A stretch of 54,852 bases of DNA from Chloroflexota bacterium (lineage in GTDB: Bacteria; Chloroflexota; UBA11872; VXOZ01). The notes beneath the pieces were generated by a model. It was not told where the DNA came from and did no database searches. It saw only the letters and a program-made list of their open reading frames with translations. A program made the translations under genes and the position numbers. This document shows, one piece after another, positions 1 through 54,852 of this stretch. The stretch is from assembly GCA_028874195.1 (NCBI GenBank), contig JAPPLM010000025.1, positions 1 through 54,852 of the forward strand. Reading direction: 5' to 3'. The first letter of the stretch is position 1. Every line of letters begins with the position of its first letter.

Positions 1-13
1 TATCGCAGTATAG

Positions 14-1378
14 CAAGGGTGTAATCACTGTCTAAGTCACGAACTTATCATTCCGGAATTAATCGCACTTGACTCTGAAAGTGGCGAATTGAATTGGCGC
101 TATCCGTTCGGCGGGGCAGAGTCACACCCGGTCATAGCTGACGGCATAGTGTATGTTGGCTCGTTTGATGGCCACACCTATGCTTTGGATGCTCAGTCAG
201 GAGAGTTGTGGTGGAAGTCTCCTTTGAGCACAGTCCAGAGCACCTCACCTGCAGTATCAGATGGTGTGGTGTATTCCGCCACACAAGCAGGTGACGTGGC
301 TGCGCTTAGTGCCCGCGAAGGCGAGCTAGTCTGGCTTTTTTCAACTGGCATAGGGGTAGAGCACCCACCAGGTGAGGAGGATAGAGTCTGGTTTTTCTCG
401 CGGAGTGGGTTTGTATACGCATTAAATGCCGTGACAGGGCAGCCTCACTGGCGATTCGCAGTGGAAGATGTGACGCGTTATTACGGAATATCTAATCCTG
501 TATTGAGGAGTGGCGTCATCTACTTCGCAGCAGCTTCGTTTGAATTGAATGATCGAGTCTATGGGCTCCATGCTGATACAGGAGAGGTCATTTGGCGGAA
601 AGAACTGGATGATGACTTGACGGCCCCGCCCGTGGTCGCCGATGGCAGAATCCATGTAGGCACATCGAAGTCCTTGAATGCTCTAGACTCTTTGACTGGC
701 GAAATCCTTTGGCTCTATCGCCCGGTTGGGGATGACCCGGTATATTCAACCTTTGCCGTAGACGGTAGTGACATATACATGGGGACTGCTCAGGGCCACG
801 TATATGCGCTGGATTCAGTGACGGGCGAACCCATTTGGCAAAGTTCAGTTGGTGAGATGCCCTTGGTGTCATTTGGTGAAGGTGTCCTGTACGCCAGCAC
901 CTATCCAGATCTCGTGTCCGCCCTCGATGCGGATAGTGGCGAAGTGCTCTGGCAGAAGCGGACAAAAGGACTGGTGCCCGCCCAAAAGACAGTAAACAGG
1001 CCATCTAGGGGTCTTTCTTCGCCACTTGCTAGCTATGTGTCTCCCACAGGCCGGCTTACTCGTCCAGTAGTGGGTAATGGCATAGTCTACGTAGGGTCCG
1101 ATGACGAATACGTCTACGCTCTAGATGCAGAAACTGGCGCGCTGCGGTGGTTTTTTGAAACGCCAGGTAAAGTGACGTTGGCACCAATTTTCTCTGGTGC
1201 AATACTATATGTTGCCGCGCAAGACCACTACATATATGCGCTAGATGCCGCCACAGGGGAAGCAATGTGGCATCATGATGGAAGGTCGCCGGCAACGGCA
1301 ATGACGGTGCTGGACAGCGTTGTCTATGTTAGTAATGCAAATGGATATGCATATGCGGTCACGGGACCGTCAAATTAG
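14..1378 (+). CDS. PQQ-like beta-propeller repeat protein, 5' end missing
   Basis: The protein is built of about nine or ten repeats with the pattern (I/V)YVG...YALDAxTGExxW, typical of PQQ-binding-like (quinoprotein/BamB-type) beta-propellers. The repeats run through its whole length, so it is probably a binding or scaffolding propeller, usually extracytoplasmic. The first usable start codon is TTG at 89, but the frame is open from the TAG at 11-13 and already reads half a repeat (IALDSESGELNW) before it. The true N-terminus, including any signal peptide, is therefore missing, either lost by a frameshift or lying left of the window. No catalytic residues or second domain are visible. The substrate is unknown. 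Confidence 0.8.
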   Translation, partial: QGCNHCLSHELIIPELIALDSESGELNWRYPFGGAESHPVIADGIVYVGSFDGHTYALDAQSGELWWKSPLSTVQSTSPAVSDGVVYSATQAGDVAALSAREGELVWLFSTGIGVEHPPGEEDRVWFFSRSGFVYALNAVTGQPHWRFAVEDVTRYYGISNPVLRSGVIYFAAASFELNDRVYGLHADTGEVIWRKELDDDLTAPPVVADGRIHVGTSKSLNALDSLTGEILWLYRPVGDDPVYSTFAVDGSDIYMGTAQGHVYALDSVTGEPIWQSSVGEMPLVSFGEGVLYASTYPDLVSALDADSGEVLWQKRTKGLVPAQKTVNRPSRGLSSPLASYVSPTGRLTRPVVGNGIVYVGSDDEYVYALDAETGALRWFFETPGKVTLAPIFSGAILYVAAQDHYIYALDAATGEAMWHHDGRSPATAMTVLDSVVYVSNANGYAYAVTGPSN

Positions 1379-1493
1379 ACATAGTGGCCTGATTAAACGA
1401 CATTGAGTGCAAGATTGAGGTCGCTTGCCATGCTTTTAGTCTGCGATAACCGCGGAGGCGACGCAGTATTCAATTTGGAAAGTTGCTAATTCA

Positions 1494-2264
1494 GTGATTC
1501 GGTTTGGATACCGCACGCCGGGGTTGCGGGAGTTGTCGTTTCGGCAGAAGGCGCAGCTTGCGGCGGACTTGGGGTTGCCGGTGATCGAGGTGGGGCGTCC
1601 GGAGTTTGCCACGTTGGACGATTGCCGCGAGTTGCGGGATGCGTGTGGGGAACTGGGCGTGGAGGTCACGTCTGTAGGCGGCTCCATGAACCTCTGCGAT
1701 CCGGCGCTCGAGAAAGAGACCACTGAGCAGATGGAGTTTGCGCTCGACGCGTGCGAGGTGTTGGACGCGGGCATATTCTTCACCCGCGTCATGGACCCCG
1801 CGCCAGGCGTGCCGCAAGCCGAGACGTGGGAAACGTGCACCAGGATTACCCGCATGGCCTGCGAGCGCTCGGCCGAGCGCGGCATTCGCTTTGCGCTGGA
1901 GGCCGATCCGCCGTGTTTCGTGCATACCCTGGAGCGAGTCGAGCGCCTGATGGAGCTCGTCGACCACCCCAACTTCTGGCTCAACTACGACCCCACTAAC
2001 TACTACGTCGTCGGCAGCGATCCGTTGCTGGTCATCAGCCGCCACGCCGACCGCATCATCAACGGCCACGTCAAAGACGCCGTCTATCACTCCGATGAAA
2101 AGGCCGAGCGTCCCGTGGGCACGGGCGAAGTGCCGTACGCGGAGATCTTTCGTGCCCTCCTCGACCACAACCTCGACATCGCTATGCACATCGAGCATTG
2201 CCGCACGGTGGAGTGCGTTACAGAAGCGGCGGCGCACGTGAAGCAGGTGATGGCGTCCCTGTAA
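1494..2264 (+). CDS. Sugar phosphate isomerase/epimerase-like TIM barrel protein
   Basis: A 256-residue protein of the xylose-isomerase-like TIM barrel superfamily (AP endonuclease 2 family). Visible marks are an early strand followed by VIEVGRPEF, the metal-ligand type segment ALEADP near residue 140, NYDPTNYYV near 165, GHVKDA near 185, and a C-terminal IEHC strand. Members usually isomerise or epimerise keto-sugars or act in inositol catabolism, but the substrate cannot be read here. The GTG start is preceded by GGAAAG at 1477-1482, a plausible ribosome site. The gene stands alone between the propeller gene and an MFS gene. Confidence 0.82.
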   Translation: MIRFGYRTPGLRELSFRQKAQLAADLGLPVIEVGRPEFATLDDCRELRDACGELGVEVTSVGGSMNLCDPALEKETTEQMEFALDACEVLDAGIFFTRVMDPAPGVPQAETWETCTRITRMACERSAERGIRFALEADPPCFVHTLERVERLMELVDHPNFWLNYDPTNYYVVGSDPLLVISRHADRIINGHVKDAVYHSDEKAERPVGTGEVPYAEIFRALLDHNLDIAMHIEHCRTVECVTEAAAHVKQVMASL

Positions 2265-2582
2265 GTCTTGGCGTCTACATCGGGTTCTTGAGTTTGGCAT
2301 TCGCTTCATCGTGATCGACGGCTGCTTCTGGTGTTTCTCCCTTCAAGCTGAGCACGTTTCCTCAAGGCGCCCTACTCCTTTTGCGGCCAGTTGCACGCAG
2401 GTTACAGACCTGCGCTACCGGTCGCTAAGTCCCGGAGCGGTGTGCTCAGACATCGTGAGTTACACCTGATCTTGAAGTGCGCCGAATTCTCCGGCTGCGT
2501 GGTACCATGTTCCCCGCACACGGCAGGTTTCAACGCGCCGTTTCACGCGGCGCGATTTCATTTTGTAGCAAGCGGTAACCAC
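2265..2582. other. Intergenic region with one dispersed palindrome
   Basis: No coding sequence is supported here. The frame of the following transporter stays open back to 2391, but the residues before 2583 are not hydrophobic and overlap a dispersed repeat at 2396-2419, so they are unlikely to be translated. Confidence 0.6.
2396..2419. repeat. Dispersed palindrome, family E
   Basis: The inverted repeat CGCAGGT-tacag-ACCTGCG is followed by CTACC. A near-identical copy lies at 21744-21767 (one base different in the loop). Both are intergenic. Confidence 0.8.
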
Positions 2583-3881
2583 GTGCAGGCAAGCCACGAT
2601 ACAGTTGCGGTGACCGGCTATTTCCAAGCGCTGCGTCTCTTCAACCGCAACGTACGGATCTTCATCCTCAGCGCATTGCTCCTGGGTTTCGCCTTCTTCG
2701 GCATCTACGCCGTGCTCCTCAATCTCTATCTCTTGCGTCTGGGCTACGGCCCCACGGTCGTTGGTCTGGTAAACGGCATGGGCTTTGTGGCCTACGCCGT
2801 TTTCAGTTTGCCGGCGGGCGCTTTGGGGGCGCGTTTCGGCACGCGGCGCATGTTGCAGGTGGGGTTTGTGCTCGCGGCGCTGGGAATGGGTCTGCTGCCC
2901 GCCGCGCAATTCCTGGAGGGCGGCGCGCAGGTGGCGTGGATTGCCGTCACGTACACCATCACGTCCATGGGGCTCGATGCCTATTTCGTGAACAGTAATC
3001 CGTTCATGCTGCAGTCCACGACACCCCGCGAGCGCATGTACCTTTATTCCCTGCGCGTCGGCATGAGCCCCATCGCGGCTTTTGTCGGCGCCTTGGTGGG
3101 CGGACTGCTGCCGGGCACGCTCGCCGGTCTCTTGCCCGTCACTGATACCGCCTCATTCGCACTGTCACTGCTGGTGGCGGCGGTTGCGTTGCTCATTGGA
3201 GTCGTGGCGCTCTGCAATACCACAGAGACAGCGACCCGGGTAGATGACGAAGAGGCGCCGGTGCGAGCGAGCAGGAGTTCATCCGGATTGCCGGTGCTCA
3301 TAATCGCGATGATGGGCTTGGTGATCATGCTGCGCATTGCTTCCGAAGGCGCGCAGCGCACGTTCTTCAATGTCTACTTGGACGAGATTTTAGCGATGCC
3401 GACGGCGCAGATTGGATTGCTGGCCGCTTGTGGTCAGCTTATTGGTGGATTTGCAGCACTCATGACCCCGTATATTTCGCGGCGCTGGGATCTGGAGCCG
3501 GTAATTGTGTGGGCGAGCTTGGGCATGGCCGTGAGTACGGTTGCATTCGCCTTGATACCGCATTGGGCCGGGGCGGCAATCGGCTACGCGGGGCTGGTGA
3601 GCTTTACGTATATTCAGCGACCGTGCAGCCTGCGCCACACCATGGAAGTGGTGCCCGCGCGCTGGCGGGAAACCGCCGCGGGCGTCGCCAATATGGTGGC
3701 GGGCATCGGCTGGGGCACCATGGGTTTCGCGGGCGGTTTCTTCGTCAGTATCTACGGCTACCAGAGCTTCTTCTTGATAAGTGCGGGCCTCACGGGTATC
3801 AGCGCTGTAGTCTTCTTCTGGTATTTTGGATTGCCGCGCCGCAAGACTCCAGGCGAACAGCGCGCCGGTGCTTTACACTAA
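2583..3881 (+). CDS. MFS transporter
   Basis: A twelve-helix major facilitator family protein of about 432 residues. The first helix begins near residue 25 (ILSALLLGFAFFGIYAVLL). The loop-2/3 region carries LPAGALGARFGTRRML, the conserved G-x-x-x-D/G-R-x-G-x-R-R type motif. A charged central loop (near residue 220) separates two six-helix halves. GTG at 2583 is preferred because the longer open frame adds 64 non-hydrophobic residues that cover a dispersed repeat. The cargo cannot be predicted. The stop codon overlaps the convergent aldo/keto reductase gene by nine bases. Confidence 0.85.
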   Translation: MQASHDTVAVTGYFQALRLFNRNVRIFILSALLLGFAFFGIYAVLLNLYLLRLGYGPTVVGLVNGMGFVAYAVFSLPAGALGARFGTRRMLQVGFVLAALGMGLLPAAQFLEGGAQVAWIAVTYTITSMGLDAYFVNSNPFMLQSTTPRERMYLYSLRVGMSPIAAFVGALVGGLLPGTLAGLLPVTDTASFALSLLVAAVALLIGVVALCNTTETATRVDDEEAPVRASRSSSGLPVLIIAMMGLVIMLRIASEGAQRTFFNVYLDEILAMPTAQIGLLAACGQLIGGFAALMTPYISRRWDLEPVIVWASLGMAVSTVAFALIPHWAGAAIGYAGLVSFTYIQRPCSLRHTMEVVPARWRETAAGVANMVAGIGWGTMGFAGGFFVSIYGYQSFFLISAGLTGISAVVFFWYFGLPRRKTPGEQRAGALH

Positions 3882-4760
3882 CTGCGGCCAGTCCCGGCCG
3901 ACTGCTTGGAATTGCTCTCGCAAGGAGTTGAGAACCGCTGTTGGCAACGGTCCGGCGGCAACATCCCGGATGTTGGCGGCTAGCTGGTCTATGCTGTCGA
4001 TGCCGACGATGGCCGTATCGATGTAATCGAACGAGTGGCAGAAGCGCAGCGCCAGTGTCGCCCCGTCCTCCGGCGCACCCTCCGGCAGCGTAAAGTACTG
4101 GGCGCGCTCCCAGTACGCGTCGGCATAATCATACGGAGAGGCGGGGCGGTTGAACGCCGCGTTGGCGATGGGACGTTTGGCGATGATGCCCATGCCGACG
4201 GCTTCCGCGGCGGGAAGAACTTCATCCAAACCCTTTTGGTCGACCACGTTGAACGACGTCAACAGGGTGGCAAACTCGCCCATGCCGATGGCTTCCAGCG
4301 CCACCTCGTTGTCGCCGCTGAAGCCGATGTAGCGGGTCTTGCCGGCTCGCTGGGCGTCTTGGAGGGCCCGCAGCACGTCGCCCTGGCGCAACACGTCGGC
4401 TTTGCAGGTGTGAATGTGGACGAGGTCAAGGTAGTCCGTGTGCATGCGCCGTAAAGACTGATCGATGGACTGGGACACCGCCTCCGCCGTCCACTCCGGC
4501 GCCGTGACGTCGCCCGCCACGTGGCCGCACTTGGTAGTGAGCCAGTACTCGTCGCGGCGGTGACTGAGGTACTTGCCCAAAGTCTCTTCGCTTTCGCCGT
4601 AGCACTCGGCCGTGTCGATGTAATTGACGCCGCTGTCCAGCAGGGCATTGAGCAGTGCTTCCGCTTTTGCCGGCGAGCCGGTATCCGTGGCGATGCGTGC
4701 GGCGCCAAAGCCCAACCAACTGACGTCCATGTCGGTTTGGCCCAGTCTGCGCGTCTCCAT
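3873..4760 (-). CDS. Aldo/keto reductase
   Basis: An NADPH-dependent oxidoreductase of the aldo/keto reductase superfamily, 295 residues. The catalytic tetrad is visible: Asp49 and Tyr54 in IDTAECYGE, Lys77 in LTTKCGH and His117 in DLVHIHT. The C-terminal cofactor-binding half has IGFSGDN and IIAKRPIANAAF. ATG at 4760 is chosen because AGGAG lies nine bases upstream. The longer frame to 4997 reads through a dispersed repeat whose translation is CHFERSEKSR. The gene converges on, and overlaps by nine bases, the MFS gene. The substrate is unknown. Confidence 0.9.
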   Translation of the reverse strand: METRRLGQTDMDVSWLGFGAARIATDTGSPAKAEALLNALLDSGVNYIDTAECYGESEETLGKYLSHRRDEYWLTTKCGHVAGDVTAPEWTAEAVSQSIDQSLRRMHTDYLDLVHIHTCKADVLRQGDVLRALQDAQRAGKTRYIGFSGDNEVALEAIGMGEFATLLTSFNVVDQKGLDEVLPAAEAVGMGIIAKRPIANAAFNRPASPYDYADAYWERAQYFTLPEGAPEDGATLALRFCHSFDYIDTAIVGIDSIDQLAANIRDVAAGPLPTAVLNSLREQFQAVGRDWPQLV

Positions 4761-5078
4761 GCTGATGCTCCTGTAGTTGGGTCTGCAGTGCCTCGTTCGG
4801 TCTCCGGTTCGAGACGTTGCAATAGGACGATTATACAGTTTCGACAAATCACAATTATCGAAAGGAGTCGCAGGTGTATAGGAAAGCCTGCTTGGCGGTT
4901 TCGGCTGCGGTAAAGCAACGTGCGGCGTCGACGATGCCAGCACCCTAGATTTCTCGCTGCGCTCGAAATGACATGAGGGGAGTGGCGCGCGAATCATCCA
5001 ATTCGGTCGGGTGCGCAGCTGCCTATCTGAGTTTCATAGATTTAAGTGCGCCTTCTTGAGGTGTCATCTGAATGTGTC
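4761..5078. other. Intergenic region with a dispersed repeat
   Basis: No gene is supported. The region holds the dispersed element at 4946-4973 and the upstream sequence of the aldo/keto reductase. Confidence 0.6.
4946..4973. repeat. Dispersed palindrome, family A (CHFERSEKSR type)
   Basis: The imperfect inverted repeat TTTCTCG-ctgcg-CTCGAAA is followed by TGACAT. Read on the minus strand it encodes CHFERSEKSR, a string familiar as repeat translation in bacterial gene predictions. A variant lies at 52852-52880. Confidence 0.75.
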
Positions 5079-6352
5079 CTATTGAAAGTCCGCCGCAAGT
5101 CGCGGGTCTTTGAAGAAGAATGTCATGCCTAAAGCCAGCAGCGTGAGCACGAGTGTTACCGCAAAGAAGGGCAGGTATCCAGCAAGATCTATTAGCGCTC
5201 CCGCGCCCACGGCGGAGAGGCCGAGGGTTGGCTGTGCAACGAGGTAGGCAACCATCGTGTATGTGCCTTTGTCGCCGGCGGGGGCGAGGTCCATGACCAA
5301 GTTGATGCGCGCAACCATCATGGCAAAGAGGGCGGCGTTGCCGAGTATCCAGGCCGCGTAGAAGACCGGCTGCCATGCCAGGCAGGCAGCAGGAGAATTA
5401 AGGAAACCAAGTAGACAATGAACGAAATGCGGAGCAATGCGCGATGACCCTTTCTGTCACCCACTGGGCCGCCAAGCAGGGCGCCGAATGCGCTGGCAAT
5501 AGAGCCTACGGCAGCCAGCAACCCCGCCGCAGCCAGCGGCACGGCCACCGCATCAAACGCATAGACGGAGTAGAAGTTTAGTACCGATTGAAGGAGTCCG
5601 GTCAAAGCAACCACGACCAAGAGCTTGGTGAAGTCGCGGTTACGCGCCACCTGCTCCGCCAAAGCGTATGTAAAGGCGCGCAATGACTTGAACGTCGTGC
5701 GCGGCGTCGCGGCCGGTTCTGCGATGCCCAGAATTACGAGATTGCCCAGCATGATGACGATGCCGCCCAGGATAAATACCAGCGTAAAGTTCGTCGGCCA
5801 GGCCCAGGCCGCCAGCAGCCACGTTGCGACGAGCCCGCCGAAAACGCCGGCTATGCGGTGGACGAAGAATTGCCAGCCGCTCACGGTGCCGTAGCGCCGG
5901 CCGAAGAGAATGCTGAAGAGCTCGAAGGCCGGAGCAATCAAGGCACCGAATGTTAGCCATACGAGGGCAAGCAGCGTGAAGAGAAGAAGGATGGCTACTG
6001 CCGGCTGCTGCCAGAGAAGCCATACCACCACCCCCATAAGGGCGTATAAGAGACCGATAACAGCGTGTAGGCCGGCAATGAACTGGCGCCGTGAACGGAG
6101 CCTCTGGTTCAGCATGGCGGCAGGTATCAGGGCCGGTAGTGATGCGACGTGGGCGAGGTATACCAAGCCGACGAGGGTGCGGGAATCGGTCAACTGCAGC
6201 AGCAACGCATTGACGACCGGCGGCGCAACAAAGGCGAGCCCGCACCCCCACATCCCTTCCCAACCCAAGAGGACCAGGAGGTTACGGCGAAACAACCGCT
6301 CAGCAGACGGAGCGGAGAATAACGACCCCAACGAGGAACCGACGCTTTTCAC
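5079..6352 (-). pseudogene. MFS transporter, broken by a frameshift
   Basis: The N-terminal 325 or so residues read in one frame from GTG at 6352: hydrophobic helices, RRQFIAGLHA after helix 2, and GPVGDRKGHRAL in the mid-protein loop. That frame runs into nonsense after LLLPAW and stops at 5318. The remaining two or three helices (about AWQPVFYAAWILGN through FFFKDPRLAADFQ) read in another frame down to 5079. The shift lies close to 5373-5378 and needs one missing or two extra bases. Joined, the halves give a normal MFS length of about 420 residues. It is either a recent pseudogene or a sequencing error. Nothing in the sequence suggests programmed frameshifting. Confidence 0.8.
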
Positions 6353-6409
6353 GGCACGCTAACCACCGCGTAGCGCGTTTCGGCTATTGGACGGGACTCT
6401 GCCCGGAAC

Positions 6410-7285
6410 TCACTTGTCATCTTGGGGAATGGCGTGGGGGTAATGTCCGCCTTGGTCGTCAAACGGCCGGTGCTTTTCGGAGAGTTCGTAGCTAAGGACT
6501 TTCTCCATCGTGTCGCCCCACACGCCCTTCTGAATGTCAGGCGGCACGCCGAGCACGTCCATGCAGTTGCGGTAGTCGTTCATCACGTCTTCCATCAGGA
6601 AATACGGCACGTCGGTGCCGAAGACGATCTTTTCCCAGGCGTCGCGTCCCCAGGGATCACGGTACTGGCTGTCGCGCCGCCACCAGAGAATCTTGCCCAC
6701 GTCCTCCGGCGCGAGCATCTTCAGCGTCGAGCCGGTGATATCCATGTAGAGGTTGGGATTCCAGCGTAGCACCATGCCGCCCTCATACCACCAGGGATTG
6801 CCGAGGTGCGCGCCGATCATGACAAGCTCGGGCACCTGGCGCGCAATGTAGTCGAGATGCACCGGCATCATGCGGCCGGAGTGCACGTCATTCGCAATGT
6901 CATCGGCGTGGCGCGCCACAATGCCTTGGTGAAAGAGTATGGGCATTTCCAAGTCGGCGGCCTTTTGATACGTGGGAAGGTAGGAACGGTCGTCGTAGGC
7001 CTTGCGGGTCTTGATGAACTTCAGGCCCCTGAAGCCGCTATCGTAGAGCTCCTGTACCGTATCCACGGCGTTGGGGTCCAGGGCCGGGTCCACCCAGCCA
7101 AAGCCAATCAGCTTGTCGCCGTGTTTCTTGATGACCTTCTCAATCTGCTCATTGCTGCTGCCCGGTCCGCTGGTGCCCGTAGCTAGCAGAACCGTCTTGT
7201 CTACGCCAAGCTTGGCCATGGTGTCGATGAGCTTGTCGGCATAGTCTTTTTCCTGACCGAGATGATGATGAGCGTCTATGACCAC
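6410..7285 (-). CDS. Amidohydrolase family (metal-dependent TIM-barrel) protein
   Basis: A 291-residue hydrolase or decarboxylase of the amidohydrolase-2 type. Metal-ligand candidates are the H-x-H pair in VIDAHHHLG at the N-terminus, the His in LFHQG, the His in IGAHLGNPWW, and the Asp in VFGTDVPYF near the C-terminus. The GTG start at 7285 is preferred because GGGAGG lies eight bases upstream and VIDAHHH is where the family normally begins. An in-frame ATG at 7330 would add 15 residues. The family acts on cyclic amides, lactones or aromatic carboxylates, and the substrate here is unknown. Confidence 0.85.
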   Translation of the reverse strand: MVIDAHHHLGQEKDYADKLIDTMAKLGVDKTVLLATGTSGPGSSNEQIEKVIKKHGDKLIGFGWVDPALDPNAVDTVQELYDSGFRGLKFIKTRKAYDDRSYLPTYQKAADLEMPILFHQGIVARHADDIANDVHSGRMMPVHLDYIARQVPELVMIGAHLGNPWWYEGGMVLRWNPNLYMDITGSTLKMLAPEDVGKILWWRRDSQYRDPWGRDAWEKIVFGTDVPYFLMEDVMNDYRNCMDVLGVPPDIQKGVWGDTMEKVLSYELSEKHRPFDDQGGHYPHAIPQDDK

Positions 7286-7676
7286 GGGTTGTTCCTCCCA
7301 AGAGTCGAATGCTGATGTGTATCGTCCCATGGCGATTATATATCCATCAAGCGAGGTTTGTAATTCTCCGCCGGGCCCGTCTGTGTCGAATACCGAGCGG
7401 ATGGCGCAGGGCCTCGTGCTCCGACAAGCCTGGAGTTGGATTGGTATACGCAATATTGACGCCGCATGCCGATTCTGTGCACTTCGGCTCCGGCACGGCG
7501 CATGCACGTGTTTCGCTCAATGGGTGCGAGAGCTTGTGAAACGCAATCCTTTGATGATGGCATGTTCAATGCGAACAATTGGAAAATTGAATGTCAATTG
7601 AACGAGATTTGTAAATGTTAACCTTGGATGGTATGATTCCTGTAGTGAATTGGTAAAGGAATGCAAGAGGCATCAT
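7286..7676. other. Divergent intergenic region
   Basis: Upstream sequence for the amidohydrolase (minus) and the ABC exporter (plus). It holds the exporter promoter listed separately. No gene is supported. Confidence 0.6.
7609..7637 (+). promoter_or_regulatory. Predicted sigma-70 promoter of the ABC-2 exporter
   Basis: TTGTAA and TATGAT are separated by 17 bases. The predicted transcription start is near 7644, leaving a leader of about 33 bases before the TTG at 7677. This argues against the in-frame TTG at 7650 as the start codon. Confidence 0.6.
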
Positions 7677-8591
7677 TTGGCTGCGATTGTCGTAGAGAAT
7701 CTGCAAAAGTCCTATGGCGACCTCCGGGCGGTGGATGGGTTGAGTTTTACCGTGGAGGAGGGTGAGGTCTTTGGCTTGTTGGGCCCAAACGGCGCCGGCA
7801 AGACCACGACGGTAGAAATCCTCATTGGGCTGCGCGAGCGTGACAGCGGCCGCGTGGAGGTGACGGGGTTTGACCCGGCGCAAGAGGGTGATGCAGTGAA
7901 GGCGCAGATCGGGGTCCAGTTACAGCAGACGGAGCTCTTCCCGCTGCTGAGCGTAGAAGAGATTCTCCATCTGTTTGCCAGCTTCTATCACGACAGCAAA
8001 CCGGTCGCAGAACTCTTGGAACTGGTGGGTCTTCAGGAGCGGCGCAAGGCAAAGTACCGGCATCTCTCCGGCGGGCAGAAGCAGCGGCTTTCCCTGGCAC
8101 TCACGCTCATCAACGATCCGGAATTGGTTTTCTTGGATGAGCCCACGACCGGCCTAGACCCGCAGGCCCGGCGCGCGCTCTGGAACATCGTTGAGCAAAT
8201 GCGCGCGCAGGGCAAGACCGTGTTGCTCACCACCCACTACATGGAAGAAGCGGAGGTCCTATGCCGCCGTGTGGCCGTAATCGATCATGGAAAGATACTT
8301 GCGCTCGGCGCTCCCCGCGACTTGGTGGACCAGTATGTGCCGGAACGGGCAATAGAACTGCCCCTTGCAGACCACTCGGCAGAGCGCCGTCTTGAGTCAT
8401 TACCGGCGGTGACCCATGTTGACATAACCGAAGGCTTTGCCGCGATCCACACCACGGACTTACGGGAGTCCCTGACGGCAATCCTGGAGAAGTCCGAGGA
8501 TTTTGCTCTGAGCCTGGATGATCTCCGCATACAACGAGGAACCCTTGAGGATGTCTTTCTGCAACTCACGGGAAGGACAATTCGCGAATGA
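7677..8591 (+). CDS. ABC-2 type exporter, ATP-binding protein
   Basis: A DrrA/CcmA-like ATPase of 304 residues. It has Walker A GPNGAGKTT near residue 36, signature LSGGQKQR near 130, Walker B LVFLDEP near 150 with TTGLD, and the switch His in TTHYMEEAE near 187. The C-terminal 80 residues form the extra domain usual in this subfamily. The TTG start at 7677 has AAGAGG six bases upstream. The stop codon overlaps the ATG of the permease gene by four bases (ATGA), so the two are almost certainly co-translated and form one exporter for drugs, lipids or peptides. Confidence 0.93.
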   Translation: MAAIVVENLQKSYGDLRAVDGLSFTVEEGEVFGLLGPNGAGKTTTVEILIGLRERDSGRVEVTGFDPAQEGDAVKAQIGVQLQQTELFPLLSVEEILHLFASFYHDSKPVAELLELVGLQERRKAKYRHLSGGQKQRLSLALTLINDPELVFLDEPTTGLDPQARRALWNIVEQMRAQGKTVLLTTHYMEEAEVLCRRVAVIDHGKILALGAPRDLVDQYVPERAIELPLADHSAERRLESLPAVTHVDITEGFAAIHTTDLRESLTAILEKSEDFALSLDDLRIQRGTLEDVFLQLTGRTIRE

Positions 8592-9670
8592 ATGCGCTCT
8601 GGACGCTCACCTACTATAGCGGCGTGCAGTTTGCGCGCGACAAGGTGGCGCTTTTTTGGACTTTGGCGTTCCCTGTGGTCCTGATGGTGATTATCGGCTT
8701 CGCATTCGGGGAGTCCAATAGCGCCTCGATGCCGGTGGGTTTGGTGGTCCTGGACGAGGGTCCGGCCGGACAGACAATTACGCAGGTGCTCGAGGGAATC
8801 GAGCTCTTTGATTTGACGATTGGATCAGGGGAAGATGAACTCGCTGCGCTTGGGAAAGGGGACCGGCGCGCGGTTGTGATACTTCCCGATAACCTCTCGG
8901 CCGCCTGGCAACGGCGTGAGGTCGCCACTATCGGCGTTCATCTCGACACAAGCCAACAACAGTCTGCAGGTACGGCGCTGAGCATTGTGCAGCAGGTTGT
9001 TGAGGGCGTACAGCGTGAGTTTACCCAGCAGCCCAGCCTGGTGGCAATCGAAACGCACTCGGTGCAGGCGGAGCACTTTCGGCCCATTGACTATATTGCG
9101 CCCGGAATTCTGGCCCTCTCTGTGGCCCAGCTTGGATTGTTTGGCGCGACCACGCTCGTGGAGCAGCGGCAACAGCGACTGCTGCGGCGGCTGCAGGCCA
9201 CCCCGATATCGCGTTGGATGGTCTTGCTGAGCAACATTGTCGTCCGGCTCGCCATCGCATTAGTGCAAACGGGTATTCTCCTGGGTGTGGCGTTGGCGCT
9301 CTTCCGCATTCAGGTGGTGGGGTCGTGGCCCGCCATCATCGGCATCGTCGTCTTTGGCACCCTGGCTTTCATCGCGCTCGGCTTTCTCTTGGGTGGCCTG
9401 GCGCCCAACGCGGAAGCGCTCATCGCCATCGTCCAGATGATCAACTTCCCCATGATGTTCCTGTCGGGCGCGCTCTTTCCGCTGGACTTCATGCCCGAGT
9501 TCTTGCGGCCGGTGGCCGTGGTGCTCCCGCTTACGTACCTCGCTGACATTCTGCGCCAGATCATGGTGGACGCGACCCCGTATGCGACAGTGCTACAGGG
9601 CATGGGAGTCTTGCTGCTCTTCATGGTTGCTTCGGCGCTCCTCGCCTGGCGCTCCTTCCGCTGGGAGTAG
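8588..9670 (+). CDS. ABC-2 type exporter, permease
   Basis: A 360-residue membrane subunit of the ABC-2 family. It has one N-terminal helix (VALFWTLAFPVVLMVIIGFAF), a large extracytoplasmic domain of about 140 residues, then five or six C-terminal helices starting near residue 175. The ABC-2 signature region E-x-R-x-x-x-x-L-R-x-x-x-P is seen as VEQRQQRLLRRLQATPIS. It overlaps the ATPase gene by four bases and forms the transport pathway for it. The exported compound is unknown. Confidence 0.92.
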   Translation: MNALWTLTYYSGVQFARDKVALFWTLAFPVVLMVIIGFAFGESNSASMPVGLVVLDEGPAGQTITQVLEGIELFDLTIGSGEDELAALGKGDRRAVVILPDNLSAAWQRREVATIGVHLDTSQQQSAGTALSIVQQVVEGVQREFTQQPSLVAIETHSVQAEHFRPIDYIAPGILALSVAQLGLFGATTLVEQRQQRLLRRLQATPISRWMVLLSNIVVRLAIALVQTGILLGVALALFRIQVVGSWPAIIGIVVFGTLAFIALGFLLGGLAPNAEALIAIVQMINFPMMFLSGALFPLDFMPEFLRPVAVVLPLTYLADILRQIMVDATPYATVLQGMGVLLLFMVASALLAWRSFRWE

Positions 9671-9737
9671 ATGGGCCGCAGTGCTCGCTTGCCGCGGCAC
9701 TCGCCTGATTGCTATACTGCGCGGTTCAGAACTAAGA

Positions 9738-9771
9738 GAGCGGTACGGTGGATCAATCCACCGTACCGCTC
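9738..9771. terminator. Perfect inverted repeat between convergent genes
   Basis: Two 16-base arms (GAGCGGTACGGTGGAT and its exact complement) are separated by only two bases. It lies between the exporter operon and the convergent VOC gene. There is no T-run on either side, so it may end transcription only weakly or act in another way, such as blocking RNA decay. Confidence 0.55.
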
Positions 9772-9798
9772 ACGTTTGCGCGAAACGAGGCCAGCGGC

Positions 9799-10155
9799 CT
9801 ACTCGCCCTTGACAAGACCAATCAAGGTGCCGTCCGGATCGGCAAACAACGCGAAGGTCACCATATCGGGGACTACGGTTGGCGGCAGAATGGTCTTCCC
9901 GCCCAATTCCTCCACCTTGTCAAGATAGGCTTGTAGGTCGTCTACCTCGACGTAGATCTTCAATCCGGGGCGATCATCATCCTCTTCCACACCGTAGATT
10001 CCGCCGCCAATGCCGCGGTCACTCCCCGTGTGCAACATCCCGTAATTCATGGGATTGTCGTCGTCAATGGTCCAGTCGAAGAGTTCGGTGTAGAACTGTT
10101 TGGTCTTGGCGCTATCGGATCCGATAATCTCAAAGTGCACGATCGGATTAGGCAT
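9799..10155 (-). CDS. VOC (glyoxalase/dioxygenase superfamily) protein
   Basis: A 118-residue single-domain vicinal oxygen chelate protein. It opens with PIVHFEIIGSD, followed by TKQFYTELFDW, has the inter-motif strand KIYVEVDDLQAYLDKVEELGG, and ends with FADPDGTLIGLVKG, the usual DPdGnxigL closure. His7 is a plausible metal ligand. Proteins of this size often resemble glyoxalase-like or bleomycin-resistance proteins, but substrate and activity are unknown. AGGAG lies ten bases before the ATG. Confidence 0.88.
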   Translation of the reverse strand: MPNPIVHFEIIGSDSAKTKQFYTELFDWTIDDDNPMNYGMLHTGSDRGIGGGIYGVEEDDDRPGLKIYVEVDDLQAYLDKVEELGGKTILPPTVVPDMVTFALFADPDGTLIGLVKGE

Positions 10156-10554
10156 GAACGTGTATCTCCTACTGTATGCAAGAAAATTGTGCGTATACGT
10201 GCGGGCTCCCGCTGTGCTGAGCGGACGACAGGTCGTCAGCGGGGCATTAAACAGTCAACCCTGCGCCTCATTCTTTGTCCTTACCCTCCTTTGCTTTCTA
10301 AATTGTGGAGCTTTGCTTTTTGGCTGCGGGCAACGTCCCCCATAGGGCCGGAGCCTATGTAGAGTCTAGCCCTTTGTCGATGCATCAAGCACATCGGGGC
10401 TGTCCTCCATTTGAAGCCCGGGAGCCGGGGTCTGGCCCGCGGCAACGAGCCAGAGAATTCCCCGGTTAAGTTACATTCTCGTGGAACGTCGGAACGCAAC
10501 GAGGCAACGAAGAAAGCTAGGATCAAGCCACAGAAATGGATGAGCGATGGAGGG
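10156..10554. other. Intergenic region, no gene seen
   Basis: Sequence between the VOC gene and tRNA-Gly. The open frames here are not protein-like and run through the tRNA gene. Confidence 0.6.
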
Positions 10555-10627
10555 AGCGGGAGACGGGACTCGAACCCGCGACATCCAGCTTGGAAGGCTA
10601 GCGCTCTGCCAACTGAGCTACTCCCGC
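10555..10627 (-). tRNA. tRNA-Gly, anticodon TCC
   Basis: A complete 73-base cloverleaf. The acceptor GCGGGAG pairs with CTCCCGC, with discriminator T. The D-stem is GCTC/GAGC. The anticodon stem is CTAGC/GCTGG with loop CTTCCAA, so the anticodon is TCC. The T-stem is GCGGG/CCCGT with loop TTCGAGT. The 3' CCA is not encoded. Confidence 0.97.
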
Positions 10628-10646
10628 AACAAGCTCTGCTAGATTC

Positions 10647-10676
10647 AATATATAGTCCAGTAAACGGAACGGTCAA
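10647..10676 (-). promoter_or_regulatory. Predicted promoter of tRNA-Gly
   Basis: On the minus strand TTGACC at 10671-10676 is followed after 16 to 18 bases by TATATATT. This places a start 10 to 15 bases before the tRNA 5' end. Confidence 0.6.
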
Positions 10677-10848
10677 CTGGGAGAGGAAGTCCCAGCGACG
10701 GCGCGCGCCGCCAGCTTATGGGAGACTAGGCATGCGTCAGTGAAGTTGTAAGCAATTACTCAATCTGAGGTGGCCTACGCTTCGCTATGAGGTATAATCG
10801 GTAACGGAGTGACAGCATTGGGTTGGATGAAGCAGCGGAGGCAGGCAC

Positions 10849-11163
10849 GTGCTCCGACTTCTGACTGATCGCCCGCACGAACTCATCGAACCGTCAATAA
10901 AGGATGAAAGCCCGGTGCCGGGCTGGATCCTCATCTGGTCGCTTATCCTTATCAAGCTCTTCATCGGCGGCGCCATTCTCTTCTTCTTCAATGCCGAGGA
11001 ATCGCTCATCTTCGTCATCGGCACCCACTGGATGGCGCCGGCGGCGATTGTCGCGCTCCTCTTACCGATAGGACTCTTTTGGAGTCGGCTCTGGCGGGTG
11101 CGCCTGCGGCGCGAAGAACTGCAGCGCGCTGAGTGGCATGTTGACCGGCCTCGCAAGCGGTAG
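10849..11163 (+). CDS. Small membrane protein of unknown function
   Basis: A 104-residue protein with two clear membrane helices, near residues 26-47 (WILIWSLILIKLFIGGAILFF) and 62-80 (MAPAAIVALLLPIGLFW). A short loop containing EESLIFVIGTH lies between them, and the basic C-terminal tail (RLRREELQRAEW) is probably cytoplasmic. The GTG start has GGAGG at 10837-10841. TATAAT at 10793-10798 could be a -10 element, although no good -35 is seen. I do not recognise the family. Confidence 0.7.
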   Translation: MLRLLTDRPHELIEPSIKDESPVPGWILIWSLILIKLFIGGAILFFFNAEESLIFVIGTHWMAPAAIVALLLPIGLFWSRLWRVRLRREELQRAEWHVDRPRKR

Positions 11164-11276
11164 CAGCGACCACTCCAAGAGTCAGCAGACGTGCTCCTCC
11201 GTTAGTGCGGTTTGGGCACGTGAAGGGTGTTCTGAGGCGCATACAAGGCATGTCGCGCTGAATGGCGTCCAGACAC

Positions 11277-11305
11277 TTGACTATGCTGCTGGCATAGACT
11301 ATGCT
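11277..11305 (+). promoter_or_regulatory. Predicted sigma-70 promoter of the orphan binding protein
   Basis: TTGACT and TATGCT are separated by exactly 17 bases. The decamer GACTATGCTG occurs twice here, at 11279 and 11297, with the second copy covering the -10. The predicted start is near 11312, giving a leader of about 130 bases before the gene. Confidence 0.6.
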
Positions 11306-11440
11306 GACACGGCAAGGATGGGGGGTTAACCCCGTCTGGGTTCGTTTGTGTAGCATACCCCTGCAGTACGGGGTAGTTCCTCTGTTCACCGGTGCGAACG
11401 ATGTAGCAGAGGAAGCGTATGCCGCAATAGGAGGATGAGC

Positions 11441-12793
11441 ATGCGAAAAGGTTTGTCCCGCCGGACGTTTCTCGGCGGAAGTGCGCTGGCTGGCGCGGGA
11501 TTGCTGCTAGCAGCCTGTGGACAGGCGCAGATGGCAGAAGAGATGCCGGCCAAGGAAGAGATGAAGGAAGAGCCTAAGGAAGCGGCCAAAGATGCCGAGG
11601 TCATGGAGCCGGCAGTCGTCAACTACCTGCACGTCGACCTGGCCCAGAACGAGATCTGGCAGAATTCCTGGGGTAGCATCTTCGATACCTTTGCGGAGAA
11701 GCATCCGGACCTGAATCTCACCGTGACCGGTACGAGCTTCGGCGAATTGCCGGCCAAGGCCGGCGCGGCGCAGGCGGGCGGCATTGCCTTTGACGCCGTC
11801 TACGGTTATTTCGCCTGGTTGGGTCCGTTCATCGAATCCGAGATCATTACGAACCTCGACCCCTTCCTGGCCGCGGATGGCGACGTCTCTGCCGATGACT
11901 TCTATCCAGCCACGACAGAGAAATACCAGGGCAAGATTTACGGCTTTGCGTGGTTCAGCAATGGCAAAGAGATCTGGTTCAACAAGAATCTCTTCACTGA
12001 GGCTGGCCTGAAGAACCCGGCCGAGAGGGAAGCCGACGGCGAATGGACTTGGGATGCACTCTTGGAAGACGCCAAGGTACTGACCAAGATGGACGGTGAC
12101 GAAATCGTGCAGGGCGGCGTCCAACTCTACGGCGGTTACACGTCTTACCTCTGCATGTACGTCTGGGCGTATGGCGCCGATTTCTGGGATGAGGGTTGCA
12201 CAACCCCCACCTTTACGACTGACGGTTTTCGCGAAGCCGTGCAGTTCCACGTGGACGTGGCGCTGAAGCACAAGGTGATGGGCGGCTCTTACACTGAGGG
12301 CACGCAGGCCATGTTCAACACCGGGTCCTTCAACGTCCGCACCTTTGAGGCCCAGATCACGCCGAACAATCTCTTTGAGATTGGCATGGCGCCGATGCCG
12401 AACGGCCCCGATGGCCGCGTTATCGCGCTGGCGAACAATGCCATGTATCTTGGCGGCTCCGGTGTGAACCCCGACGGCGGTTGGGAGTTTCTGAAGCATA
12501 CGTTTAGCGCCGACGTGGTTGACGCGGTTGCGGCAATGGGCGGGGGGCGCTACGTGGCCAACAAGAACGTCACGCCGGCCACGACCACCGACTACGAAAA
12601 TGTCGACGTCTATCTCATGCAGGCTGCCAACAGCCGCATTACCCCCACTATTCTGAAGCAATCCGAGTTTAACGCGGGTTGGCGGGAGACGTGGGACGAG
12701 ATGGTTGCCGGCACTTTGACGGTGCCCGAGGGACTGGAGCGCACGCAAGGTCAGTTGGAGAACTGGCTGGCCGAGGGCGGCTGCATCCAGTAA
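11441..12793 (+). CDS. Extracellular solute-binding protein, sugar ABC transporter type
   Basis: A 450-residue family 1 (MalE/UgpB-like) binding protein. The N-terminus is a Tat-type lipoprotein signal: SRRTFLGG, then a hydrophobic stretch ending LLLAAC with the lipobox Cys near residue 26. An acidic, Met/Lys-rich linker follows. The fold is supported by WFSNGKEIWFNKNLF, GGVQLYGG, TQAMFNTGS and GMAPMPNGPDG, all usual in this family. ATG at 11441 is preferred over 11435 because AGGAGG ends six bases before it. No permease or ATPase gene is adjacent, and a strong terminator follows, so it must work with membrane subunits encoded elsewhere. Confidence 0.92.
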   Translation: MRKGLSRRTFLGGSALAGAGLLLAACGQAQMAEEMPAKEEMKEEPKEAAKDAEVMEPAVVNYLHVDLAQNEIWQNSWGSIFDTFAEKHPDLNLTVTGTSFGELPAKAGAAQAGGIAFDAVYGYFAWLGPFIESEIITNLDPFLAADGDVSADDFYPATTEKYQGKIYGFAWFSNGKEIWFNKNLFTEAGLKNPAEREADGEWTWDALLEDAKVLTKMDGDEIVQGGVQLYGGYTSYLCMYVWAYGADFWDEGCTTPTFTTDGFREAVQFHVDVALKHKVMGGSYTEGTQAMFNTGSFNVRTFEAQITPNNLFEIGMAPMPNGPDGRVIALANNAMYLGGSGVNPDGGWEFLKHTFSADVVDAVAAMGGGRYVANKNVTPATTTDYENVDVYLMQAANSRITPTILKQSEFNAGWRETWDEMVAGTLTVPEGLERTQGQLENWLAEGGCIQ

Positions 12794-12818
12794 GCCACGC
12801 GTACTTCCGTACGATAGA

Positions 12819-12850
12819 GAACAGAGCATCCCCACGGGGATGCTCTGTTC
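12819..12850 (+). terminator. Rho-independent type terminator
   Basis: A 14-bp perfect stem, GAACAGAGCATCCC with its complement, has a four-base loop and is followed by TATTCTCTT. It lies 26 bases after the stop of the binding-protein gene. Confidence 0.8.
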
Positions 12851-12950
12851 TATTCTCTTGCAGAAGAGCAGACTTTCGCGGCAAGTAAAGGTGGCAATGC
12901 AGCATTCCAGCTCGTTTGCTGCACAGTTTGATCGGATGTCTTGCTTCTAC

Positions 12951-12976
12951 GTCACATGAGAGCATTCTCACGTGAC
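12951..12976. promoter_or_regulatory. Possible operator before hisC
   Basis: An inverted repeat has 11-base arms, GTCACATGAGA and TCTCACGTGAC, with one mismatch and a four-base spacer. Its right arm covers the -35 of the predicted hisC promoter. Confidence 0.4.
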
Positions 12977-13000
12977 TTTATTCACAATCTTCGCTATAAT
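12972..13000 (+). promoter_or_regulatory. Predicted promoter of hisC-hppA
   Basis: GTGACT and a perfect TATAAT are separated by 17 bases. The leader to the hisC GTG would be about 134 bases. Confidence 0.55.
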
Positions 13001-13140
13001 GCTCCAGTTGCCAGTATGCTGGTGCAGGTTTTTCTTGCCCTTTGCTTGGGCTCGCGCGCAGATACCGGATCTTGCCCAGTGGAAGGTTCAGCGAGCGCGT
13101 ATTTTGCGGTGAGATACGTTTTCAGGATTGGATATAGCCA

Positions 13141-14223
13141 GTGATTCCGGCCGCGCGGAAAGCCGTTCAAGAGATGTCGCCCTACGTGCCCGGCGAACAG
13201 CCCCAGGGCACGGGGTGGATCAAACTCAACACCAACGAGAATCCATACACCTCGCCTAAGGCGCTGACGGCACTAGAAGGCCAAGCGAATCAGGCTCTTT
13301 CGCGTTATCCTGATCCCTTGGCGCGTGACCTGCGCCAGAAGCTGTCCGAAATCTACGAACTCGACGTCGATTGGATTTACGTTGACAACGGATCGGACCA
13401 GATTCTCAATCTCACATTTCGTGCCTACGTCGACCGGGGGCAAACAGTGGCTTACACGTTTCCCACGTACCCCTATTACGAAGTGTGGGCGCACATGCAG
13501 GATGCTGAGATACAGACCGTAGCACCGGGACCCGACTTTGCCGTGCCAATTGATGAACTGGCGGGACTGCAGGCGACGCTTACGGCAATTTCCAATCCGA
13601 ATTCTCCGACCGGGACGTTCACGCCGCCCGCTGAGATCGAGCGTTTGGCGCAGCAGTGTGAAGGCTTGGTAGTCGTGGACGAGGCGTACGTCGACTTCGC
13701 TTCTGCTTCTGCCTTGCCGTTGGTGCAACAGTATGACAATATTATTGTGTCGCGAAGCATGTCCAAATCGTTCGGGCTCGCAGGAGTCCGCGTGGGATAT
13801 GCCTTTGGACGGCCGGAACTCCTGGAACCCATGTGGAAGCTGAGAGACTCGTATAGCGTCAGCCGGCCGAGCCAGGCAATCGCGGTCGCCACGCTGGATG
13901 ACTACGCTTGGATGCGGAAAGTCTGCGCGGAAATTGGCGCGCGCCGGCAGCGCGTCGCACGCAGATTGGAACGGGAGTTCCCCTGCATCGTCTACCCCTC
14001 AGACGCAAACTTTCTCTTTGTCGAGCCGACGCAACATGCGGCGGTTGACGTTTTTGAAGCATTGAAGGAACAGCGGGTGCTAGTGCGCTACTTCCGGCAA
14101 CACGGCTTGCAGCGCTACCTGCGCATTACGATAGGAACCGAGGAGGAAATGGAAGCATTCTTCAGCGCCCTGCGTGTGGTGCGGGAGAACAGTGTCGTGC
14201 CAACAACGGGAGGTACACAGTAA
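13141..14223 (+). CDS. hisC: Histidinol-phosphate aminotransferase
   Basis: A PLP-dependent class I/II aminotransferase of 360 residues, matching HisC in length and motifs. These are LNTNENPY near the N-terminus, DNGSDQILN near 82, SNPNSPTG near 151, VVDEAYVDF near 177, the PLP lysine in SRSMSKSFGLAG (Lys209) with GVRVGYAFG after it, and the C-terminal VLVRYF...LRITIGTEEE. It makes histidinol phosphate from imidazole acetol phosphate and glutamate in histidine synthesis; some members also use aromatic keto acids. The start is GTG with only a weak ribosome site. One base separates it from hppA. Confidence 0.94.
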   Translation: MIPAARKAVQEMSPYVPGEQPQGTGWIKLNTNENPYTSPKALTALEGQANQALSRYPDPLARDLRQKLSEIYELDVDWIYVDNGSDQILNLTFRAYVDRGQTVAYTFPTYPYYEVWAHMQDAEIQTVAPGPDFAVPIDELAGLQATLTAISNPNSPTGTFTPPAEIERLAQQCEGLVVVDEAYVDFASASALPLVQQYDNIIVSRSMSKSFGLAGVRVGYAFGRPELLEPMWKLRDSYSVSRPSQAIAVATLDDYAWMRKVCAEIGARRQRVARRLEREFPCIVYPSDANFLFVEPTQHAAVDVFEALKEQRVLVRYFRQHGLQRYLRITIGTEEEMEAFFSALRVVRENSVVPTTGGTQ

Positions 14224-14224
14224 C

Positions 14225-16336
14225 GTGGAACTTGTTTGGTCAGTACCGATAGCCTGTCTGATTTCGGTGGTTTTTGCTATTTGGCTTGCATATGATGTGC
14301 TGCGCCGCGATCGCGGCACGGAGCAGATGCAGGAGATTGCCGGTACGATTTTTGAAGGCGCTACGGCCTTCCTCAATCGGCAGTATCGCACCATCGCCGT
14401 GCTGGCAATTGTGGCGGCAGTGGTGATTGGCGCGATTATTGGCTATTTCGCATCTGATGTTGAACTCGGCATCAAGACCTCTATTGCTTTCCTCGTTGGT
14501 GCCATCTGTTCCGGCATCTCAGGCTTTGTTGGCATGCACATCGCCGTGCAGTCGAACGGACGTGCGGCCAATGCGGCGCGCTCGAGCCTGGAAGAGGCCT
14601 TGAAGGTTTCGCTGCGTGGCGGCGCTGTCTCCGGTTTCCTCGTGGTAGCCCTGAGTTTGATTGGTGTCGGGGCAATGCTTTTGGTCTATGGCGGGAACAA
14701 CCTCACGCCGGAGAACTCACTCTCGATCGTGAGCAGCATTGTCGGTTTCGGCTTTGGCGCCAGCTTTGTGGCGCTCTTTGCCCAGCTCGGCGGCGGTATC
14801 TATACGAAGGCGGCCGACGTGGGCGCGGACCTGGTCGGCAAAGTCGAGCAGGGAATTCCGGAAGATGACCCGCGCAATGCGGCGGTGGTAGCGGACTTGG
14901 TGGGTGACAACGTCGGCGACTGCGCCGGCCGCGGCGCCGACCTCTTCGAATCGACGGCTGCCGAGAACATCGGCGCCATGATCCTCGGCGCAAGCCTCGC
15001 AGTGGCAACGAACAACCTCGCCTGGGTTCTGTTCCCGTTGATCGTGCGTGCCTTTGGCTTGGTCGCCTCGATCGTCGGTGTCATGCTCGCGCGTGGGGCC
15101 AATCCGGAAAACCCCATGAATGCCCTCAATAAGGGCTATTACGTCATCACAGTACTTTCGATTGTGTTCATGTTCGTGTCGGTCTACTACTTACTGGAAG
15201 ATTTGATGTTCTTCTGGGCGGGCACCGTGGGCATTTTGACCAGCCTCGCTTTTGTGTACATAACGCAGTACTACACCTCCGGTAGTTGGCGTCCGGTGAA
15301 GGAAATCGCGGAAGCGTCCCGCACCGGTCCGGCAACGAACATCATCAGCGGTTTTGCTATCGGTCTGGAGACAACCGCTACGTCGGTGCTGGCGATTGCA
15401 GTCGCGCTGGGTCTCTCGTTCTGGCTGGGCACACTGGCCGAGGTAGAGGGTGTCAGCGCGGCGGTTAAGGGCATTTACGCCACGGCGGTGGCGACCATGG
15501 GCATGCTCATGAGCGCGGCCTACGTGCTTTCGATGGATACATTTGGGCCCATTACGGACAACGCCGGCGGCATCACCGAGATGTCGGACGCGCCCGAAGA
15601 AGCGCGGGTGATTACGGATCAACTCGACTCGGTTGGAAACACGACCAAAGCACTCACGAAGGGCTATGCCATCGGCTCGGCCGGTCTGGCGGCGTTCTTG
15701 CTCTTCCAGGCCTTTCTCGATGAGGTGCGGCACAAGCTGGCCCTGCCGCACGAGGCAATTCAAGTGGACTTGGTGAAGGTCGAGGTCTTCATCGGTGGCT
15801 TCATTGGCGCTATGGTCGTCTTCCTCTTCAGCGCGCTGGCGATCCGGGCCGTGGGACGCGCCGCGAGTGACATTATCGAAGAAGTGCGGCGCCAGTTCAA
15901 GGAAAACCCCGGCATCATGGAGGGCACCGTGCGGCCCGACTACGCGCGCTGTGTGGACATCACGACCCGCTCGGCGCTGCGTGAGATGATCCTGCCCGGC
16001 TTGCTGGCAATTGCCGCCCCCATCATCGTCGGCGTCGCCTTGCGCTGGGAGGCAGAAGCAGCGTTCCTGATGGTGGGTACGATGTCCGGCATCATCCTGG
16101 CGACCATCCTCAATAACGGCGGCGGCGCGTGGGACAATGCCAAGAAATTTATTGAGGCGGGCAACCTGAAGGACGCCGATGGCAGTGTCATTGGCAAGAA
16201 TACGGTGGCCCATCACGCTGCCGTGGTCGGCGATACGGTCGGCGATCCGCTGAAGGATACCGCCGGTCCCTCATTGCACGTGCTCATCAAGCTCTTCTCC
16301 ACGATTACGCTTGTGCTGGCGCCGCTGTTCATTTAG
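14225..16336 (+). CDS. hppA: Membrane-bound proton-pumping pyrophosphatase, K+-independent type
   Basis: A polytopic membrane enzyme of 703 residues coupling pyrophosphate hydrolysis to cation export. The substrate site is intact: DVGADLVGKVE near 198, DDPRNAAVVADLVGDNVGDCAG near 214, and the C-terminal HHAAVVGDTVGDPLKDTAGP. In SVGNTTKALTKG the residue at about 475 is Lys. Potassium-dependent enzymes have Ala there, and Lys is the mark of the K+-independent, H+-pumping class. GTG at 14225 is preferred, with GGGAGG eleven bases upstream. It directly follows hisC, so the two are probably transcribed together. Confidence 0.95.
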   Translation: MELVWSVPIACLISVVFAIWLAYDVLRRDRGTEQMQEIAGTIFEGATAFLNRQYRTIAVLAIVAAVVIGAIIGYFASDVELGIKTSIAFLVGAICSGISGFVGMHIAVQSNGRAANAARSSLEEALKVSLRGGAVSGFLVVALSLIGVGAMLLVYGGNNLTPENSLSIVSSIVGFGFGASFVALFAQLGGGIYTKAADVGADLVGKVEQGIPEDDPRNAAVVADLVGDNVGDCAGRGADLFESTAAENIGAMILGASLAVATNNLAWVLFPLIVRAFGLVASIVGVMLARGANPENPMNALNKGYYVITVLSIVFMFVSVYYLLEDLMFFWAGTVGILTSLAFVYITQYYTSGSWRPVKEIAEASRTGPATNIISGFAIGLETTATSVLAIAVALGLSFWLGTLAEVEGVSAAVKGIYATAVATMGMLMSAAYVLSMDTFGPITDNAGGITEMSDAPEEARVITDQLDSVGNTTKALTKGYAIGSAGLAAFLLFQAFLDEVRHKLALPHEAIQVDLVKVEVFIGGFIGAMVVFLFSALAIRAVGRAASDIIEEVRRQFKENPGIMEGTVRPDYARCVDITTRSALREMILPGLLAIAAPIIVGVALRWEAEAAFLMVGTMSGIILATILNNGGGAWDNAKKFIEAGNLKDADGSVIGKNTVAHHAAVVGDTVGDPLKDTAGPSLHVLIKLFSTITLVLAPLFI

Positions 16337-16393
16337 ACAGGACATGCGCGCTGTGTAGCTGGCAGACGTTGCCAACAATAGGAATAGTATGAT

Positions 16394-16421
16394 GTAGGGG
16401 CGGTTCGCGAACCGCCCCTAC
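16394..16421. repeat. Dispersed perfect palindrome, family C (copy 1)
   Basis: A 28-base perfect palindrome with half-site GTAGGGGCGGTTCG. The identical 28 bases occur at 34939-34966. Both copies are intergenic. Confidence 0.9.
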
Positions 16422-16472
16422 GGCGTTATTGGCAGATATAGGTGGAAATAGTGTCGCTGAGAAGGTTCGCCC

Positions 16473-18026
16473 GTGCCTGAGTTGTTCTTCTACGGCGGCC
16501 GCAACGAGATTGGCGGCAACAAGATCCTGCTCGTTGATGGGGTAACGCGGATCTTTCTTGATTTCGGCATCTCGTTCAAGGTGCGCAGTCGGTACTTCGA
16601 GGAGTTCCTCAATCCGCGGCCGGGCTACGGTTTGAATGACTTCTTCCAGACTGGCATGCTGCCGCCGCTACAGGGCATCTATCGCGACGATCTGGAACCG
16701 GACGCCGGGTTCTGGGACCGTTGGCAGTCAGAGTCGCTTTATCGGACACTGGACCACGTGGACGGCGTGCTCTTGAGTCACGCTCATGTTGACCACACCG
16801 GTTCCGTCTCATTCCTGCGCCCTGACATTCCGCTCTATACCACGGCGCTGACGGCGCTCATTTCCAAGGCAATCCAGGATAGCGCGCCCACCGACTTGGA
16901 GCGCGAGCTTGTCTACGCCGTGCCGCGGGAAAGCAAAGACGGCGTGCTGCGCACAGTTTCGAAAGCGCCGTTGCAGCAGCGCCCGCTACGAGTGCTCGAC
17001 GGACAGCTCTCCCTGGATGCGGAGCGGTTTTGGCACGAGTCACCATTGTCTACGAGAGATATGGCCCCTGTACCTGTGGAAGCAGCCGGTGAGACTATTG
17101 GCGCGGGTAATGAACTACGCTGGTTTCCGGTCGACCACTCGATCTACGGCGCAGCGGCGTTTGCCGTCGAAACATCGGCCGGGTGGGTGGCGTATACAGG
17201 CGATCTGCGCTGGCACGGTCGGCACAGTGCGCAGACCCAAGAGGCGGTGGCGGCTATGGCGGCGCTCAAACCGACGGTCTTGCTCTGCGAAGGCACACGC
17301 GGCGCCGATTCAAATCCGGCAACTGAAGATGGCGTCCAGGCAACTGCGTTGGAAATCGTAAAGAACGTCAAGGGTAAGCTCGTCTTTGCGGACTTTGGCC
17401 CGCGCAACGTCGAGCGACTCCTCATCTTCCATGAAATTGCGCGAGAGACAGGCAGGCAACTCGCCGTGCTCAACAAGGACGCTTACTTGCTAGAGGCCAT
17501 GCACTACGCCGCACCGGACGAGGTGCCGGACTTTGGCTCGGTGCCGGGCTTCGCGCTCTACCAGAAAGCCCGCGCCCGCGTGAGCGGTTGGGAGAAGAAG
17601 CTCCTGGAACGCCACAATTCATTGCTGGTGCATGCAGAAGAAGTGCAGCGCAATCCCGGCGACTACATCCTCTGCTTCTCATTCTGGGACATCAATGAAT
17701 TGGCCAGCCTCGCGCCCATCCCTGCCGTATACATTTATTCCAGCAGCGAAGCCTTCGACGAAGAGATGCAGATGGACCAAAAGCGCCTGCGCAATTGGCT
17801 GGAGCATTTTGAGGTGGAAGTCCACGGTTTGGGCGAGATGCTGGACGGCCCGCTGCACGCCTCCGGCCACGCCAGCGGCACAGAGCTGATCGAGATAATC
17901 CGCGCAATCCAACCGCAGCGTCTCGTGCCTATTCACACCCAAGACCCCAGGTTCTTTCAAGAGCGGCTTGCGCGCGACGACATCGAGGTAGTCCTGCCTG
18001 CGTGCAACCGTCCCTTACAGTTCTGA
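16473..18026 (+). CDS. RNase J-like metallo-beta-lactamase fold protein with beta-CASP features
   Basis: A 517-residue MBL-fold hydrolase. The metal site is visible as HAHVDH at 103-108, His222 in PVDHSIYG, Asp244 in YTGDLRWHG, and a C-terminal His in PIHTQDP. The ASGHASGTEL segment before it is the beta-CASP motif of RNase J and CPSF-type nucleases. The N-terminal GGRNEIGGNKILL matches RNase J openings (G-G-x-x-E-I-G-x-N). A role in RNA processing or decay is likely, though it differs from standard RNase J by long inserts near residues 35-90 and 150-200. GTG start with GAAGG upstream. Confidence 0.85.
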   Translation: MPELFFYGGRNEIGGNKILLVDGVTRIFLDFGISFKVRSRYFEEFLNPRPGYGLNDFFQTGMLPPLQGIYRDDLEPDAGFWDRWQSESLYRTLDHVDGVLLSHAHVDHTGSVSFLRPDIPLYTTALTALISKAIQDSAPTDLERELVYAVPRESKDGVLRTVSKAPLQQRPLRVLDGQLSLDAERFWHESPLSTRDMAPVPVEAAGETIGAGNELRWFPVDHSIYGAAAFAVETSAGWVAYTGDLRWHGRHSAQTQEAVAAMAALKPTVLLCEGTRGADSNPATEDGVQATALEIVKNVKGKLVFADFGPRNVERLLIFHEIARETGRQLAVLNKDAYLLEAMHYAAPDEVPDFGSVPGFALYQKARARVSGWEKKLLERHNSLLVHAEEVQRNPGDYILCFSFWDINELASLAPIPAVYIYSSSEAFDEEMQMDQKRLRNWLEHFEVEVHGLGEMLDGPLHASGHASGTELIEIIRAIQPQRLVPIHTQDPRFFQERLARDDIEVVLPACNRPLQF

Positions 18027-18109
18027 GCGAAGACCTGTCCTTCCTAGGTTACAATTGACTTGATAGTGACACGTCACCTTTCGCGCAATTAGACACTGGC
18101 TTTCGACGC

Positions 18110-19915
18110 ATGCGAGAAGCACTAAGCATACTCGTACGCACCGCGCACCTGGTCTGGTCCACCAGTCCCGGCTACACGCTTTTCCTTGTCGTCACCATGG
18201 TCGTGCAGGGAATTACGCCGATTGCCCAGTTGTGGGTCACCAAGTTGATCATTGACGAACTGGTCACCGGCATCGGCGCCCAGTCGGCAGATTTGCCCCT
18301 GCTTATGTGGTACGTGGCAATCCAATTTGCTCTTATGGCGCTCGGCGGCGGCGTGCAACCGCTGGGTCAGGCGGCACAAACTGCCCTGGGACAGATGCTG
18401 CGCTTGCGCATGACGGTCGCCGTCATGGAAGTAGCCACCCGGCTTGAGTACGCCGTTCTCGAGGATCCGACGTTTCATGACAAACTACAGAGAGTGCAGA
18501 GGGACTCCTCTTTTCGTCCCTTGAACTTGCTGATGCAGCTTAGTTTTGGCCTTAGCGGCGCGGTCGGTCTCATCTCGGTAGTCGTCGTACTGCTGCAAGT
18601 GCACGTGTTAGCGCCGGTGGTTGTGCTGGTAGTTGGATTGCCTTACTTCTGGGTGCAATCCATGACCGCGCGAATGGCGTTCGACACCAGCGTAGAGATG
18701 TCGCCAGAGGCACGCCGCATGAGCTACCTCTCCTCCTTGGTCACTATGCTGCGGGCTGCCAAAGAGATTCGCGTCTTTGGGTTGCGGGACTATTTGCTCG
18801 ATCGGTATCGGCGGGTGGCGCTGCACGTGCGGAATCGATACGTTCGCAACGGCTGGGTTCAGGGAATTGGGAGCAGCCTGGCCGTGTTGGTAGCCACTGG
18901 CGGTTTCATCGGTGCATATGTCTATTTGATCCGCCAAGTGGCCGCCGGACTGCTCACCATCGGCGACCTAACGGTATATACAGGGGCGTTCCTGCAAGGC
19001 CAGGGACAGCTCTCAAGTGTTGCCATGGGCTTTGGTTCGATCAAAGAGAACGGGCTCTTTCTGCGCGATGTCTTTGAGTTCTTCGACCGCGCGGAAGAAT
19101 TGACGCGGCATGCCGCCGCGACCCCACCAGCACAGCCTGTATCCGGCGGCGGCCCCTTGCAGAGCCCAGCCATAGCCTTCACTGACGTATCGTTCCGCTA
19201 TCCGCGCGGAGAGCGCGATGCCCTGCGGGGCGTCTCCTTGCAGATTGCGTCAGGCCGGGTTGTTGCAATCGTTGGCGAGAACGGAGCGGGCAAGACGACG
19301 TTGATCAAGCTGCTTTGCGGCCTCTACCAACCCACTCAAGGGCGTGTTGCACTCGGAGAGAAAAGAATTCAGGAAATCGACCTTGAAGTTCGCAGGGCGA
19401 CAGTTAGTGTGCTCTTCCAAGATTTCGTAAGCTACTTTCTTACCCTGCGTGAGAACATTGGATTCGGAGACCTGCGCGCATTGCGCGACGACCGAAAGCT
19501 GGATGCGGCAGCGGCGCGGGCCGGCCTGACAGGTATGATCGCCAATCTTCCGCAGGGCTACGAGACGCAAATTGGCAAGATGTTTGAGGGCGGTCACGAA
19601 TTCTCCGGCGGCGAATGGCAGCGTATGGCGCTCGCCCGCGCCTATTTGCGGGATGCGCCCATTCTCATCTTGGATGAGCCGACCGCGAGTCTGGACCCCA
19701 AAGCTGAACGGCAGGTCTTCGAGGAAGTGCGGGAACGCGCCCCGGGCCGCACCATTATCATCATCTCCCACCGCTATTCGACCGTGCGGCTGGCTGAGCA
19801 CATCTACGTCATGCACGAGGGCGAAATCGTGGAGCAGGGCAGCCATGAAGAGTTAGTAGCCGCCAAAGGCCGCTATGCCTCATTCTACGCGGTCCAGGCA
19901 GCCGCCTATCAGTAG
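18110..19915 (+). CDS. ABC exporter, fused permease and ATPase
   Basis: A 601-residue half-transporter. The N-terminal membrane domain has about six helices within residues 1-320, and the ATPase domain starts near 355. The ATPase carries Walker A GENGAGKTT near 388, a Q-loop region FQDFVSYFLTLREN, signature FSGGEWQRMALARA near 498, Walker B ILILDEPTASLD near 520, and the switch His in ISHRYSTVRLAEH. It should act as a homodimer or with a partner, exporting lipids, peptides or drugs. Bases flanking the gene show no partner half-transporter. The ATG start lies 83 bases after the RNase J-like gene. Confidence 0.92.
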   Translation: MREALSILVRTAHLVWSTSPGYTLFLVVTMVVQGITPIAQLWVTKLIIDELVTGIGAQSADLPLLMWYVAIQFALMALGGGVQPLGQAAQTALGQMLRLRMTVAVMEVATRLEYAVLEDPTFHDKLQRVQRDSSFRPLNLLMQLSFGLSGAVGLISVVVVLLQVHVLAPVVVLVVGLPYFWVQSMTARMAFDTSVEMSPEARRMSYLSSLVTMLRAAKEIRVFGLRDYLLDRYRRVALHVRNRYVRNGWVQGIGSSLAVLVATGGFIGAYVYLIRQVAAGLLTIGDLTVYTGAFLQGQGQLSSVAMGFGSIKENGLFLRDVFEFFDRAEELTRHAAATPPAQPVSGGGPLQSPAIAFTDVSFRYPRGERDALRGVSLQIASGRVVAIVGENGAGKTTLIKLLCGLYQPTQGRVALGEKRIQEIDLEVRRATVSVLFQDFVSYFLTLRENIGFGDLRALRDDRKLDAAAARAGLTGMIANLPQGYETQIGKMFEGGHEFSGGEWQRMALARAYLRDAPILILDEPTASLDPKAERQVFEEVRERAPGRTIIIISHRYSTVRLAEHIYVMHEGEIVEQGSHEELVAAKGRYASFYAVQAAAYQ

Positions 19916-20139
19916 CGGCGTGTGACTCGTCTGCAATCACAAATGCGGCGGACCAAGCACTTATGCGCACACCGACAGTGGCGCCATTCGTTGAGTCGAC
20001 GATTTGTAGCGGCTCGACGGGTATGCTCACGAAGGAATCGCCGGTTTCACTTCTGCGCAACCCAAAGATCACGATGTGTTCATCCTTTCCACAGATAACG
20101 AACTGGTCTGAGGCTTGTTTGCTCTTTTCCTGGCTATGG

Positions 20140-20883
20140 TCAATGAACCCGAAAGACAATGATCGTGCTGAAGTCTGTGCCATCGATCTGCACGCTATAG
20201 CAGCCCGGCGCCCGCACGACGACCCATGTCATCATTTCCTCCCACCGGCCTGAGCCATCCGTAAGGCGACTGATTCCGGGGGAATATGGGGGAACATGCA
20301 GCGAGGAATGAGCCAGTTCCGGCGCTGGGTCGCCCTCTTTGATCCATTGGAAGCGCAGGGTTGCCGGGCCGTCCAATTGGCGGCCTCGGATCACAATCGG
20401 GCCGGTATATTGCGGGTCGCGGGCCCATACCACTTTATTCCAGTGCCAGCCGTCTTGCTCGTAAGCGTTTAGACTCTTATCAGCGCGTATGATCAATAGG
20501 TAAAACAAGCTATAGACGGGCCCTTGACCGATAACCTCAAAATCATAGCCTTCCACTGAGCGAATGAGAGGATCCTGACAGGCGTCACCCGGATCCATTT
20601 CGGGCAATTCTAGCGGCCGTTGCTCCAGCGCGAGGACGAGCGCATCCCAGTGGGTTGGTTCGTCACAATTCCCGTACCGACGGCATTCCTGTGTTAGACG
20701 CTTTCGCATCTCTGGCGCGCTTGGGGCCACGGCCGTGGCAGTAGCAAGCAGTTGGATTTCAATTGTCACGGTCGGCGTCGCCCTGGGCGACGCAGGTTGC
20801 CCGCTCATGCTGCAGGCTGCGAGGACAAGTGGGAGCGCTCCAGCCAATGCAAACGCGCCTACGATCCGGTAGCTATGGCACAA
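20140..20883 (-). CDS. Predicted lipoprotein of unknown function
   Basis: A secreted protein with a lipoprotein signal: RIVGAFALAGALPLVLAAC, with the lipobox Cys about 24 residues after the TTG at 20883. A low-complexity Ser/Pro/Thr linker follows, then about 190 residues with no family I recognise. Four further Cys (in ECRRYGNC, DACQD and APGCYS) suggest disulphides. The start is uncertain. The frame stays open to 21051, but that extension translates a dispersed repeat (QPRFRRNDE), so a start inside or after the repeat is more likely. No neighbour hints at function. Confidence 0.65.
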   Translation of the reverse strand: MCHSYRIVGAFALAGALPLVLAACSMSGQPASPRATPTVTIEIQLLATATAVAPSAPEMRKRLTQECRRYGNCDEPTHWDALVLALEQRPLELPEMDPGDACQDPLIRSVEGYDFEVIGQGPVYSLFYLLIIRADKSLNAYEQDGWHWNKVVWARDPQYTGPIVIRGRQLDGPATLRFQWIKEGDPAPELAHSSLHVPPYSPGISRLTDGSGRWEEMMTWVVVRAPGCYSVQIDGTDFSTIIVFRVH

Positions 20884-20907
20884 CCGACGCTTGGCTGAGG
20901 TTGGTTC

Positions 20908-20950
20908 GTCATTCCGGCGAAAGCGCGGTTGGGAAACCGAGGAATCCAGG
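20908..20950. repeat. Dispersed palindrome, family A, expanded copy
   Basis: Ends TCATTCCGGCGAAAGC and GAGGAATCCA match the family A arms, but about 16 bases containing GCGGTT-gggA-AACCG separate them, as if one palindrome were nested in another. It lies just upstream of the predicted lipoprotein start. Confidence 0.6.
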
Positions 20951-21054
20951 GCACAGCTAGGCAAAGATGTCTGGCATGCCCAATTGCGAGGCTTTAGCCA
21001 GCGGCTGCAAACTGCTTGCAACCACCCATGAAGAATTGCCACGTGAATCACCGT

Positions 21055-21083
21055 TTACACACTCTCAGTTTTGTCAGTATACT
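21055..21083 (+). promoter_or_regulatory. Predicted promoter of the DUF952 gene
   Basis: TTACAC and TATACT are separated by 17 bases, giving a leader of about 50 bases before the ATG at 21142. Confidence 0.5.
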
Positions 21084-21141
21084 CGATGAGAAAGGTGAAA
21101 CAGGTGACTTTATCTGGGCAATATAGGCCGAGGGTCTCAGC

Positions 21142-21498
21142 ATGGCGCTCATTCTTCACATCACACAGGCCGCCGCCTGGCAAGCAGCTCAGCGAGCGGG
21201 CAGCTACCCGGAACCGCCGCTAGCCCCACAGGGGTTTATTCACTGCTCCCGGCCCGACCAGGTGATTAGAGTGGCAAACTATGTATTTCACGGTCAGCAA
21301 GACCTGGTGCTGTTGTGCATTGATACAAATCTTCTGAACGCGACGTTGGATCCCGCAGGATTGGAGGAGGGGGAAGAGGACTTTCCACACATCCATGGCC
21401 AAATCAACCTGGACGCGGTGGTGGAAGTGGTGGACTTTCCGCCAGATGAAGACGGAACCTTTGACTTGCCAAAGTCGCTGAGCAAGCAAGAGTCGTAG
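21142..21498 (+). CDS. DUF952 family protein
   Basis: A 118-residue protein matching DUF952. It opens with LILHITQAAAWQAA, followed by GSYPEPPLAPQGFIHCSRPDQV, LLCIDTNLL near residue 58, and HIHGQINLDAVVEVVDFPPDEDGTF near the end, all conserved in this family. The fold is related to the ADP-ribosyltransferase-like DUF952 domain, and no biochemical role is established. GAGGG lies seven bases before the ATG. It stands alone between divergent and convergent genes. Confidence 0.88.
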   Translation: MALILHITQAAAWQAAQRAGSYPEPPLAPQGFIHCSRPDQVIRVANYVFHGQQDLVLLCIDTNLLNATLDPAGLEEGEEDFPHIHGQINLDAVVEVVDFPPDEDGTFDLPKSLSKQES

Positions 21499-21680
21499 GC
21501 GGCAGAGAGGTGTCTGGCGCGGCCGAGGAAAGATGCCTTTTCGTCTGCAGACGCTCTGCGGCAGCGCGCTTAGGGCTGCGGTATTCCCTAAAGACGAGCA
21601 GTGCTCTGTAGGCACTAAGACCAAAGCGGGAGAGGTCTTGAGTGGGACGGCGGTTGCATGTCTACGGGAACTGAAAGGCC

Positions 21681-21709
21681 TGGATTCCGGCGCAAGCCGG
21701 AATGACGGT
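21681..21709. repeat. Dispersed palindrome, family A
   Basis: The inverted repeat ATTCCGGC-gcaa-GCCGGAAT, flanked by TGG and GACGG. The related copy at 53826-53853 lies inside the 3' end of trpC. Confidence 0.8.
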
Positions 21710-21743
21710 GAGCGACTCAAGCTGCTCGCGCCGAGTGAATGGC

Positions 21744-21767
21744 CGCAGGTTACAAACCTGCGCTACC
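21744..21767. repeat. Dispersed palindrome, family E (copy 2)
   Basis: CGCAGGT-tacaa-ACCTGCG followed by CTACC, as at 2396-2419. Confidence 0.8.
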
Positions 21768-21821
21768 AATCAAGGCACGTCGCTTTGTAGCTTGAGAGAT
21801 TTGGTTCGACCTCGCGCTGAC

Positions 21822-22913
21822 TCAAGTCTGTACGGAACCAGTGAACACCCCGGCAGGAACGAAGCTGGTCTTGACGCTCGCGTGGACGTGGTCGACGCCC
21901 TCGGTGGTGACCTGAGCCAGAGCGGTGAAATAGGTGCTTTCGCCGCTGACGCCGCTGCGGTTGCCGCCGCCGTGGCCGCGCAGCCATTGAGGAGCAATGA
22001 GTTGCTCTGCTTGCCAGCTGCCCTTGGTAGCAAGCAGATGGCCGAAGCGGGCAATGTCGGCGGCACACATCACCGCCCAGCCGGGACCGCTCCGCACCGG
22101 ATGCCCATTGACCCGATATGGCGGGTCGAGATAGGTGTATGAGTCGGGGATTTTGGGGTAGAAGTACTTTTGCGACTGCACGTCTTCGCCGATGTACCAG
22201 TCCCAGCTACCGGGACTGATGCCAATCTTGCTAAAGAGCCGTTCGTCTAGCACGTCCTTGAGGTCGCGGTCCCACACGTACGTCAACGCTTGGCCCATGC
22301 GCCAGAAACCGGCGCTGCTGTAATGCTCCTGCGTGTCGGGCGGAACGTGTGAATAGAGGTCGTAGAACGGGTCGCCGGTCCAGTTCGCCCACGCCGGACA
22401 CGTCCTATCGGCATCTTCCTGGGTCTTGCCTGCGCGTCCCGCGGCATAGTAGCTGCCGATTTCCATAGGAAAGCCGCCCTGATGCGTGCGGCCGAACTGC
22501 GTGCCGATGATGTGCCGCCAGGTGAGACTCTTATGATTGCCCTCGTTAAGGTGCTTGTGGGGGTGGGAGAGTTCGCCTTCACCCGTCCACGTCTCATGAA
22601 TGGGCGCATCGGCGTCCAGCAGGCCGTCTTCCACCGCAAAGCCCAGCAGCACCCACATGAAGGCCTTGCCCATAGAGGCCGTTTGGAAGCGGTAGTGCGG
22701 ATCGCCCCAGGTGTGCACGCAATAGCCGCCGCGGGTGAGCATCACACCCCACTTGTTGGCGGTGTGGTCCTCGCCGCCAAAGTTTGCGCCGTGAAAGCCC
22801 AAGGTGCGCAACCACGCTTCGAACCTGCGGGGATCGAGGCCCGCCTCAACGGGAGAAACGCGCCCCCACTCTTCGTCCGGGAATGTGACCCACGCCGGCA
22901 AGTCGCGGTTCAT
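21822..22913 (-). CDS. Serine hydrolase, beta-lactamase/esterase family
   Basis: A 363-residue class C beta-lactamase-like hydrolase. The nucleophile motif S-x-x-K is SMGK at residues 80-83 (QTASMGKAFMW), and the second motif Y-x-(S/N) is YSS in HYSSAGFWRMG near 207. Such proteins are usually esterases or peptidases rather than lactamases. There is no signal peptide, so it is probably cytoplasmic. ATG at 22913 has AGAGGA eight bases upstream; the longer open frame overlaps the next gene. It lies 37 bases downstream of the Gfo/Idh gene, so the two are likely one transcript. The substrate is unknown. Confidence 0.88.
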   Translation of the reverse strand: MNRDLPAWVTFPDEEWGRVSPVEAGLDPRRFEAWLRTLGFHGANFGGEDHTANKWGVMLTRGGYCVHTWGDPHYRFQTASMGKAFMWVLLGFAVEDGLLDADAPIHETWTGEGELSHPHKHLNEGNHKSLTWRHIIGTQFGRTHQGGFPMEIGSYYAAGRAGKTQEDADRTCPAWANWTGDPFYDLYSHVPPDTQEHYSSAGFWRMGQALTYVWDRDLKDVLDERLFSKIGISPGSWDWYIGEDVQSQKYFYPKIPDSYTYLDPPYRVNGHPVRSGPGWAVMCAADIARFGHLLATKGSWQAEQLIAPQWLRGHGGGNRSGVSGESTYFTALAQVTTEGVDHVHASVKTSFVPAGVFTGSVQT

Positions 22914-22950
22914 TGGCAATTCCTCTGCAAGATGGGGGGGGGCAAGAGTT

Positions 22951-24117
22951 CTAACGTGGCATTTCGCCCTTGCGCCGGTTGGGGCCGGGACGGAAGTCCG
23001 GCACGTGCATGAGTTTGCTGCCTTGCGCAATGGATTCTGAAGCGAGAATGGCCGGAGCGGCGGTGTCCATCGCCTGGTATAGGTCAAACTCCTGCGGCAC
23101 GCCGTGGAGCAATGCATCCCGGAATGTAGCGTGGATGTAGTAGTCGGTGTCGCTGTGGCCGCTGCCGCGCGCTTCCGCGGGCGCATCCGTGCGTTGGGGT
23201 TTCCAGTCAACTTCGGCGTGGTCGTGCATTTGGGCGTCGGCCAGCCACAGTTTGGGGGAGTCTTTCAGTGAGCGCGCCAGCTCTACTGAACCCTTTGTGC
23301 CCATGATGTGGCACCAGTGGTTGTCACGCGGCGGCGTGGGTTGCGTGTAGGCCACGGCCAGCCGCATCAAGGTGTCCTTCGCTGTTTTCATGATTGCCAG
23401 TTGGATGTCCGGCTGCTGGATTTCCTCATGAATGTAGCTCGGCGAGCGCGTGCTCATGGCGGTGACCTCGATCACGCGATCATCGAGCACCATGAGGATG
23501 GGGCTGAGTTCGTGGGGGAGATAGTGAATCGGCGGCATGCGGTTGATCCAGGTGGGCTCGGCTTCAGGATGGTTCGGCAAGTCCTCAATGGGCACAAACT
23601 GCGCCGTGCCCGGCAGCCGATGGTACCGATACGATTCCTTGTAGCCAATGTACTGGCCTTCGCAGAAGGTGATCTTGCCCAGCTTGCCGTCCCGCACTAG
23701 TTCCCGCCAGGCGGCAAACTCGCCTGAGTGACGCCGCTGTTCCCCAAGTTGATAGACCTTGCCGCTGCGCTCCGCCGCCAGCACGATGCGCCAGCAGTCT
23801 TCCATGGTATGCGCGGCGGGCACCTCGGAATTGACGTGCTTGCCGGCTTCCAGGGCTTGCGCGGCCAGCGCGCCCTGCTCCCAGCAGCGGACCGTCAAGG
23901 CCACCGCATCGACGTTGTCATCGTTCAGAAAGTCTTCGTATTTATCGTATACGGCTATCGGATCCGGGTCCTTTAGAGGCTCGAGGGACTGTTCATGGAG
24001 TTCAGTAAGGGGATCGCAGATCGCGGTTACGCGATAGCCGTTGAAGTTGTCCAGCATCTTCAGCCAGTGGCGGCCGCGCGGGCCGAGTCCGGTCAGGCCG
24101 ATACGAATCTCATCCAC
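22951..24117 (-). CDS. Gfo/Idh/MocA family oxidoreductase
   Basis: An NAD(P)-dependent oxidoreductase of 388 residues. The Rossmann loop is IGLTGLGPRGRHWL at the N-terminus. VNSEVPAAHTMEDCW near residue 95 corresponds to the family's E-K-P catalytic segment, with Lys replaced by Val. The C-terminal half has the expected sheet domain with GTKGSVEL. Members oxidise or reduce sugars and cyclitols or their derivatives. The GTG start has GGAG about 10 bases upstream. The downstream serine hydrolase is probably co-transcribed, but the pathway is not clear. Confidence 0.88.
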   Translation of the reverse strand: MDEIRIGLTGLGPRGRHWLKMLDNFNGYRVTAICDPLTELHEQSLEPLKDPDPIAVYDKYEDFLNDDNVDAVALTVRCWEQGALAAQALEAGKHVNSEVPAAHTMEDCWRIVLAAERSGKVYQLGEQRRHSGEFAAWRELVRDGKLGKITFCEGQYIGYKESYRYHRLPGTAQFVPIEDLPNHPEAEPTWINRMPPIHYLPHELSPILMVLDDRVIEVTAMSTRSPSYIHEEIQQPDIQLAIMKTAKDTLMRLAVAYTQPTPPRDNHWCHIMGTKGSVELARSLKDSPKLWLADAQMHDHAEVDWKPQRTDAPAEARGSGHSDTDYYIHATFRDALLHGVPQEFDLYQAMDTAAPAILASESIAQGSKLMHVPDFRPGPNRRKGEMPR

Positions 24118-24488
24118 GTTGCTTCTCCAGTTTTTAGCTAATGAAAGTCCCCGTTGCCATGCCGCGAGGACGGCACCTTCTTCCTTTACCTATGGCGTGT
24201 GCTCCACGGCGCACCCAAGCGGAAGATTTCGCGGCAGCAATTACTTCCGTGCCACTACCGATCGCCCAATTGCCGATGAATCCGCACAGTTCCGACACGG
24301 TGAATGCCAGGCGTGCACCACGGTGCGTACAGTATACCAGCGCCGACGATCACATTAAAACTTGGGTCGTAGACAACGGCGAATGAGGTCAGAGGGAAAC
24401 GGGAAGGACAGGTGAAACGTACCGCAAACGAGTGGAGATTAATGAAGTCGCTGCGCTACGAGCACAGTCTACGGAGAGGACCGGCCTG
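24118..24488. other. Intergenic region, no gene seen
   Basis: It lies between smpB and the Gfo/Idh gene, both on the minus strand. I see no coding sequence, clear terminator or tmRNA-like sequence. Confidence 0.55.
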
Positions 24489-25013
24489 CTAGTCTGCATC
24501 CCAGCGGCCGCGACCGTACTCTTTCGCCACGCGATCCATTTCGCGCTGGGCGTCCTTCGCGGCGAGGGCTTGCCGCTTGTCGTAGAGCTTCTTGCCACGC
24601 GCCACGGCGACTTCCACTTTCACCCGGCCGTTGCGCATGTAAATGCGGAGAGGAATGATCGTTTGACCCTTCATCTGGGTGTGCTGATGAAGCGTACCGA
24701 TTTGGTCTTTGTGGAGAAGAAGCTTACGGGCCCGGGTCGGTTCGTGATTGACGTAGCCGCCGCGCTGGTACGGTGAGATGTGCACGTTCCACAGCCAGGC
24801 TTCACCGTTGATGACGCGCACGAATCCTTCAGTTAGGCTAACCCGGCCGGCTCGGATAGATTTCACCTCCGTGCCGAGCAACATCAGCCCGGCCTCGAAC
24901 GTGACGTCGATATGGTAATCGTGAAAGGCGCGCCGGTTGGTCGCCACCACCATATTGTTGGGGTCGCGGACCTTGGCGTCGCGTCGCGCTTTCTTTGTCT
25001 TTGCGGTTGCCAT
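24489..25013 (-). CDS. smpB: SsrA-binding protein (trans-translation)
   Basis: SmpB of 174 residues, slightly longer than usual because of a basic N-terminal tail (TAKTKKARRDAK). Family motifs are clear: NRRAFHDYHI, GLMLLGTEVKSIRAGRVSL, FVRVINGEAWLWNVHISPY, RKLLLHK, MRNGRVKVEVAVARGKKLYDKR and the C-terminal tail KEYGRGRW. It carries tmRNA to stalled ribosomes. The tmRNA gene itself is not seen in this window. It lies 94 bases downstream of the YgjP-like peptidase gene, on the same strand. Confidence 0.97.
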   Translation of the reverse strand: MATAKTKKARRDAKVRDPNNMVVATNRRAFHDYHIDVTFEAGLMLLGTEVKSIRAGRVSLTEGFVRVINGEAWLWNVHISPYQRGGYVNHEPTRARKLLLHKDQIGTLHQHTQMKGQTIIPLRIYMRNGRVKVEVAVARGKKLYDKRQALAAKDAQREMDRVAKEYGRGRWDAD

Positions 25014-25107
25014 GATTAAATCATGCCACAGGGTTGCTCAACAGGGAATAACCTGGAATACATAAATTCGCGTGCGACTTGGCGCTAAATGACCGGTGAA
25101 CAGAACA

Positions 25108-25623
25108 CTATTGCGGCTGCTCACCCCTGGCAAACGCTTTCAAGTAGCGCCGCGCTTCCTGCGTGCGTGGATAGCGGTTGACGATATCCCAGAACGCCCG
25201 GCCATGCCCCGGCTCGACGAGATGGGCCATTTCATGCATGAGCACATAGTCGCGCACCCACCCCGGGACTTCCGCAAGATGATGTGAGAGGCGAATGGTC
25301 TTGCGGCGCACGCTGCAACTGCCGAATAGGGAATTCTGATTGGTCACATACTGTACGGAGGCAATATCCAGCGCGCCCGCAAAGTATCGCGCGTTCAGTT
25401 CGGCAGCGCGTTTGCGCAGCGGATCACCTTCATTGAGCATCTGCTGGGTCTCACGGCGTTCAACCCGCGCGACGATTGTTGCGATGCAGTGCTCTTCCTG
25501 CTCCTTGCTCAGGAGTGCGGGCATGAGGACACGCAGCTTGCCGTGCTTGAACTCACCGGTGGCGGTCTTGCTCCGCTTGGCGCTGCGGATGATTTCGATG
25601 TCTTGCGGGTTGATTTTGTACAT
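25108..25623 (-). CDS. YgjP-type (DUF45) zinc metallopeptidase
   Basis: A 171-residue protein with the zinc motif HEMAH at 130-134, followed by VEPGHGRAFWDIV (third-ligand region) and the preceding segment SCSVRRKTIRLSHHLAEVP. This arrangement marks the YgjP/DUF45 group of WLM-related metallopeptidases. ATG at 25623 is chosen because the family starts close to IEIIRSAKR; an in-frame GTG at 25674 would add 17 residues. No strong ribosome site is seen for either. It lies between the SWIM gene and smpB. Confidence 0.85.
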   Translation of the reverse strand: MYKINPQDIEIIRSAKRSKTATGEFKHGKLRVLMPALLSKEQEEHCIATIVARVERRETQQMLNEGDPLRKRAAELNARYFAGALDIASVQYVTNQNSLFGSCSVRRKTIRLSHHLAEVPGWVRDYVLMHEMAHLVEPGHGRAFWDIVNRYPRTQEARRYLKAFARGEQPQ

Positions 25624-25726
25624 ACGGTGCTGAGGAAGGATCGACGCCACACGGCAGTCACGGAAGTGGCTCACGTTCAGATGCCAGCCGGAAGATGACT
25701 CTGCGCGGAAAGAGAGACGACCGCTT

Positions 25727-26008
25727 CTACGGCAAAGCGGTCCCGGTCTTGGCCTTGATCATATCGGAAAACGTCATCTTGGCGGAGACCATTTCACCGA
25801 GGATGCGCTCCAGCGCCATGCCGTGGCTGCACAGTCCGTATATCGTGAAGAAGTCGCAGTCACAGTACCACTCACCATCCCGGAAGGAGACCACGTGCTC
25901 GTTGTTATCACCGCGCACGCGTACAGTGAAGTCTGTAAAACTGAAGCGATCCCGCTCTTCGGTGTAGCGGTTCGCTTTCTCCACTTTGCCAATAAGACTG
26001 GAATACAT
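25727..26008 (-). CDS. Small SWIM zinc-finger protein
   Basis: A 93-residue protein holding one SWIM domain, with zinc ligands in WYCDCDFFTIYGLCSHGMA (C-x-C-x8-C-x-H) near residues 48-62. The preceding strand FTVRVRGDNNEHVVSFRDG is the usual SWIM lead-in. SWIM domains bind DNA or proteins; stand-alone small versions are of unknown role. ATG at 26008 is preceded by a G-rich stretch five bases upstream. A strong promoter lies about 155 bases upstream, divergent from the HNH gene. Confidence 0.85.
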   Translation of the reverse strand: MYSSLIGKVEKANRYTEERDRFSFTDFTVRVRGDNNEHVVSFRDGEWYCDCDFFTIYGLCSHGMALERILGEMVSAKMTFSDMIKAKTGTALP

Positions 26009-26170
26009 GCAAGCCCCCTGTTCTTGAGACCCGGACAAGCACACACAGTGCGTCCAAAATAAGGCGCCATCGAATTTGCGGCAAGCAACTGCGCGTGGGA
26101 GTGTGCGCCAATGCAGCGAGGAAATCAGAAGTGAATGTGGCGTCTGCGCAGTATCTTGCCCCCTAATTTC

Positions 26171-26200
26171 AGTATACTCAGGGGGGTAGTTTAGGGTCAA
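26171..26200 (-). promoter_or_regulatory. Predicted promoter of the SWIM gene
   Basis: On the minus strand TTGACC at 26195-26200 and TATACT at 26171-26176 are separated by 18 bases. Confidence 0.6.
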
Positions 26201-26201
26201 T

Positions 26202-26246
26202 GCTATTGGCTGCAGCCAACGCTATTGACTGCGGCCAACGGTATTG
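26202..26246. repeat. Tandem 19-base repeat with internal dyad, possible operator
   Basis: Two tandem copies of GCTATTGRCTGCRGCCAAC lie at 26202-26220 and 26221-26239, with a partial third, GGTATTG. The first copy contains the perfect palindrome TTGGCTGCAGCCAA at 26206-26219, and the second a variant with two changes. The array fits exactly between the -35 elements of two divergent promoters. Confidence 0.65.
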
Positions 26247-26272
26247 TGAACCGGCGTATATCCCGCTAGAAT
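26244..26272 (+). promoter_or_regulatory. Predicted promoter of the HNH gene
   Basis: TTGTGA and TAGAAT are separated by 17 bases. The leader to the ATG at 26388 is about 110 bases. Confidence 0.55.
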
Positions 26273-26387
26273 ACAGGCAAGAGAGGTCTCTCAGTGTTGC
26301 GGGAGGTGGAAGTTCCGTAGCTTAACCGCCAACAACGTGACTATCAAGAATTCTCGCGCTCGTGGGTGCTGGTAGGTGTGACCGGTG

Positions 26388-26918
26388 ATGAACAGCATCA
26401 ACAAGCGTGTGCTTGTCCTCAATCTCGACTATCGCCCACTGAATATCTGCAATGTGCGGCGGGCGTTCGTGCTCTTGCTCCATGGCAAGGCGGAAGTCAT
26501 CGAACAGTACGCGGATGACTTGGTGTCCGCCGAGGACCGTTACACACGCCCTTCCGTGATCAAACTGCATTACTTGGTGAAACGGCCTCCCTCCGGGCCG
26601 CGCCTCGTACGGCAAGAAGTCTTCCGCCGGGACAGTCACACGTGCCAGTACTGTGGCGTGCAGACGCGGGAACTGACCATCGATCACGTTCTGCCGCGTC
26701 ACCGTGGTGGCGGGCACACGTGGGAGAACCTCGTCTCCGCCTGCAAGGACTGCAACCACCGCAAAGGCGGCAAGACTGCGGAAGAAGCGCGCATGCGCCT
26801 GCTGGCAAGACCCGGCAAACCCCGCCTGAACGGCTACCTGGCCCACCTCCGCTACTTGCCATCAAAACCCCACGAAACCTGGGTGCCCTTTCTCTTCCCC
26901 ACCGGCAAGCCCACCTAG
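26388..26918 (+). CDS. HNH endonuclease family protein
   Basis: A 176-residue protein with a complete HNH domain from about residue 80: CQYCG as first zinc-binding pair, DHVLPRHRGG with the catalytic His, N in WENLV, then CKDCNHRKGGK as second pair. The N-terminal 75 residues (VLVLNLDYRPLNICNVRRA, LLHGKAEVIE) are the conserved lead of a bacterial family usually found alone. Its function is not established; DNA nicking or repair has been suggested for relatives. No toxin, restriction or phage gene is nearby. The start may also be the overlapping GTG at 26385. Confidence 0.9.
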   Translation: MNSINKRVLVLNLDYRPLNICNVRRAFVLLLHGKAEVIEQYADDLVSAEDRYTRPSVIKLHYLVKRPPSGPRLVRQEVFRRDSHTCQYCGVQTRELTIDHVLPRHRGGGHTWENLVSACKDCNHRKGGKTAEEARMRLLARPGKPRLNGYLAHLRYLPSKPHETWVPFLFPTGKPT

Positions 26919-27169
26919 AACACTGCACGTTGCTTGGGGATTGCCCTTCCCCAGCGGATGCACGCCCTCGCCGGATCCGCAATCTCGAAGTCGCTTCCTG
27001 GTTGCGGTTTCTTAGTTAATGCCAGCCTAAGCGTGGAGCAGTCAATTCCAAAGCCTCATTTGGCGAGATTAGCATAGTCGCTTTCTACTAGAACCAAAAT
27101 ACCTTGTCGCTAGATCCATCTTAACTCTGGACCCAATCGGAAAGTTTGCACGCTTTGGCCGGGCGAGAC

Positions 27170-27198
27170 TTGACAAGTGAGATGGACTTCCTTTTAAT
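27170..27198 (+). promoter_or_regulatory. Predicted promoter of iron-uptake operon 1
   Basis: A perfect TTGACA and TTTAAT are separated by 17 bases. The same two hexamers with the same spacing occur at 31466-31494 before the second iron-binding-protein gene. Confidence 0.75.
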
Positions 27199-27214
27199 GA
27201 GAAGCGTTGTCATT
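27196..27214 (+). promoter_or_regulatory. Fur-box-like operator 1
   Basis: AATGAGAAGCGTTGTCATT has dyad symmetry and matches the Fur consensus register AATGATAATCATTATCATT at 15 of 19 positions. It overlaps the -10 and the expected start site, the usual place for a repressor. Confidence 0.7.
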
Positions 27215-27218
27215 AGAA

Positions 27219-27237
27219 AATGATAACGAGTGTTATT
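27219..27237 (+). promoter_or_regulatory. Fur-box-like operator 2
   Basis: AATGATAACGAGTGTTATT is a dyad, with 14 of 19 positions agreeing with the Fur consensus register. It starts 23 bases after operator 1, about two helix turns, suggesting binding of adjacent dimers. Confidence 0.55.
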
Positions 27238-27267
27238 ATTAGTTACTTCTAGGAGAGACGTGGAGAG

Positions 27268-28284
27268 ATGATTGACCGACAACGACTGACGCGACGTGGG
27301 ATATTGGCCCTTGGCGCCGCAGGTACCGGCGGCCTGCTGATTGCCGCTTGCGGCGTCGCCACGATGCAGCCAGCGGAGACCGAGGCCGCAATGCCGGAGA
27401 AAGAGGCGGAGTCAGCCTACGAGCCGGTCACCATTGAGAACTGCGGCATTACCATTACGTACGAACAGCCGCCGCAGCGGGCCGTAGCCTTGGCCCAGCA
27501 CGCCACGGAGGTGATGCTAACGCTGGGGCTGCAGGACCAAATGGTCGGCACGGCGTACCTTGAAGATCCAATTCTGCCTGATCTGGCGGACGCTTACGCA
27601 CAGGTTCCCGTGCTCTCGGATACGTATCCGTCGCGAGAGGTGTTCTTGGGAGCGGAGCCTGACTTCGTCTACGGCGGTTGGTCGAGCGCCTTCAAGGATG
27701 AAGTGGCCGGATCCCGCGAATCCTTGCTGGAATTGAACATCGGTTCCTACCTCGCCCATGCGAATTGCTTGGAGAGCAAGGCGACCATCGAGGACGTGTT
27801 CACCGACTTCCTGACTATTGGCAAGATCTTCGGCGTGTCGGAGCGAGCGGAAGCGTACGTGGCCGGTAAGCGGGAGCGGTTGGCGGAAATTCACGCCATT
27901 ACGGAGGGGGTGGACGCTAAGGTCAAGGTGTTCGTCTATGACAGCGGCGACGAGGCTCCGTATACGGCCGCCGGCACGGGCATCGTGAATGCGCTGCTGG
28001 AAGAGGCCGGCGGCATCAACATCTTCGCGGATGTGGAAGGCGGCTTTGCTACGGTGAACTGGGAAGCCGTCATCGAGCGCGACCCGGACGTCATCGTGCT
28101 CCACCATGCCACGTGGTCCACAGCGGAAGAGAAGATTGAGTACTTGAAAAAGACCGAGGTACTCGCAGCGCTGCGAGCTGTCCAAGAAGAGCGCTTTGTT
28201 ATCGTGGAGTTCACGGCCACGCAGCCGGGCCCCCGGAGTGTCGACGTAATTGAGACTCTGTTCAATGGCTTCTATCCTGAGTAG
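27268..28284 (+). CDS. Iron-siderophore ABC transporter, binding protein 1
   Basis: A 338-residue periplasmic-binding protein of the FepB/BtuF type. The N-terminus is a Tat-like lipoprotein signal: LTRRGILALG, a hydrophobic stretch, then IAACG with the lipobox Cys near residue 28. The family start follows as VTIENCGITITYEQPPQRAVAL, with GAEPDFVYGG, FVYDSGD and ERDPDVIVLHH further on. Substrate assignment to ferric siderophore rather than cobalamin rests on the Fur-like boxes upstream. It is first in an operon with the FecCD permease and FecE ATPase. Two further paralogues lie at 31572 and 32678. Confidence 0.9.
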   Translation: MIDRQRLTRRGILALGAAGTGGLLIAACGVATMQPAETEAAMPEKEAESAYEPVTIENCGITITYEQPPQRAVALAQHATEVMLTLGLQDQMVGTAYLEDPILPDLADAYAQVPVLSDTYPSREVFLGAEPDFVYGGWSSAFKDEVAGSRESLLELNIGSYLAHANCLESKATIEDVFTDFLTIGKIFGVSERAEAYVAGKRERLAEIHAITEGVDAKVKVFVYDSGDEAPYTAAGTGIVNALLEEAGGINIFADVEGGFATVNWEAVIERDPDVIVLHHATWSTAEEKIEYLKKTEVLAALRAVQEERFVIVEFTATQPGPRSVDVIETLFNGFYPE

Positions 28285-28308
28285 CCAAGGAGTTGACAGG
28301 CGAAGCTC

Positions 28309-29424
28309 ATGGGGGCAGTAGTAGAAAAACCGAGCCAGGACCAAGGAGAAACGCGCCCGGCGCCGGCCTCACAGTCCAAGCGCCGGGACGCGCGCTTTCC
28401 TTTGGTTGTACTCGCCTTGGCAGTGGCCTTGTTGGTGACGCTGACACTGGCCGTGACCATTGGGCCGGTGGCGATCGCACCCTTAACGGTGTGGCAGATT
28501 GCTGTCTCGCGCCTGACGGGGCTGGCGTCCGGTGAGTGGTCGGCGGCCCACGAGAACATCGTGTGGCTGATCCGCTTGCCGCGGGTCTTCTTGGCGGCAC
28601 TCGTCGGCGCCGGGCTCGCGGTAGTAGGCGTTGCCATGCAGGCTGCCGTGCGCAATCCCCTGGCGGACCCCTACATCCTAGGGATTTCGTCCGGGGCGTC
28701 TTTGGCCGCGGTGCTCGTAATTCTGCTAGGTCTCTTTAAGTTCTTTGGCATCTATTCACTCTCGGTGGCGGCATTCTTCGGCTCGGTGATGGCGTTTGTC
28801 ATCGTGCTCACGCTGGCGCAACACCGCGGCACCCTCTCGCCGGTGCGGTTGATCTTGGTTGGGGTAGCGCTGTCGTACGTGCTTTCGGCGGGTACAAGTT
28901 TCATCATTTTCCGGGCCGACGATGCTGAGGGTATCAGGTCCGTACTTTTCTGGCTCCAGGGGAGCGTGGCGGGCGCCAAGTGGAGCTATCTCACCATACC
29001 CTCGGTCGCGGTGCTGATCGGTACGACGTATCTGGTCCTGCAGGCGCGGCCGCTCAACGCGTTGATTGCCGGGGAGGAAACGGCTATCAGCCTCGGCGTG
29101 AACACAAATAGGTTTCGTCGGATGCTGATGGTAGTGGCGGCCATGATTACCGGCGTGATGGTTGCTCTGGCCGGCGCCGTCGGGTTTGTGGGCTTGATGA
29201 TGCCGCATACCGTTCGGCTCTTTGTTGGCTCAGATCATCGTCGGGTACTTCCGGTCAGCCTCCTAGCCGGAGCAATTTTTCTAGTCTGGGTGGACGTGCT
29301 CGCACGCACGATTGTGCAACCTGAGGAGATGCCCTTGGGGGTGATCACGGGCTTTATCGGCGGCCCGTTCTTCATCTGGTTGATGCGCCAGAGGCGGGAC
29401 GCGCTGGGAGGCGGTCGGTCATGA
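28309..29424 (+). CDS. Iron-siderophore ABC transporter, permease (FecCD family)
   Basis: A 371-residue permease with about ten helices. Family marks are RLPRVFLAALVGAGLAVVGVAMQ near 85, RNPLADPYILGISSGAS near 108, the coupling-helix region INR-like GEETAISLGVNTNRFRR near 255, and VGFVGLMMPHTVRLFVGSDHRRVLP near 290. It forms the membrane channel as a homodimer with the ATPase encoded next. The N-terminal 40 residues are polar and unusual in length. It lies 24 bases after the binding protein gene and overlaps the ATPase gene by four bases. Confidence 0.95.
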   Translation: MGAVVEKPSQDQGETRPAPASQSKRRDARFPLVVLALAVALLVTLTLAVTIGPVAIAPLTVWQIAVSRLTGLASGEWSAAHENIVWLIRLPRVFLAALVGAGLAVVGVAMQAAVRNPLADPYILGISSGASLAAVLVILLGLFKFFGIYSLSVAAFFGSVMAFVIVLTLAQHRGTLSPVRLILVGVALSYVLSAGTSFIIFRADDAEGIRSVLFWLQGSVAGAKWSYLTIPSVAVLIGTTYLVLQARPLNALIAGEETAISLGVNTNRFRRMLMVVAAMITGVMVALAGAVGFVGLMMPHTVRLFVGSDHRRVLPVSLLAGAIFLVWVDVLARTIVQPEEMPLGVITGFIGGPFFIWLMRQRRDALGGGRS

Positions 29425-30254
29425 CGCTGCACGTTGAGAAGGTAACCTGGCGCGTGGAAGAGCAGGCAATCCTGCGGGACGTGGCGGTGGACGTGGCGGC
29501 CGGTGAGCTTGTGGGAGTGCTGGGCCCGAACGGCAGCGGTAAATCAAGTCTGTTGCGCTGCATCTATCGCGCGCTTAAGCCCGATGCGGGATACATTGCC
29601 TTGGACGGCGACAACGTGTGGGATCTTGATGCGAAAGAGGCCGCGCGCCGCACGGCCACCGTCCTGCAGGAAACGCCCGGCGAATTCGAATTTGTCGTGT
29701 GGGAGATGGTGCTTATGGGGCGCACGCCCCATAAGAGTATGTTCGCGCGTGAAAACGCAGAGGACCACGACCTGGTGGAGAGCGCGCTGGGGCAAGTCGG
29801 CATGCTCCCGTTTGCGGAACGCTCGTTCGCGACGCTATCCGGCGGCGAAAAGCAGCGCGTCCTGATAGCCCGCGCTTTGGCGCAGCAAGCGCGTTTTCTC
29901 ATCCTCGACGAACCGACCAATCACTTGGACGTGCGCTACCAACTCGAAATCCTCGATCTTGTGCGCGGATTGCAGGTAACAACCTTTACCGCGCTTCATG
30001 ATCTCAACCTGGCCGCAACGTACTGCGACCGCCTCTACATTATGTCAGAGGGCGAGATTGTGGCGGCAGGAACGCCGGAGGACGTATTTCAGCCGGCCCT
30101 GTTGCGCAAGGTCTTCGGCGTAGAGGCCGAGGTGCAAGTCCATCCCCGCACCGGCAAACTCCACATTGTATTCCTCCCCGCACACGCCGCCGCGCCGTCG
30201 GCGACGGCGTCCAATGAGGCGCCGGCTTCGGCTGTGCTGGTTGGTGAGAGCTAA
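29421..30254 (+). CDS. Iron-siderophore ABC transporter, ATPase (FecE type)
   Basis: A 277-residue ABC ATPase. Walker A is GPNGSGKSS at 35-43, signature TLSGGEKQRVLIARAL near 138, and Walker B FLILDEPTNHLD near 159, the NHLD ending being typical of the siderophore/B12 group. The switch His is in ALHDLNLAATYCDR, also typical. The last 40 residues are an Ala/Pro-rich tail. The ATGA overlap with the permease gene indicates translational coupling. It energises import of the ligand delivered by the binding protein. Confidence 0.95.
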   Translation: MTLHVEKVTWRVEEQAILRDVAVDVAAGELVGVLGPNGSGKSSLLRCIYRALKPDAGYIALDGDNVWDLDAKEAARRTATVLQETPGEFEFVVWEMVLMGRTPHKSMFARENAEDHDLVESALGQVGMLPFAERSFATLSGGEKQRVLIARALAQQARFLILDEPTNHLDVRYQLEILDLVRGLQVTTFTALHDLNLAATYCDRLYIMSEGEIVAAGTPEDVFQPALLRKVFGVEAEVQVHPRTGKLHIVFLPAHAAAPSATASNEAPASAVLVGES

Positions 30255-30286
30255 GTCCCCATCGCACACAGTGAAGGTACTTTTTC

Positions 30287-31126
30287 ATGCCAGACCCCCA
30301 GAGTGAGCAAGGGACCAGCGATTCGTCCCCAAGGGCTGCGGCAGAATCCAACGGCGCGCCGTTTGATACGGTTGTGATTGTGGGTCGCGGCGGGTATGGC
30401 GCGGCGCCGCGTGAAGAACTGGATCGGGTTGTTTCTACATTAGCAGGTGCCGGATGCTATCGGGATGTGCGCTACGCATTCATGGAGCAAGGCAAGCCGG
30501 CCTTGCCCGCAGTGCTGGAAGAGTGCATGGCCGCAGGCGCGCGCCGCCTGTTGATTGTGCCCGCTCTCGTACCTATGGACGCAACGCTGCGTTGGTGGCT
30601 GCCACTCGCAATCCGTGACTGGGTACGGGAGAATGTCGCGGAAGACGCGATGGAAGTCGTGTTGGCGCCGCCACTCGGCGACAGTGAATACTTGGGAGAG
30701 GCGGTGAGCGCTGCGGTGACGGATGTTCACAACTGCGTGGAAGTCCGTGACGATCCGAACATTACGGACCGAGAACGTTCCTGGAACCTCATACCTGCCC
30801 ATGGCCGTCAGGTGTTCCTCTGCCACGGGCCCCGCTGCACGCTGGCGAACGCCCCAAAGACGTGGGCGTATTTTCAAGAAAAGCTCCGAGACAGCAGACT
30901 ACGGGGCGAGCAGGGCGTGATGACCGTGCGCACCGGTTGTCTGTATCCGTGCGATTTGGGTCCAATGATGGTGGTGCATCCGGACGGCACGTGGTACGGC
31001 GGCGTAGACGAAGCCGCCGTGGACCGCATCGTGGCCGAGCACCTTGTGGACGGAGAAGCAGTGCCGGAGTACGCGTGCGTTCCCGGCGCGCCCGCTCGGA
31101 GCAGGCCGGGCTCAGAGGGCAGCTAG
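30287..31126 (+). CDS. CbiX-like domain fused to thioredoxin-like [2Fe-2S] ferredoxin domain
   Basis: A 279-residue two-domain protein. Residues 27-145 resemble the sirohydrochlorin chelatase fold (TVVIVGRGGYGAAPREEL, then RRLLIVPALVP), but the metal-binding His of the usual V-G-H-G-S motif is Arg34 and no second His follows. Residues 174-255 are a thioredoxin-like [2Fe-2S] ferredoxin: VFLCHGPRCT, GCLYPCDLGPMMVV, WYGGV and IVAEHL, with cluster ligands Cys179, Cys184, Cys218 and Cys222. CbiX and a similar ferredoxin (CbiW) are neighbours in some cobalamin operons. Here they are fused, 32 bases after a FecE gene under Fur-like control. A role in ligand or iron handling is inference. Confidence 0.8.
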   Translation: MPDPQSEQGTSDSSPRAAAESNGAPFDTVVIVGRGGYGAAPREELDRVVSTLAGAGCYRDVRYAFMEQGKPALPAVLEECMAAGARRLLIVPALVPMDATLRWWLPLAIRDWVRENVAEDAMEVVLAPPLGDSEYLGEAVSAAVTDVHNCVEVRDDPNITDRERSWNLIPAHGRQVFLCHGPRCTLANAPKTWAYFQEKLRDSRLRGEQGVMTVRTGCLYPCDLGPMMVVHPDGTWYGGVDEAAVDRIVAEHLVDGEAVPEYACVPGAPARSRPGSEGS

Positions 31127-31234
31127 TCTCAATTCATATCCATGCGTGGGTGATGTGCCGCGAGGATAGCCATTCTTGATCTGTGCGTTCATTGAGGCAA
31201 CTTACCTGACTCGACTCTGCCTCTAGCAATTAGA

Positions 31235-31266
31235 AGACGCCTAGTTCTCCAGGGAACAGGGCGTCT
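31235..31266 (+). terminator. Possible terminator of iron operon 1
   Basis: The stem AGACGCC/GGCGTCT plus inner GTTC/GAAC, separated by a 2+2 internal loop and with a six-base apical loop, is followed by CTTGCATTT. Confidence 0.5.
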
Positions 31267-31465
31267 CTTGCATTTGAGATCGATTGTAGCTTACGCATGG
31301 GTGGCGGCACATTGCGCGAGGGATGCAACGCGGGGACGCCGATGGTTTCGACCCACTGCCGCAAGCCTTCATGAGCACCGGCGGACTGACCGCCTGCCTC
31401 CAGGACGCATAGCCGCTGCAACTTTCGGCAAGAACCGGGCTACTTCAATTGACTTTGCCAGCCCC

Positions 31466-31494
31466 TTGACAACGCTACCACAGGCTGCTTTAAT
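31466..31494 (+). promoter_or_regulatory. Predicted promoter of iron-uptake unit 2
   Basis: TTGACA, 17 bases, TTTAAT: the same hexamers and spacing as the operon 1 promoter. Confidence 0.75.
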
Positions 31495-31497
31495 TTA

Positions 31498-31516
31498 AAT
31501 GAAACGCATTCTCATT
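31498..31516 (+). promoter_or_regulatory. Fur-box-like operator 3
   Basis: AATGAAACGCATTCTCATT agrees with the Fur consensus register at 15 of 19 positions. Its complement begins AATGAGAATGCGTT, closely matching operator 1 (AATGAGAAGCGTT). It lies at the expected transcription start. Confidence 0.7.
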
Positions 31517-31571
31517 AATATTGAGATTGTGAGTGAGAGGTGAGCATGCAATTACGGAAAGGACTTTGGAA

Positions 31572-32606
31572 GTGACCAATTCTCGTCGCATGACCCGACG
31601 CGGCCTGCTTGCCATCGGTGTGGCAGGCGCGGGCAGTCTCCTGCTGGCCGGTTGTGGCACGGTAGCCGCGCCGCAGCCGGCGGCGGAGCAGACGGAGGAG
31701 AAATCAGAGCCGGCGCAGGAAGCCGCACCAGGTTACACGCCCGTAACCATTGAGAATTGCGGTTTTACCATTACGTACGACCGGCCGCCGCAGCGTGCCA
31801 TTACGCTATCTCAGGAAGCGACGGAACTGATGCTGGCGTTGGGTCTGCAAGACAGCATGGTTGGCACATCGTATCTCAGAGACTGGGTGCACCCTGATTT
31901 CCAGGCGGCATACGACAAGATTCCGGTACTTGCCGAGAAATATCCTTCACATGAGGTCATTCTGGGAACGGAGACCGACTTCGTTTACGCTGCCTTCGTA
32001 AGCGCCTGGGAGCGTGAAGATGTGGCAGGGCCGCGCGATGCGCTCTTGAAGCTTGGCATCGGGTCGTACCAATCGGCCGCCAACTGTAAAGACGGCAAGG
32101 TGACCGTTGAGGACGTATTCGAAGACTTCCTGAAAATCGGCCAGATATTTGGGGTAACTGAGCGAGCCGAAGCGTACGTTGAGGAGCAGCGGGCGCGCCT
32201 GGCGGAAATCCGCGCCAAGGCGGGGCCGCGCGACCCGAAGGTTTCGGTCTTCATTTATGACGGCGGCACTGATTCGCCATATGCCGCGGTTGGAACGGGC
32301 ATGGGGAATGCGTTGGTCGAAGAGGCGGGTGGGGTCAACATATTTGCTGACGTCGAAGGCCTCTACGCGACAGTTAACTGGGAGACCGTGGTCGAACGGG
32401 ACCCCGATGTCATCGTGCTGTTCGATATGCCTGGTTGGTCTACGGCTGCAGAGAAGATAGAGTACCTGGAGAAAACTGAGGCGCTTCACTCCATCAAGGC
32501 CGTGCAAAACAAGCGCTACGTGGAAGTGCGCTTCACGGTCGCGAACCCGGGCATTTACACCATCGACACCATTGAATTGCTCGTGAACGCTTTCTATCCC
32601 GAGTAG
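31572..32606 (+). CDS. Iron-siderophore ABC transporter, binding protein 2
   Basis: A 344-residue paralogue of the 27268 protein. It has a Tat-like lipoprotein signal (RMTRRGLLAIG, then LLLAGCG) and the same core blocks: VTIENCGFTITYDRPPQRA, EKYPSHEVILG, VEDVFEDFLKIG, ERDPDVIVLF and ending NAFYPE. GTG at 31572 is chosen because AAAGGA lies eight bases upstream and the duplicate gene starts at the same place; an in-frame GTG at 31533 would add 13 residues. No permease or ATPase gene follows, so it probably feeds the 28309/29421 transporter with a related ligand. Confidence 0.9.
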   Translation: MTNSRRMTRRGLLAIGVAGAGSLLLAGCGTVAAPQPAAEQTEEKSEPAQEAAPGYTPVTIENCGFTITYDRPPQRAITLSQEATELMLALGLQDSMVGTSYLRDWVHPDFQAAYDKIPVLAEKYPSHEVILGTETDFVYAAFVSAWEREDVAGPRDALLKLGIGSYQSAANCKDGKVTVEDVFEDFLKIGQIFGVTERAEAYVEEQRARLAEIRAKAGPRDPKVSVFIYDGGTDSPYAAVGTGMGNALVEEAGGVNIFADVEGLYATVNWETVVERDPDVIVLFDMPGWSTAAEKIEYLEKTEALHSIKAVQNKRYVEVRFTVANPGIYTIDTIELLVNAFYPE

Positions 32607-32607
32607 G

Positions 32608-32619
32608 TGAAACGCATTC
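32608..32619 (+). repeat. Remnant of the duplicated control region
   Basis: TGAAACGCATTC repeats exactly 12 bases of Fur-like operator 3 (31500-31511), at nearly the same distance from the next start codon (70 against 72 bases). The rest of the box and the -35/-10 are absent. Confidence 0.6.
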
Positions 32620-32677
32620 CAAACTTGCTATGAATTCGGGGTAGTTTTTTCATGTATTTGCAGAGAGGGTATTAGCA

Positions 32678-33700
32678 GTGATCAATTCTAAGCGCATGAC
32701 CCGTCGCGGTCTTCTTGCTATCGGTGTAGCGGGCGCGGGCAGTCTCCTGCTGGCCGGTTGTGGCACGGTAGTGGCGCCGCAACCGGCGGCGGAGCCGGCA
32801 GCGCCGGCGCAAGAGGCCGAGACCGCTTACACGCCGGTGACCATCGAGAATTGTGGTTTTACCATTACGTACGACCAGCCGCCGCAGCGCGCCATAAGTC
32901 TATCTCAGCAATCGACGGAGCTGATGCTGGCGTTGGGTCTGCAAGACAGCATGGTTGGCACGTCGTTTCTCAGAGACTCGGTTCCCCCTGACCTCCAGGC
33001 GGCCTACGACCAGATTCCGGTACTTGCCGAAAAGTATCCTTCACATGAGGTCATTCTGGGCGCGGAGCCCGACTTCATCTACGCTGCCTTCGTAAGCGCC
33101 TGGAATCGTGAAGACGTGGCAGGGCCGCGCGATGCGCTCTTGGAGTTGGGCATAACGTCGTACATGACGGCCTCCAACTGCAAAGAGGGCAAGGTGACCA
33201 TTGAGGACGTATTCGAGGATTTCCTGAACATTGGGAAGATCTTTGGGGTCACGGAGCGTGCCGAAGAGTACGTCGACGGGCTGCAGGCCCGCCTGGCGGA
33301 AATCCGCGCCAAGACGGCGCCGGCCGATCCCAAGGTTTCGGCCTTCGTCTATGACAGTGGTGGAGATACGCCGTACGCCGCAGTTGGATCGGGCATTTTG
33401 AATGCGTTGGTCGAAGAGGCAGGTGGGGTGAATATCTTTTCTGACGTGGAAGGCCTCTTCGGGACAGTGAACTGGGAGACCATAGTCGAGCGGGATCCCG
33501 ATGTCATTGTTTTGCTTGATGCCCCAGGCTGGTCTACGGCTGCGGAGAAGAGAGAGTACTTGGAGAGCACCGAGGCGCTTTCCTCCATCAAGGCAGTGCA
33601 GAACAAGCACTACGTGGAGGTGCTCTTCACGGCCACGCAGGCGGGTATACGCACCGTTGACGCCATTGAAACGCTGGCGAACGGTTTCTATCCCGAGTAG
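32678..33700 (+). CDS. Iron-siderophore ABC transporter, binding protein 3
   Basis: A 340-residue tandem duplicate of the preceding gene, nearly identical over long blocks (RMTRRGLLAIGVAGAG, LLLAGCGTV, EKYPSHEVILGAE). It starts at GTG with MINSKRMTRRGLL. The post-lipobox linker is shorter and richer in Ala/Pro, and differences cluster in surface segments such as YMTASNCKEG and DTPYAAVGSGIL, as expected if ligand preference has drifted. No separate promoter is visible, so it is likely transcribed from the 31466 promoter. A strong hairpin follows at 33760. Confidence 0.9.
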   Translation: MINSKRMTRRGLLAIGVAGAGSLLLAGCGTVVAPQPAAEPAAPAQEAETAYTPVTIENCGFTITYDQPPQRAISLSQQSTELMLALGLQDSMVGTSFLRDSVPPDLQAAYDQIPVLAEKYPSHEVILGAEPDFIYAAFVSAWNREDVAGPRDALLELGITSYMTASNCKEGKVTIEDVFEDFLNIGKIFGVTERAEEYVDGLQARLAEIRAKTAPADPKVSAFVYDSGGDTPYAAVGSGILNALVEEAGGVNIFSDVEGLFGTVNWETIVERDPDVIVLLDAPGWSTAAEKREYLESTEALSSIKAVQNKHYVEVLFTATQAGIRTVDAIETLANGFYPE

Positions 33701-33759
33701 ACGAAGGGGAAGAAGCCCCGCCCACCGGAAGAGATACCGAAGAGGGGCGCGCAAGTTTG

Positions 33760-33805
33760 AAGCACACACCGGCGCTTGGTATGTACCAAGCGCCGGTGTG
33801 TGCTT
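33760..33805. terminator. Strong hairpin between convergent genes
   Basis: Two perfectly complementary 22-base arms (first 20 bases AAGCACACACCGGCGCTTGG) are separated by two bases, with CCCACCCTTTTT shortly after on the plus strand. It probably ends the iron unit and shields it from the convergent methyltransferase gene. Confidence 0.75.
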
Positions 33806-33984
33806 GATTCCCACCCTTTTTGGCCAGATAGTGCTCAGTCATCGGTTTCGCTGTACTTTAGCGAAAGTGCCCCCAAATCTGAAGTTGGGAGAGCACTTTC
33901 TGAGTCAATGGATCCCCTTGCGGACTACGGGGATCCCCGTCGCGACAATGGCCAATAGCCACCACGGCAGGCAAAACTGCCCCA

Positions 33985-34800
33985 TTATCGCGCAGACTTG
34001 CGGTAGCGGAGGTGGAGGGAGCAAGAAACTTCGCGCGTGGCCGCGAGGCTGGGATAGATGGCGATAGACTCGTCACTGGCGTAGGGCTCGACACACTCTT
34101 CTAGAATCAGGTCGGCCGTGGCGAGCATGTTCAGCCACGTGCTCAAGGTGTGGAAGAAGCGCGGAATGCGGAATTTTGCGAAGCGCTCTTTCAATTCGTC
34201 AGGCGCTGAGCCGAAGATCCACTCCTCAATGGTGCCCTGCTCCGTTTTGAAGTAGTCGCCGCACTCTAGCGCGACGCGTCGCCCTTCCTCATCGAGCACC
34301 CACTTGAAGCGAGGCGTCATGAAGCAAGGATGCAGAATTGAAAACTGAAAGAAGCCGCCTGGCTTCAATACCCGCGCTGCTTCACCAATGGCGCGCTGCT
34401 GGTCCGGCACATCCATCATGCTCATGGTCGCCATGACAAAGTCGAAGCCGGCGTCGGCCAATGGCAATTCTACCGCACTGGCGCGAAGATACGTGATACC
34501 GAGCGGCTCCCGCGCCTCCTGATCTCGCGCATAATCTATGAAGCGCCGGGCAATGTCCAATGCAATTAACTGTGCCCCCCGTTGTGCGACAAGGCGGGTG
34601 TTGTATCCTTCGCCACAGCCGACGTCCAGGCCGCGCAGACCGTCCACGTCGGGGAGCATCTTCAAGAACGCCGGCGTGTTAATGTGGTCGCGGTACTTGT
34701 CGTAACCCAGGCGGGTGAGCGTGGTCCAGGCCTCGGCGTTCTCATCCCACAGTTCGCCAACGGCGTGGTGGTCGAAGACTCTCTCGTTTTCCGTCGTCAT
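33985..34800 (-). CDS. Class I SAM-dependent methyltransferase
   Basis: A 271-residue methyltransferase. Motif I is GLDVGCGEGYNTRLVA near residue 57, the acidic end of strand 2 is LIALDIARRFI near 78, motif II/III region is FDFVMATMSMMDV near 120, and ARVLKPGGFFQFSILHPC follows near 143. The organisation is that of UbiE/Coq5-like small-molecule methyltransferases; the acceptor is unknown. GGAG lies eight bases before the ATG. Its neighbours (iron binding protein, convergent; flippase, same strand) give no pathway. Confidence 0.9.
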   Translation of the reverse strand: MTTENERVFDHHAVGELWDENAEAWTTLTRLGYDKYRDHINTPAFLKMLPDVDGLRGLDVGCGEGYNTRLVAQRGAQLIALDIARRFIDYARDQEAREPLGITYLRASAVELPLADAGFDFVMATMSMMDVPDQQRAIGEAARVLKPGGFFQFSILHPCFMTPRFKWVLDEEGRRVALECGDYFKTEQGTIEEWIFGSAPDELKERFAKFRIPRFFHTLSTWLNMLATADLILEECVEPYASDESIAIYPSLAATREVSCSLHLRYRKSAR

Positions 34801-34860
34801 GCCTCGTTCTCCAGACGATTAGGGTTGGGCAAAGACATACAATGAATGTCTTCCCTCCGT

Positions 34861-34884
34861 GTAGCGCGGGGGCTTGTCCCCCGC
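34861..34884. repeat. Dispersed palindrome, family D (copy 1)
   Basis: GTAGC followed by GCGGGGG-cttgt-CCCCCGC. The exact reverse complement of all 24 bases lies at 40661-40684. Confidence 0.9.
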
Positions 34885-34938
34885 CAACTCAACCCACCTA
34901 TGGTTGCTTGTTCAACAAGTGGAATAACCTCGTGCCAG

Positions 34939-34966
34939 GTAGGGGCGGTTCGCGAACCGCCCCTAC
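34939..34966. repeat. Dispersed perfect palindrome, family C (copy 2)
   Basis: Identical over 28 bases to 16394-16421. Confidence 0.9.
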
Positions 34967-35157
34967 GCGTTGTACCGTAGGTTGTGGCAGATTATCTGGG
35001 CCAGTTCTTGGGCCGCTTTTTCCCTCGAAGCGGCGTCTATTGCCGGCAGCCGGGCGCGTCATACGAGCATAACACAGGCGAGAAACGACCGGTGTGCTAT
35101 CGCGTGAGACTAGATGAGTGGTGAAGAGCGTCTTCATGTGCGCGTTCAGCCTGCGAC

Positions 35158-35197
35158 CCTTCGACAGGCTCAGGACAGGCAGGCTCAGTCCGAACGG
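35158..35197. repeat. Dispersed repeat, family B
   Basis: Contains CCTTCGACAGGCTCAGGACA and GTCCGAACGG. Related copies lie at 52585, 52658, 54728 and 54801. On the minus strand it reads LSLSKG, a known repeat-translation string. Confidence 0.75.
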
Positions 35198-35204
35198 CTC
35201 CACT

Positions 35205-36788
35205 CTAGTCCTGACCGCCGCGCAGCGCATGCCAAAAGCGCGCCACGTCTTCCCGAGGCAGCGCGCCTAGCACGATCACGAGGCTGAGATAGATAAGCCC
35301 TGCCAACGCCATGCTTGGCAGTGCGGGGAGTTCCCTCGTGAACCAGGCTACGACAAACATGCCGGCTCCGGCGAGCAGCGGCCGCCACCCAGTGCGGAGA
35401 ACTGGAATCGTGACTTCCCAGCGGCGCGCGATGACAAAAAAGGGCGCCAGCAGCACAAGCTCGGAGAGCACCGTCGTCACCGCCGCGGCCGCATAACCGT
35501 ATTGCGGCACGAAGATGATGTTTGTTATCAGGTTGAAAGCGGTGGCGAGGGCAAAGGCGATGGCGATCCACTTTTGTTGATCCAGGGCAATGAGGACGTA
35601 CTGCGTGATCGCATTGACATAACTCAGCGGAAGGAACCAGATGAGTATGGCCAGCGCGGTAGCTCCATGCGGCAGGAACTTCTCACCGCCGATCAACCAA
35701 ATAAAGGAGGTGGCGTACCAGCTAAAACAGACAGCGCCCCCCACGGCAAGCACGAGCATGAACTGCAACGCCTTATTGAAGATACCCTGTAAGGCAGCCC
35801 GGTCGGTGGGAGCGATCCGCGAGAGCGCCGGAAAGAGCGCCAACACGAGCGCCGAAGGCAGCAGGGCAAAGGCTTCAACATACTTATACGCCGCGCCATA
35901 GAACCCAACTTCCGATATATCCCGTGCCATCGCCAATACCTGTATATCTATGCGGAAGAAGATGACGTTCAATAGCGCATTGAGCATCAACGGCAGAGAC
36001 GCCAGCATGAGCGTGCGAGCCAATTGTCCATCCCAGGGGGCACGGCCGGTAGCTTCGCGCGGGAGCGCACGCAGTAGCACGAAAGCGGTGACAACATTGG
36101 CGATGAAAGCCGTGACCGCCAGCCCCACATACCCCCAGCCCAGGGCGATGGCAACCGTGCCCAGTCCCACCGTGAAGAGCGCCGTCGCTATCTGTACAAG
36201 CGCGGTGTAGTCCATGCGCTCGCGGGCCGCAAAGAGGGAACTTGCAGTACCGGCGGCATTCGCCGGGATGAGCGCAACGGCGAGCAATCCAGCAGTGAGA
36301 ATGGCGTTTGCCGGCACTACGTCGGCATACCAAATGCCCGCCATGATGAGGAGTACGACGGGTATGGCGGCGACAGAGAGTAGCATGCGGACGCGCTGCA
36401 CAATCGCGAAGTACACCGCTGCCGCATCAGGACGCCGGCTCACCTCCCGCGTTAGCAGCACGCCCAGGCCGAAGTCGGTGAGGGGCCCAAAGAAGCCGAT
36501 CAGGTTGACGGCATGGGCATAATAGCCGTAGTTCTCCTCGCCGAGTACGCGGAGATAGTACGCCGCGAACGCCCACATAAGGCCACGCGCGATCACCATA
36601 GCCAGCAGAGGCACGAGCGCATTGCGAGCGATGCGCCGCAAGAACGCCGGCCCGGCGTGAATCGCTGTTTCGGCCGTCACCGCGCGCCCGGCCAGCCGCC
36701 AGAACATGATTAGGGCGAGCAGGGCGAGCGTTGCCCCAATGCTATGAAAGATGAAGGCTGGAACCTGTTCGGTCATGGAATGGGCCAT
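35205..36788 (-). CDS. Polysaccharide/lipid flippase, MOP superfamily
   Basis: A hydrophobic protein of about 527 residues with around 14 membrane helices, of the Wzx/MviN-like oligosaccharide flippase group. Clear marks are LRVLGEENYGYYAHAVNLIGFF near residue 80, GLGVLLTREVSRRPD after it, and the repeat-like second half with EAFALLPSALVLALFPALSRI. It would flip lipid-linked sugars for exopolysaccharide or envelope glycans, yet no glycosyltransferase genes are adjacent. The start is uncertain (ATG at 36788 or 36776); no strong ribosome site is visible. Confidence 0.85.
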   Translation of the reverse strand: MAHSMTEQVPAFIFHSIGATLALLALIMFWRLAGRAVTAETAIHAGPAFLRRIARNALVPLLAMVIARGLMWAFAAYYLRVLGEENYGYYAHAVNLIGFFGPLTDFGLGVLLTREVSRRPDAAAVYFAIVQRVRMLLSVAAIPVVLLIMAGIWYADVVPANAILTAGLLAVALIPANAAGTASSLFAARERMDYTALVQIATALFTVGLGTVAIALGWGYVGLAVTAFIANVVTAFVLLRALPREATGRAPWDGQLARTLMLASLPLMLNALLNVIFFRIDIQVLAMARDISEVGFYGAAYKYVEAFALLPSALVLALFPALSRIAPTDRAALQGIFNKALQFMLVLAVGGAVCFSWYATSFIWLIGGEKFLPHGATALAILIWFLPLSYVNAITQYVLIALDQQKWIAIAFALATAFNLITNIIFVPQYGYAAAAVTTVLSELVLLAPFFVIARRWEVTIPVLRTGWRPLLAGAGMFVVAWFTRELPALPSMALAGLIYLSLVIVLGALPREDVARFWHALRGGQD

Positions 36789-36978
36789 GTCAATGGCGCG
36801 GCGCGGTAGGGGGAAAACGCTGCGCCAGCGCACAGCGACACCTGAGCATTATACGGCAGCCGCGTGGAGCATGACGACTGTCGCTTACCTGTACTGGATG
36901 TCTTGCGGACGCGCTCAATGCTCAGCGCTCGTAAGTAAACTTCCAGTAGGGAGAACTGTATGTCTCTGCGAGCTAGGT

Positions 36979-37335
36979 CTAACTCTCTTGCGGGAGGCCT
37001 TCCTCGAGTGGATAGCCGTCCTTCTCCCAGCCCACGATGCCGGGACCGAGGTTGTAGAGGTCTTCTAGGCCCATGGCGGCGGCGATTTCGCAGGCGACTT
37101 GGCTGCTTTGCCCCACTTCGCAGACGAAGATGATCTTATCGTCGGCGAGGAATTCCCAGGGTTTCTGCAGAAGCTCCGGAAGTGGCGCCAGGATAGAGTC
37201 CGGTATGTGGGCTTTGGCGAAGTGGTTAGGCATGCGCACGTCAATCACCTGGTATTCACCGCTGTCGATCATCTGCTTGGCTTCTGCACTGTCCACTGTG
37301 CCAAAGGGAATGTCGGCATCTGCTTGCTGCGCCAT
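36979..37335 (-). CDS. Single-domain rhodanese-like protein
   Basis: A 118-residue rhodanese domain. It has the CH2A-like region VIDVRMPNHFAKAHIPDSI near residue 30 and the active loop FVCEVGQSSQVACEIAAAMG with catalytic Cys72, then LYNLGPGIVGWEKDGYPLE at the end. The loop C-E-V-G-Q-S-S fits a sulfurtransferase loop of normal length. Likely role: sulfur carrier or persulfide transfer. GGAGG lies eight bases before the ATG. It is divergent from the SsuABC/NrtABC-type importer operon, and the back-to-back promoters nearly overlap. Confidence 0.92.
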   Translation of the reverse strand: MAQQADADIPFGTVDSAEAKQMIDSGEYQVIDVRMPNHFAKAHIPDSILAPLPELLQKPWEFLADDKIIFVCEVGQSSQVACEIAAAMGLEDLYNLGPGIVGWEKDGYPLEEGLPQES

Positions 37336-37392
37336 AGAGAGCCTCCGGAGATTGTGTACTTACCACATTCATTCTATACGAACCGGCGTCGT

Positions 37393-37421
37393 TTGACACC
37401 GGCTTCGGACTATGCTACTTA
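37393..37421 (+). promoter_or_regulatory. Predicted promoter of the importer/AprAB-like operon
   Basis: A perfect TTGACA and TACTTA are separated by 17 bases. On the other strand GTGTCA and TAGAAT (37399 down to 37371) form a weaker promoter facing the rhodanese gene. Confidence 0.5.
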
Positions 37422-37456
37422 GTTAATATCTTATCTAAATAAAGTTACTTAGTAAA
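37416..37456. promoter_or_regulatory. Possible operator: repeated TACTTAGT(T/A)AA
   Basis: TACTTAGTTAA at 37416-37426 and TACTTAGTAAA at 37446-37456 start 30 bases apart, about three helix turns, on either side of the predicted transcription start in an otherwise AT-rich stretch. Confidence 0.45.
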
Positions 37457-37510
37457 GATTACCCGTCTGGGTAGTAGCGATAATTCTAGCATTAGAGGCG
37501 GGCAGTAGGT

Positions 37511-38326
37511 GTGGCAAGTGTGGTGGAACAAGAGCAGGGTAATGTATCCACAGCAGAGGCGCGGATCGTGTTGGAAAACGCCGCGAAGGTCTTTGCTGCG
37601 CGCAGCGGTGACACGGTTGCGTTCCAAGACGTAAACCTGACGGTGCATGAGGGCGAGTTGCTCTGCGTGCTGGGGCCGAGTGGGTGCGGCAAGTCCACGC
37701 TGCTCAACGTCATCGCGGGGCTGGATGAGCTTTCGCGAGGGAGCGTGGCTGTTGCCGGCGAACCGGTAGCCGGCCCGCATTACACGCGGGGCATGGTGTT
37801 TCAGGACTATGCGCTCTTCCCGTGGCTCACCGTAGAAGAAAACATCCGTTTCGGTCTCGACGCGCGGGGTTTCAAGGGCGACAAGCGCTCAATAGTTGCA
37901 GACCTCGTGGCGCTCACTCGTTTGCAAGGATTCGAACGCGCGCGGCCCGCGCAGCTTTCCGGCGGCATGGCGCAGCGGGTGGCGTTGGCGCGCGCTCTCG
38001 CCAATCAAGTAGAGATTCTGCTGATGGATGAGCCGTTCGGCGCCTTGGATGCTTTCACGCGGATGGAGATGCAAGAGGAGATTGTGCGCATTGTAAAGGC
38101 CCAGGGGGTCACGACCGTCTTTGTGACGCACGACATCGATGAAGCCCTCTTCGTTGGCGACCGCGTGGCAATCATGTCCGCGCATCCCGGCGAATTGCGG
38201 CGGGTCATTCCGGTGCCAATTGCCCATCCGCGCGACCGGGTAGACCCACAACTGGTGCGCTTGCGGGAAGAGGTCTTCACTGAGTTCAATCTGGCGCACA
38301 CCCGCGAGCAGTACTATCACATTTAG
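37511..38326 (+). CDS. ABC importer ATPase, SsuB/TauB/NrtD type
   Basis: A 271-residue ATPase of the nitrate/sulfonate/taurine group. Walker A is GPSGCGKST at 55-63. The group's characteristic Q-loop segment MVFQDYALFPWLTVEENI lies near 95, signature QLSGGMAQRVALARALA near 148, Walker B ILLMDEPFGALDAFTRMEMQ near 169, and switch VFVTHDIDEALFVGDRV after it. It drives a permease homodimer with a cytosol-facing ATPase pair. It is first in a same-strand series ATPase, binding protein, permease, flavoprotein, ferredoxin, hydrolases. GTG start; the ribosome site is weak (AGG). Confidence 0.93.
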   Translation: MASVVEQEQGNVSTAEARIVLENAAKVFAARSGDTVAFQDVNLTVHEGELLCVLGPSGCGKSTLLNVIAGLDELSRGSVAVAGEPVAGPHYTRGMVFQDYALFPWLTVEENIRFGLDARGFKGDKRSIVADLVALTRLQGFERARPAQLSGGMAQRVALARALANQVEILLMDEPFGALDAFTRMEMQEEIVRIVKAQGVTTVFVTHDIDEALFVGDRVAIMSAHPGELRRVIPVPIAHPRDRVDPQLVRLREEVFTEFNLAHTREQYYHI

Positions 38327-38513
38327 GAACCTCTGAATATGCTGTATGTTCCTCAGCCTACTCGAAAGCTCTATCAGGGTGTCGTGAATGAGCTCTGTCG
38401 TGAAACGATGAGTGTGGGCATGCGCCCTACCATTTGTCCCCTTGTGGTCCGATAACTCCACATTCAAGATACCTGCCGACAGAAGTGAAATCGCCACTTT
38501 AGGAGAAGCCAAA

Positions 38514-39752
38514 ATGTCGAAGAAAATTACGCGTTCGCAGTTCCTCGGTACCTTGGGTGCCGTAGCTCTCGGCGCGGTTGCGAGCCCACTGCTTGGCGCT
38601 TGCGGCGGTGACGATGAAGCCGATGCAAACGGGGGGCCGGTTACGCCGTCCAAAGTGTCGGATACCACGGTGAAGGTGGGCTATTTGCCGATTACGGACT
38701 CGACGCCGCTTACGCTTGGGTATGCCGGTGGCTTCTTTGCCGACCAGGGTTTGAACGCGGACAAGCCTGCGCTCTTCCGTGGTTGGTCGCAGCTTGCTGA
38801 GGCGTTCATGGCGGACCAGGTGAATGTGGCGCACTTCCTTATGCCGATGACGGTGTGGATGCGCTATGGCATCGGCTTTCCCGTGAAAGTTGTGGCCTGG
38901 GACCATATCAACGGTTCGGCGTTGACCGTGCATCAGGAAGGCGGCATCGATAGCATCAAGGATCTGGGCGGCAAGCAGATTGCGGTGCCATTCTGGTATT
39001 CGATCCACAACGTTGTCTTACAGATGGCGTTGCGCCATCACAATCTGGAGGCGGTGATCCAAGACCGCAATAAGGAACTCGCGGCCAATCAGGTGAATCT
39101 GTTTGTGATGGCGCCGCCGGATATGCCGACCGCCTTGGGCAACCGATCCATAGACGGCTACATCGTTGCCGAGCCCTTCAATGCCGCCGGCGAGCTACTA
39201 GCGAACGGCAAAATCATCCGCTTCACAGGCGACATCTGGAAAGACCACGCCTGCTGCGTGGCGGTACTGAGTGAGAAGTACATCAACGAGAACCCGGAGT
39301 GGGCGCAGCGCGTGCTCAATAGTATTGCTAATGCCCAACTTGCCGCGCTGAAGGACATTCCCGGCACGGCCAAGCTCCTTTCCAAGGACGGCAGCGGACT
39401 CTTGCCGCAGGCGGCAAACGTCATCGAACGCGCCATGAGCAAGTACGATTTAGAGACCTACGGGCCCCAAGGCACCAACGCCATCCACCATCCGGAGTGG
39501 GGGGCATCGCGGATCGGCTTTCAGCCCTGGCCGTATCCGAGCTATACCATCGAGCTTGTGAACCAGATCAAGCAGACGTTGGTGGAGGGGGATACGAGTT
39601 TCCTGGCCGATCTCTCCGGCGATCACGCCGCGGAGGATTTGGTAGATTATACGTTGGTCAAGGAAGCCTATAACGCCGCCGGCGGCCCGGGCGCTTTTAA
39701 CGTTGCGGAAGAAGAGGCGTTCGAGCGCAAGGAGATCATCGGCATTGAGTGA
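38514..39752 (+). CDS. ABC importer binding protein, NrtA/CmpA/SsuA-like lipoprotein
   Basis: A 412-residue binding protein of the NMT1/ABC-type nitrate-sulfonate-bicarbonate group. The signal peptide (KKITRSQFLGTLGAVALG) is Tat-like with a single Arg, followed by LLGAC lipobox near residue 31. Core features are VKVGYLPITDSTPLTLGYAGGFF, the ALFRGWSQLAEAFMADQVNVAHF segment, LMPMTVWMRYG and YIVAEPFNAAGELL. The ligand is unknown; the fold usually binds small anions such as nitrate, sulfonates or bicarbonate. AGGAG lies eight bases before the ATG. The gene runs into the permease gene. Confidence 0.9.
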   Translation: MSKKITRSQFLGTLGAVALGAVASPLLGACGGDDEADANGGPVTPSKVSDTTVKVGYLPITDSTPLTLGYAGGFFADQGLNADKPALFRGWSQLAEAFMADQVNVAHFLMPMTVWMRYGIGFPVKVVAWDHINGSALTVHQEGGIDSIKDLGGKQIAVPFWYSIHNVVLQMALRHHNLEAVIQDRNKELAANQVNLFVMAPPDMPTALGNRSIDGYIVAEPFNAAGELLANGKIIRFTGDIWKDHACCVAVLSEKYINENPEWAQRVLNSIANAQLAALKDIPGTAKLLSKDGSGLLPQAANVIERAMSKYDLETYGPQGTNAIHHPEWGASRIGFQPWPYPSYTIELVNQIKQTLVEGDTSFLADLSGDHAAEDLVDYTLVKEAYNAAGGPGAFNVAEEEAFERKEIIGIE

Positions 39753-40620
39753 GGCTATGCGCACGGAAGGACGGTTGGCCGAGCAGGTCCGTGATAAAGC
39801 AGATGCTGACACGGAAACGGCACAGTCCGTTGGCGTTCCTGTGGCTAGCCGTTGGTCGGCCCGCCTGCGGAACGCGGGCATACCGGTCATTGGCTTTCTC
39901 GTTATACTCCTCTTTTGGCAACTGCTCACGAGCGGCCTGGTATCGGAATCTACCATCGTCACGGCCTTTCAGCCACGTAATGCATTTCGTGAGCTAATTG
40001 GCTTCTTCGTCAGCGGTGTCATCTATTCCCACATCTTTGCGAGCTTGGAGCGCATCGGGCTGGGACTGGCCCTGGCAGTTGCGATTGGGGTGCCGATTGG
40101 GATCGTCATCGGGCATTACCGCACCGCTGAGCGAGCGTCCTCACTCGCGTTTCAGTTCTTGCGGATGATTTCGCCCCTCTCTTGGATGCCGATTGCCATC
40201 ATCGCCTTTGGCGTGGGCAATAATCCCGTGATTTTCTTGATCGCCATTGCGGCGGTCTGGCCAATGATCATCAATACGGCCCACGGCGTGAGCAGCCTTG
40301 ACCAGCGTTGGATCCGCGCGGCGCGCACCTTGGGCGCCAACGAGTGGAAACTCGTACGTATGGTCATCTTGCCCGCAGTGGTGCCGGACATGCTTACAGG
40401 GCTGCGTTTGGCGGTGGGCCTAGCCTGGGTGGTCTTGGTGCCCGCGGAGATGCTGGGTGTATCCGACGGTCTCGGTTATTACATTCTGGATACGCGTGAT
40501 CGGTTCAACTATGGAGAACTCATGGCCGTCATTCTCATCATCGGGGTCATCGGCTATGCGTTGGACCAACTCATCCGCTTGCTGCGCGTGCACGTCTCCT
40601 GGGACCAAGGAGAGCGCTAA
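39745..40620 (+). CDS. ABC importer permease, SsuC/NrtB/TauC type
   Basis: A permease of about 291 residues with a polar N-terminal tail and six helices. The cytoplasmic coupling segment is RAARTLGANEWKLVRMVILPAVVPDMLTG, a typical EAA-type loop, preceded by ISPLSWMPIAIIAFG and followed by LGVSDGLGYYILDTRDRFN, both usual in this group. TTG at 39745 is supported by AAGGAG ten bases upstream and overlaps the binding protein gene by eight bases; ATG at 39757 is the alternative. It forms the importer with the two preceding gene products. Confidence 0.92.
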   Translation: MSEAMRTEGRLAEQVRDKADADTETAQSVGVPVASRWSARLRNAGIPVIGFLVILLFWQLLTSGLVSESTIVTAFQPRNAFRELIGFFVSGVIYSHIFASLERIGLGLALAVAIGVPIGIVIGHYRTAERASSLAFQFLRMISPLSWMPIAIIAFGVGNNPVIFLIAIAAVWPMIINTAHGVSSLDQRWIRAARTLGANEWKLVRMVILPAVVPDMLTGLRLAVGLAWVVLVPAEMLGVSDGLGYYILDTRDRFNYGELMAVILIIGVIGYALDQLIRLLRVHVSWDQGER

Positions 40621-40660
40621 GTGCCTGGCCTGAGTGGGAGTTCTAGTGATGTGCTGAAGA

Positions 40661-40684
40661 GCGGGGGACAAGCCCCCGCGCTAC
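40661..40684. repeat. Dispersed palindrome, family D (copy 2, inverted)
   Basis: Exact reverse complement of 34861-34884. Confidence 0.9.
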
Positions 40685-40826
40685 CAAAGTACGGTGAGCG
40701 GGGCTGATCCTCCGCTACAGCTAACTGACGCGGCATGCATTGCCTTTGGCAAGCAGGTGGCTGCCAATCCCGGTAGCTTAGCCACGTTACAGGCTAGATT
40801 CGTCAGACAATACAATCTTAGATTAT

Positions 40827-40860
40827 CCCCTCTCCCCGAGGGAGAGGGCTAGGGTGAGGG
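40827..40860. repeat. Dispersed repeat, family F
   Basis: CCCTCTCCC-cga-GGGAGAGGG followed by CTAGGGTGAGGG, a form of a very widespread bacterial intergenic repeat. Its last bases touch the flavoprotein start region and may supply its ribosome site. Confidence 0.8.
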
Positions 40861-40865
40861 TTTCC

Positions 40866-42587
40866 GTGGAAGTTCCGCATGATGTTTACACCACCGACGT
40901 GCTTGTAATCGGCGGCGGGCTGGCCGGCTGCTGGGCGGCGATTGCCGCCACGCGTCAAGACAGCCGGGCGTTAGTAGTAGACAAAGGCTTTGTGGGCGGC
41001 TCCGGCTGCAGTGTCTTTGCGGGTGGGGTAGTGCTTTACCTCACGCCGGAAGACGACCCCGCGGACTTTGTCCGCGAGCACTGCCGCGAGAGTGAACTGC
41101 TCCTTGATCCAGCGTGGGTCGAGTGGCTGGTGCAGGCCAACTATGAGCGCATAGCGGAGTTGGATGGCTGGGGCGCGCCTTTTGACCGCCACGACGACGC
41201 GGCTGATGGCCGGGCCGGCTCTCTGCATCGCCGCTTGATCTACGTCGGTTCGCGCGAGACGGTCTGGCGGCTCGGCCTCGATAGCGTTGAGCTGATGAAA
41301 CTCATGCGCAAGCAGGTCTTGCGCACGAAGCAAGCGAAGCTCCTCGATCACACCACCATCGTCAAACTCCTCGTCGAGGACGGTCGCATCATTGGGGCGG
41401 TGGGCATACGCCGCCAGGACGAACGCCTCTGCCTCATCCAGGCGAAAGCTGTCGTGCTCGCGGCGGGGGGCTGCGCTTGGAAAGGCACGCACTTCGGCCA
41501 CGACATGCTTTGCGGCGAGGCGTACAAGCTCGCGTGGGACGTGGGCGCGTCCCTGATGAACATGGAGTATGCCAACGGGTATATCGCGACCAATACCCGC
41601 TTCGATAGTCACGGCCAGTGCATACTTGCTGCTATTGGCGGCAAGTACCTGAATGGTGAAGGTAAGCCCTTCCTCGGCAAGTACTCGGACAAGGTGCCGC
41701 CGGCCATACACGTGATCGCCCGGGGCATGGCATCCGAAATCCGTGAAGGGCGCGGGCCCATCCAGCTTGATCTCTCCGCCGTCCCCGTCAAAGACCGTGA
41801 AATGTGGCTGCACGCCTTCAAGCATATTGCCGAGCTCGCTCGCCGCAGCGGCCAGGACCTCTTCGCCGATCGTACGCAGTGGCATCCTGGCTTTAATGGT
41901 TCTGTTTCGGGTTCAGCCGGGGTCTACTTTACGGATACGACCATGGCTTCCACCGTACCGGGCCTCTATGTTGCCGGTGACGCGGCAACACGCGGATACG
42001 TGGTGGGAGCATCCAGCGGCATCACCTTTCTCAATCTCGCCTGGGCGAATGGCAGCGGCTATGCGGCGGGCGTGGGGGCGGGCGAGTTTGCACAAAACTC
42101 TGGGCAGGAAGCGCATTCGGGCGCTAAGTGGGAGAGCGAATTGGCAGAAGCGCTGCGACCTATGGAACGCACAGGCGGCCTGCTTCCCGATGTGGCGTAC
42201 GGACAACTGCAAACCCAGGCCATGCCGCCGGAAGTCAACATCTTCCGCGAAGGTGATCGCATGCAGCGTGCCTTGGCGCACGTGCGGACTCTCCAAGAAG
42301 AGGTGGTGCCGAACCTCTTTGCGCCGGACTTCCATGAGTTGGTAAAGTGCTACGAGGTAGAAGCGACTGCTCTCACGACGGAACTGATGTACGAAGCCGC
42401 GCTCTTGCGGACAGAAAGCCGGGGTTGGCACTACCGTGAAGACTTTCCTCAGCGTGACGACAACGGCTGGCTCAAGTGGATTGTGGCAGAGCCCAACGAA
42501 AACAGAGAGCCAAGCTTTCGGTACGTTTCAGTGCCCCGCAAACGACTGGAAGAGCTGGGAATACTCGAATCAGCGGCAGCAGTGTGA
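40866..42587 (+). CDS. AprA/FrdA-superfamily FAD-dependent oxidoreductase
   Basis: A flavoprotein of about 573 residues. The FAD motif is DVLVIGGGLAGCWAA near residue 12, the acidic end is ALVVDKG near 35, the mid-protein FAD segment is VLAAGGCAW, and the closing motif is VPGLYVAGDAATRGYVVGASSGITFLNLAWANG. Where succinate dehydrogenases and fumarate reductases have S-H-(S/T) with FAD-linking His, this protein has GGSGCSVFAGG, so FAD is non-covalent as in AprA. The adjacent AprB-like ferredoxin supports electron transfer through Fe-S clusters. The substrate is unknown. GTG at 40866 or 40854 may start it. Confidence 0.85.
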   Translation: MEVPHDVYTTDVLVIGGGLAGCWAAIAATRQDSRALVVDKGFVGGSGCSVFAGGVVLYLTPEDDPADFVREHCRESELLLDPAWVEWLVQANYERIAELDGWGAPFDRHDDAADGRAGSLHRRLIYVGSRETVWRLGLDSVELMKLMRKQVLRTKQAKLLDHTTIVKLLVEDGRIIGAVGIRRQDERLCLIQAKAVVLAAGGCAWKGTHFGHDMLCGEAYKLAWDVGASLMNMEYANGYIATNTRFDSHGQCILAAIGGKYLNGEGKPFLGKYSDKVPPAIHVIARGMASEIREGRGPIQLDLSAVPVKDREMWLHAFKHIAELARRSGQDLFADRTQWHPGFNGSVSGSAGVYFTDTTMASTVPGLYVAGDAATRGYVVGASSGITFLNLAWANGSGYAAGVGAGEFAQNSGQEAHSGAKWESELAEALRPMERTGGLLPDVAYGQLQTQAMPPEVNIFREGDRMQRALAHVRTLQEEVVPNLFAPDFHELVKCYEVEATALTTELMYEAALLRTESRGWHYREDFPQRDDNGWLKWIVAEPNENREPSFRYVSVPRKRLEELGILESAAAV

Positions 42588-42659
42588 TTTTCTTGCACCT
42601 GACATTTACGGCAGTCGAACCAGAATCTATCCGTTTTATCAACGCGGAGACTCTCACTA

Positions 42660-42896
42660 GTGGCAATTGAGAAAGTATACGAAGACCTGTGCATTGGCTG
42701 TAATCTCTGTGTGAAAGTCTGCCCGCTCGACGTGCTTCGCATGGATGAGAAGAAGAAAGCTTATATCCGATACCAGGACGACTGCCAATCGTGCCTGCTC
42801 TGTGAGATATACTGTCCCACCGATGCGATTTACGTTGGACCGGAGAACCCCCGCGACGTGCCATTCAAGGTTGTGGAATTGGCACAAGTATCCTAA
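42660..42896 (+). CDS. AprB-like ferredoxin with two [4Fe-4S] clusters
   Basis: A 78-residue dicluster ferredoxin. The first ligand set is CIGCNLCVKVCP (Cys11, 14, 17, 21) and the second CQSCLLCEIYCPTDAIYVGP (Cys42, 45, 48, 52), each completing C-x2-C-x2-C-x3-C-P. The short C-terminal tail lacks the long extension of true AprB, so it is related to, not identical with, adenylylsulfate reductase beta. It lies 72 bases after the flavoprotein gene and is probably its electron partner. GTG start with GGAGA about 10 bases upstream. Confidence 0.9.
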   Translation: MAIEKVYEDLCIGCNLCVKVCPLDVLRMDEKKKAYIRYQDDCQSCLLCEIYCPTDAIYVGPENPRDVPFKVVELAQVS

Positions 42897-42947
42897 CGGC
42901 TTGCTAGAAGTTGAGCGACGAGTTTAATTGAGAAAGGGAGAATTCCC

Positions 42948-43979
42948 ATGAGCGATGTGTTTGATTTCGATACGTACATCATGGCGCATTACGAAAAGCA
43001 CCCGCCGCTCATGCACTTTGCCGGCGAGAGCCGGGATGAGTGGTTCGCGTGGCAACAGCGCTTACGCGCCAAGCTACTCGAACTCATGGAGCCGTTTCCT
43101 GAGCAGGTGCCGCTGGAAGCGCGGGTTGTCGAGGAGCGGGAGCAATTCGGCGTGCATTACGAGAAGGTGGTGTATACCACCGCCGAAGACGTACAGGTCC
43201 CGGCGTGGCTGCTCATTCCGGAGAAAGTGACAACGCCAGCACCGGGAATTATTTGTCTACACGGTCACGGGGGACCGTACGGCAAAGATCCCGTGGCACA
43301 CGTGGACCATGGCGAAGAGGAACTCGCGCGGGCGATCAAGAACTACAATTATGACTACGGCCTACAGCTTGCCAAACGCGGCTTTGTGACCCTGTGTCCC
43401 GATGCGCGCGGCTTTGGTGAGCGCAGAGAAGACTTCCGGCGCTATCCCAACCGTGATGGCTGCAACGTTAATGGCATCAAGACGTTTCTTTTTGGCATGA
43501 ACTTGATGGCACTCAACACCTGGGACGATATGCGGGGTCTTGGCTACTTGGCGAGCCGGCCGGAAGTGGACGCGGACCGGCTCGGATGCATCGGCTTGTC
43601 ACTTGGCGGCACGCGCTCGATGTACCTCTCGGCGGTCGACGAGCGCGTAAAAGCGTCTTCTGTGGTGTGTTATCTGACGACCTTCAAACAGTATGCGCTC
43701 ATCCAGGGCAATTTCTGCGGATCGCAATTCGTGCCCGGTGTGCTCAAGTACGCGGAAGTATCGGACCTCTGCGGCTTAATAGCCCCGCGGCCGCTCCTCA
43801 TCGAGGCCGGCATTCAAGACGGAGGCTTTCCGATCGTGGCCGCGCGCGAGGCGTATGCACACTTGGAAACCATCTACGCGGCGGCGCAGGTATCGGAAAG
43901 CCTCTGGCTCGACGAATTCGACGGCGGGCACCAGTTCAGCGGCGCCAAAGCCTTCGACTTCTTCAACACGTATCTATAA
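42948..43979 (+). CDS. Alpha/beta hydrolase, esterase-like (copy 1)
   Basis: A 343-residue alpha/beta hydrolase of the acetyl-xylan-esterase/dienelactone-hydrolase-like group. Catalytic candidates are Ser218 in GLSLGGTRS, Asp291 in EAGIQDGGFP and His328 in FDGGHQFSG; the oxyanion region is ICLHGHGG near 103. The N-terminal 60 residues (HFAGESRDEWFAWQQRLRAKLLELM) are characteristic of this group. There is no signal peptide, so the substrate is cytosolic. It starts 51 bases after the ferredoxin gene, with GGGAG upstream of the ATG, and is followed by a close duplicate. Confidence 0.88.
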   Translation: MSDVFDFDTYIMAHYEKHPPLMHFAGESRDEWFAWQQRLRAKLLELMEPFPEQVPLEARVVEEREQFGVHYEKVVYTTAEDVQVPAWLLIPEKVTTPAPGIICLHGHGGPYGKDPVAHVDHGEEELARAIKNYNYDYGLQLAKRGFVTLCPDARGFGERREDFRRYPNRDGCNVNGIKTFLFGMNLMALNTWDDMRGLGYLASRPEVDADRLGCIGLSLGGTRSMYLSAVDERVKASSVVCYLTTFKQYALIQGNFCGSQFVPGVLKYAEVSDLCGLIAPRPLLIEAGIQDGGFPIVAAREAYAHLETIYAAAQVSESLWLDEFDGGHQFSGAKAFDFFNTYL

Positions 43980-44339
43980 CGCAGAGTCCCTGGGGAGGTG
44001 GCGGAGCTTTTCGCAGGGCACGACGCGGCGCTGGCGAACGAGCCCAAGAATGCTTCCCAACAAGCGTTCTCCCCATGCGGTCTCGCTGCTCATTGAGTCA
44101 ACGGGCATTGCGTCATACCATGAATGGCCAGCCTGTTGTAGCTTGTGCTGTAGGATGGTCCCGCCCACACATAACGATTTGCCGGGTTGCATTAGAGGCT
44201 TTATTGAAGGCTCTTGCATGACGATTTGGCTTGGTAGAGAAGTGCGATTACAATTCGAGGTGAGAATTGGAGCGGTCAGTGGAGGGGTTGAGTAAGCATA
44301 GAGTGAGTAGTCGATGTGTTGAACCAGGAGAGGCACCTC
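43980..44339. other. Intergenic region between the two hydrolase copies
   Basis: No gene, hairpin or clear repeat is seen. The length argues that the second hydrolase may have its own promoter, but none stands out. Confidence 0.5.
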
Positions 44340-45368
44340 ATGAGCGATGTTCTTGATTTCGATTCCTACATCATGGCGTACTACGACAAGCACCCCCCGC
44401 TTATGCACTTTGCCGGCGAGAGCCGGGATGAGTGGTACACGTGGCAGCAGCGTTTGCGCGCCAAGCTTCTGGAACTTATGGAGCCACTTCCCGAACAGGT
44501 GCCGCTGGATGCGCACGTTGTCGAGGAGCGAGAGCAGTTTGGCGTGCACTACGAGAAAGTGGTGTACACAACTGAGGAAAATGTGCAGGTACCGGCATGG
44601 CTCTTGATCCCGGAAAATGCAGCGCAGCCTGCTCCCGGTATCATCTGCTTTCACGGACATGGAGTAGACGGCAAAGATAATGTGGCGAATGTGGACTACG
44701 GCGAGGAAGAAAGAGCAGGCACGATCGAACGCGCCAATTATGACTACGGCCTGCAGCTTGCCAAGCGTGGTTATGTGACCCTGTGCCCAGATGCGCGCGG
44801 CTTTGGTGAGCGCAGAGAAGACTTCAGGCGCTACGGCAAGCGCGACGGCTGCAACGTGAACGGCATCAAGACCCTATTATTCGGGATAAACCTGATGGCG
44901 CTCAACACCTGGGACGACATGCGGGGTCTTGATTACCTGGCAAGTCGGCCGGAGGTGGACGCGGATCGGCTGGGCTGCATCGGCCTCTCGTTTGGCGGCA
45001 CGCGCTCAATGTACCTTGCGGCCGCGGATGAGCGCGTGAAAGCGGCAGACGTGGTGTGCTATCTGACGACATTCAAGCAGTACGCATTGACGCAGGGCAA
45101 TTTCTGCGGATCGCAATTCGTGCCTGGAATTCTCAAGTATGCTGAAGTGGCCGACGTGTGCGGCCTGGTGGCGCCGCGGCCGCTGCTCATCGAGTCCGGT
45201 ATACATGACGGAGGCTTTCCGATTGCGGCGGCGCGTGAGGCGTATGCGCATCTGGAAACCATCTACGCGGCGGCGCAGGTATCGGAAAGCCTCTGGCTCG
45301 ATGAATTCGACGGCGGGCACGAGTTCAGCGGCGCCAAAGCCTTCGACTTCTTTAACGCCTACCTATAA
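44340..45368 (+). CDS. Alpha/beta hydrolase, esterase-like (copy 2)
   Basis: A 342-residue duplicate of the preceding hydrolase, identical over long stretches (for example HFAGESRDEW and YAHLETIYAAAQVSESLW). The nucleophile elbow is GLSFGGTRS, the Asp is in ESGIHDGGFP and the His in FDGGHEFSG, so the triad is intact. Differences concentrate around residues 100-135 (GHGVDGKDNVANVDYGEEE), next to the oxyanion region, which may alter substrate choice. AGGAG lies nine bases before the ATG. Its 3' end overlaps the convergent PRC-barrel gene by 17 bases. Confidence 0.88.
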   Translation: MSDVLDFDSYIMAYYDKHPPLMHFAGESRDEWYTWQQRLRAKLLELMEPLPEQVPLDAHVVEEREQFGVHYEKVVYTTEENVQVPAWLLIPENAAQPAPGIICFHGHGVDGKDNVANVDYGEEERAGTIERANYDYGLQLAKRGYVTLCPDARGFGERREDFRRYGKRDGCNVNGIKTLLFGINLMALNTWDDMRGLDYLASRPEVDADRLGCIGLSFGGTRSMYLAAADERVKAADVVCYLTTFKQYALTQGNFCGSQFVPGILKYAEVADVCGLVAPRPLLIESGIHDGGFPIAAAREAYAHLETIYAAAQVSESLWLDEFDGGHEFSGAKAFDFFNAYL

Positions 45369-45615
45369 GACGTAGGCCGCGCGCGTTGTGGTGCAGCCGG
45401 TCGCGGCGCACAAGCTGGCGCCGGTTCCCCAGTTCAAGAATGCTGGGAGACGCGATTTCGGCGTAGACCGTCTCGTCGGTTTCCGTGTCTACGACAACGG
45501 CGCGCACTTTGCCCACTACGCGGTTGCACCGGTCGTAGACCCGCAACCCGCGCAGGTCTTGAAACTGCGTGTCCGGCTTGTCCGCTAACTCGCGCTCAAG
45601 ACGACGGAGTGGCAT
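45352..45615 (-). CDS. Small PRC-barrel-like domain protein
   Basis: An 87-residue protein whose core, LRGLRVYDRCNRVVGKVRAVVVDTETDETVYAEI, matches the PRC-barrel pattern (LxGxxVxDxxGxxxGxVxdvxvD). ATG at 45615 is supported by GGAAGG six bases upstream. PRC-barrel proteins act in RNA processing, photosynthetic complexes or stress, and stand-alone copies have no assigned role. It converges on, and overlaps by 17 bases, the second hydrolase gene. Confidence 0.72.
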   Translation of the reverse strand: MPLRRLERELADKPDTQFQDLRGLRVYDRCNRVVGKVRAVVVDTETDETVYAEIASPSILELGNRRQLVRRDRLHHNARGLRLIGRR

Positions 45616-45899
45616 ACGGTACCTTCCTTTCTTCTGCTTCTCTTTCTCCTCGTATCCAGTATCTCCGAGGAACATTAGAGCAGCATGAAAGGCAGGTTGC
45701 CGGGAGATTAAGACCGATGGTCAGAGCGGCGGCGCGACCGCGCAGCCGCAGAGTGTGTTTATTGCGATGGTTGGCCGAACGAGCAAGCATTCCAATCTAC
45801 GCCGACACTTTATCGCAGCGGTGCGATCCACTCGCCTGGGAGAAGAGCACCGACTCGCGCATCCCGTGAGGGTCTTCTTAGCGTAGACAAGAGTGCTGC

Positions 45900-47210
45900 C
45901 TAGGCGGGTTGGAATGTTTCTTCTATTTCTTCGCCCAAATCCGCCGTGTCGTCCACGCGGAAGATGAACCAGGCGGCAATCGCCATCATAGGCAGGAAGG
46001 CGGCGACGGCAGCGGGGCGGCCCCAATCCAGGCCGTTTACTATCAGGGCCCAGAGGAGCGGCCCGATAATGGCTGCAAAACGTCCCACCATCGCATAGAG
46101 GCCGTAGAACTGGCCGATGTTTTGCGGCGGCGCGAGGCGGAGCATCAAGGGCCGGTCGGCTGCCCAGGTACTGCCGAGGGCGAAGCCGCCAAGGGGTGCG
46201 ACGGCCCAGAAGATGCTTGAAGTAAGGCTGAAGAGGGGCACTGCCACGGTGAGTATGATGGCGATGGTCCAAAGGCCGATTACAATCAGCAGGGACGGCC
46301 TCGGCCCAATCCAGTCCACCACAAAGCCCCAAGACAACCCGCCCACCATCGCCGCGGCAATACCGAGAATCAAGGCAATCTGTACTTGCGCCTCGGTGAA
46401 GTCCACCTCGTTCGTGAGATAGATGCCCATGAAGATGATGAACGTGTTGGCGGCATCAGTGTAGAAGACCCGGCCGATCAGAAAACGCCGCAAGTTTGGC
46501 AGTTTATCTAAGCGTACAAAAGTATTGCGCAAATCATGAATCGCGCGTTTAGCGGCTTTGGGTCCCAGCATAACGCTGCCGGCACGAGGCTTTTCCCGCA
46601 CCCAGAAGAAGCACGGCAAGGCAAAGAGTAAAAAGAGGACCGCCGTCAGTTTGAAGACGAGGGGCTTATCAGCTGGGTTACTCTCCAATATCGCTAGCCC
46701 CAGCAGGTTCTCCAATACAATCAGCCCTGTCAGCACGCCGATAAAGGAGCCCATGTAACCCACGCCAATGCCAATGCCGCCCACGCGCCCGCGATTCTCC
46801 TTGGTACTTACCACTGGCAGCAGCGCGTCATAGAAGATCAAGCCAGATTGGTAGAAGGTGTTGGCAACGATGAAGATGACGAGCGCCAGGAAGACGCCGG
46901 TCATGCCGAGCAGGAGAGTGGCCGCGCAGCAGACGAGCGTCGAAACGATGAGAAAGGGCATCCGCCGGGGCGTCTGATCCGAGAGCGCGCCCAAGAATGG
47001 GGCGACCAGAAAGACAATGAACATCGAGAGGCTATTGGCCAGCGCATAGTCGCTGTCCTTCCCGCCCATGTCGTTGATGACCCACAGCGAGAAGTAGAGC
47101 GTGACGATATTCATGGAGAATATCGTGTTGGCAAGGTCGTAAAGCACCCAACTCCCAACTGCTAGGAGTCTTGGGCGTTCGGGAGTGGCGGCGGTTGCAG
47201 TGGCTTCCAT
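45900..47210 (-). CDS. MFS transporter, UMF1/Atg22-like
   Basis: A 436-residue carrier with about twelve helices. The opening VLYDLANTIFSMNIVTLYFSLW is characteristic of the UMF1 (Atg22-like) branch, followed by FLGALSDQTPRRMPFLIV after helix 2 with the MFS loop motif, and VSTKENRGRVGGIGIGVGYMG near residue 140, also typical of this branch. A charged central loop near 225 separates the halves. ATG at 47210 has AAGG seven bases upstream; a GTG two codons earlier is possible. The cargo is unknown. Confidence 0.88.
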   Translation of the reverse strand: MEATATAATPERPRLLAVGSWVLYDLANTIFSMNIVTLYFSLWVINDMGGKDSDYALANSLSMFIVFLVAPFLGALSDQTPRRMPFLIVSTLVCCAATLLLGMTGVFLALVIFIVANTFYQSGLIFYDALLPVVSTKENRGRVGGIGIGVGYMGSFIGVLTGLIVLENLLGLAILESNPADKPLVFKLTAVLFLLFALPCFFWVREKPRAGSVMLGPKAAKRAIHDLRNTFVRLDKLPNLRRFLIGRVFYTDAANTFIIFMGIYLTNEVDFTEAQVQIALILGIAAAMVGGLSWGFVVDWIGPRPSLLIVIGLWTIAIILTVAVPLFSLTSSIFWAVAPLGGFALGSTWAADRPLMLRLAPPQNIGQFYGLYAMVGRFAAIIGPLLWALIVNGLDWGRPAAVAAFLPMMAIAAWFIFRVDDTADLGEEIEETFQPA

Positions 47211-47577
47211 AGGCACCTTCAGCGCATTCTAGCTCATGAAGGGAGCGGCAAACAGCTTACGAAACGGATTCGCAGAACATAGGTTGGCTGGGCATATCTC
47301 GAACGAATAGACCTGTAAGCGCCCACCGTTAACCAACTCTCCTGCGTACTGACTTCTCTCGATGAGAAACTACGACAGACGAGGTCTCTCTTTGGGCGAA
47401 TGATTGCCAAGCTGATAGAAGTATACCAGTTGCCCGACCGAGAGTCATTGTGGAATCGTTCTGCCAAGATGCACGTGCTGAGTGGGCGGGAAACTGGAGA
47501 TCGAGTTGGCTTTGCTCGGAGGTCCGGGCGTGGGGTCTTCGAGTCTTTCCGCAATTGAGTTGGCTGCATGTGCAAGG
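47211..47577. other. Intergenic region, no gene seen
   Basis: I see no repeat, hairpin or coding sequence that I can support here. Confidence 0.5.
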
Positions 47578-48384
47578 CTAGGAGAAGGGTGCCTGGAGCT
47601 TAGCGAGAATCCTCTCTGCCAGCGAGGCCATCTCTGTCACGTGCGCCACGTGAGCGTCGTATGCTTCCGGGGAGACGCGGGTATCGATGTACTCTACGGA
47701 GAGAGGCCCGGCGTAGCCAATCTGCGTGAGGCCGCGCAATAGTCCCGAGAAGTCAACAATTCCTTGGCCGGGCGGCACAAGTATCTTGTCTGGCGTGCTG
47801 CCAGCATCGCGCAGATGAACGATGTGCGTGTGCGGAAATGTCGCGGCAAAATCACGGCCCTGCCACGGTCCGGCATAGAAATGTGAGGGATCGAGGGCGA
47901 GGCCAAGATTTGGCACTGACTCCACTAGCCGCACTGCCAGTGCCGGTATTTCAGTAAGGCAGTTTACGTGAGTCTCGAGACACAGTGTGACATCGTAGCG
48001 GGCGGCAACGGCGGCAAGCTGGCGCAGTTCAACGATGGCTGCCCCAAAAGAGGTCCCATTTGCGGGTGCATTGATGCAAACTGCCGTGAGTTCGTGGGAG
48101 GCGGCAAGCGCACAGACGGCGGCTGCTTGCTCTTCCAGTGACGCATCTGCGTTGCGGTCAAGCCCCACATTCATAGTGCTGAGCGCCAGGTTGTGCCGCT
48201 CCAAGCCGCGTTGGAGCGAGGCGGCGAAGCCTTCCCCGGATTGCACGAGCCCTAGGGCGCTCACGTGTGACCAGCGCTGCACGCCTAGATCGACATAACG
48301 AAACCCGAGTTGCGCGATGCGCTGCAAGGCCTCATCTAGCGGTTGCTGCGTGAAACAGAGCGTGGAACAGGCAAGTGTCAGCAT
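47578..48384 (-). CDS. Sugar phosphate isomerase/epimerase-like TIM barrel protein
   Basis: A 268-residue xylose-isomerase-like TIM barrel protein. It opens with LACSTLCF and LGFRYVDLGVQRWSHV. Likely metal ligands are Glu in CLETHVN near 137, Asp-His in LALDPSHFY near 162, His in HIVHLRDAG near 190 and Glu in LSVEYID near 228. It is only distantly similar to the protein at 1494. It follows the trp-linked methyltransferase on the same strand after 160 bases. The substrate is unknown. Confidence 0.84.
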   Translation of the reverse strand: MLTLACSTLCFTQQPLDEALQRIAQLGFRYVDLGVQRWSHVSALGLVQSGEGFAASLQRGLERHNLALSTMNVGLDRNADASLEEQAAAVCALAASHELTAVCINAPANGTSFGAAIVELRQLAAVAARYDVTLCLETHVNCLTEIPALAVRLVESVPNLGLALDPSHFYAGPWQGRDFAATFPHTHIVHLRDAGSTPDKILVPPGQGIVDFSGLLRGLTQIGYAGPLSVEYIDTRVSPEAYDAHVAHVTEMASLAERILAKLQAPFS

Positions 48385-48544
48385 GGATAGTGCAGCAGGC
48401 TCCCTACGCCAGGTTCTTCCCGATCATCGTACCCTAAGGGTTGCGCAACCGCTCCGAAAGAAATGTAGGCATGGTCTCTTTGTTTTCGACCATGGATTCT
48501 GTGGTGTACGCCATCTAAAGAGAAGATAGTGCTTGATCACCGCT

Positions 48545-49237
48545 CTATTGCCTTTCAATGACGAGCATCTCGTTTGCGCCCTTGAGAAATTCATACGGCA
48601 CGCGGCGTACCGCGGCCTGGAAACCTGCGCGGCGGAGCGCTGTAAGCGCTGGATCGAGGTGCGGCGAGACCTGGCCGTCCAGATCGAGCAGTGGAAAGAC
48701 GCGGACTTCAGTTGCCACCCGGCAAAGTTCGCGCAGGGCCGCTACGTGGAAGGCTTCTGCAAGGTGCTGCGCATAGAGGAAGAGAAAGTGGGAACAGAGT
48801 GCAAGATCGAAGGCGCCGTCCGCGAATGCGAGGTGAGGCAGAGCAGACACGACATAACGGCCGCGTTGCCTGCCGCGAGCGAAGTCACGCAGGAAGGTTT
48901 CCATTGCGGTCATGCGCAACTCGCCAAGTGCCTGGATTGAGGGGATCGCGTCCCACACGAAATTCGTGTACGTGATAGGCATCTGACTCATCATTGTCGC
49001 AAAGGTCGCATCGATGCGCCGGCGTATCTCACGGCCGCTGAAGATGTAGAGGGGATCGCAGGATACTACCCGACGACCGCGAGCCGTCATCTCGGCATTG
49101 AAGCTCGCGGGCCCGTCTGCGCAGCCGAGGATGTCTTTGGTCAAGTCTTGCTCGCTGAGGGCAAACATACCCGCGTATTCAGACAGCGAGCGGCCCCAAG
49201 GCACGACTTGAGAAAGCTGTACGCCTTTTCGTGCCAT
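48545..49237 (-). CDS. SAM-methyltransferase-like protein linked to trpA
   Basis: A 230-residue protein with methyltransferase-like features: DILGCADGPASFNAEMTARGRRVVSCDP near residue 35 reads as motif I (with GCADGP in place of the usual GxGxG) and strand 2. FDLALCSHFLFLY near 146 is the post-motif II strand, and the C-terminus ends with a GANEMLVIER strand. The first motif is weak, so cofactor binding is not certain. It begins six bases after the trpA stop, suggesting translation from the same transcript. A link to tryptophan metabolism is possible but unproven. Confidence 0.75.
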   Translation of the reverse strand: MARKGVQLSQVVPWGRSLSEYAGMFALSEQDLTKDILGCADGPASFNAEMTARGRRVVSCDPLYIFSGREIRRRIDATFATMMSQMPITYTNFVWDAIPSIQALGELRMTAMETFLRDFARGRQRGRYVVSALPHLAFADGAFDLALCSHFLFLYAQHLAEAFHVAALRELCRVATEVRVFPLLDLDGQVSPHLDPALTALRRAGFQAAVRRVPYEFLKGANEMLVIERQ

Positions 49238-49243
49238 TTGCAG

Positions 49244-50065
49244 TTACTGGCCGTGGGCTGTGGCTTCCCGCATTTCCCGCACGAGATCGGTCAGCGCAGC
49301 GTAACGCCTTGCGGCGGGTGTATCATCCAACACGTTGATTAGCGCGCTCGCGCTGACTACACCTTCGGCAAGCTGAGCGATGGTGGCAACGTGTTCTGGT
49401 CGTGAAACACCGAAGCCTACCGCCAGCGGCAGGTCGGTGTGCTCCCGCACGCGGCCCAAGAAGTCCGGCAGCGTGGCGGAGAGCTGCTCCCGCGCGCCGG
49501 TGACGCCGGTGAGCGAGACGCAATACACGAACCCGCTCCCTGCTTGGACGTTGGCCTGGATGCGCGATTCGGTGCTGGTGGGCGCCAGAAGCGGGATGAG
49601 GTCAAGATCATGGGACCTGGCGAGTGTGCCAAACTCCTGCCCTTCCTCCGGCGGTAGATCGGGCACGATGAAACCGTCGAGTCCAATCTCTCCCGCCTCG
49701 GTCACAACACGCTCCAGACCATAGTGCAGGAAGGGATTGTAGTAGCCCATAAAGACGAGCGGCGTTTCAACTCCCTCAGCCCGCAAGTCCCGTACGACAT
49801 CGAAAGCCATCTTAAGCGTGGTGCCTTGTTCTAGGGCGATTTGCGATGCGTGCTGGATCGTCGCGCCATCGGCGAGTGGATCGGAGAAGGGTATGCCGAG
49901 TTCGACGACGTCCGAACCGCCTGCCAGGAGCGCGCGCACGACGTCGGCGGTATCCGCCGGTGTGGGATACCCAACGGTGGCAAACGTGATGAGCGCGGCG
50001 CGGTTCTCCGCTTTCGTTTGGGCGAAGGTTGCAGCGAGGCGGTGTCCTTGAATTGGTCCGCTCAC
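49244..50065 (-). CDS. trpA: Tryptophan synthase alpha subunit
   Basis: TrpA of 273 residues. Catalytic regions are [20 protein letters not shown] near residue 48 (Glu and Asp of the active site) and [12 protein letters not shown] near 105; the phosphate-binding end is [11 protein letters not shown] near 217. The enzyme cleaves indole-glycerol phosphate and passes indole to TrpB through the complex. The GTG start overlaps the trpB stop by four bases (GTGA), giving translational coupling and equal amounts of both subunits. Confidence 0.97.
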
Positions 50066-51261
50066 AGCTCCACCCCCAATCCCTCGGCGACGATGGTCAT
50101 GTCTTTGTCACCCCGGCCGGAGAGGTTGATCAGCACAATCTGATCCTGCGGGAGTGCACTCGCCAATTGCGCGGCATGGTACATGGCGTGTGCGGGCTCC
50201 AAGGCAGGTATGATGCCCTCAGTTCGACAAAGATGCTGGAAGCCTTCCAGCGCCTGCTCGTCCGTCACGCCCACATACTCCGCCCGCCCCAGGTCTTTCA
50301 AGTAACTGTGTTCGGGGCCGACGCCGGGGTAGTCCAGTCCGGCGGAGATGCTATGTGGCTCGTAGATCTGGCCATCGCCGTCCTGCAGCAAGTAGCTCTT
50401 CGCGCCGTGGAGGGTGCCGGGTGTGCCCGCAACGAGCGTCGCCGCGTGCTCGCCGCTCTCGATGCCGTGTCCGGCGGCTTCCACACCCACCAGGCGCACT
50501 TCCGTATCGTCTACAAAGGGGTGGAAGATGCCTATGGCGTTGCTGCCGCCGCCAACACAGGCCACCACGACATCAGGCAAGCGTCCAAATTGCGCCAAGC
50601 ATTGCTCGCGCGCCTCCCTGCCGATGATGCTCTGTAAATCGCGCACGATGGTGGGATATGGGTGCGGGCCCACCACGGAGCCGATGATGTAGTGGGTGGT
50701 CTCAACGTTGGTGACCCAGTCGCGAATGGTCTCGTTGATGGCATCCTTGAGCGTGCGGCTGCCGGACATCACCGGTATTACGGTGGCGCCGAGCAGCTTC
50801 ATGCGAAAGACGTTGAGCGTCTGGCGGTGCACGTCCACCTCGCCCATGTAGACGATGCACTCGAGGCCGAGCATGGCGCACGCGGCGGCGGTAGCGACGC
50901 CGTGCTGCCCCGCGCCGGTCTCGGCGATGATGCGGGTGCGCCCGATGCGCTTGGCAAGCAGCGCTTGTCCAAGGGCGTTGTTGATCTTGTGGGCGCCCGT
51001 ATGCGCCAGGTCTTCTCGCTTGAGATACATCTGCGCGCCGCCAATTTCGGCGCTCAGACGGGCGGCGTGATAGATGGGCGTGGGGCGACCTACATAGCGG
51101 TCCAACAGAACATCGAGTTCGTCTTGAAACGCGGTGTCATCGGCAAGGCCGGCGTAGGCTTCTTCCAATTCTTCCAGCGCCGGAATCACGGTCTCCGGCA
51201 CATATCGCCCGCCGTAGTCACCGAATTGTCCCCGTATGGTGAGTGAAGGTATTGTTGCCAT
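50062..51261 (-). CDS. trpB: Tryptophan synthase beta subunit
   Basis: TrpB of 399 residues, the standard TrpB1 length. Motifs include [21 protein letters not shown] at the N-terminus, the PLP lysine in [17 protein letters not shown] near residue 90, [12 protein letters not shown] near 113, the phosphate loop [10 protein letters not shown] near 235 and [16 protein letters not shown] near 290. It joins indole with serine to give tryptophan. AGGAG lies seven bases before the ATG. It lies 85 bases downstream of trpS and overlaps trpA. Confidence 0.98.
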
Positions 51262-51346
51262 TGAAGCGCTCCTATTGCAGTGTGCCGTCCAGCGTACGAG
51301 GCGCAGCGCAGCACGAAATCTTGATTATCATACGTGAAATCCGCAT

Positions 51347-52417
51347 CTAGCCGGTTACGGTCGGCGTCGCGAGGAGATTTGCATAGTCGATGTACATGGC
51401 GGCGCGAACGTGGCCCATGGTCTCGCCGCCCACGGCACGCGTTTGTTCGATGCCGGTGCGCAAGACTTCCTGCACAATGTCGGGGTCGTTAGCAAACGCT
51501 TCGCGACGTTCTCTGACAGGGTCGAGCATCGCATTGAGCGCGGTGAAGAGCCGCCGCTTGACCTCCACGTCGCCGACGCGGCCCTTGCGGTACCGGTCCT
51601 TTAATTCGTCCACCTCGGCGACGTCCGGGTTGAAGGCGTCGTGGTACATGAACACCGGGTTGCCTTCTACGTGGCCGGGGTCGGTAGCCCGCAACCGCGT
51701 GGGGTCGGTGTACATGCTCATGACTTTCTTCTGTACCGCATCCGCGTCGTCGCTGAGCAGAATGACGTTGCCCAGGCTCTTGCTCATCTTGGCTTGGCCG
51801 TCGGTACCCATGAGACGCGGCACCTCGCTCAAGCGGTGCGTGCACTCCAAGAAGACGCGGTCGTACGTGCGGTTGAACCAGCCTGCAATGTCGTTGGTGA
51901 GTTCGAGGAGCGGCAATTGGTCTTCGCCCACCGGCACGCACAGTTCATCGCCGTCGGTATGCGGCGGCGGTGGTGTGAAGAGCAAAACGTCGGCGGCCTG
52001 GGAAACCGGATAGTTGTAGAAGCCAAGGTTGCCCGCGCGCTCGCCGTACTGTGCGCGCTCGTTCTTTATCGTTGGATTGCGCTCCACGTACGCCATGGGC
52101 GTGAGCATGGAGAAGTAGGTCGTCAGTTCCGTCAGGTCCTGTATCTGACTCTGCAACACAAAGTGAATGTTGGATTGCCGCGTGGGATCAAGCCCGACTG
52201 CGAGCCAATCGAGCACCATTTCGTGCACCGATTCGACAATCCGCTGCGGATCGTCGAAGTGCGTGCTGAAGGCCTGCACGTCGGCGAGCAGGAAGTAACA
52301 TTCGTATTCGTCCTGCATTTCGACCCAGTTGCGGAGCGCGCCAGCGTAGTGTCCGAGATGCGCCGCGCCGGTGGTGCGCATGCCGGTGAGAATGCGTTTT
52401 TGGGGTGGTCGTGCCAC
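51347..52417 (-). CDS. trpS: Tryptophan--tRNA ligase
   Basis: A class I aminoacyl-tRNA synthetase of 356 residues. The HIGH-like motif is AAHLGHYAG near residue 18 and the KMSKS loop is AKMSKSLGN near 212; PVGEDQLPLLELTNDIA near 165 is typical of TrpRS. It charges tRNA-Trp. GTG at 52417 is chosen because GGGAGG lies ten bases upstream; the longer frame adds 11 non-conserved residues. It stands inside the tryptophan block, upstream of trpB. No T-box leader is visible. Confidence 0.96.
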   Translation of the reverse strand: MARPPQKRILTGMRTTGAAHLGHYAGALRNWVEMQDEYECYFLLADVQAFSTHFDDPQRIVESVHEMVLDWLAVGLDPTRQSNIHFVLQSQIQDLTELTTYFSMLTPMAYVERNPTIKNERAQYGERAGNLGFYNYPVSQAADVLLFTPPPPHTDGDELCVPVGEDQLPLLELTNDIAGWFNRTYDRVFLECTHRLSEVPRLMGTDGQAKMSKSLGNVILLSDDADAVQKKVMSMYTDPTRLRATDPGHVEGNPVFMYHDAFNPDVAEVDELKDRYRKGRVGDVEVKRRLFTALNAMLDPVRERREAFANDPDIVQEVLRTGIEQTRAVGGETMGHVRAAMYIDYANLLATPTVTG

Positions 52418-52584
52418 AGTTTTCTTTCCTCCCTGTTTAAAATCTTGCAATGACTTGCTTAGGGATTTTTTACTCTTTTAGCTGGGGGAACACTAGGTGT
52501 GTTGGCTCTTCAAGTATCTGTCCGTCGTCGCTACAAAATAGGCGGCATCACGGCCCGTCATTATCATGAAAATAGCGTGACCAA

Positions 52585-52620
52585 GCCGTTCGCCCTGAGC
52601 ATCGTCGAAGGGTGAACGGC
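52585..52620. repeat. Dispersed palindrome, family B
   Basis: GCCGTTC and GAACGGC enclose GCCCTGAGC-atcg-TCGAAGGGT, the common form of family B. Confidence 0.8.
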
Positions 52621-52657
52621 GGAGGTATCGGGTAAACAACTCCACACCCTATTCTCT

Positions 52658-52704
52658 CCGTTCATGCTTCGACAGGGGCTTCGCGCAGCCCTCAGCACGA
52701 ACGG
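52658..52704. repeat. Dispersed palindrome, family B, longer form
   Basis: CCGTTCATGCTTCGACAGG is followed by a short insert, then CCCTCAGCACGAACGG. Confidence 0.8.
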
Positions 52705-52752
52705 AGAATGTGCGTTCATTTTCATACCCTTGTGTGGCCCTCACAAGGCCAT

Positions 52753-52796
52753 GGTGATTCCCGGAAAGCCGCCCCCGCGCGGGGGGCGGAATCCGT
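52753..52796. repeat. GC-rich inverted repeat
   Basis: GATTCC and GGAATC flank CCGCCCCC and GGGGGGCGG. It is probably a further member of the ATTCC/GGAAT family with a different core. Confidence 0.6.
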
Positions 52797-52851
52797 CCGC
52801 TCGCGCGCGTGCACGTAGTCCCAAGCGGGCAAGATCCCTTCCGAAACGCTT

Positions 52852-52880
52852 TAGATTCCTCGCTCCGCTCGGAATGACAT
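52852..52880. repeat. Dispersed palindrome, family A
   Basis: ATTCCTCG-ctccg-CTCGGAAT followed by GACAT; closely related to 4946-4973. Confidence 0.8.
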
Positions 52881-52917
52881 CAACCGACCCTTGGACCTGA
52901 TCCAGTACCAACACTGC

Positions 52918-53127
52918 CTAGTCCCCCCGCCACTCGAGGGCTTTGCGTTGGAGGTCTAGTGAAGTATAGCGGTCACGATACTTGCGCAGTCCTCCCGCCC
53001 AGGTAAGACGGAGCTTTCCCTTGCGGCGCGGCTTGGCTTTCGTTTCCAGCAGATTACGCGCAAAGTCGTAGACCTCCTGCTGCAACTCCGGCGGTAACTT
53101 CTGCACCAACTCTTCAAGGCGTTTCAT
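52918..53127 (-). CDS. DUF2281-like small protein, antitoxin-like
   Basis: A 69-residue protein: an amphipathic N-terminal region (LEELVQKLPPELQQEVYDFARNLLE) followed by a basic, Trp-containing tail (RKGKLRLTWAGGLRKYRD). The first part is the pattern of DUF2281 proteins, which often pair with PIN or RelE toxins. No toxin gene is adjacent. ATG at 53127 has AGAGGA seven bases upstream and lies 11 bases after the trpF stop, so it is probably co-transcribed with trpCF. Confidence 0.75.
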   Translation of the reverse strand: MKRLEELVQKLPPELQQEVYDFARNLLETKAKPRRKGKLRLTWAGGLRKYRDRYTSLDLQRKALEWRGD

Positions 53128-53138
53128 CGTGCTTCCTC

Positions 53139-53810
53139 TCACGGAAACGAGGCATCTCTTGCGTTGTGGATGAACGCGGCTATCTTGTCCGGGTCTTTCT
53201 TGCCTTCGGTCTCCACGCCGCTGCTAACGTCGACTCCCCAGGGGCGCACCTGGGCAACGGCAGAATGCACATTGTCCGGGGAAAGTCCGCCTGCAAGGAA
53301 AATCCGGCGGTCGTGGGGCGCCACTCCAGCTAAGCTCCAATCCCAGGACTGCCCGGTGCCGCCTGGTCCGTTGTAGGAGCCCTCGAGCACAAATGCGGTG
53401 GCGTCCCTGTATGCGGTCATACGGTCACAATCCTCGGCGGAATGCAGGTTGATGACTTTCCAATGCAACATGCCCAACGCCGCGCAATAGTCGGGAGACT
53501 CTGAGCCGCACAACTGAGCGTATTGCAGCCCACTTACGGCAGCGACATGTCGCACGGTAGCTGGGTCTTCGTTGACAAAGAGACCCACTGCGGGCGGGCA
53601 CGTGGAGCCAAGTTGACGAATGATATCGCTCGTATCTTGGATGGTCATGCACCGGCGTCTGCCCTTTACAAAGATGAACCCAAGGAAGTCTGCGCCGTGC
53701 GCGACGGCTGCTTGCGCGTCGGCCAGCGCCATGATGCCGCAGATCTTCACCTTGGGCGCATTGGTAATTTGCTCGGTGATCGTTATGTAAGAGCTATAGG
53801 GAAACTTCAT
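53139..53810 (-). CDS. trpF: Phosphoribosylanthranilate isomerase
   Basis: TrpF of 223 residues, a TIM barrel. The catalytic Cys is in KVKICGIM near residue 24. The phosphate-binding end is FLAGGLSPDNV near 169 and GVDVSSGVETEGKKDP near 193; GGTGQSWDW near 150 is typical. Two usual residues differ. The Q-L-H-G strand reads AQLCG, and the general-acid position in the L-L-D-(T/S) motif reads VLEGS, that is Glu for Asp. It converts phosphoribosyl-anthranilate to CdRP. Its ATG overlaps the trpC stop by four bases. Confidence 0.93.
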   Translation of the reverse strand: MKFPYSSYITITEQITNAPKVKICGIMALADAQAAVAHGADFLGFIFVKGRRRCMTIQDTSDIIRQLGSTCPPAVGLFVNEDPATVRHVAAVSGLQYAQLCGSESPDYCAALGMLHWKVINLHSAEDCDRMTAYRDATAFVLEGSYNGPGGTGQSWDWSLAGVAPHDRRIFLAGGLSPDNVHSAVAQVRPWGVDVSSGVETEGKKDPDKIAAFIHNARDASFP

Positions 53811-54667
53811 TCGATGGCCTCACTCTGGATTCCGGCTTTCGCTGGAATGACGGAAGTTGAATCGCTGGCAACGGAATCAACGGTCGGCAAGTTTACGGCA
53901 GCGACAAGTGATGCAACTTTAGCTGCTGTGTCCGATGCGGTCACTAGCGCTTCACCGATGAGCATGGCGTCTACGTTCCAAGCGTGCAGCCGCGCTACGT
54001 CCGCGGGCGTATGGATACCGCTCTCGCTTACAACCAGGTGGTCGCTGGGGATAAGAGCGCGGATTGCGGCAGTCGTTTCCAATGTGGTCTCGAAGGTATG
54101 CAGGTTTCGGTTGTTGATGCCAATGATCTCAGCGTCTATCTCCAAGGCTTGTGCGGTTTCCTCTGCCGTATGCACTTCCACGATAGCGGCCAAACTCCAC
54201 GCCTGAGCGCAGCGGAGCAATGCCCGCAGGCGTGGCTGCGGCAGGGCGGCGACGATGAGAAGCACGGCGTCGGCGCCGGCGGCTCGGGCCTCGACGATGT
54301 GGTACTCATCGGTAGTGAAATCCTTGCGCAACGCCGGTATGTTCACGGCCGCGCGCGCGGCCGTAAGATCGCCGAGCGAGCCCTGAAAGAACCGCTCGTC
54401 CGTGAGCACTGAGAGCGCGCTGGCGCCATTGTCGGCATAGGTCTGCGCCAGTGCCGCCGGATCGAGATCAGGGGCGAACACACCCTTTGAAGGGGAAGCG
54501 CGCTTTATTTCGGCAATCAAGCGAATGCCGTCTTGGCGCAGCGCCGCTGCAAAGTCGCGCGGCGGGTCGGCTGCTTCTGCACTCCGCTCCAGGACGCGCA
54601 GCGGCACAGCGGCTTGACGCTCCGCCAACTCACGTTCTTTGTGCTGCAGGATTGTATCGAGAATCAT
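53807..54667 (-). CDS. trpC: Indole-3-glycerol phosphate synthase
   Basis: TrpC of 286 residues. Motifs are LIAEIKRASPSKG near residue 50, ALRKDFTTDEYHI near 112, VEVHTAEE near 162, IGINNRNLHTFETTLE near 186, VSESGIHTPADV near 213 and MLIGEALV near 235. It closes the CdRP ring to give indole-glycerol phosphate. The last 12 or so residues (SVIPAKAGIQSE) are not TrpC sequence but the translation of a family A dispersed repeat, after which the gene stops, overlapping trpF by four bases. Confidence 0.96.
   Translation of the reverse strand: MILDTILQHKERELAERQAAVPLRVLERSAEAADPPRDFAAALRQDGIRLIAEIKRASPSKGVFAPDLDPAALAQTYADNGASALSVLTDERFFQGSLGDLTAARAAVNIPALRKDFTTDEYHIVEARAAGADAVLLIVAALPQPRLRALLRCAQAWSLAAIVEVHTAEETAQALEIDAEIIGINNRNLHTFETTLETTAAIRALIPSDHLVVSESGIHTPADVARLHAWNVDAMLIGEALVTASDTAAKVASLVAAVNLPTVDSVASDSTSVIPAKAGIQSEAIE
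53826..53853. repeat. Family A dispersed palindrome inside trpC
   Basis: TGGATTCCGGC-tttc-GCTGGAATGA. Read with trpC it encodes VIPAKAGIQ, a string widely seen as translated repeat. Confidence 0.85.
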
Positions 54668-54727
54668 GTGTCTTGGCTTAACGCCTGTTTTTCAACCCTT
54701 TCGGAGTGACCGCAAAGCCCACGCTAA

Positions 54728-54760
54728 CCGTTCGTGCTGAGCTTGTCGAAGCATGAACGG
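54728..54760. repeat. Dispersed palindrome, family B
   Basis: CCGTTCGTGCTGAGC-ttg-TCGAAGCATGAACGG, upstream of trpC. Confidence 0.8.
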
Positions 54761-54800
54761 TGGCGTTCTCGTACTCTTAACGTTGCCATTGCCTACTCTG

Positions 54801-54820
54801 CCCTTCGACAAGCTCAGAAA
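54801..54820. repeat. Dispersed repeat, family B, partial
   Basis: CCCTTCGACAAGCTCAG only; the matching right half is missing. Confidence 0.6.
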
Positions 54821-54852
54821 CTGTCTTGGCTGTCAAGGGCTGGTGACCGGTT

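Follow-up and report, generated by a model that had tools for sequence, protein, structure and literature searches.

A conserved five-gene importer, flavoprotein and ferredoxin unit in Chloroflexota with a predicted role in organic-anion use

Overview

The stretch of Chloroflexota DNA analysed here (54,852 nucleotides, hereafter the window) carries a cassette of five genes, encoding an ATPase, a binding protein, a permease, an FAD protein and a 2x[4Fe-4S] ferredoxin, and not of seven as first described. We consider the chances about even that these genes constitute an uptake-plus-redox unit, which imports a putative organosulfur-type anion and then submits it to a ferredoxin-coupled flavin step. 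The small anion would be caught outside the cell by an NrtA/SsuA-type lipoprotein, then carried inward by the permease and the ATPase, both of which probably form homodimers. A cytosolic FAD enzyme would then perform the first redox step on the imported anion, trading electrons via its dedicated 2x[4Fe-4S] ferredoxin. No description of an FAD-ferredoxin-importer unit was found in the open-licence literature. What is new here is that relatives of the importer always adjoin a flavoenzyme, which is of either of two kinds.

Gene content and organisation

The five-gene unit spans 37511-42896. All open reading frames of the cassette are intact and lie on the + strand, in the order given in the preliminary description. 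The Pfam domains recovered are ABC_tran, NMT1_2, BPD_transp_1, FAD_binding_2 with Succ_DH_flav_C, two copies of Fer4 and two of Abhydrolase_7. The features are as follows.

36979..37335, - strand: single-domain rhodanese, divergent, neighbour only (PF00581, 2.3e-16)
37511..38326, + strand: ABC importer ATPase of the NrtD/SsuB/TauB type (PF00005, E 1.2e-31; TIGR01184, 1.4e-68, below cut-off; Walker A, LSGG and Walker B motifs)
38514..39752, + strand: substrate-binding lipoprotein, NrtA/SsuA type (PF13379, 6.9e-41; TIGR01728 SsuA_fam, 2.7e-28, below cut-off)
39757..40620, + strand: ABC importer permease of the SsuC/NrtB type, single gene (PF00528, 3.2e-26; best NCBIfam SaoP, 1.9e-50, and NrtB, 8.4e-44, both below cut-off)
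40660..40685, no strand: dispersed palindrome in the 245-bp gap 5' of the flavoprotein gene
40866..42587, + strand: FAD flavoprotein of the FrdA/SdhA/AprA/NadB superfamily, separate branch (PF00890, 1.1e-31; PF02910, 2.3e-20; trees; residues)
42660..42896, + strand: 78-aa 2x[4Fe-4S] ferredoxin, predicted electron partner of the flavoprotein (PF00037, 1.5e-14, two stretches)
42948..43979, + strand: alpha/beta hydrolase 1 (Abhydrolase_7), neighbour, judged to be outside the module (PF12715, 7.3e-20)
44316..45368, + strand: alpha/beta hydrolase 2, tandem copy, neighbour only (PF12715, 1e-19)

Likely start codons lie at 38514 for the binding protein, 39757 for the permease and 40866 for the flavoprotein, whose reading frame opens at 40854 and whose start is placed by homology. 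With an NMT1/SsuA-type binding protein, a BPD_transp_1 permease and an ABC_tran ATPase all present, the importer is complete and of the SsuABC/NrtABC type, as had been proposed, and the rhodanese gene does face the cassette, being divergent and 175 bp upstream. The gaps, described earlier as short, are not uniformly so: 245 bp precede the flavoprotein gene and 336 bp separate the two hydrolases. The palindrome in the former gap has a second copy at 34860-34885 (0 matches in 100 shuffles) and three copies in L047; the operons of genomes G117 and G245 have no such gap before the flavoprotein.

Conservation of the unit and its flanks

Four of the six genomes of the genus have the block, as do a second family of the class (G245) and a distant Chloroflexota family (G372). 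The order ATPase, binding protein, permease, flavoprotein and ferredoxin is identical in all six of these genomes (G000, G033, G077, G117, G245 and G372), which excludes a chance arrangement and supports the earlier proposal to the extent that importer and redox pair are a single conserved unit. In G213, by contrast, the block is absent as a whole and its flanks are retained.

The two hydrolases were correctly described as duplicated alpha/beta hydrolases: both are Abhydrolase_7 proteins with GxSxG motifs and they are 85.7% identical in amino acid sequence. Their proposed membership of the pathway does not hold, since G213 keeps a hydrolase without the block, G245 and G372 carry the block with no hydrolases beside it and the hydrolase of G117 lies 7 kb from the module. 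The gene is single-copy in G033, G117 and G213. The rhodanese likewise persists in G213 and is on that ground rejected as part of the module.

A separate branch of the flavoprotein superfamily

The flavoprotein was initially described as AprA/FrdA-type, and with the ferredoxin as AprAB-like, an identity that falls because the catalytic residues are missing, the scores are below the cut-offs and the genus has no ATP sulfurylase. A Pfam search of the protein found no APS-reductase_C domain (PF12139). Against the AprA models TIGR02061 and NF005331 it reached 64 bits versus 642 and 127 versus 557, missing both cut-offs, and it is far under the NCBIfam cut-offs for AprA, FrdA and SdhA alike. Residues were compared in an alignment of 28 sequences. 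Of those that we take to be catalytic in AprA (Trp234, Arg265, Arg317 and His398, A. fulgidus numbering), all four are kept in PAPS reductase. In the clade of the window protein Trp234, Arg317 and His398 have no counterpart; Arg265 is missing from the genus, and G245 alone in this clade has an aligned arginine. Similarly, the SdhA/FrdA FAD-linking histidine and what is presumably the dicarboxylate set (His242, Thr254, Glu255, Arg286, His354 and Arg399, E. coli SdhA numbering) become G, Y, Q, C, I, N and G in the flavoprotein. The source genome also possesses separate SdhA-like (L031) and NadB-like (L032) genes, the former of which retains the FAD-linking histidine and the full dicarboxylate set.

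Phylogenetic trees place the flavoprotein apart from AprA, PAPS reductase, SdhA, FrdA and NadB. Branches of 99/96 and 100/99 divide it from SdhA/FrdA, so that the grouping with fumarate reductases raised as a possibility in the preliminary description is not found. Its companions are unnamed FAD-ferredoxin proteins from three other phyla, where their genes neighbour SsuABC-type importers. On residues and trees we reject an ordinary fumarate reductase or succinate dehydrogenase, for which the genome has the separate SdhA-like and NadB-like genes, and on residues, trees and missing sulfate activation an APS/PAPS reductase. Structures predicted from five-row alignments had a pLDDT of 43 for the flavoprotein and 33 for the binding protein, values too low for the models to be of use.

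The ferredoxin has all eight cysteines in two CxxCxxCxxxC motifs, and its gene adjoins that of the flavoprotein in all close relatives examined. Its earlier designation as an AprB-like 2x[4Fe-4S] protein stands for the cluster type; the sequence itself is generic, with hits at E<0.01 to 182 PDB sequences, of which PsaC and polyferredoxins make up the greater part and PAPS reductase beta is one. AprB is not among its best 25 NCBIfam matches.

The importer and exchange of its partner enzyme

The binding protein has an ATG start, an upstream AGGAG and the lipobox LLGAC. Its profile matches include 3un6, NrtA (2g29), CmpA (2i48) and a taurine-binding protein (6ssy), and its similarity to NrtA/CmpA equals that to sulfonate binders. 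The importer scores below every equivalog cut-off, including those of the Sao transport system (SaoA, SaoP and SaoX; NF040729, NF040733 and NF040735, with 227/360, 172/295 and 56/300 bits). On sequence grounds, an organic anion is a plausible prediction for the class of imported substrate. Sulfonate binding by NrtA-like proteins in general gains support from work on the sulfonate-binding NrtT of Xanthomonas (PMC5623697), whose operon tauDnrtTCDB is distinct from that of the window.

Relatives that share about half of their residues with the importer (47-53% identity for plasmid-borne binding proteins) were found in 16 of 400 Chloroflexota genomes and at seven plasmid loci. Leaving out G287, whose contig ends in the permease gene, 22 loci uncut by a contig end could be scored. 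A flavoenzyme lies next to the importer in every one: the FAD-ferredoxin pair in six and an enzyme of acyl-CoA-dehydrogenase fold, barely recognised by Pfam, in 16. Separation of importer and pair in most relatives, named earlier as a refuting outcome, does occur, but the other flavoenzyme then takes the place beside the importer. Among the Chloroflexota genomes the two kinds do not meet, the acyl-CoA-dehydrogenase-type partner being absent from FAD-type genomes and the window-type flavoprotein from those with the other partner. A SCO4226-like gene (PF14026) accompanies loci of both types. The flavoproteins of the six FAD loci form one clade (100/99), whereas a single clade of their importers is rejected (AU p 0.0044), and this conflict between importer and enzyme trees indicates that the partner enzyme has been exchanged, an apparent event that hinges on one long-branched genome, G372. 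The two kinds of flavoenzyme are predicted to share a substrate or to act on closely related ones.

Sulfur context and the nature of the substrate

The genus lacks sulfate assimilation. ATP sulfurylase (PF01747) is absent from its six genomes, with positive controls; PF01507 (CysD/CysH, PAPS_reduct) is absent from G000 and the PAPS_reduct family from four genomes of the genus; NIR_SIR, the siroheme nitrite/sulfite reductase family, is absent from G000 and no sulfite reductase occurs in the genus. The absence of sat and dsr noted earlier therefore extends genome-wide in G000. The lack of sulfite reductase also tells against an organosulfur substrate, in that the ordinary assimilation of a product sulfite would be blocked. 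The importer relative on the Synechococcus plasmid pANL, which is described as carrying many sulfur-related genes, some of them sulfur-regulated (PMC8049743), is close to cysteine synthase and chromate-transporter genes; the best NCBIfam match of its flavoenzyme is SfnB (3.4e-10, far below cut-off). Distant FAD-ferredoxin pairs have genes for SfnB, LLM flavin oxidoreductase or TauD in their vicinity. These neighbourhoods, with the missing sulfate assimilation, hint at an organosulfur-type anion, a sulfonate or sulfinate, as the putative substrate, and the ferredoxin-coupled version of the system would be O2-independent.

A sulfur-free carboxylate, such as an aromatic, heterocyclic or branched acid, is a less probable but serious candidate, the flavoprotein then being a ferredoxin-linked dehydrogenase or reductase of the acid or a derivative. 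Characterised members of the superfamily act mostly on carboxylates, and the genes beside distant Chloroflexota relatives of the flavoprotein encode UbiD decarboxylases, a molybdenum hydroxylase, a CoA ligase and hydantoinase B, in several cases together with an NMT1-type binding protein, a setting that suggests carboxylates. These relatives fall, however, outside the clade common to the window protein and the importer-linked pairs; closer relatives sit in sulfur-scavenging neighbourhoods, and the flavoprotein lacks the His/Thr/Glu/Arg set with which SdhA/FrdA bind carboxylates. Import of a nitrogenous or one-carbon anion (nitrate, nitrite, cyanate, a nitro compound or bicarbonate) for handling by the flavoenzyme is unlikely. 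The binding protein shares an N-terminal signature and a WKDH motif with NrtA, CmpA is among its matches and the Marinobacter importer relative has a cyanase gene nearby, but the WKDH lysine is arginine in G245, the genus has no siroheme nitrite/sulfite reductase and the importer has no recurrent neighbours from nitrogen assimilation. It is highly improbable that the pair reduces activated sulfate or passes electrons to sulfite-level sulfur: the AprAB architecture, the PDB match to the AprAB-type PAPS reductase of Methanothermococcus and the precedent of an assimilatory AprAB-type enzyme (PMC10322725) are outweighed by the residues, trees and absent sulfate-assimilation genes described above. 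Equally hard to credit is that importer and flavoenzymes are independent and adjacent by chance: the pair does occur beside other importers, but the 22 scorable loci and the gene order shared by distant families speak against it.

Relationship to known systems

The closest counterpart is a unit of SCO4226-like (DUF4242), acyl-CoA-dehydrogenase-fold, ATPase, binding-protein and permease genes, exemplified by Synechococcus elongatus pANL 38849-43308. Its importer has the same ATPase, binding protein and permease order; unlike the window unit, its flavoenzyme has the acyl-CoA-dehydrogenase fold and no ferredoxin, and its SCO4226-like gene, also found in G372 and G245, is not present beside the window unit. 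SfnB, a sulfur-acquisition acyl-CoA-dehydrogenase-like oxidoreductase and the closest, weak, named match of the S. elongatus partner, is not homologous to the window flavoprotein. SsuABC, TauABC and NrtABC importers share the combination of NMT1-type binding protein, one permease and one ATPase, but the window unit has no SsuD- or TauD-type oxygenase. AprBA and the Methanothermococcus PAPS reductase likewise combine a superfamily FAD protein with a 2x[4Fe-4S] partner, yet differ in catalytic residues, branch and genomic capacity for sulfate activation. Sister to the window flavoproteins are FAD-ferredoxin pairs of Paenibacillus, Rhizobiaceae, Paracoccus, Azospirillum and Pseudonocardia, with an adjacent ferredoxin and a nearby SsuABC-type importer; these are about 30-35% identical, have other importer subtypes and often lie in sulfur-scavenging islands.

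Biological significance

It is possible, although doubtful, that these loci belong to an unrecognised and widespread system, in which one lineage of organosulfur-anion importers works with two non-homologous, exchangeable flavoenzymes, one of acyl-CoA-dehydrogenase fold and the other ferredoxin-linked and from a third branch, as yet uncharacterised, of the fumarate-reductase/APS-reductase superfamily. That superfamily has been studied very thoroughly, yet the enzyme of the window unit falls in none of its characterised branches, and partner exchange would be a natural replacement that makes its function testable. If the proposal is true, the ferredoxin-linked flavoenzyme would open a C-S bond, or one like it, independently of O2 in bacteria unable to use sulfate or sulfite, and the unit may explain the sulfur supply of a Chloroflexota lineage that reduces neither.

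Limits of the conserved unit

The contig, which the window spans entirely, belongs to a 3.5-Mb Chloroflexota genome. Between a divergent rhodanese gene and a small ORF it carries seven intact genes on the + strand, exactly as the preliminary description had called them:

36979-37335, -, rhodanese, divergent
37511-38326, +, ATPase
38514-39752, +, lipoprotein binding protein
39757-40620, +, permease
40866-42587, +, FAD flavoprotein
42660-42896, +, ferredoxin
42948-43979, +, alpha/beta hydrolase 1
44316-45368, +, alpha/beta hydrolase 2
45352-45675, -, small ORF

The gaps, previously described as short, include 245 bp upstream of the flavoprotein gene and 336 bp between the hydrolases. The first of these contains a palindrome that is found again at 34860 and at other sites within the genus. 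This GC-rich dispersed element (GCGGGGGACAAGCCCCCGC; window 40660-40685 and 34860-34885, three copies at locus L047) occupies intergenic gaps, one copy lying within the five-gene operon. A flavoprotein copy of 95% identity is present in MAG Plut_88905.

Three further genomes of the genus, G033, G077 and G117, share this block and its flanks. In a fourth, G213, synteny covers rhodanese, hydrolase, the small ORF and the MFS genes, and the five intervening genes are absent. G245, from another family of the class, has the order ATPase-binding protein-permease-flavoprotein-ferredoxin (58/66/54/52/67% identity) with no hydrolase adjoining, and the G117 hydrolase lies 7 kb off, past large membrane-protein-like genes. 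The unit therefore consists of five genes (37511-42896); confidence in it, and in its link to the importer, is high. The hydrolases, formerly counted as parts of the cassette (an 86% tandem duplication in the window's genome and G077, single copy in G033, G117 and G213), and the rhodanese are neighbours outside it. Large probable membrane proteins (about 600-800 aa; L048 1684-8537, L074 5452-7797), up to three consecutively, sit between hydrolase and module or replace the module; a Pfam search with one of them returned no match.

Identity of the flavoprotein

The flavoprotein combines the Pfam domains FAD_binding_2 and Succ_DH_flav_C, and a Pfam search for APS-reductase_C found none. Its NCBIfam scores fall far under all cut-offs (TfrA, 199 of 718 bits; AprA, 64 of 642). 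An alignment of 28 sequences shows that the window clade lacks both the FAD-linking His and dicarboxylate residues of SdhA/FrdA/NadB and the AprA residues Trp234, Arg317 and His398; at the position of AprA Arg265 the genus has Thr and G245 has Arg. These AprA and SdhA residues are presumably catalytic, a role checked here by alignment only. The Methanothermococcus PAPS reductase, whose catalytic residues are stated to be kept (PMC10322725), retains those of AprA in the same alignment. In maximum-likelihood trees, the window flavoproteins cluster with FAD-ferredoxin proteins of Paenibacillus, Rhizobiaceae, Paracoccus, Azospirillum and Pseudonocardia (support 99/96 with 61 rows, 100/99 with 28), and well supported branches split AprA, PAPS reductase, SdhA, FrdA and NadB from them. 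All loci that fall on the window's side in the first tree have a ferredoxin gene next to the flavoprotein, that of L056 being the sole one overlooked by the motif scan and recovered by blast. The flavoprotein is neither AprA nor FrdA; domain content, score, residues and tree placement all tell against the 'AprAB-like' label it was first given.

Importer relatives and a probable exchange of partners

The binding protein is NrtA/SsuA-like, with PDB matches to 3un6, the NrtC regulatory domain, NrtA, CmpA and a taurine-binding protein; the NrtA WKDH motif is retained in the genus and reads WRDH in G245. Plasmids of Marinobacter, Synechococcus elongatus, Roseomonas, Methylocystis, a Rhodobacteraceae strain, Burkholderia and Paraburkholderia carry relatives with 47-53% identity, and a survey of 400 Chloroflexota genomes turned up relatives in 16. 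Typing covered all Chloroflexota loci and seven plasmid loci; that of G287, where the permease gene is cut by the contig end, was left out of the scoring. A flavoenzyme adjoins the importer in 22 of 22 scorable loci, window included: a FAD-ferredoxin pair in six (the window's genome, G033, G077, G117, G245 and the distant family's G372) and an acyl-CoA-dehydrogenase-fold protein in 16. Importer, flavoenzyme and ferredoxin constitute a conserved unit.

Chloroflexota and S. elongatus loci of the second type run from a SCO4226-like gene through the acyl-CoA-dehydrogenase-fold gene to the ATPase directly downstream. The SCO4226-like gene is missing from the Roseomonas and Burkholderiales loci of this type, and adjoins the FAD-ferredoxin pair too in G372 and G245. 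In Marinobacter, Methylocystis and the Rhodobacteraceae strain, the acyl-CoA-dehydrogenase-fold gene and an OsmC gene follow the permease. Whole-genome searches of the FAD carriers found no acyl-CoA-dehydrogenase type, and searches of the other Chloroflexota genomes no window-type flavoprotein; Paraburkholderia holds both kinds in one island, each adjoining its own importer. In Paenibacillus (L035, L037, L064), one SsuABC-type importer is followed by two different FAD-ferredoxin pairs in tandem.

A single clade (100/99) unites the flavoproteins of all six FAD loci. Their importers (concatenated ATPase, binding protein and permease) form no such clade, that of G372 clustering with the acyl-CoA-dehydrogenase loci (100/99). 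Constraining the FAD loci together cost 19 log-likelihood units (AU p 0.0044), in a conflict that involves the long G372 branch. On the simplest reading of these trees, an importer lineage may have exchanged one flavoenzyme for another, which would make sense if both enzymes act on the importer's cargo.

Proposed role and substrate

An open-licence literature search found no experiment on any member of the five-gene unit. The importer would bring an anion into the cell, the initial redox change of this anion would involve FAD, and the ferredoxin would carry the electrons of that step, which, with such a carrier, could proceed without O2, in contrast to a flavin oxygenase.

Several hints favour an organosulfur compound as the substrate, for which the chances appear roughly even. 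On pANL, the S. elongatus importer relative has cysteine synthase and chromate-transporter genes close by; this plasmid is reported to have many sulfur-related genes, and srpI is induced under sulfur starvation (PMC8049743). The matches of the flavoenzyme beside this importer relative, all weak, include SfnB (top named) and 3-sulfinopropanoyl-CoA desulfinase (fourth). Sister-clade FAD-ferredoxin pairs have SfnB, LLM flavin oxidoreductase, TauD, cysD or rhodanese genes nearby, and NrtA-like proteins can bind sulfonates, as with NrtT of Xanthomonas (PMC5623697).

An Azospirillum brasilense plasmid adds another sulfur link: its gene for an encapsulin-cargo cysteine desulfurase (L066 17735-19461) is separated by about 7 kb from a FAD-ferredoxin-importer unit. 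On Marinobacter pMAD49a (L082 16025-16474), a cyanase gene stands near the related importer, behind the genes for OsmC, the acyl-CoA-dehydrogenase-fold protein and a FAD oxidoreductase; there the substrate could be one yielding cyanate or thiocyanate.

A carboxylate is a viable alternative, since more distant Chloroflexota relatives of the flavoprotein adjoin UbiD, molybdenum hydroxylase and CoA-ligase genes. Several such FAD-ferredoxin relatives occur per genome (L050-L057), beside UbiD decarboxylases, one molybdenum hydroxylase, CoA ligases and NMT1-type binding proteins, and may represent an aromatic-acid branch within this enzyme family.

Six genomes of the genus, five of them at least 95% complete, have neither ATP sulfurylase (PF01747) nor siroheme sulfite/nitrite reductase (PF01077). 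PAPS_reduct (PF01507: CysH, CysD) is absent from the window's genome, G077, G117 and G213, with weak matches in G033 and G301; control genomes were positive for all three families. APS/PAPS reduction is therefore unavailable to the genus, which removes an AprAB function. The usual route of sulfite assimilation is closed, constraining any desulfonation model, and the window's lineage apparently relies on sulfur in reduced or organic form.
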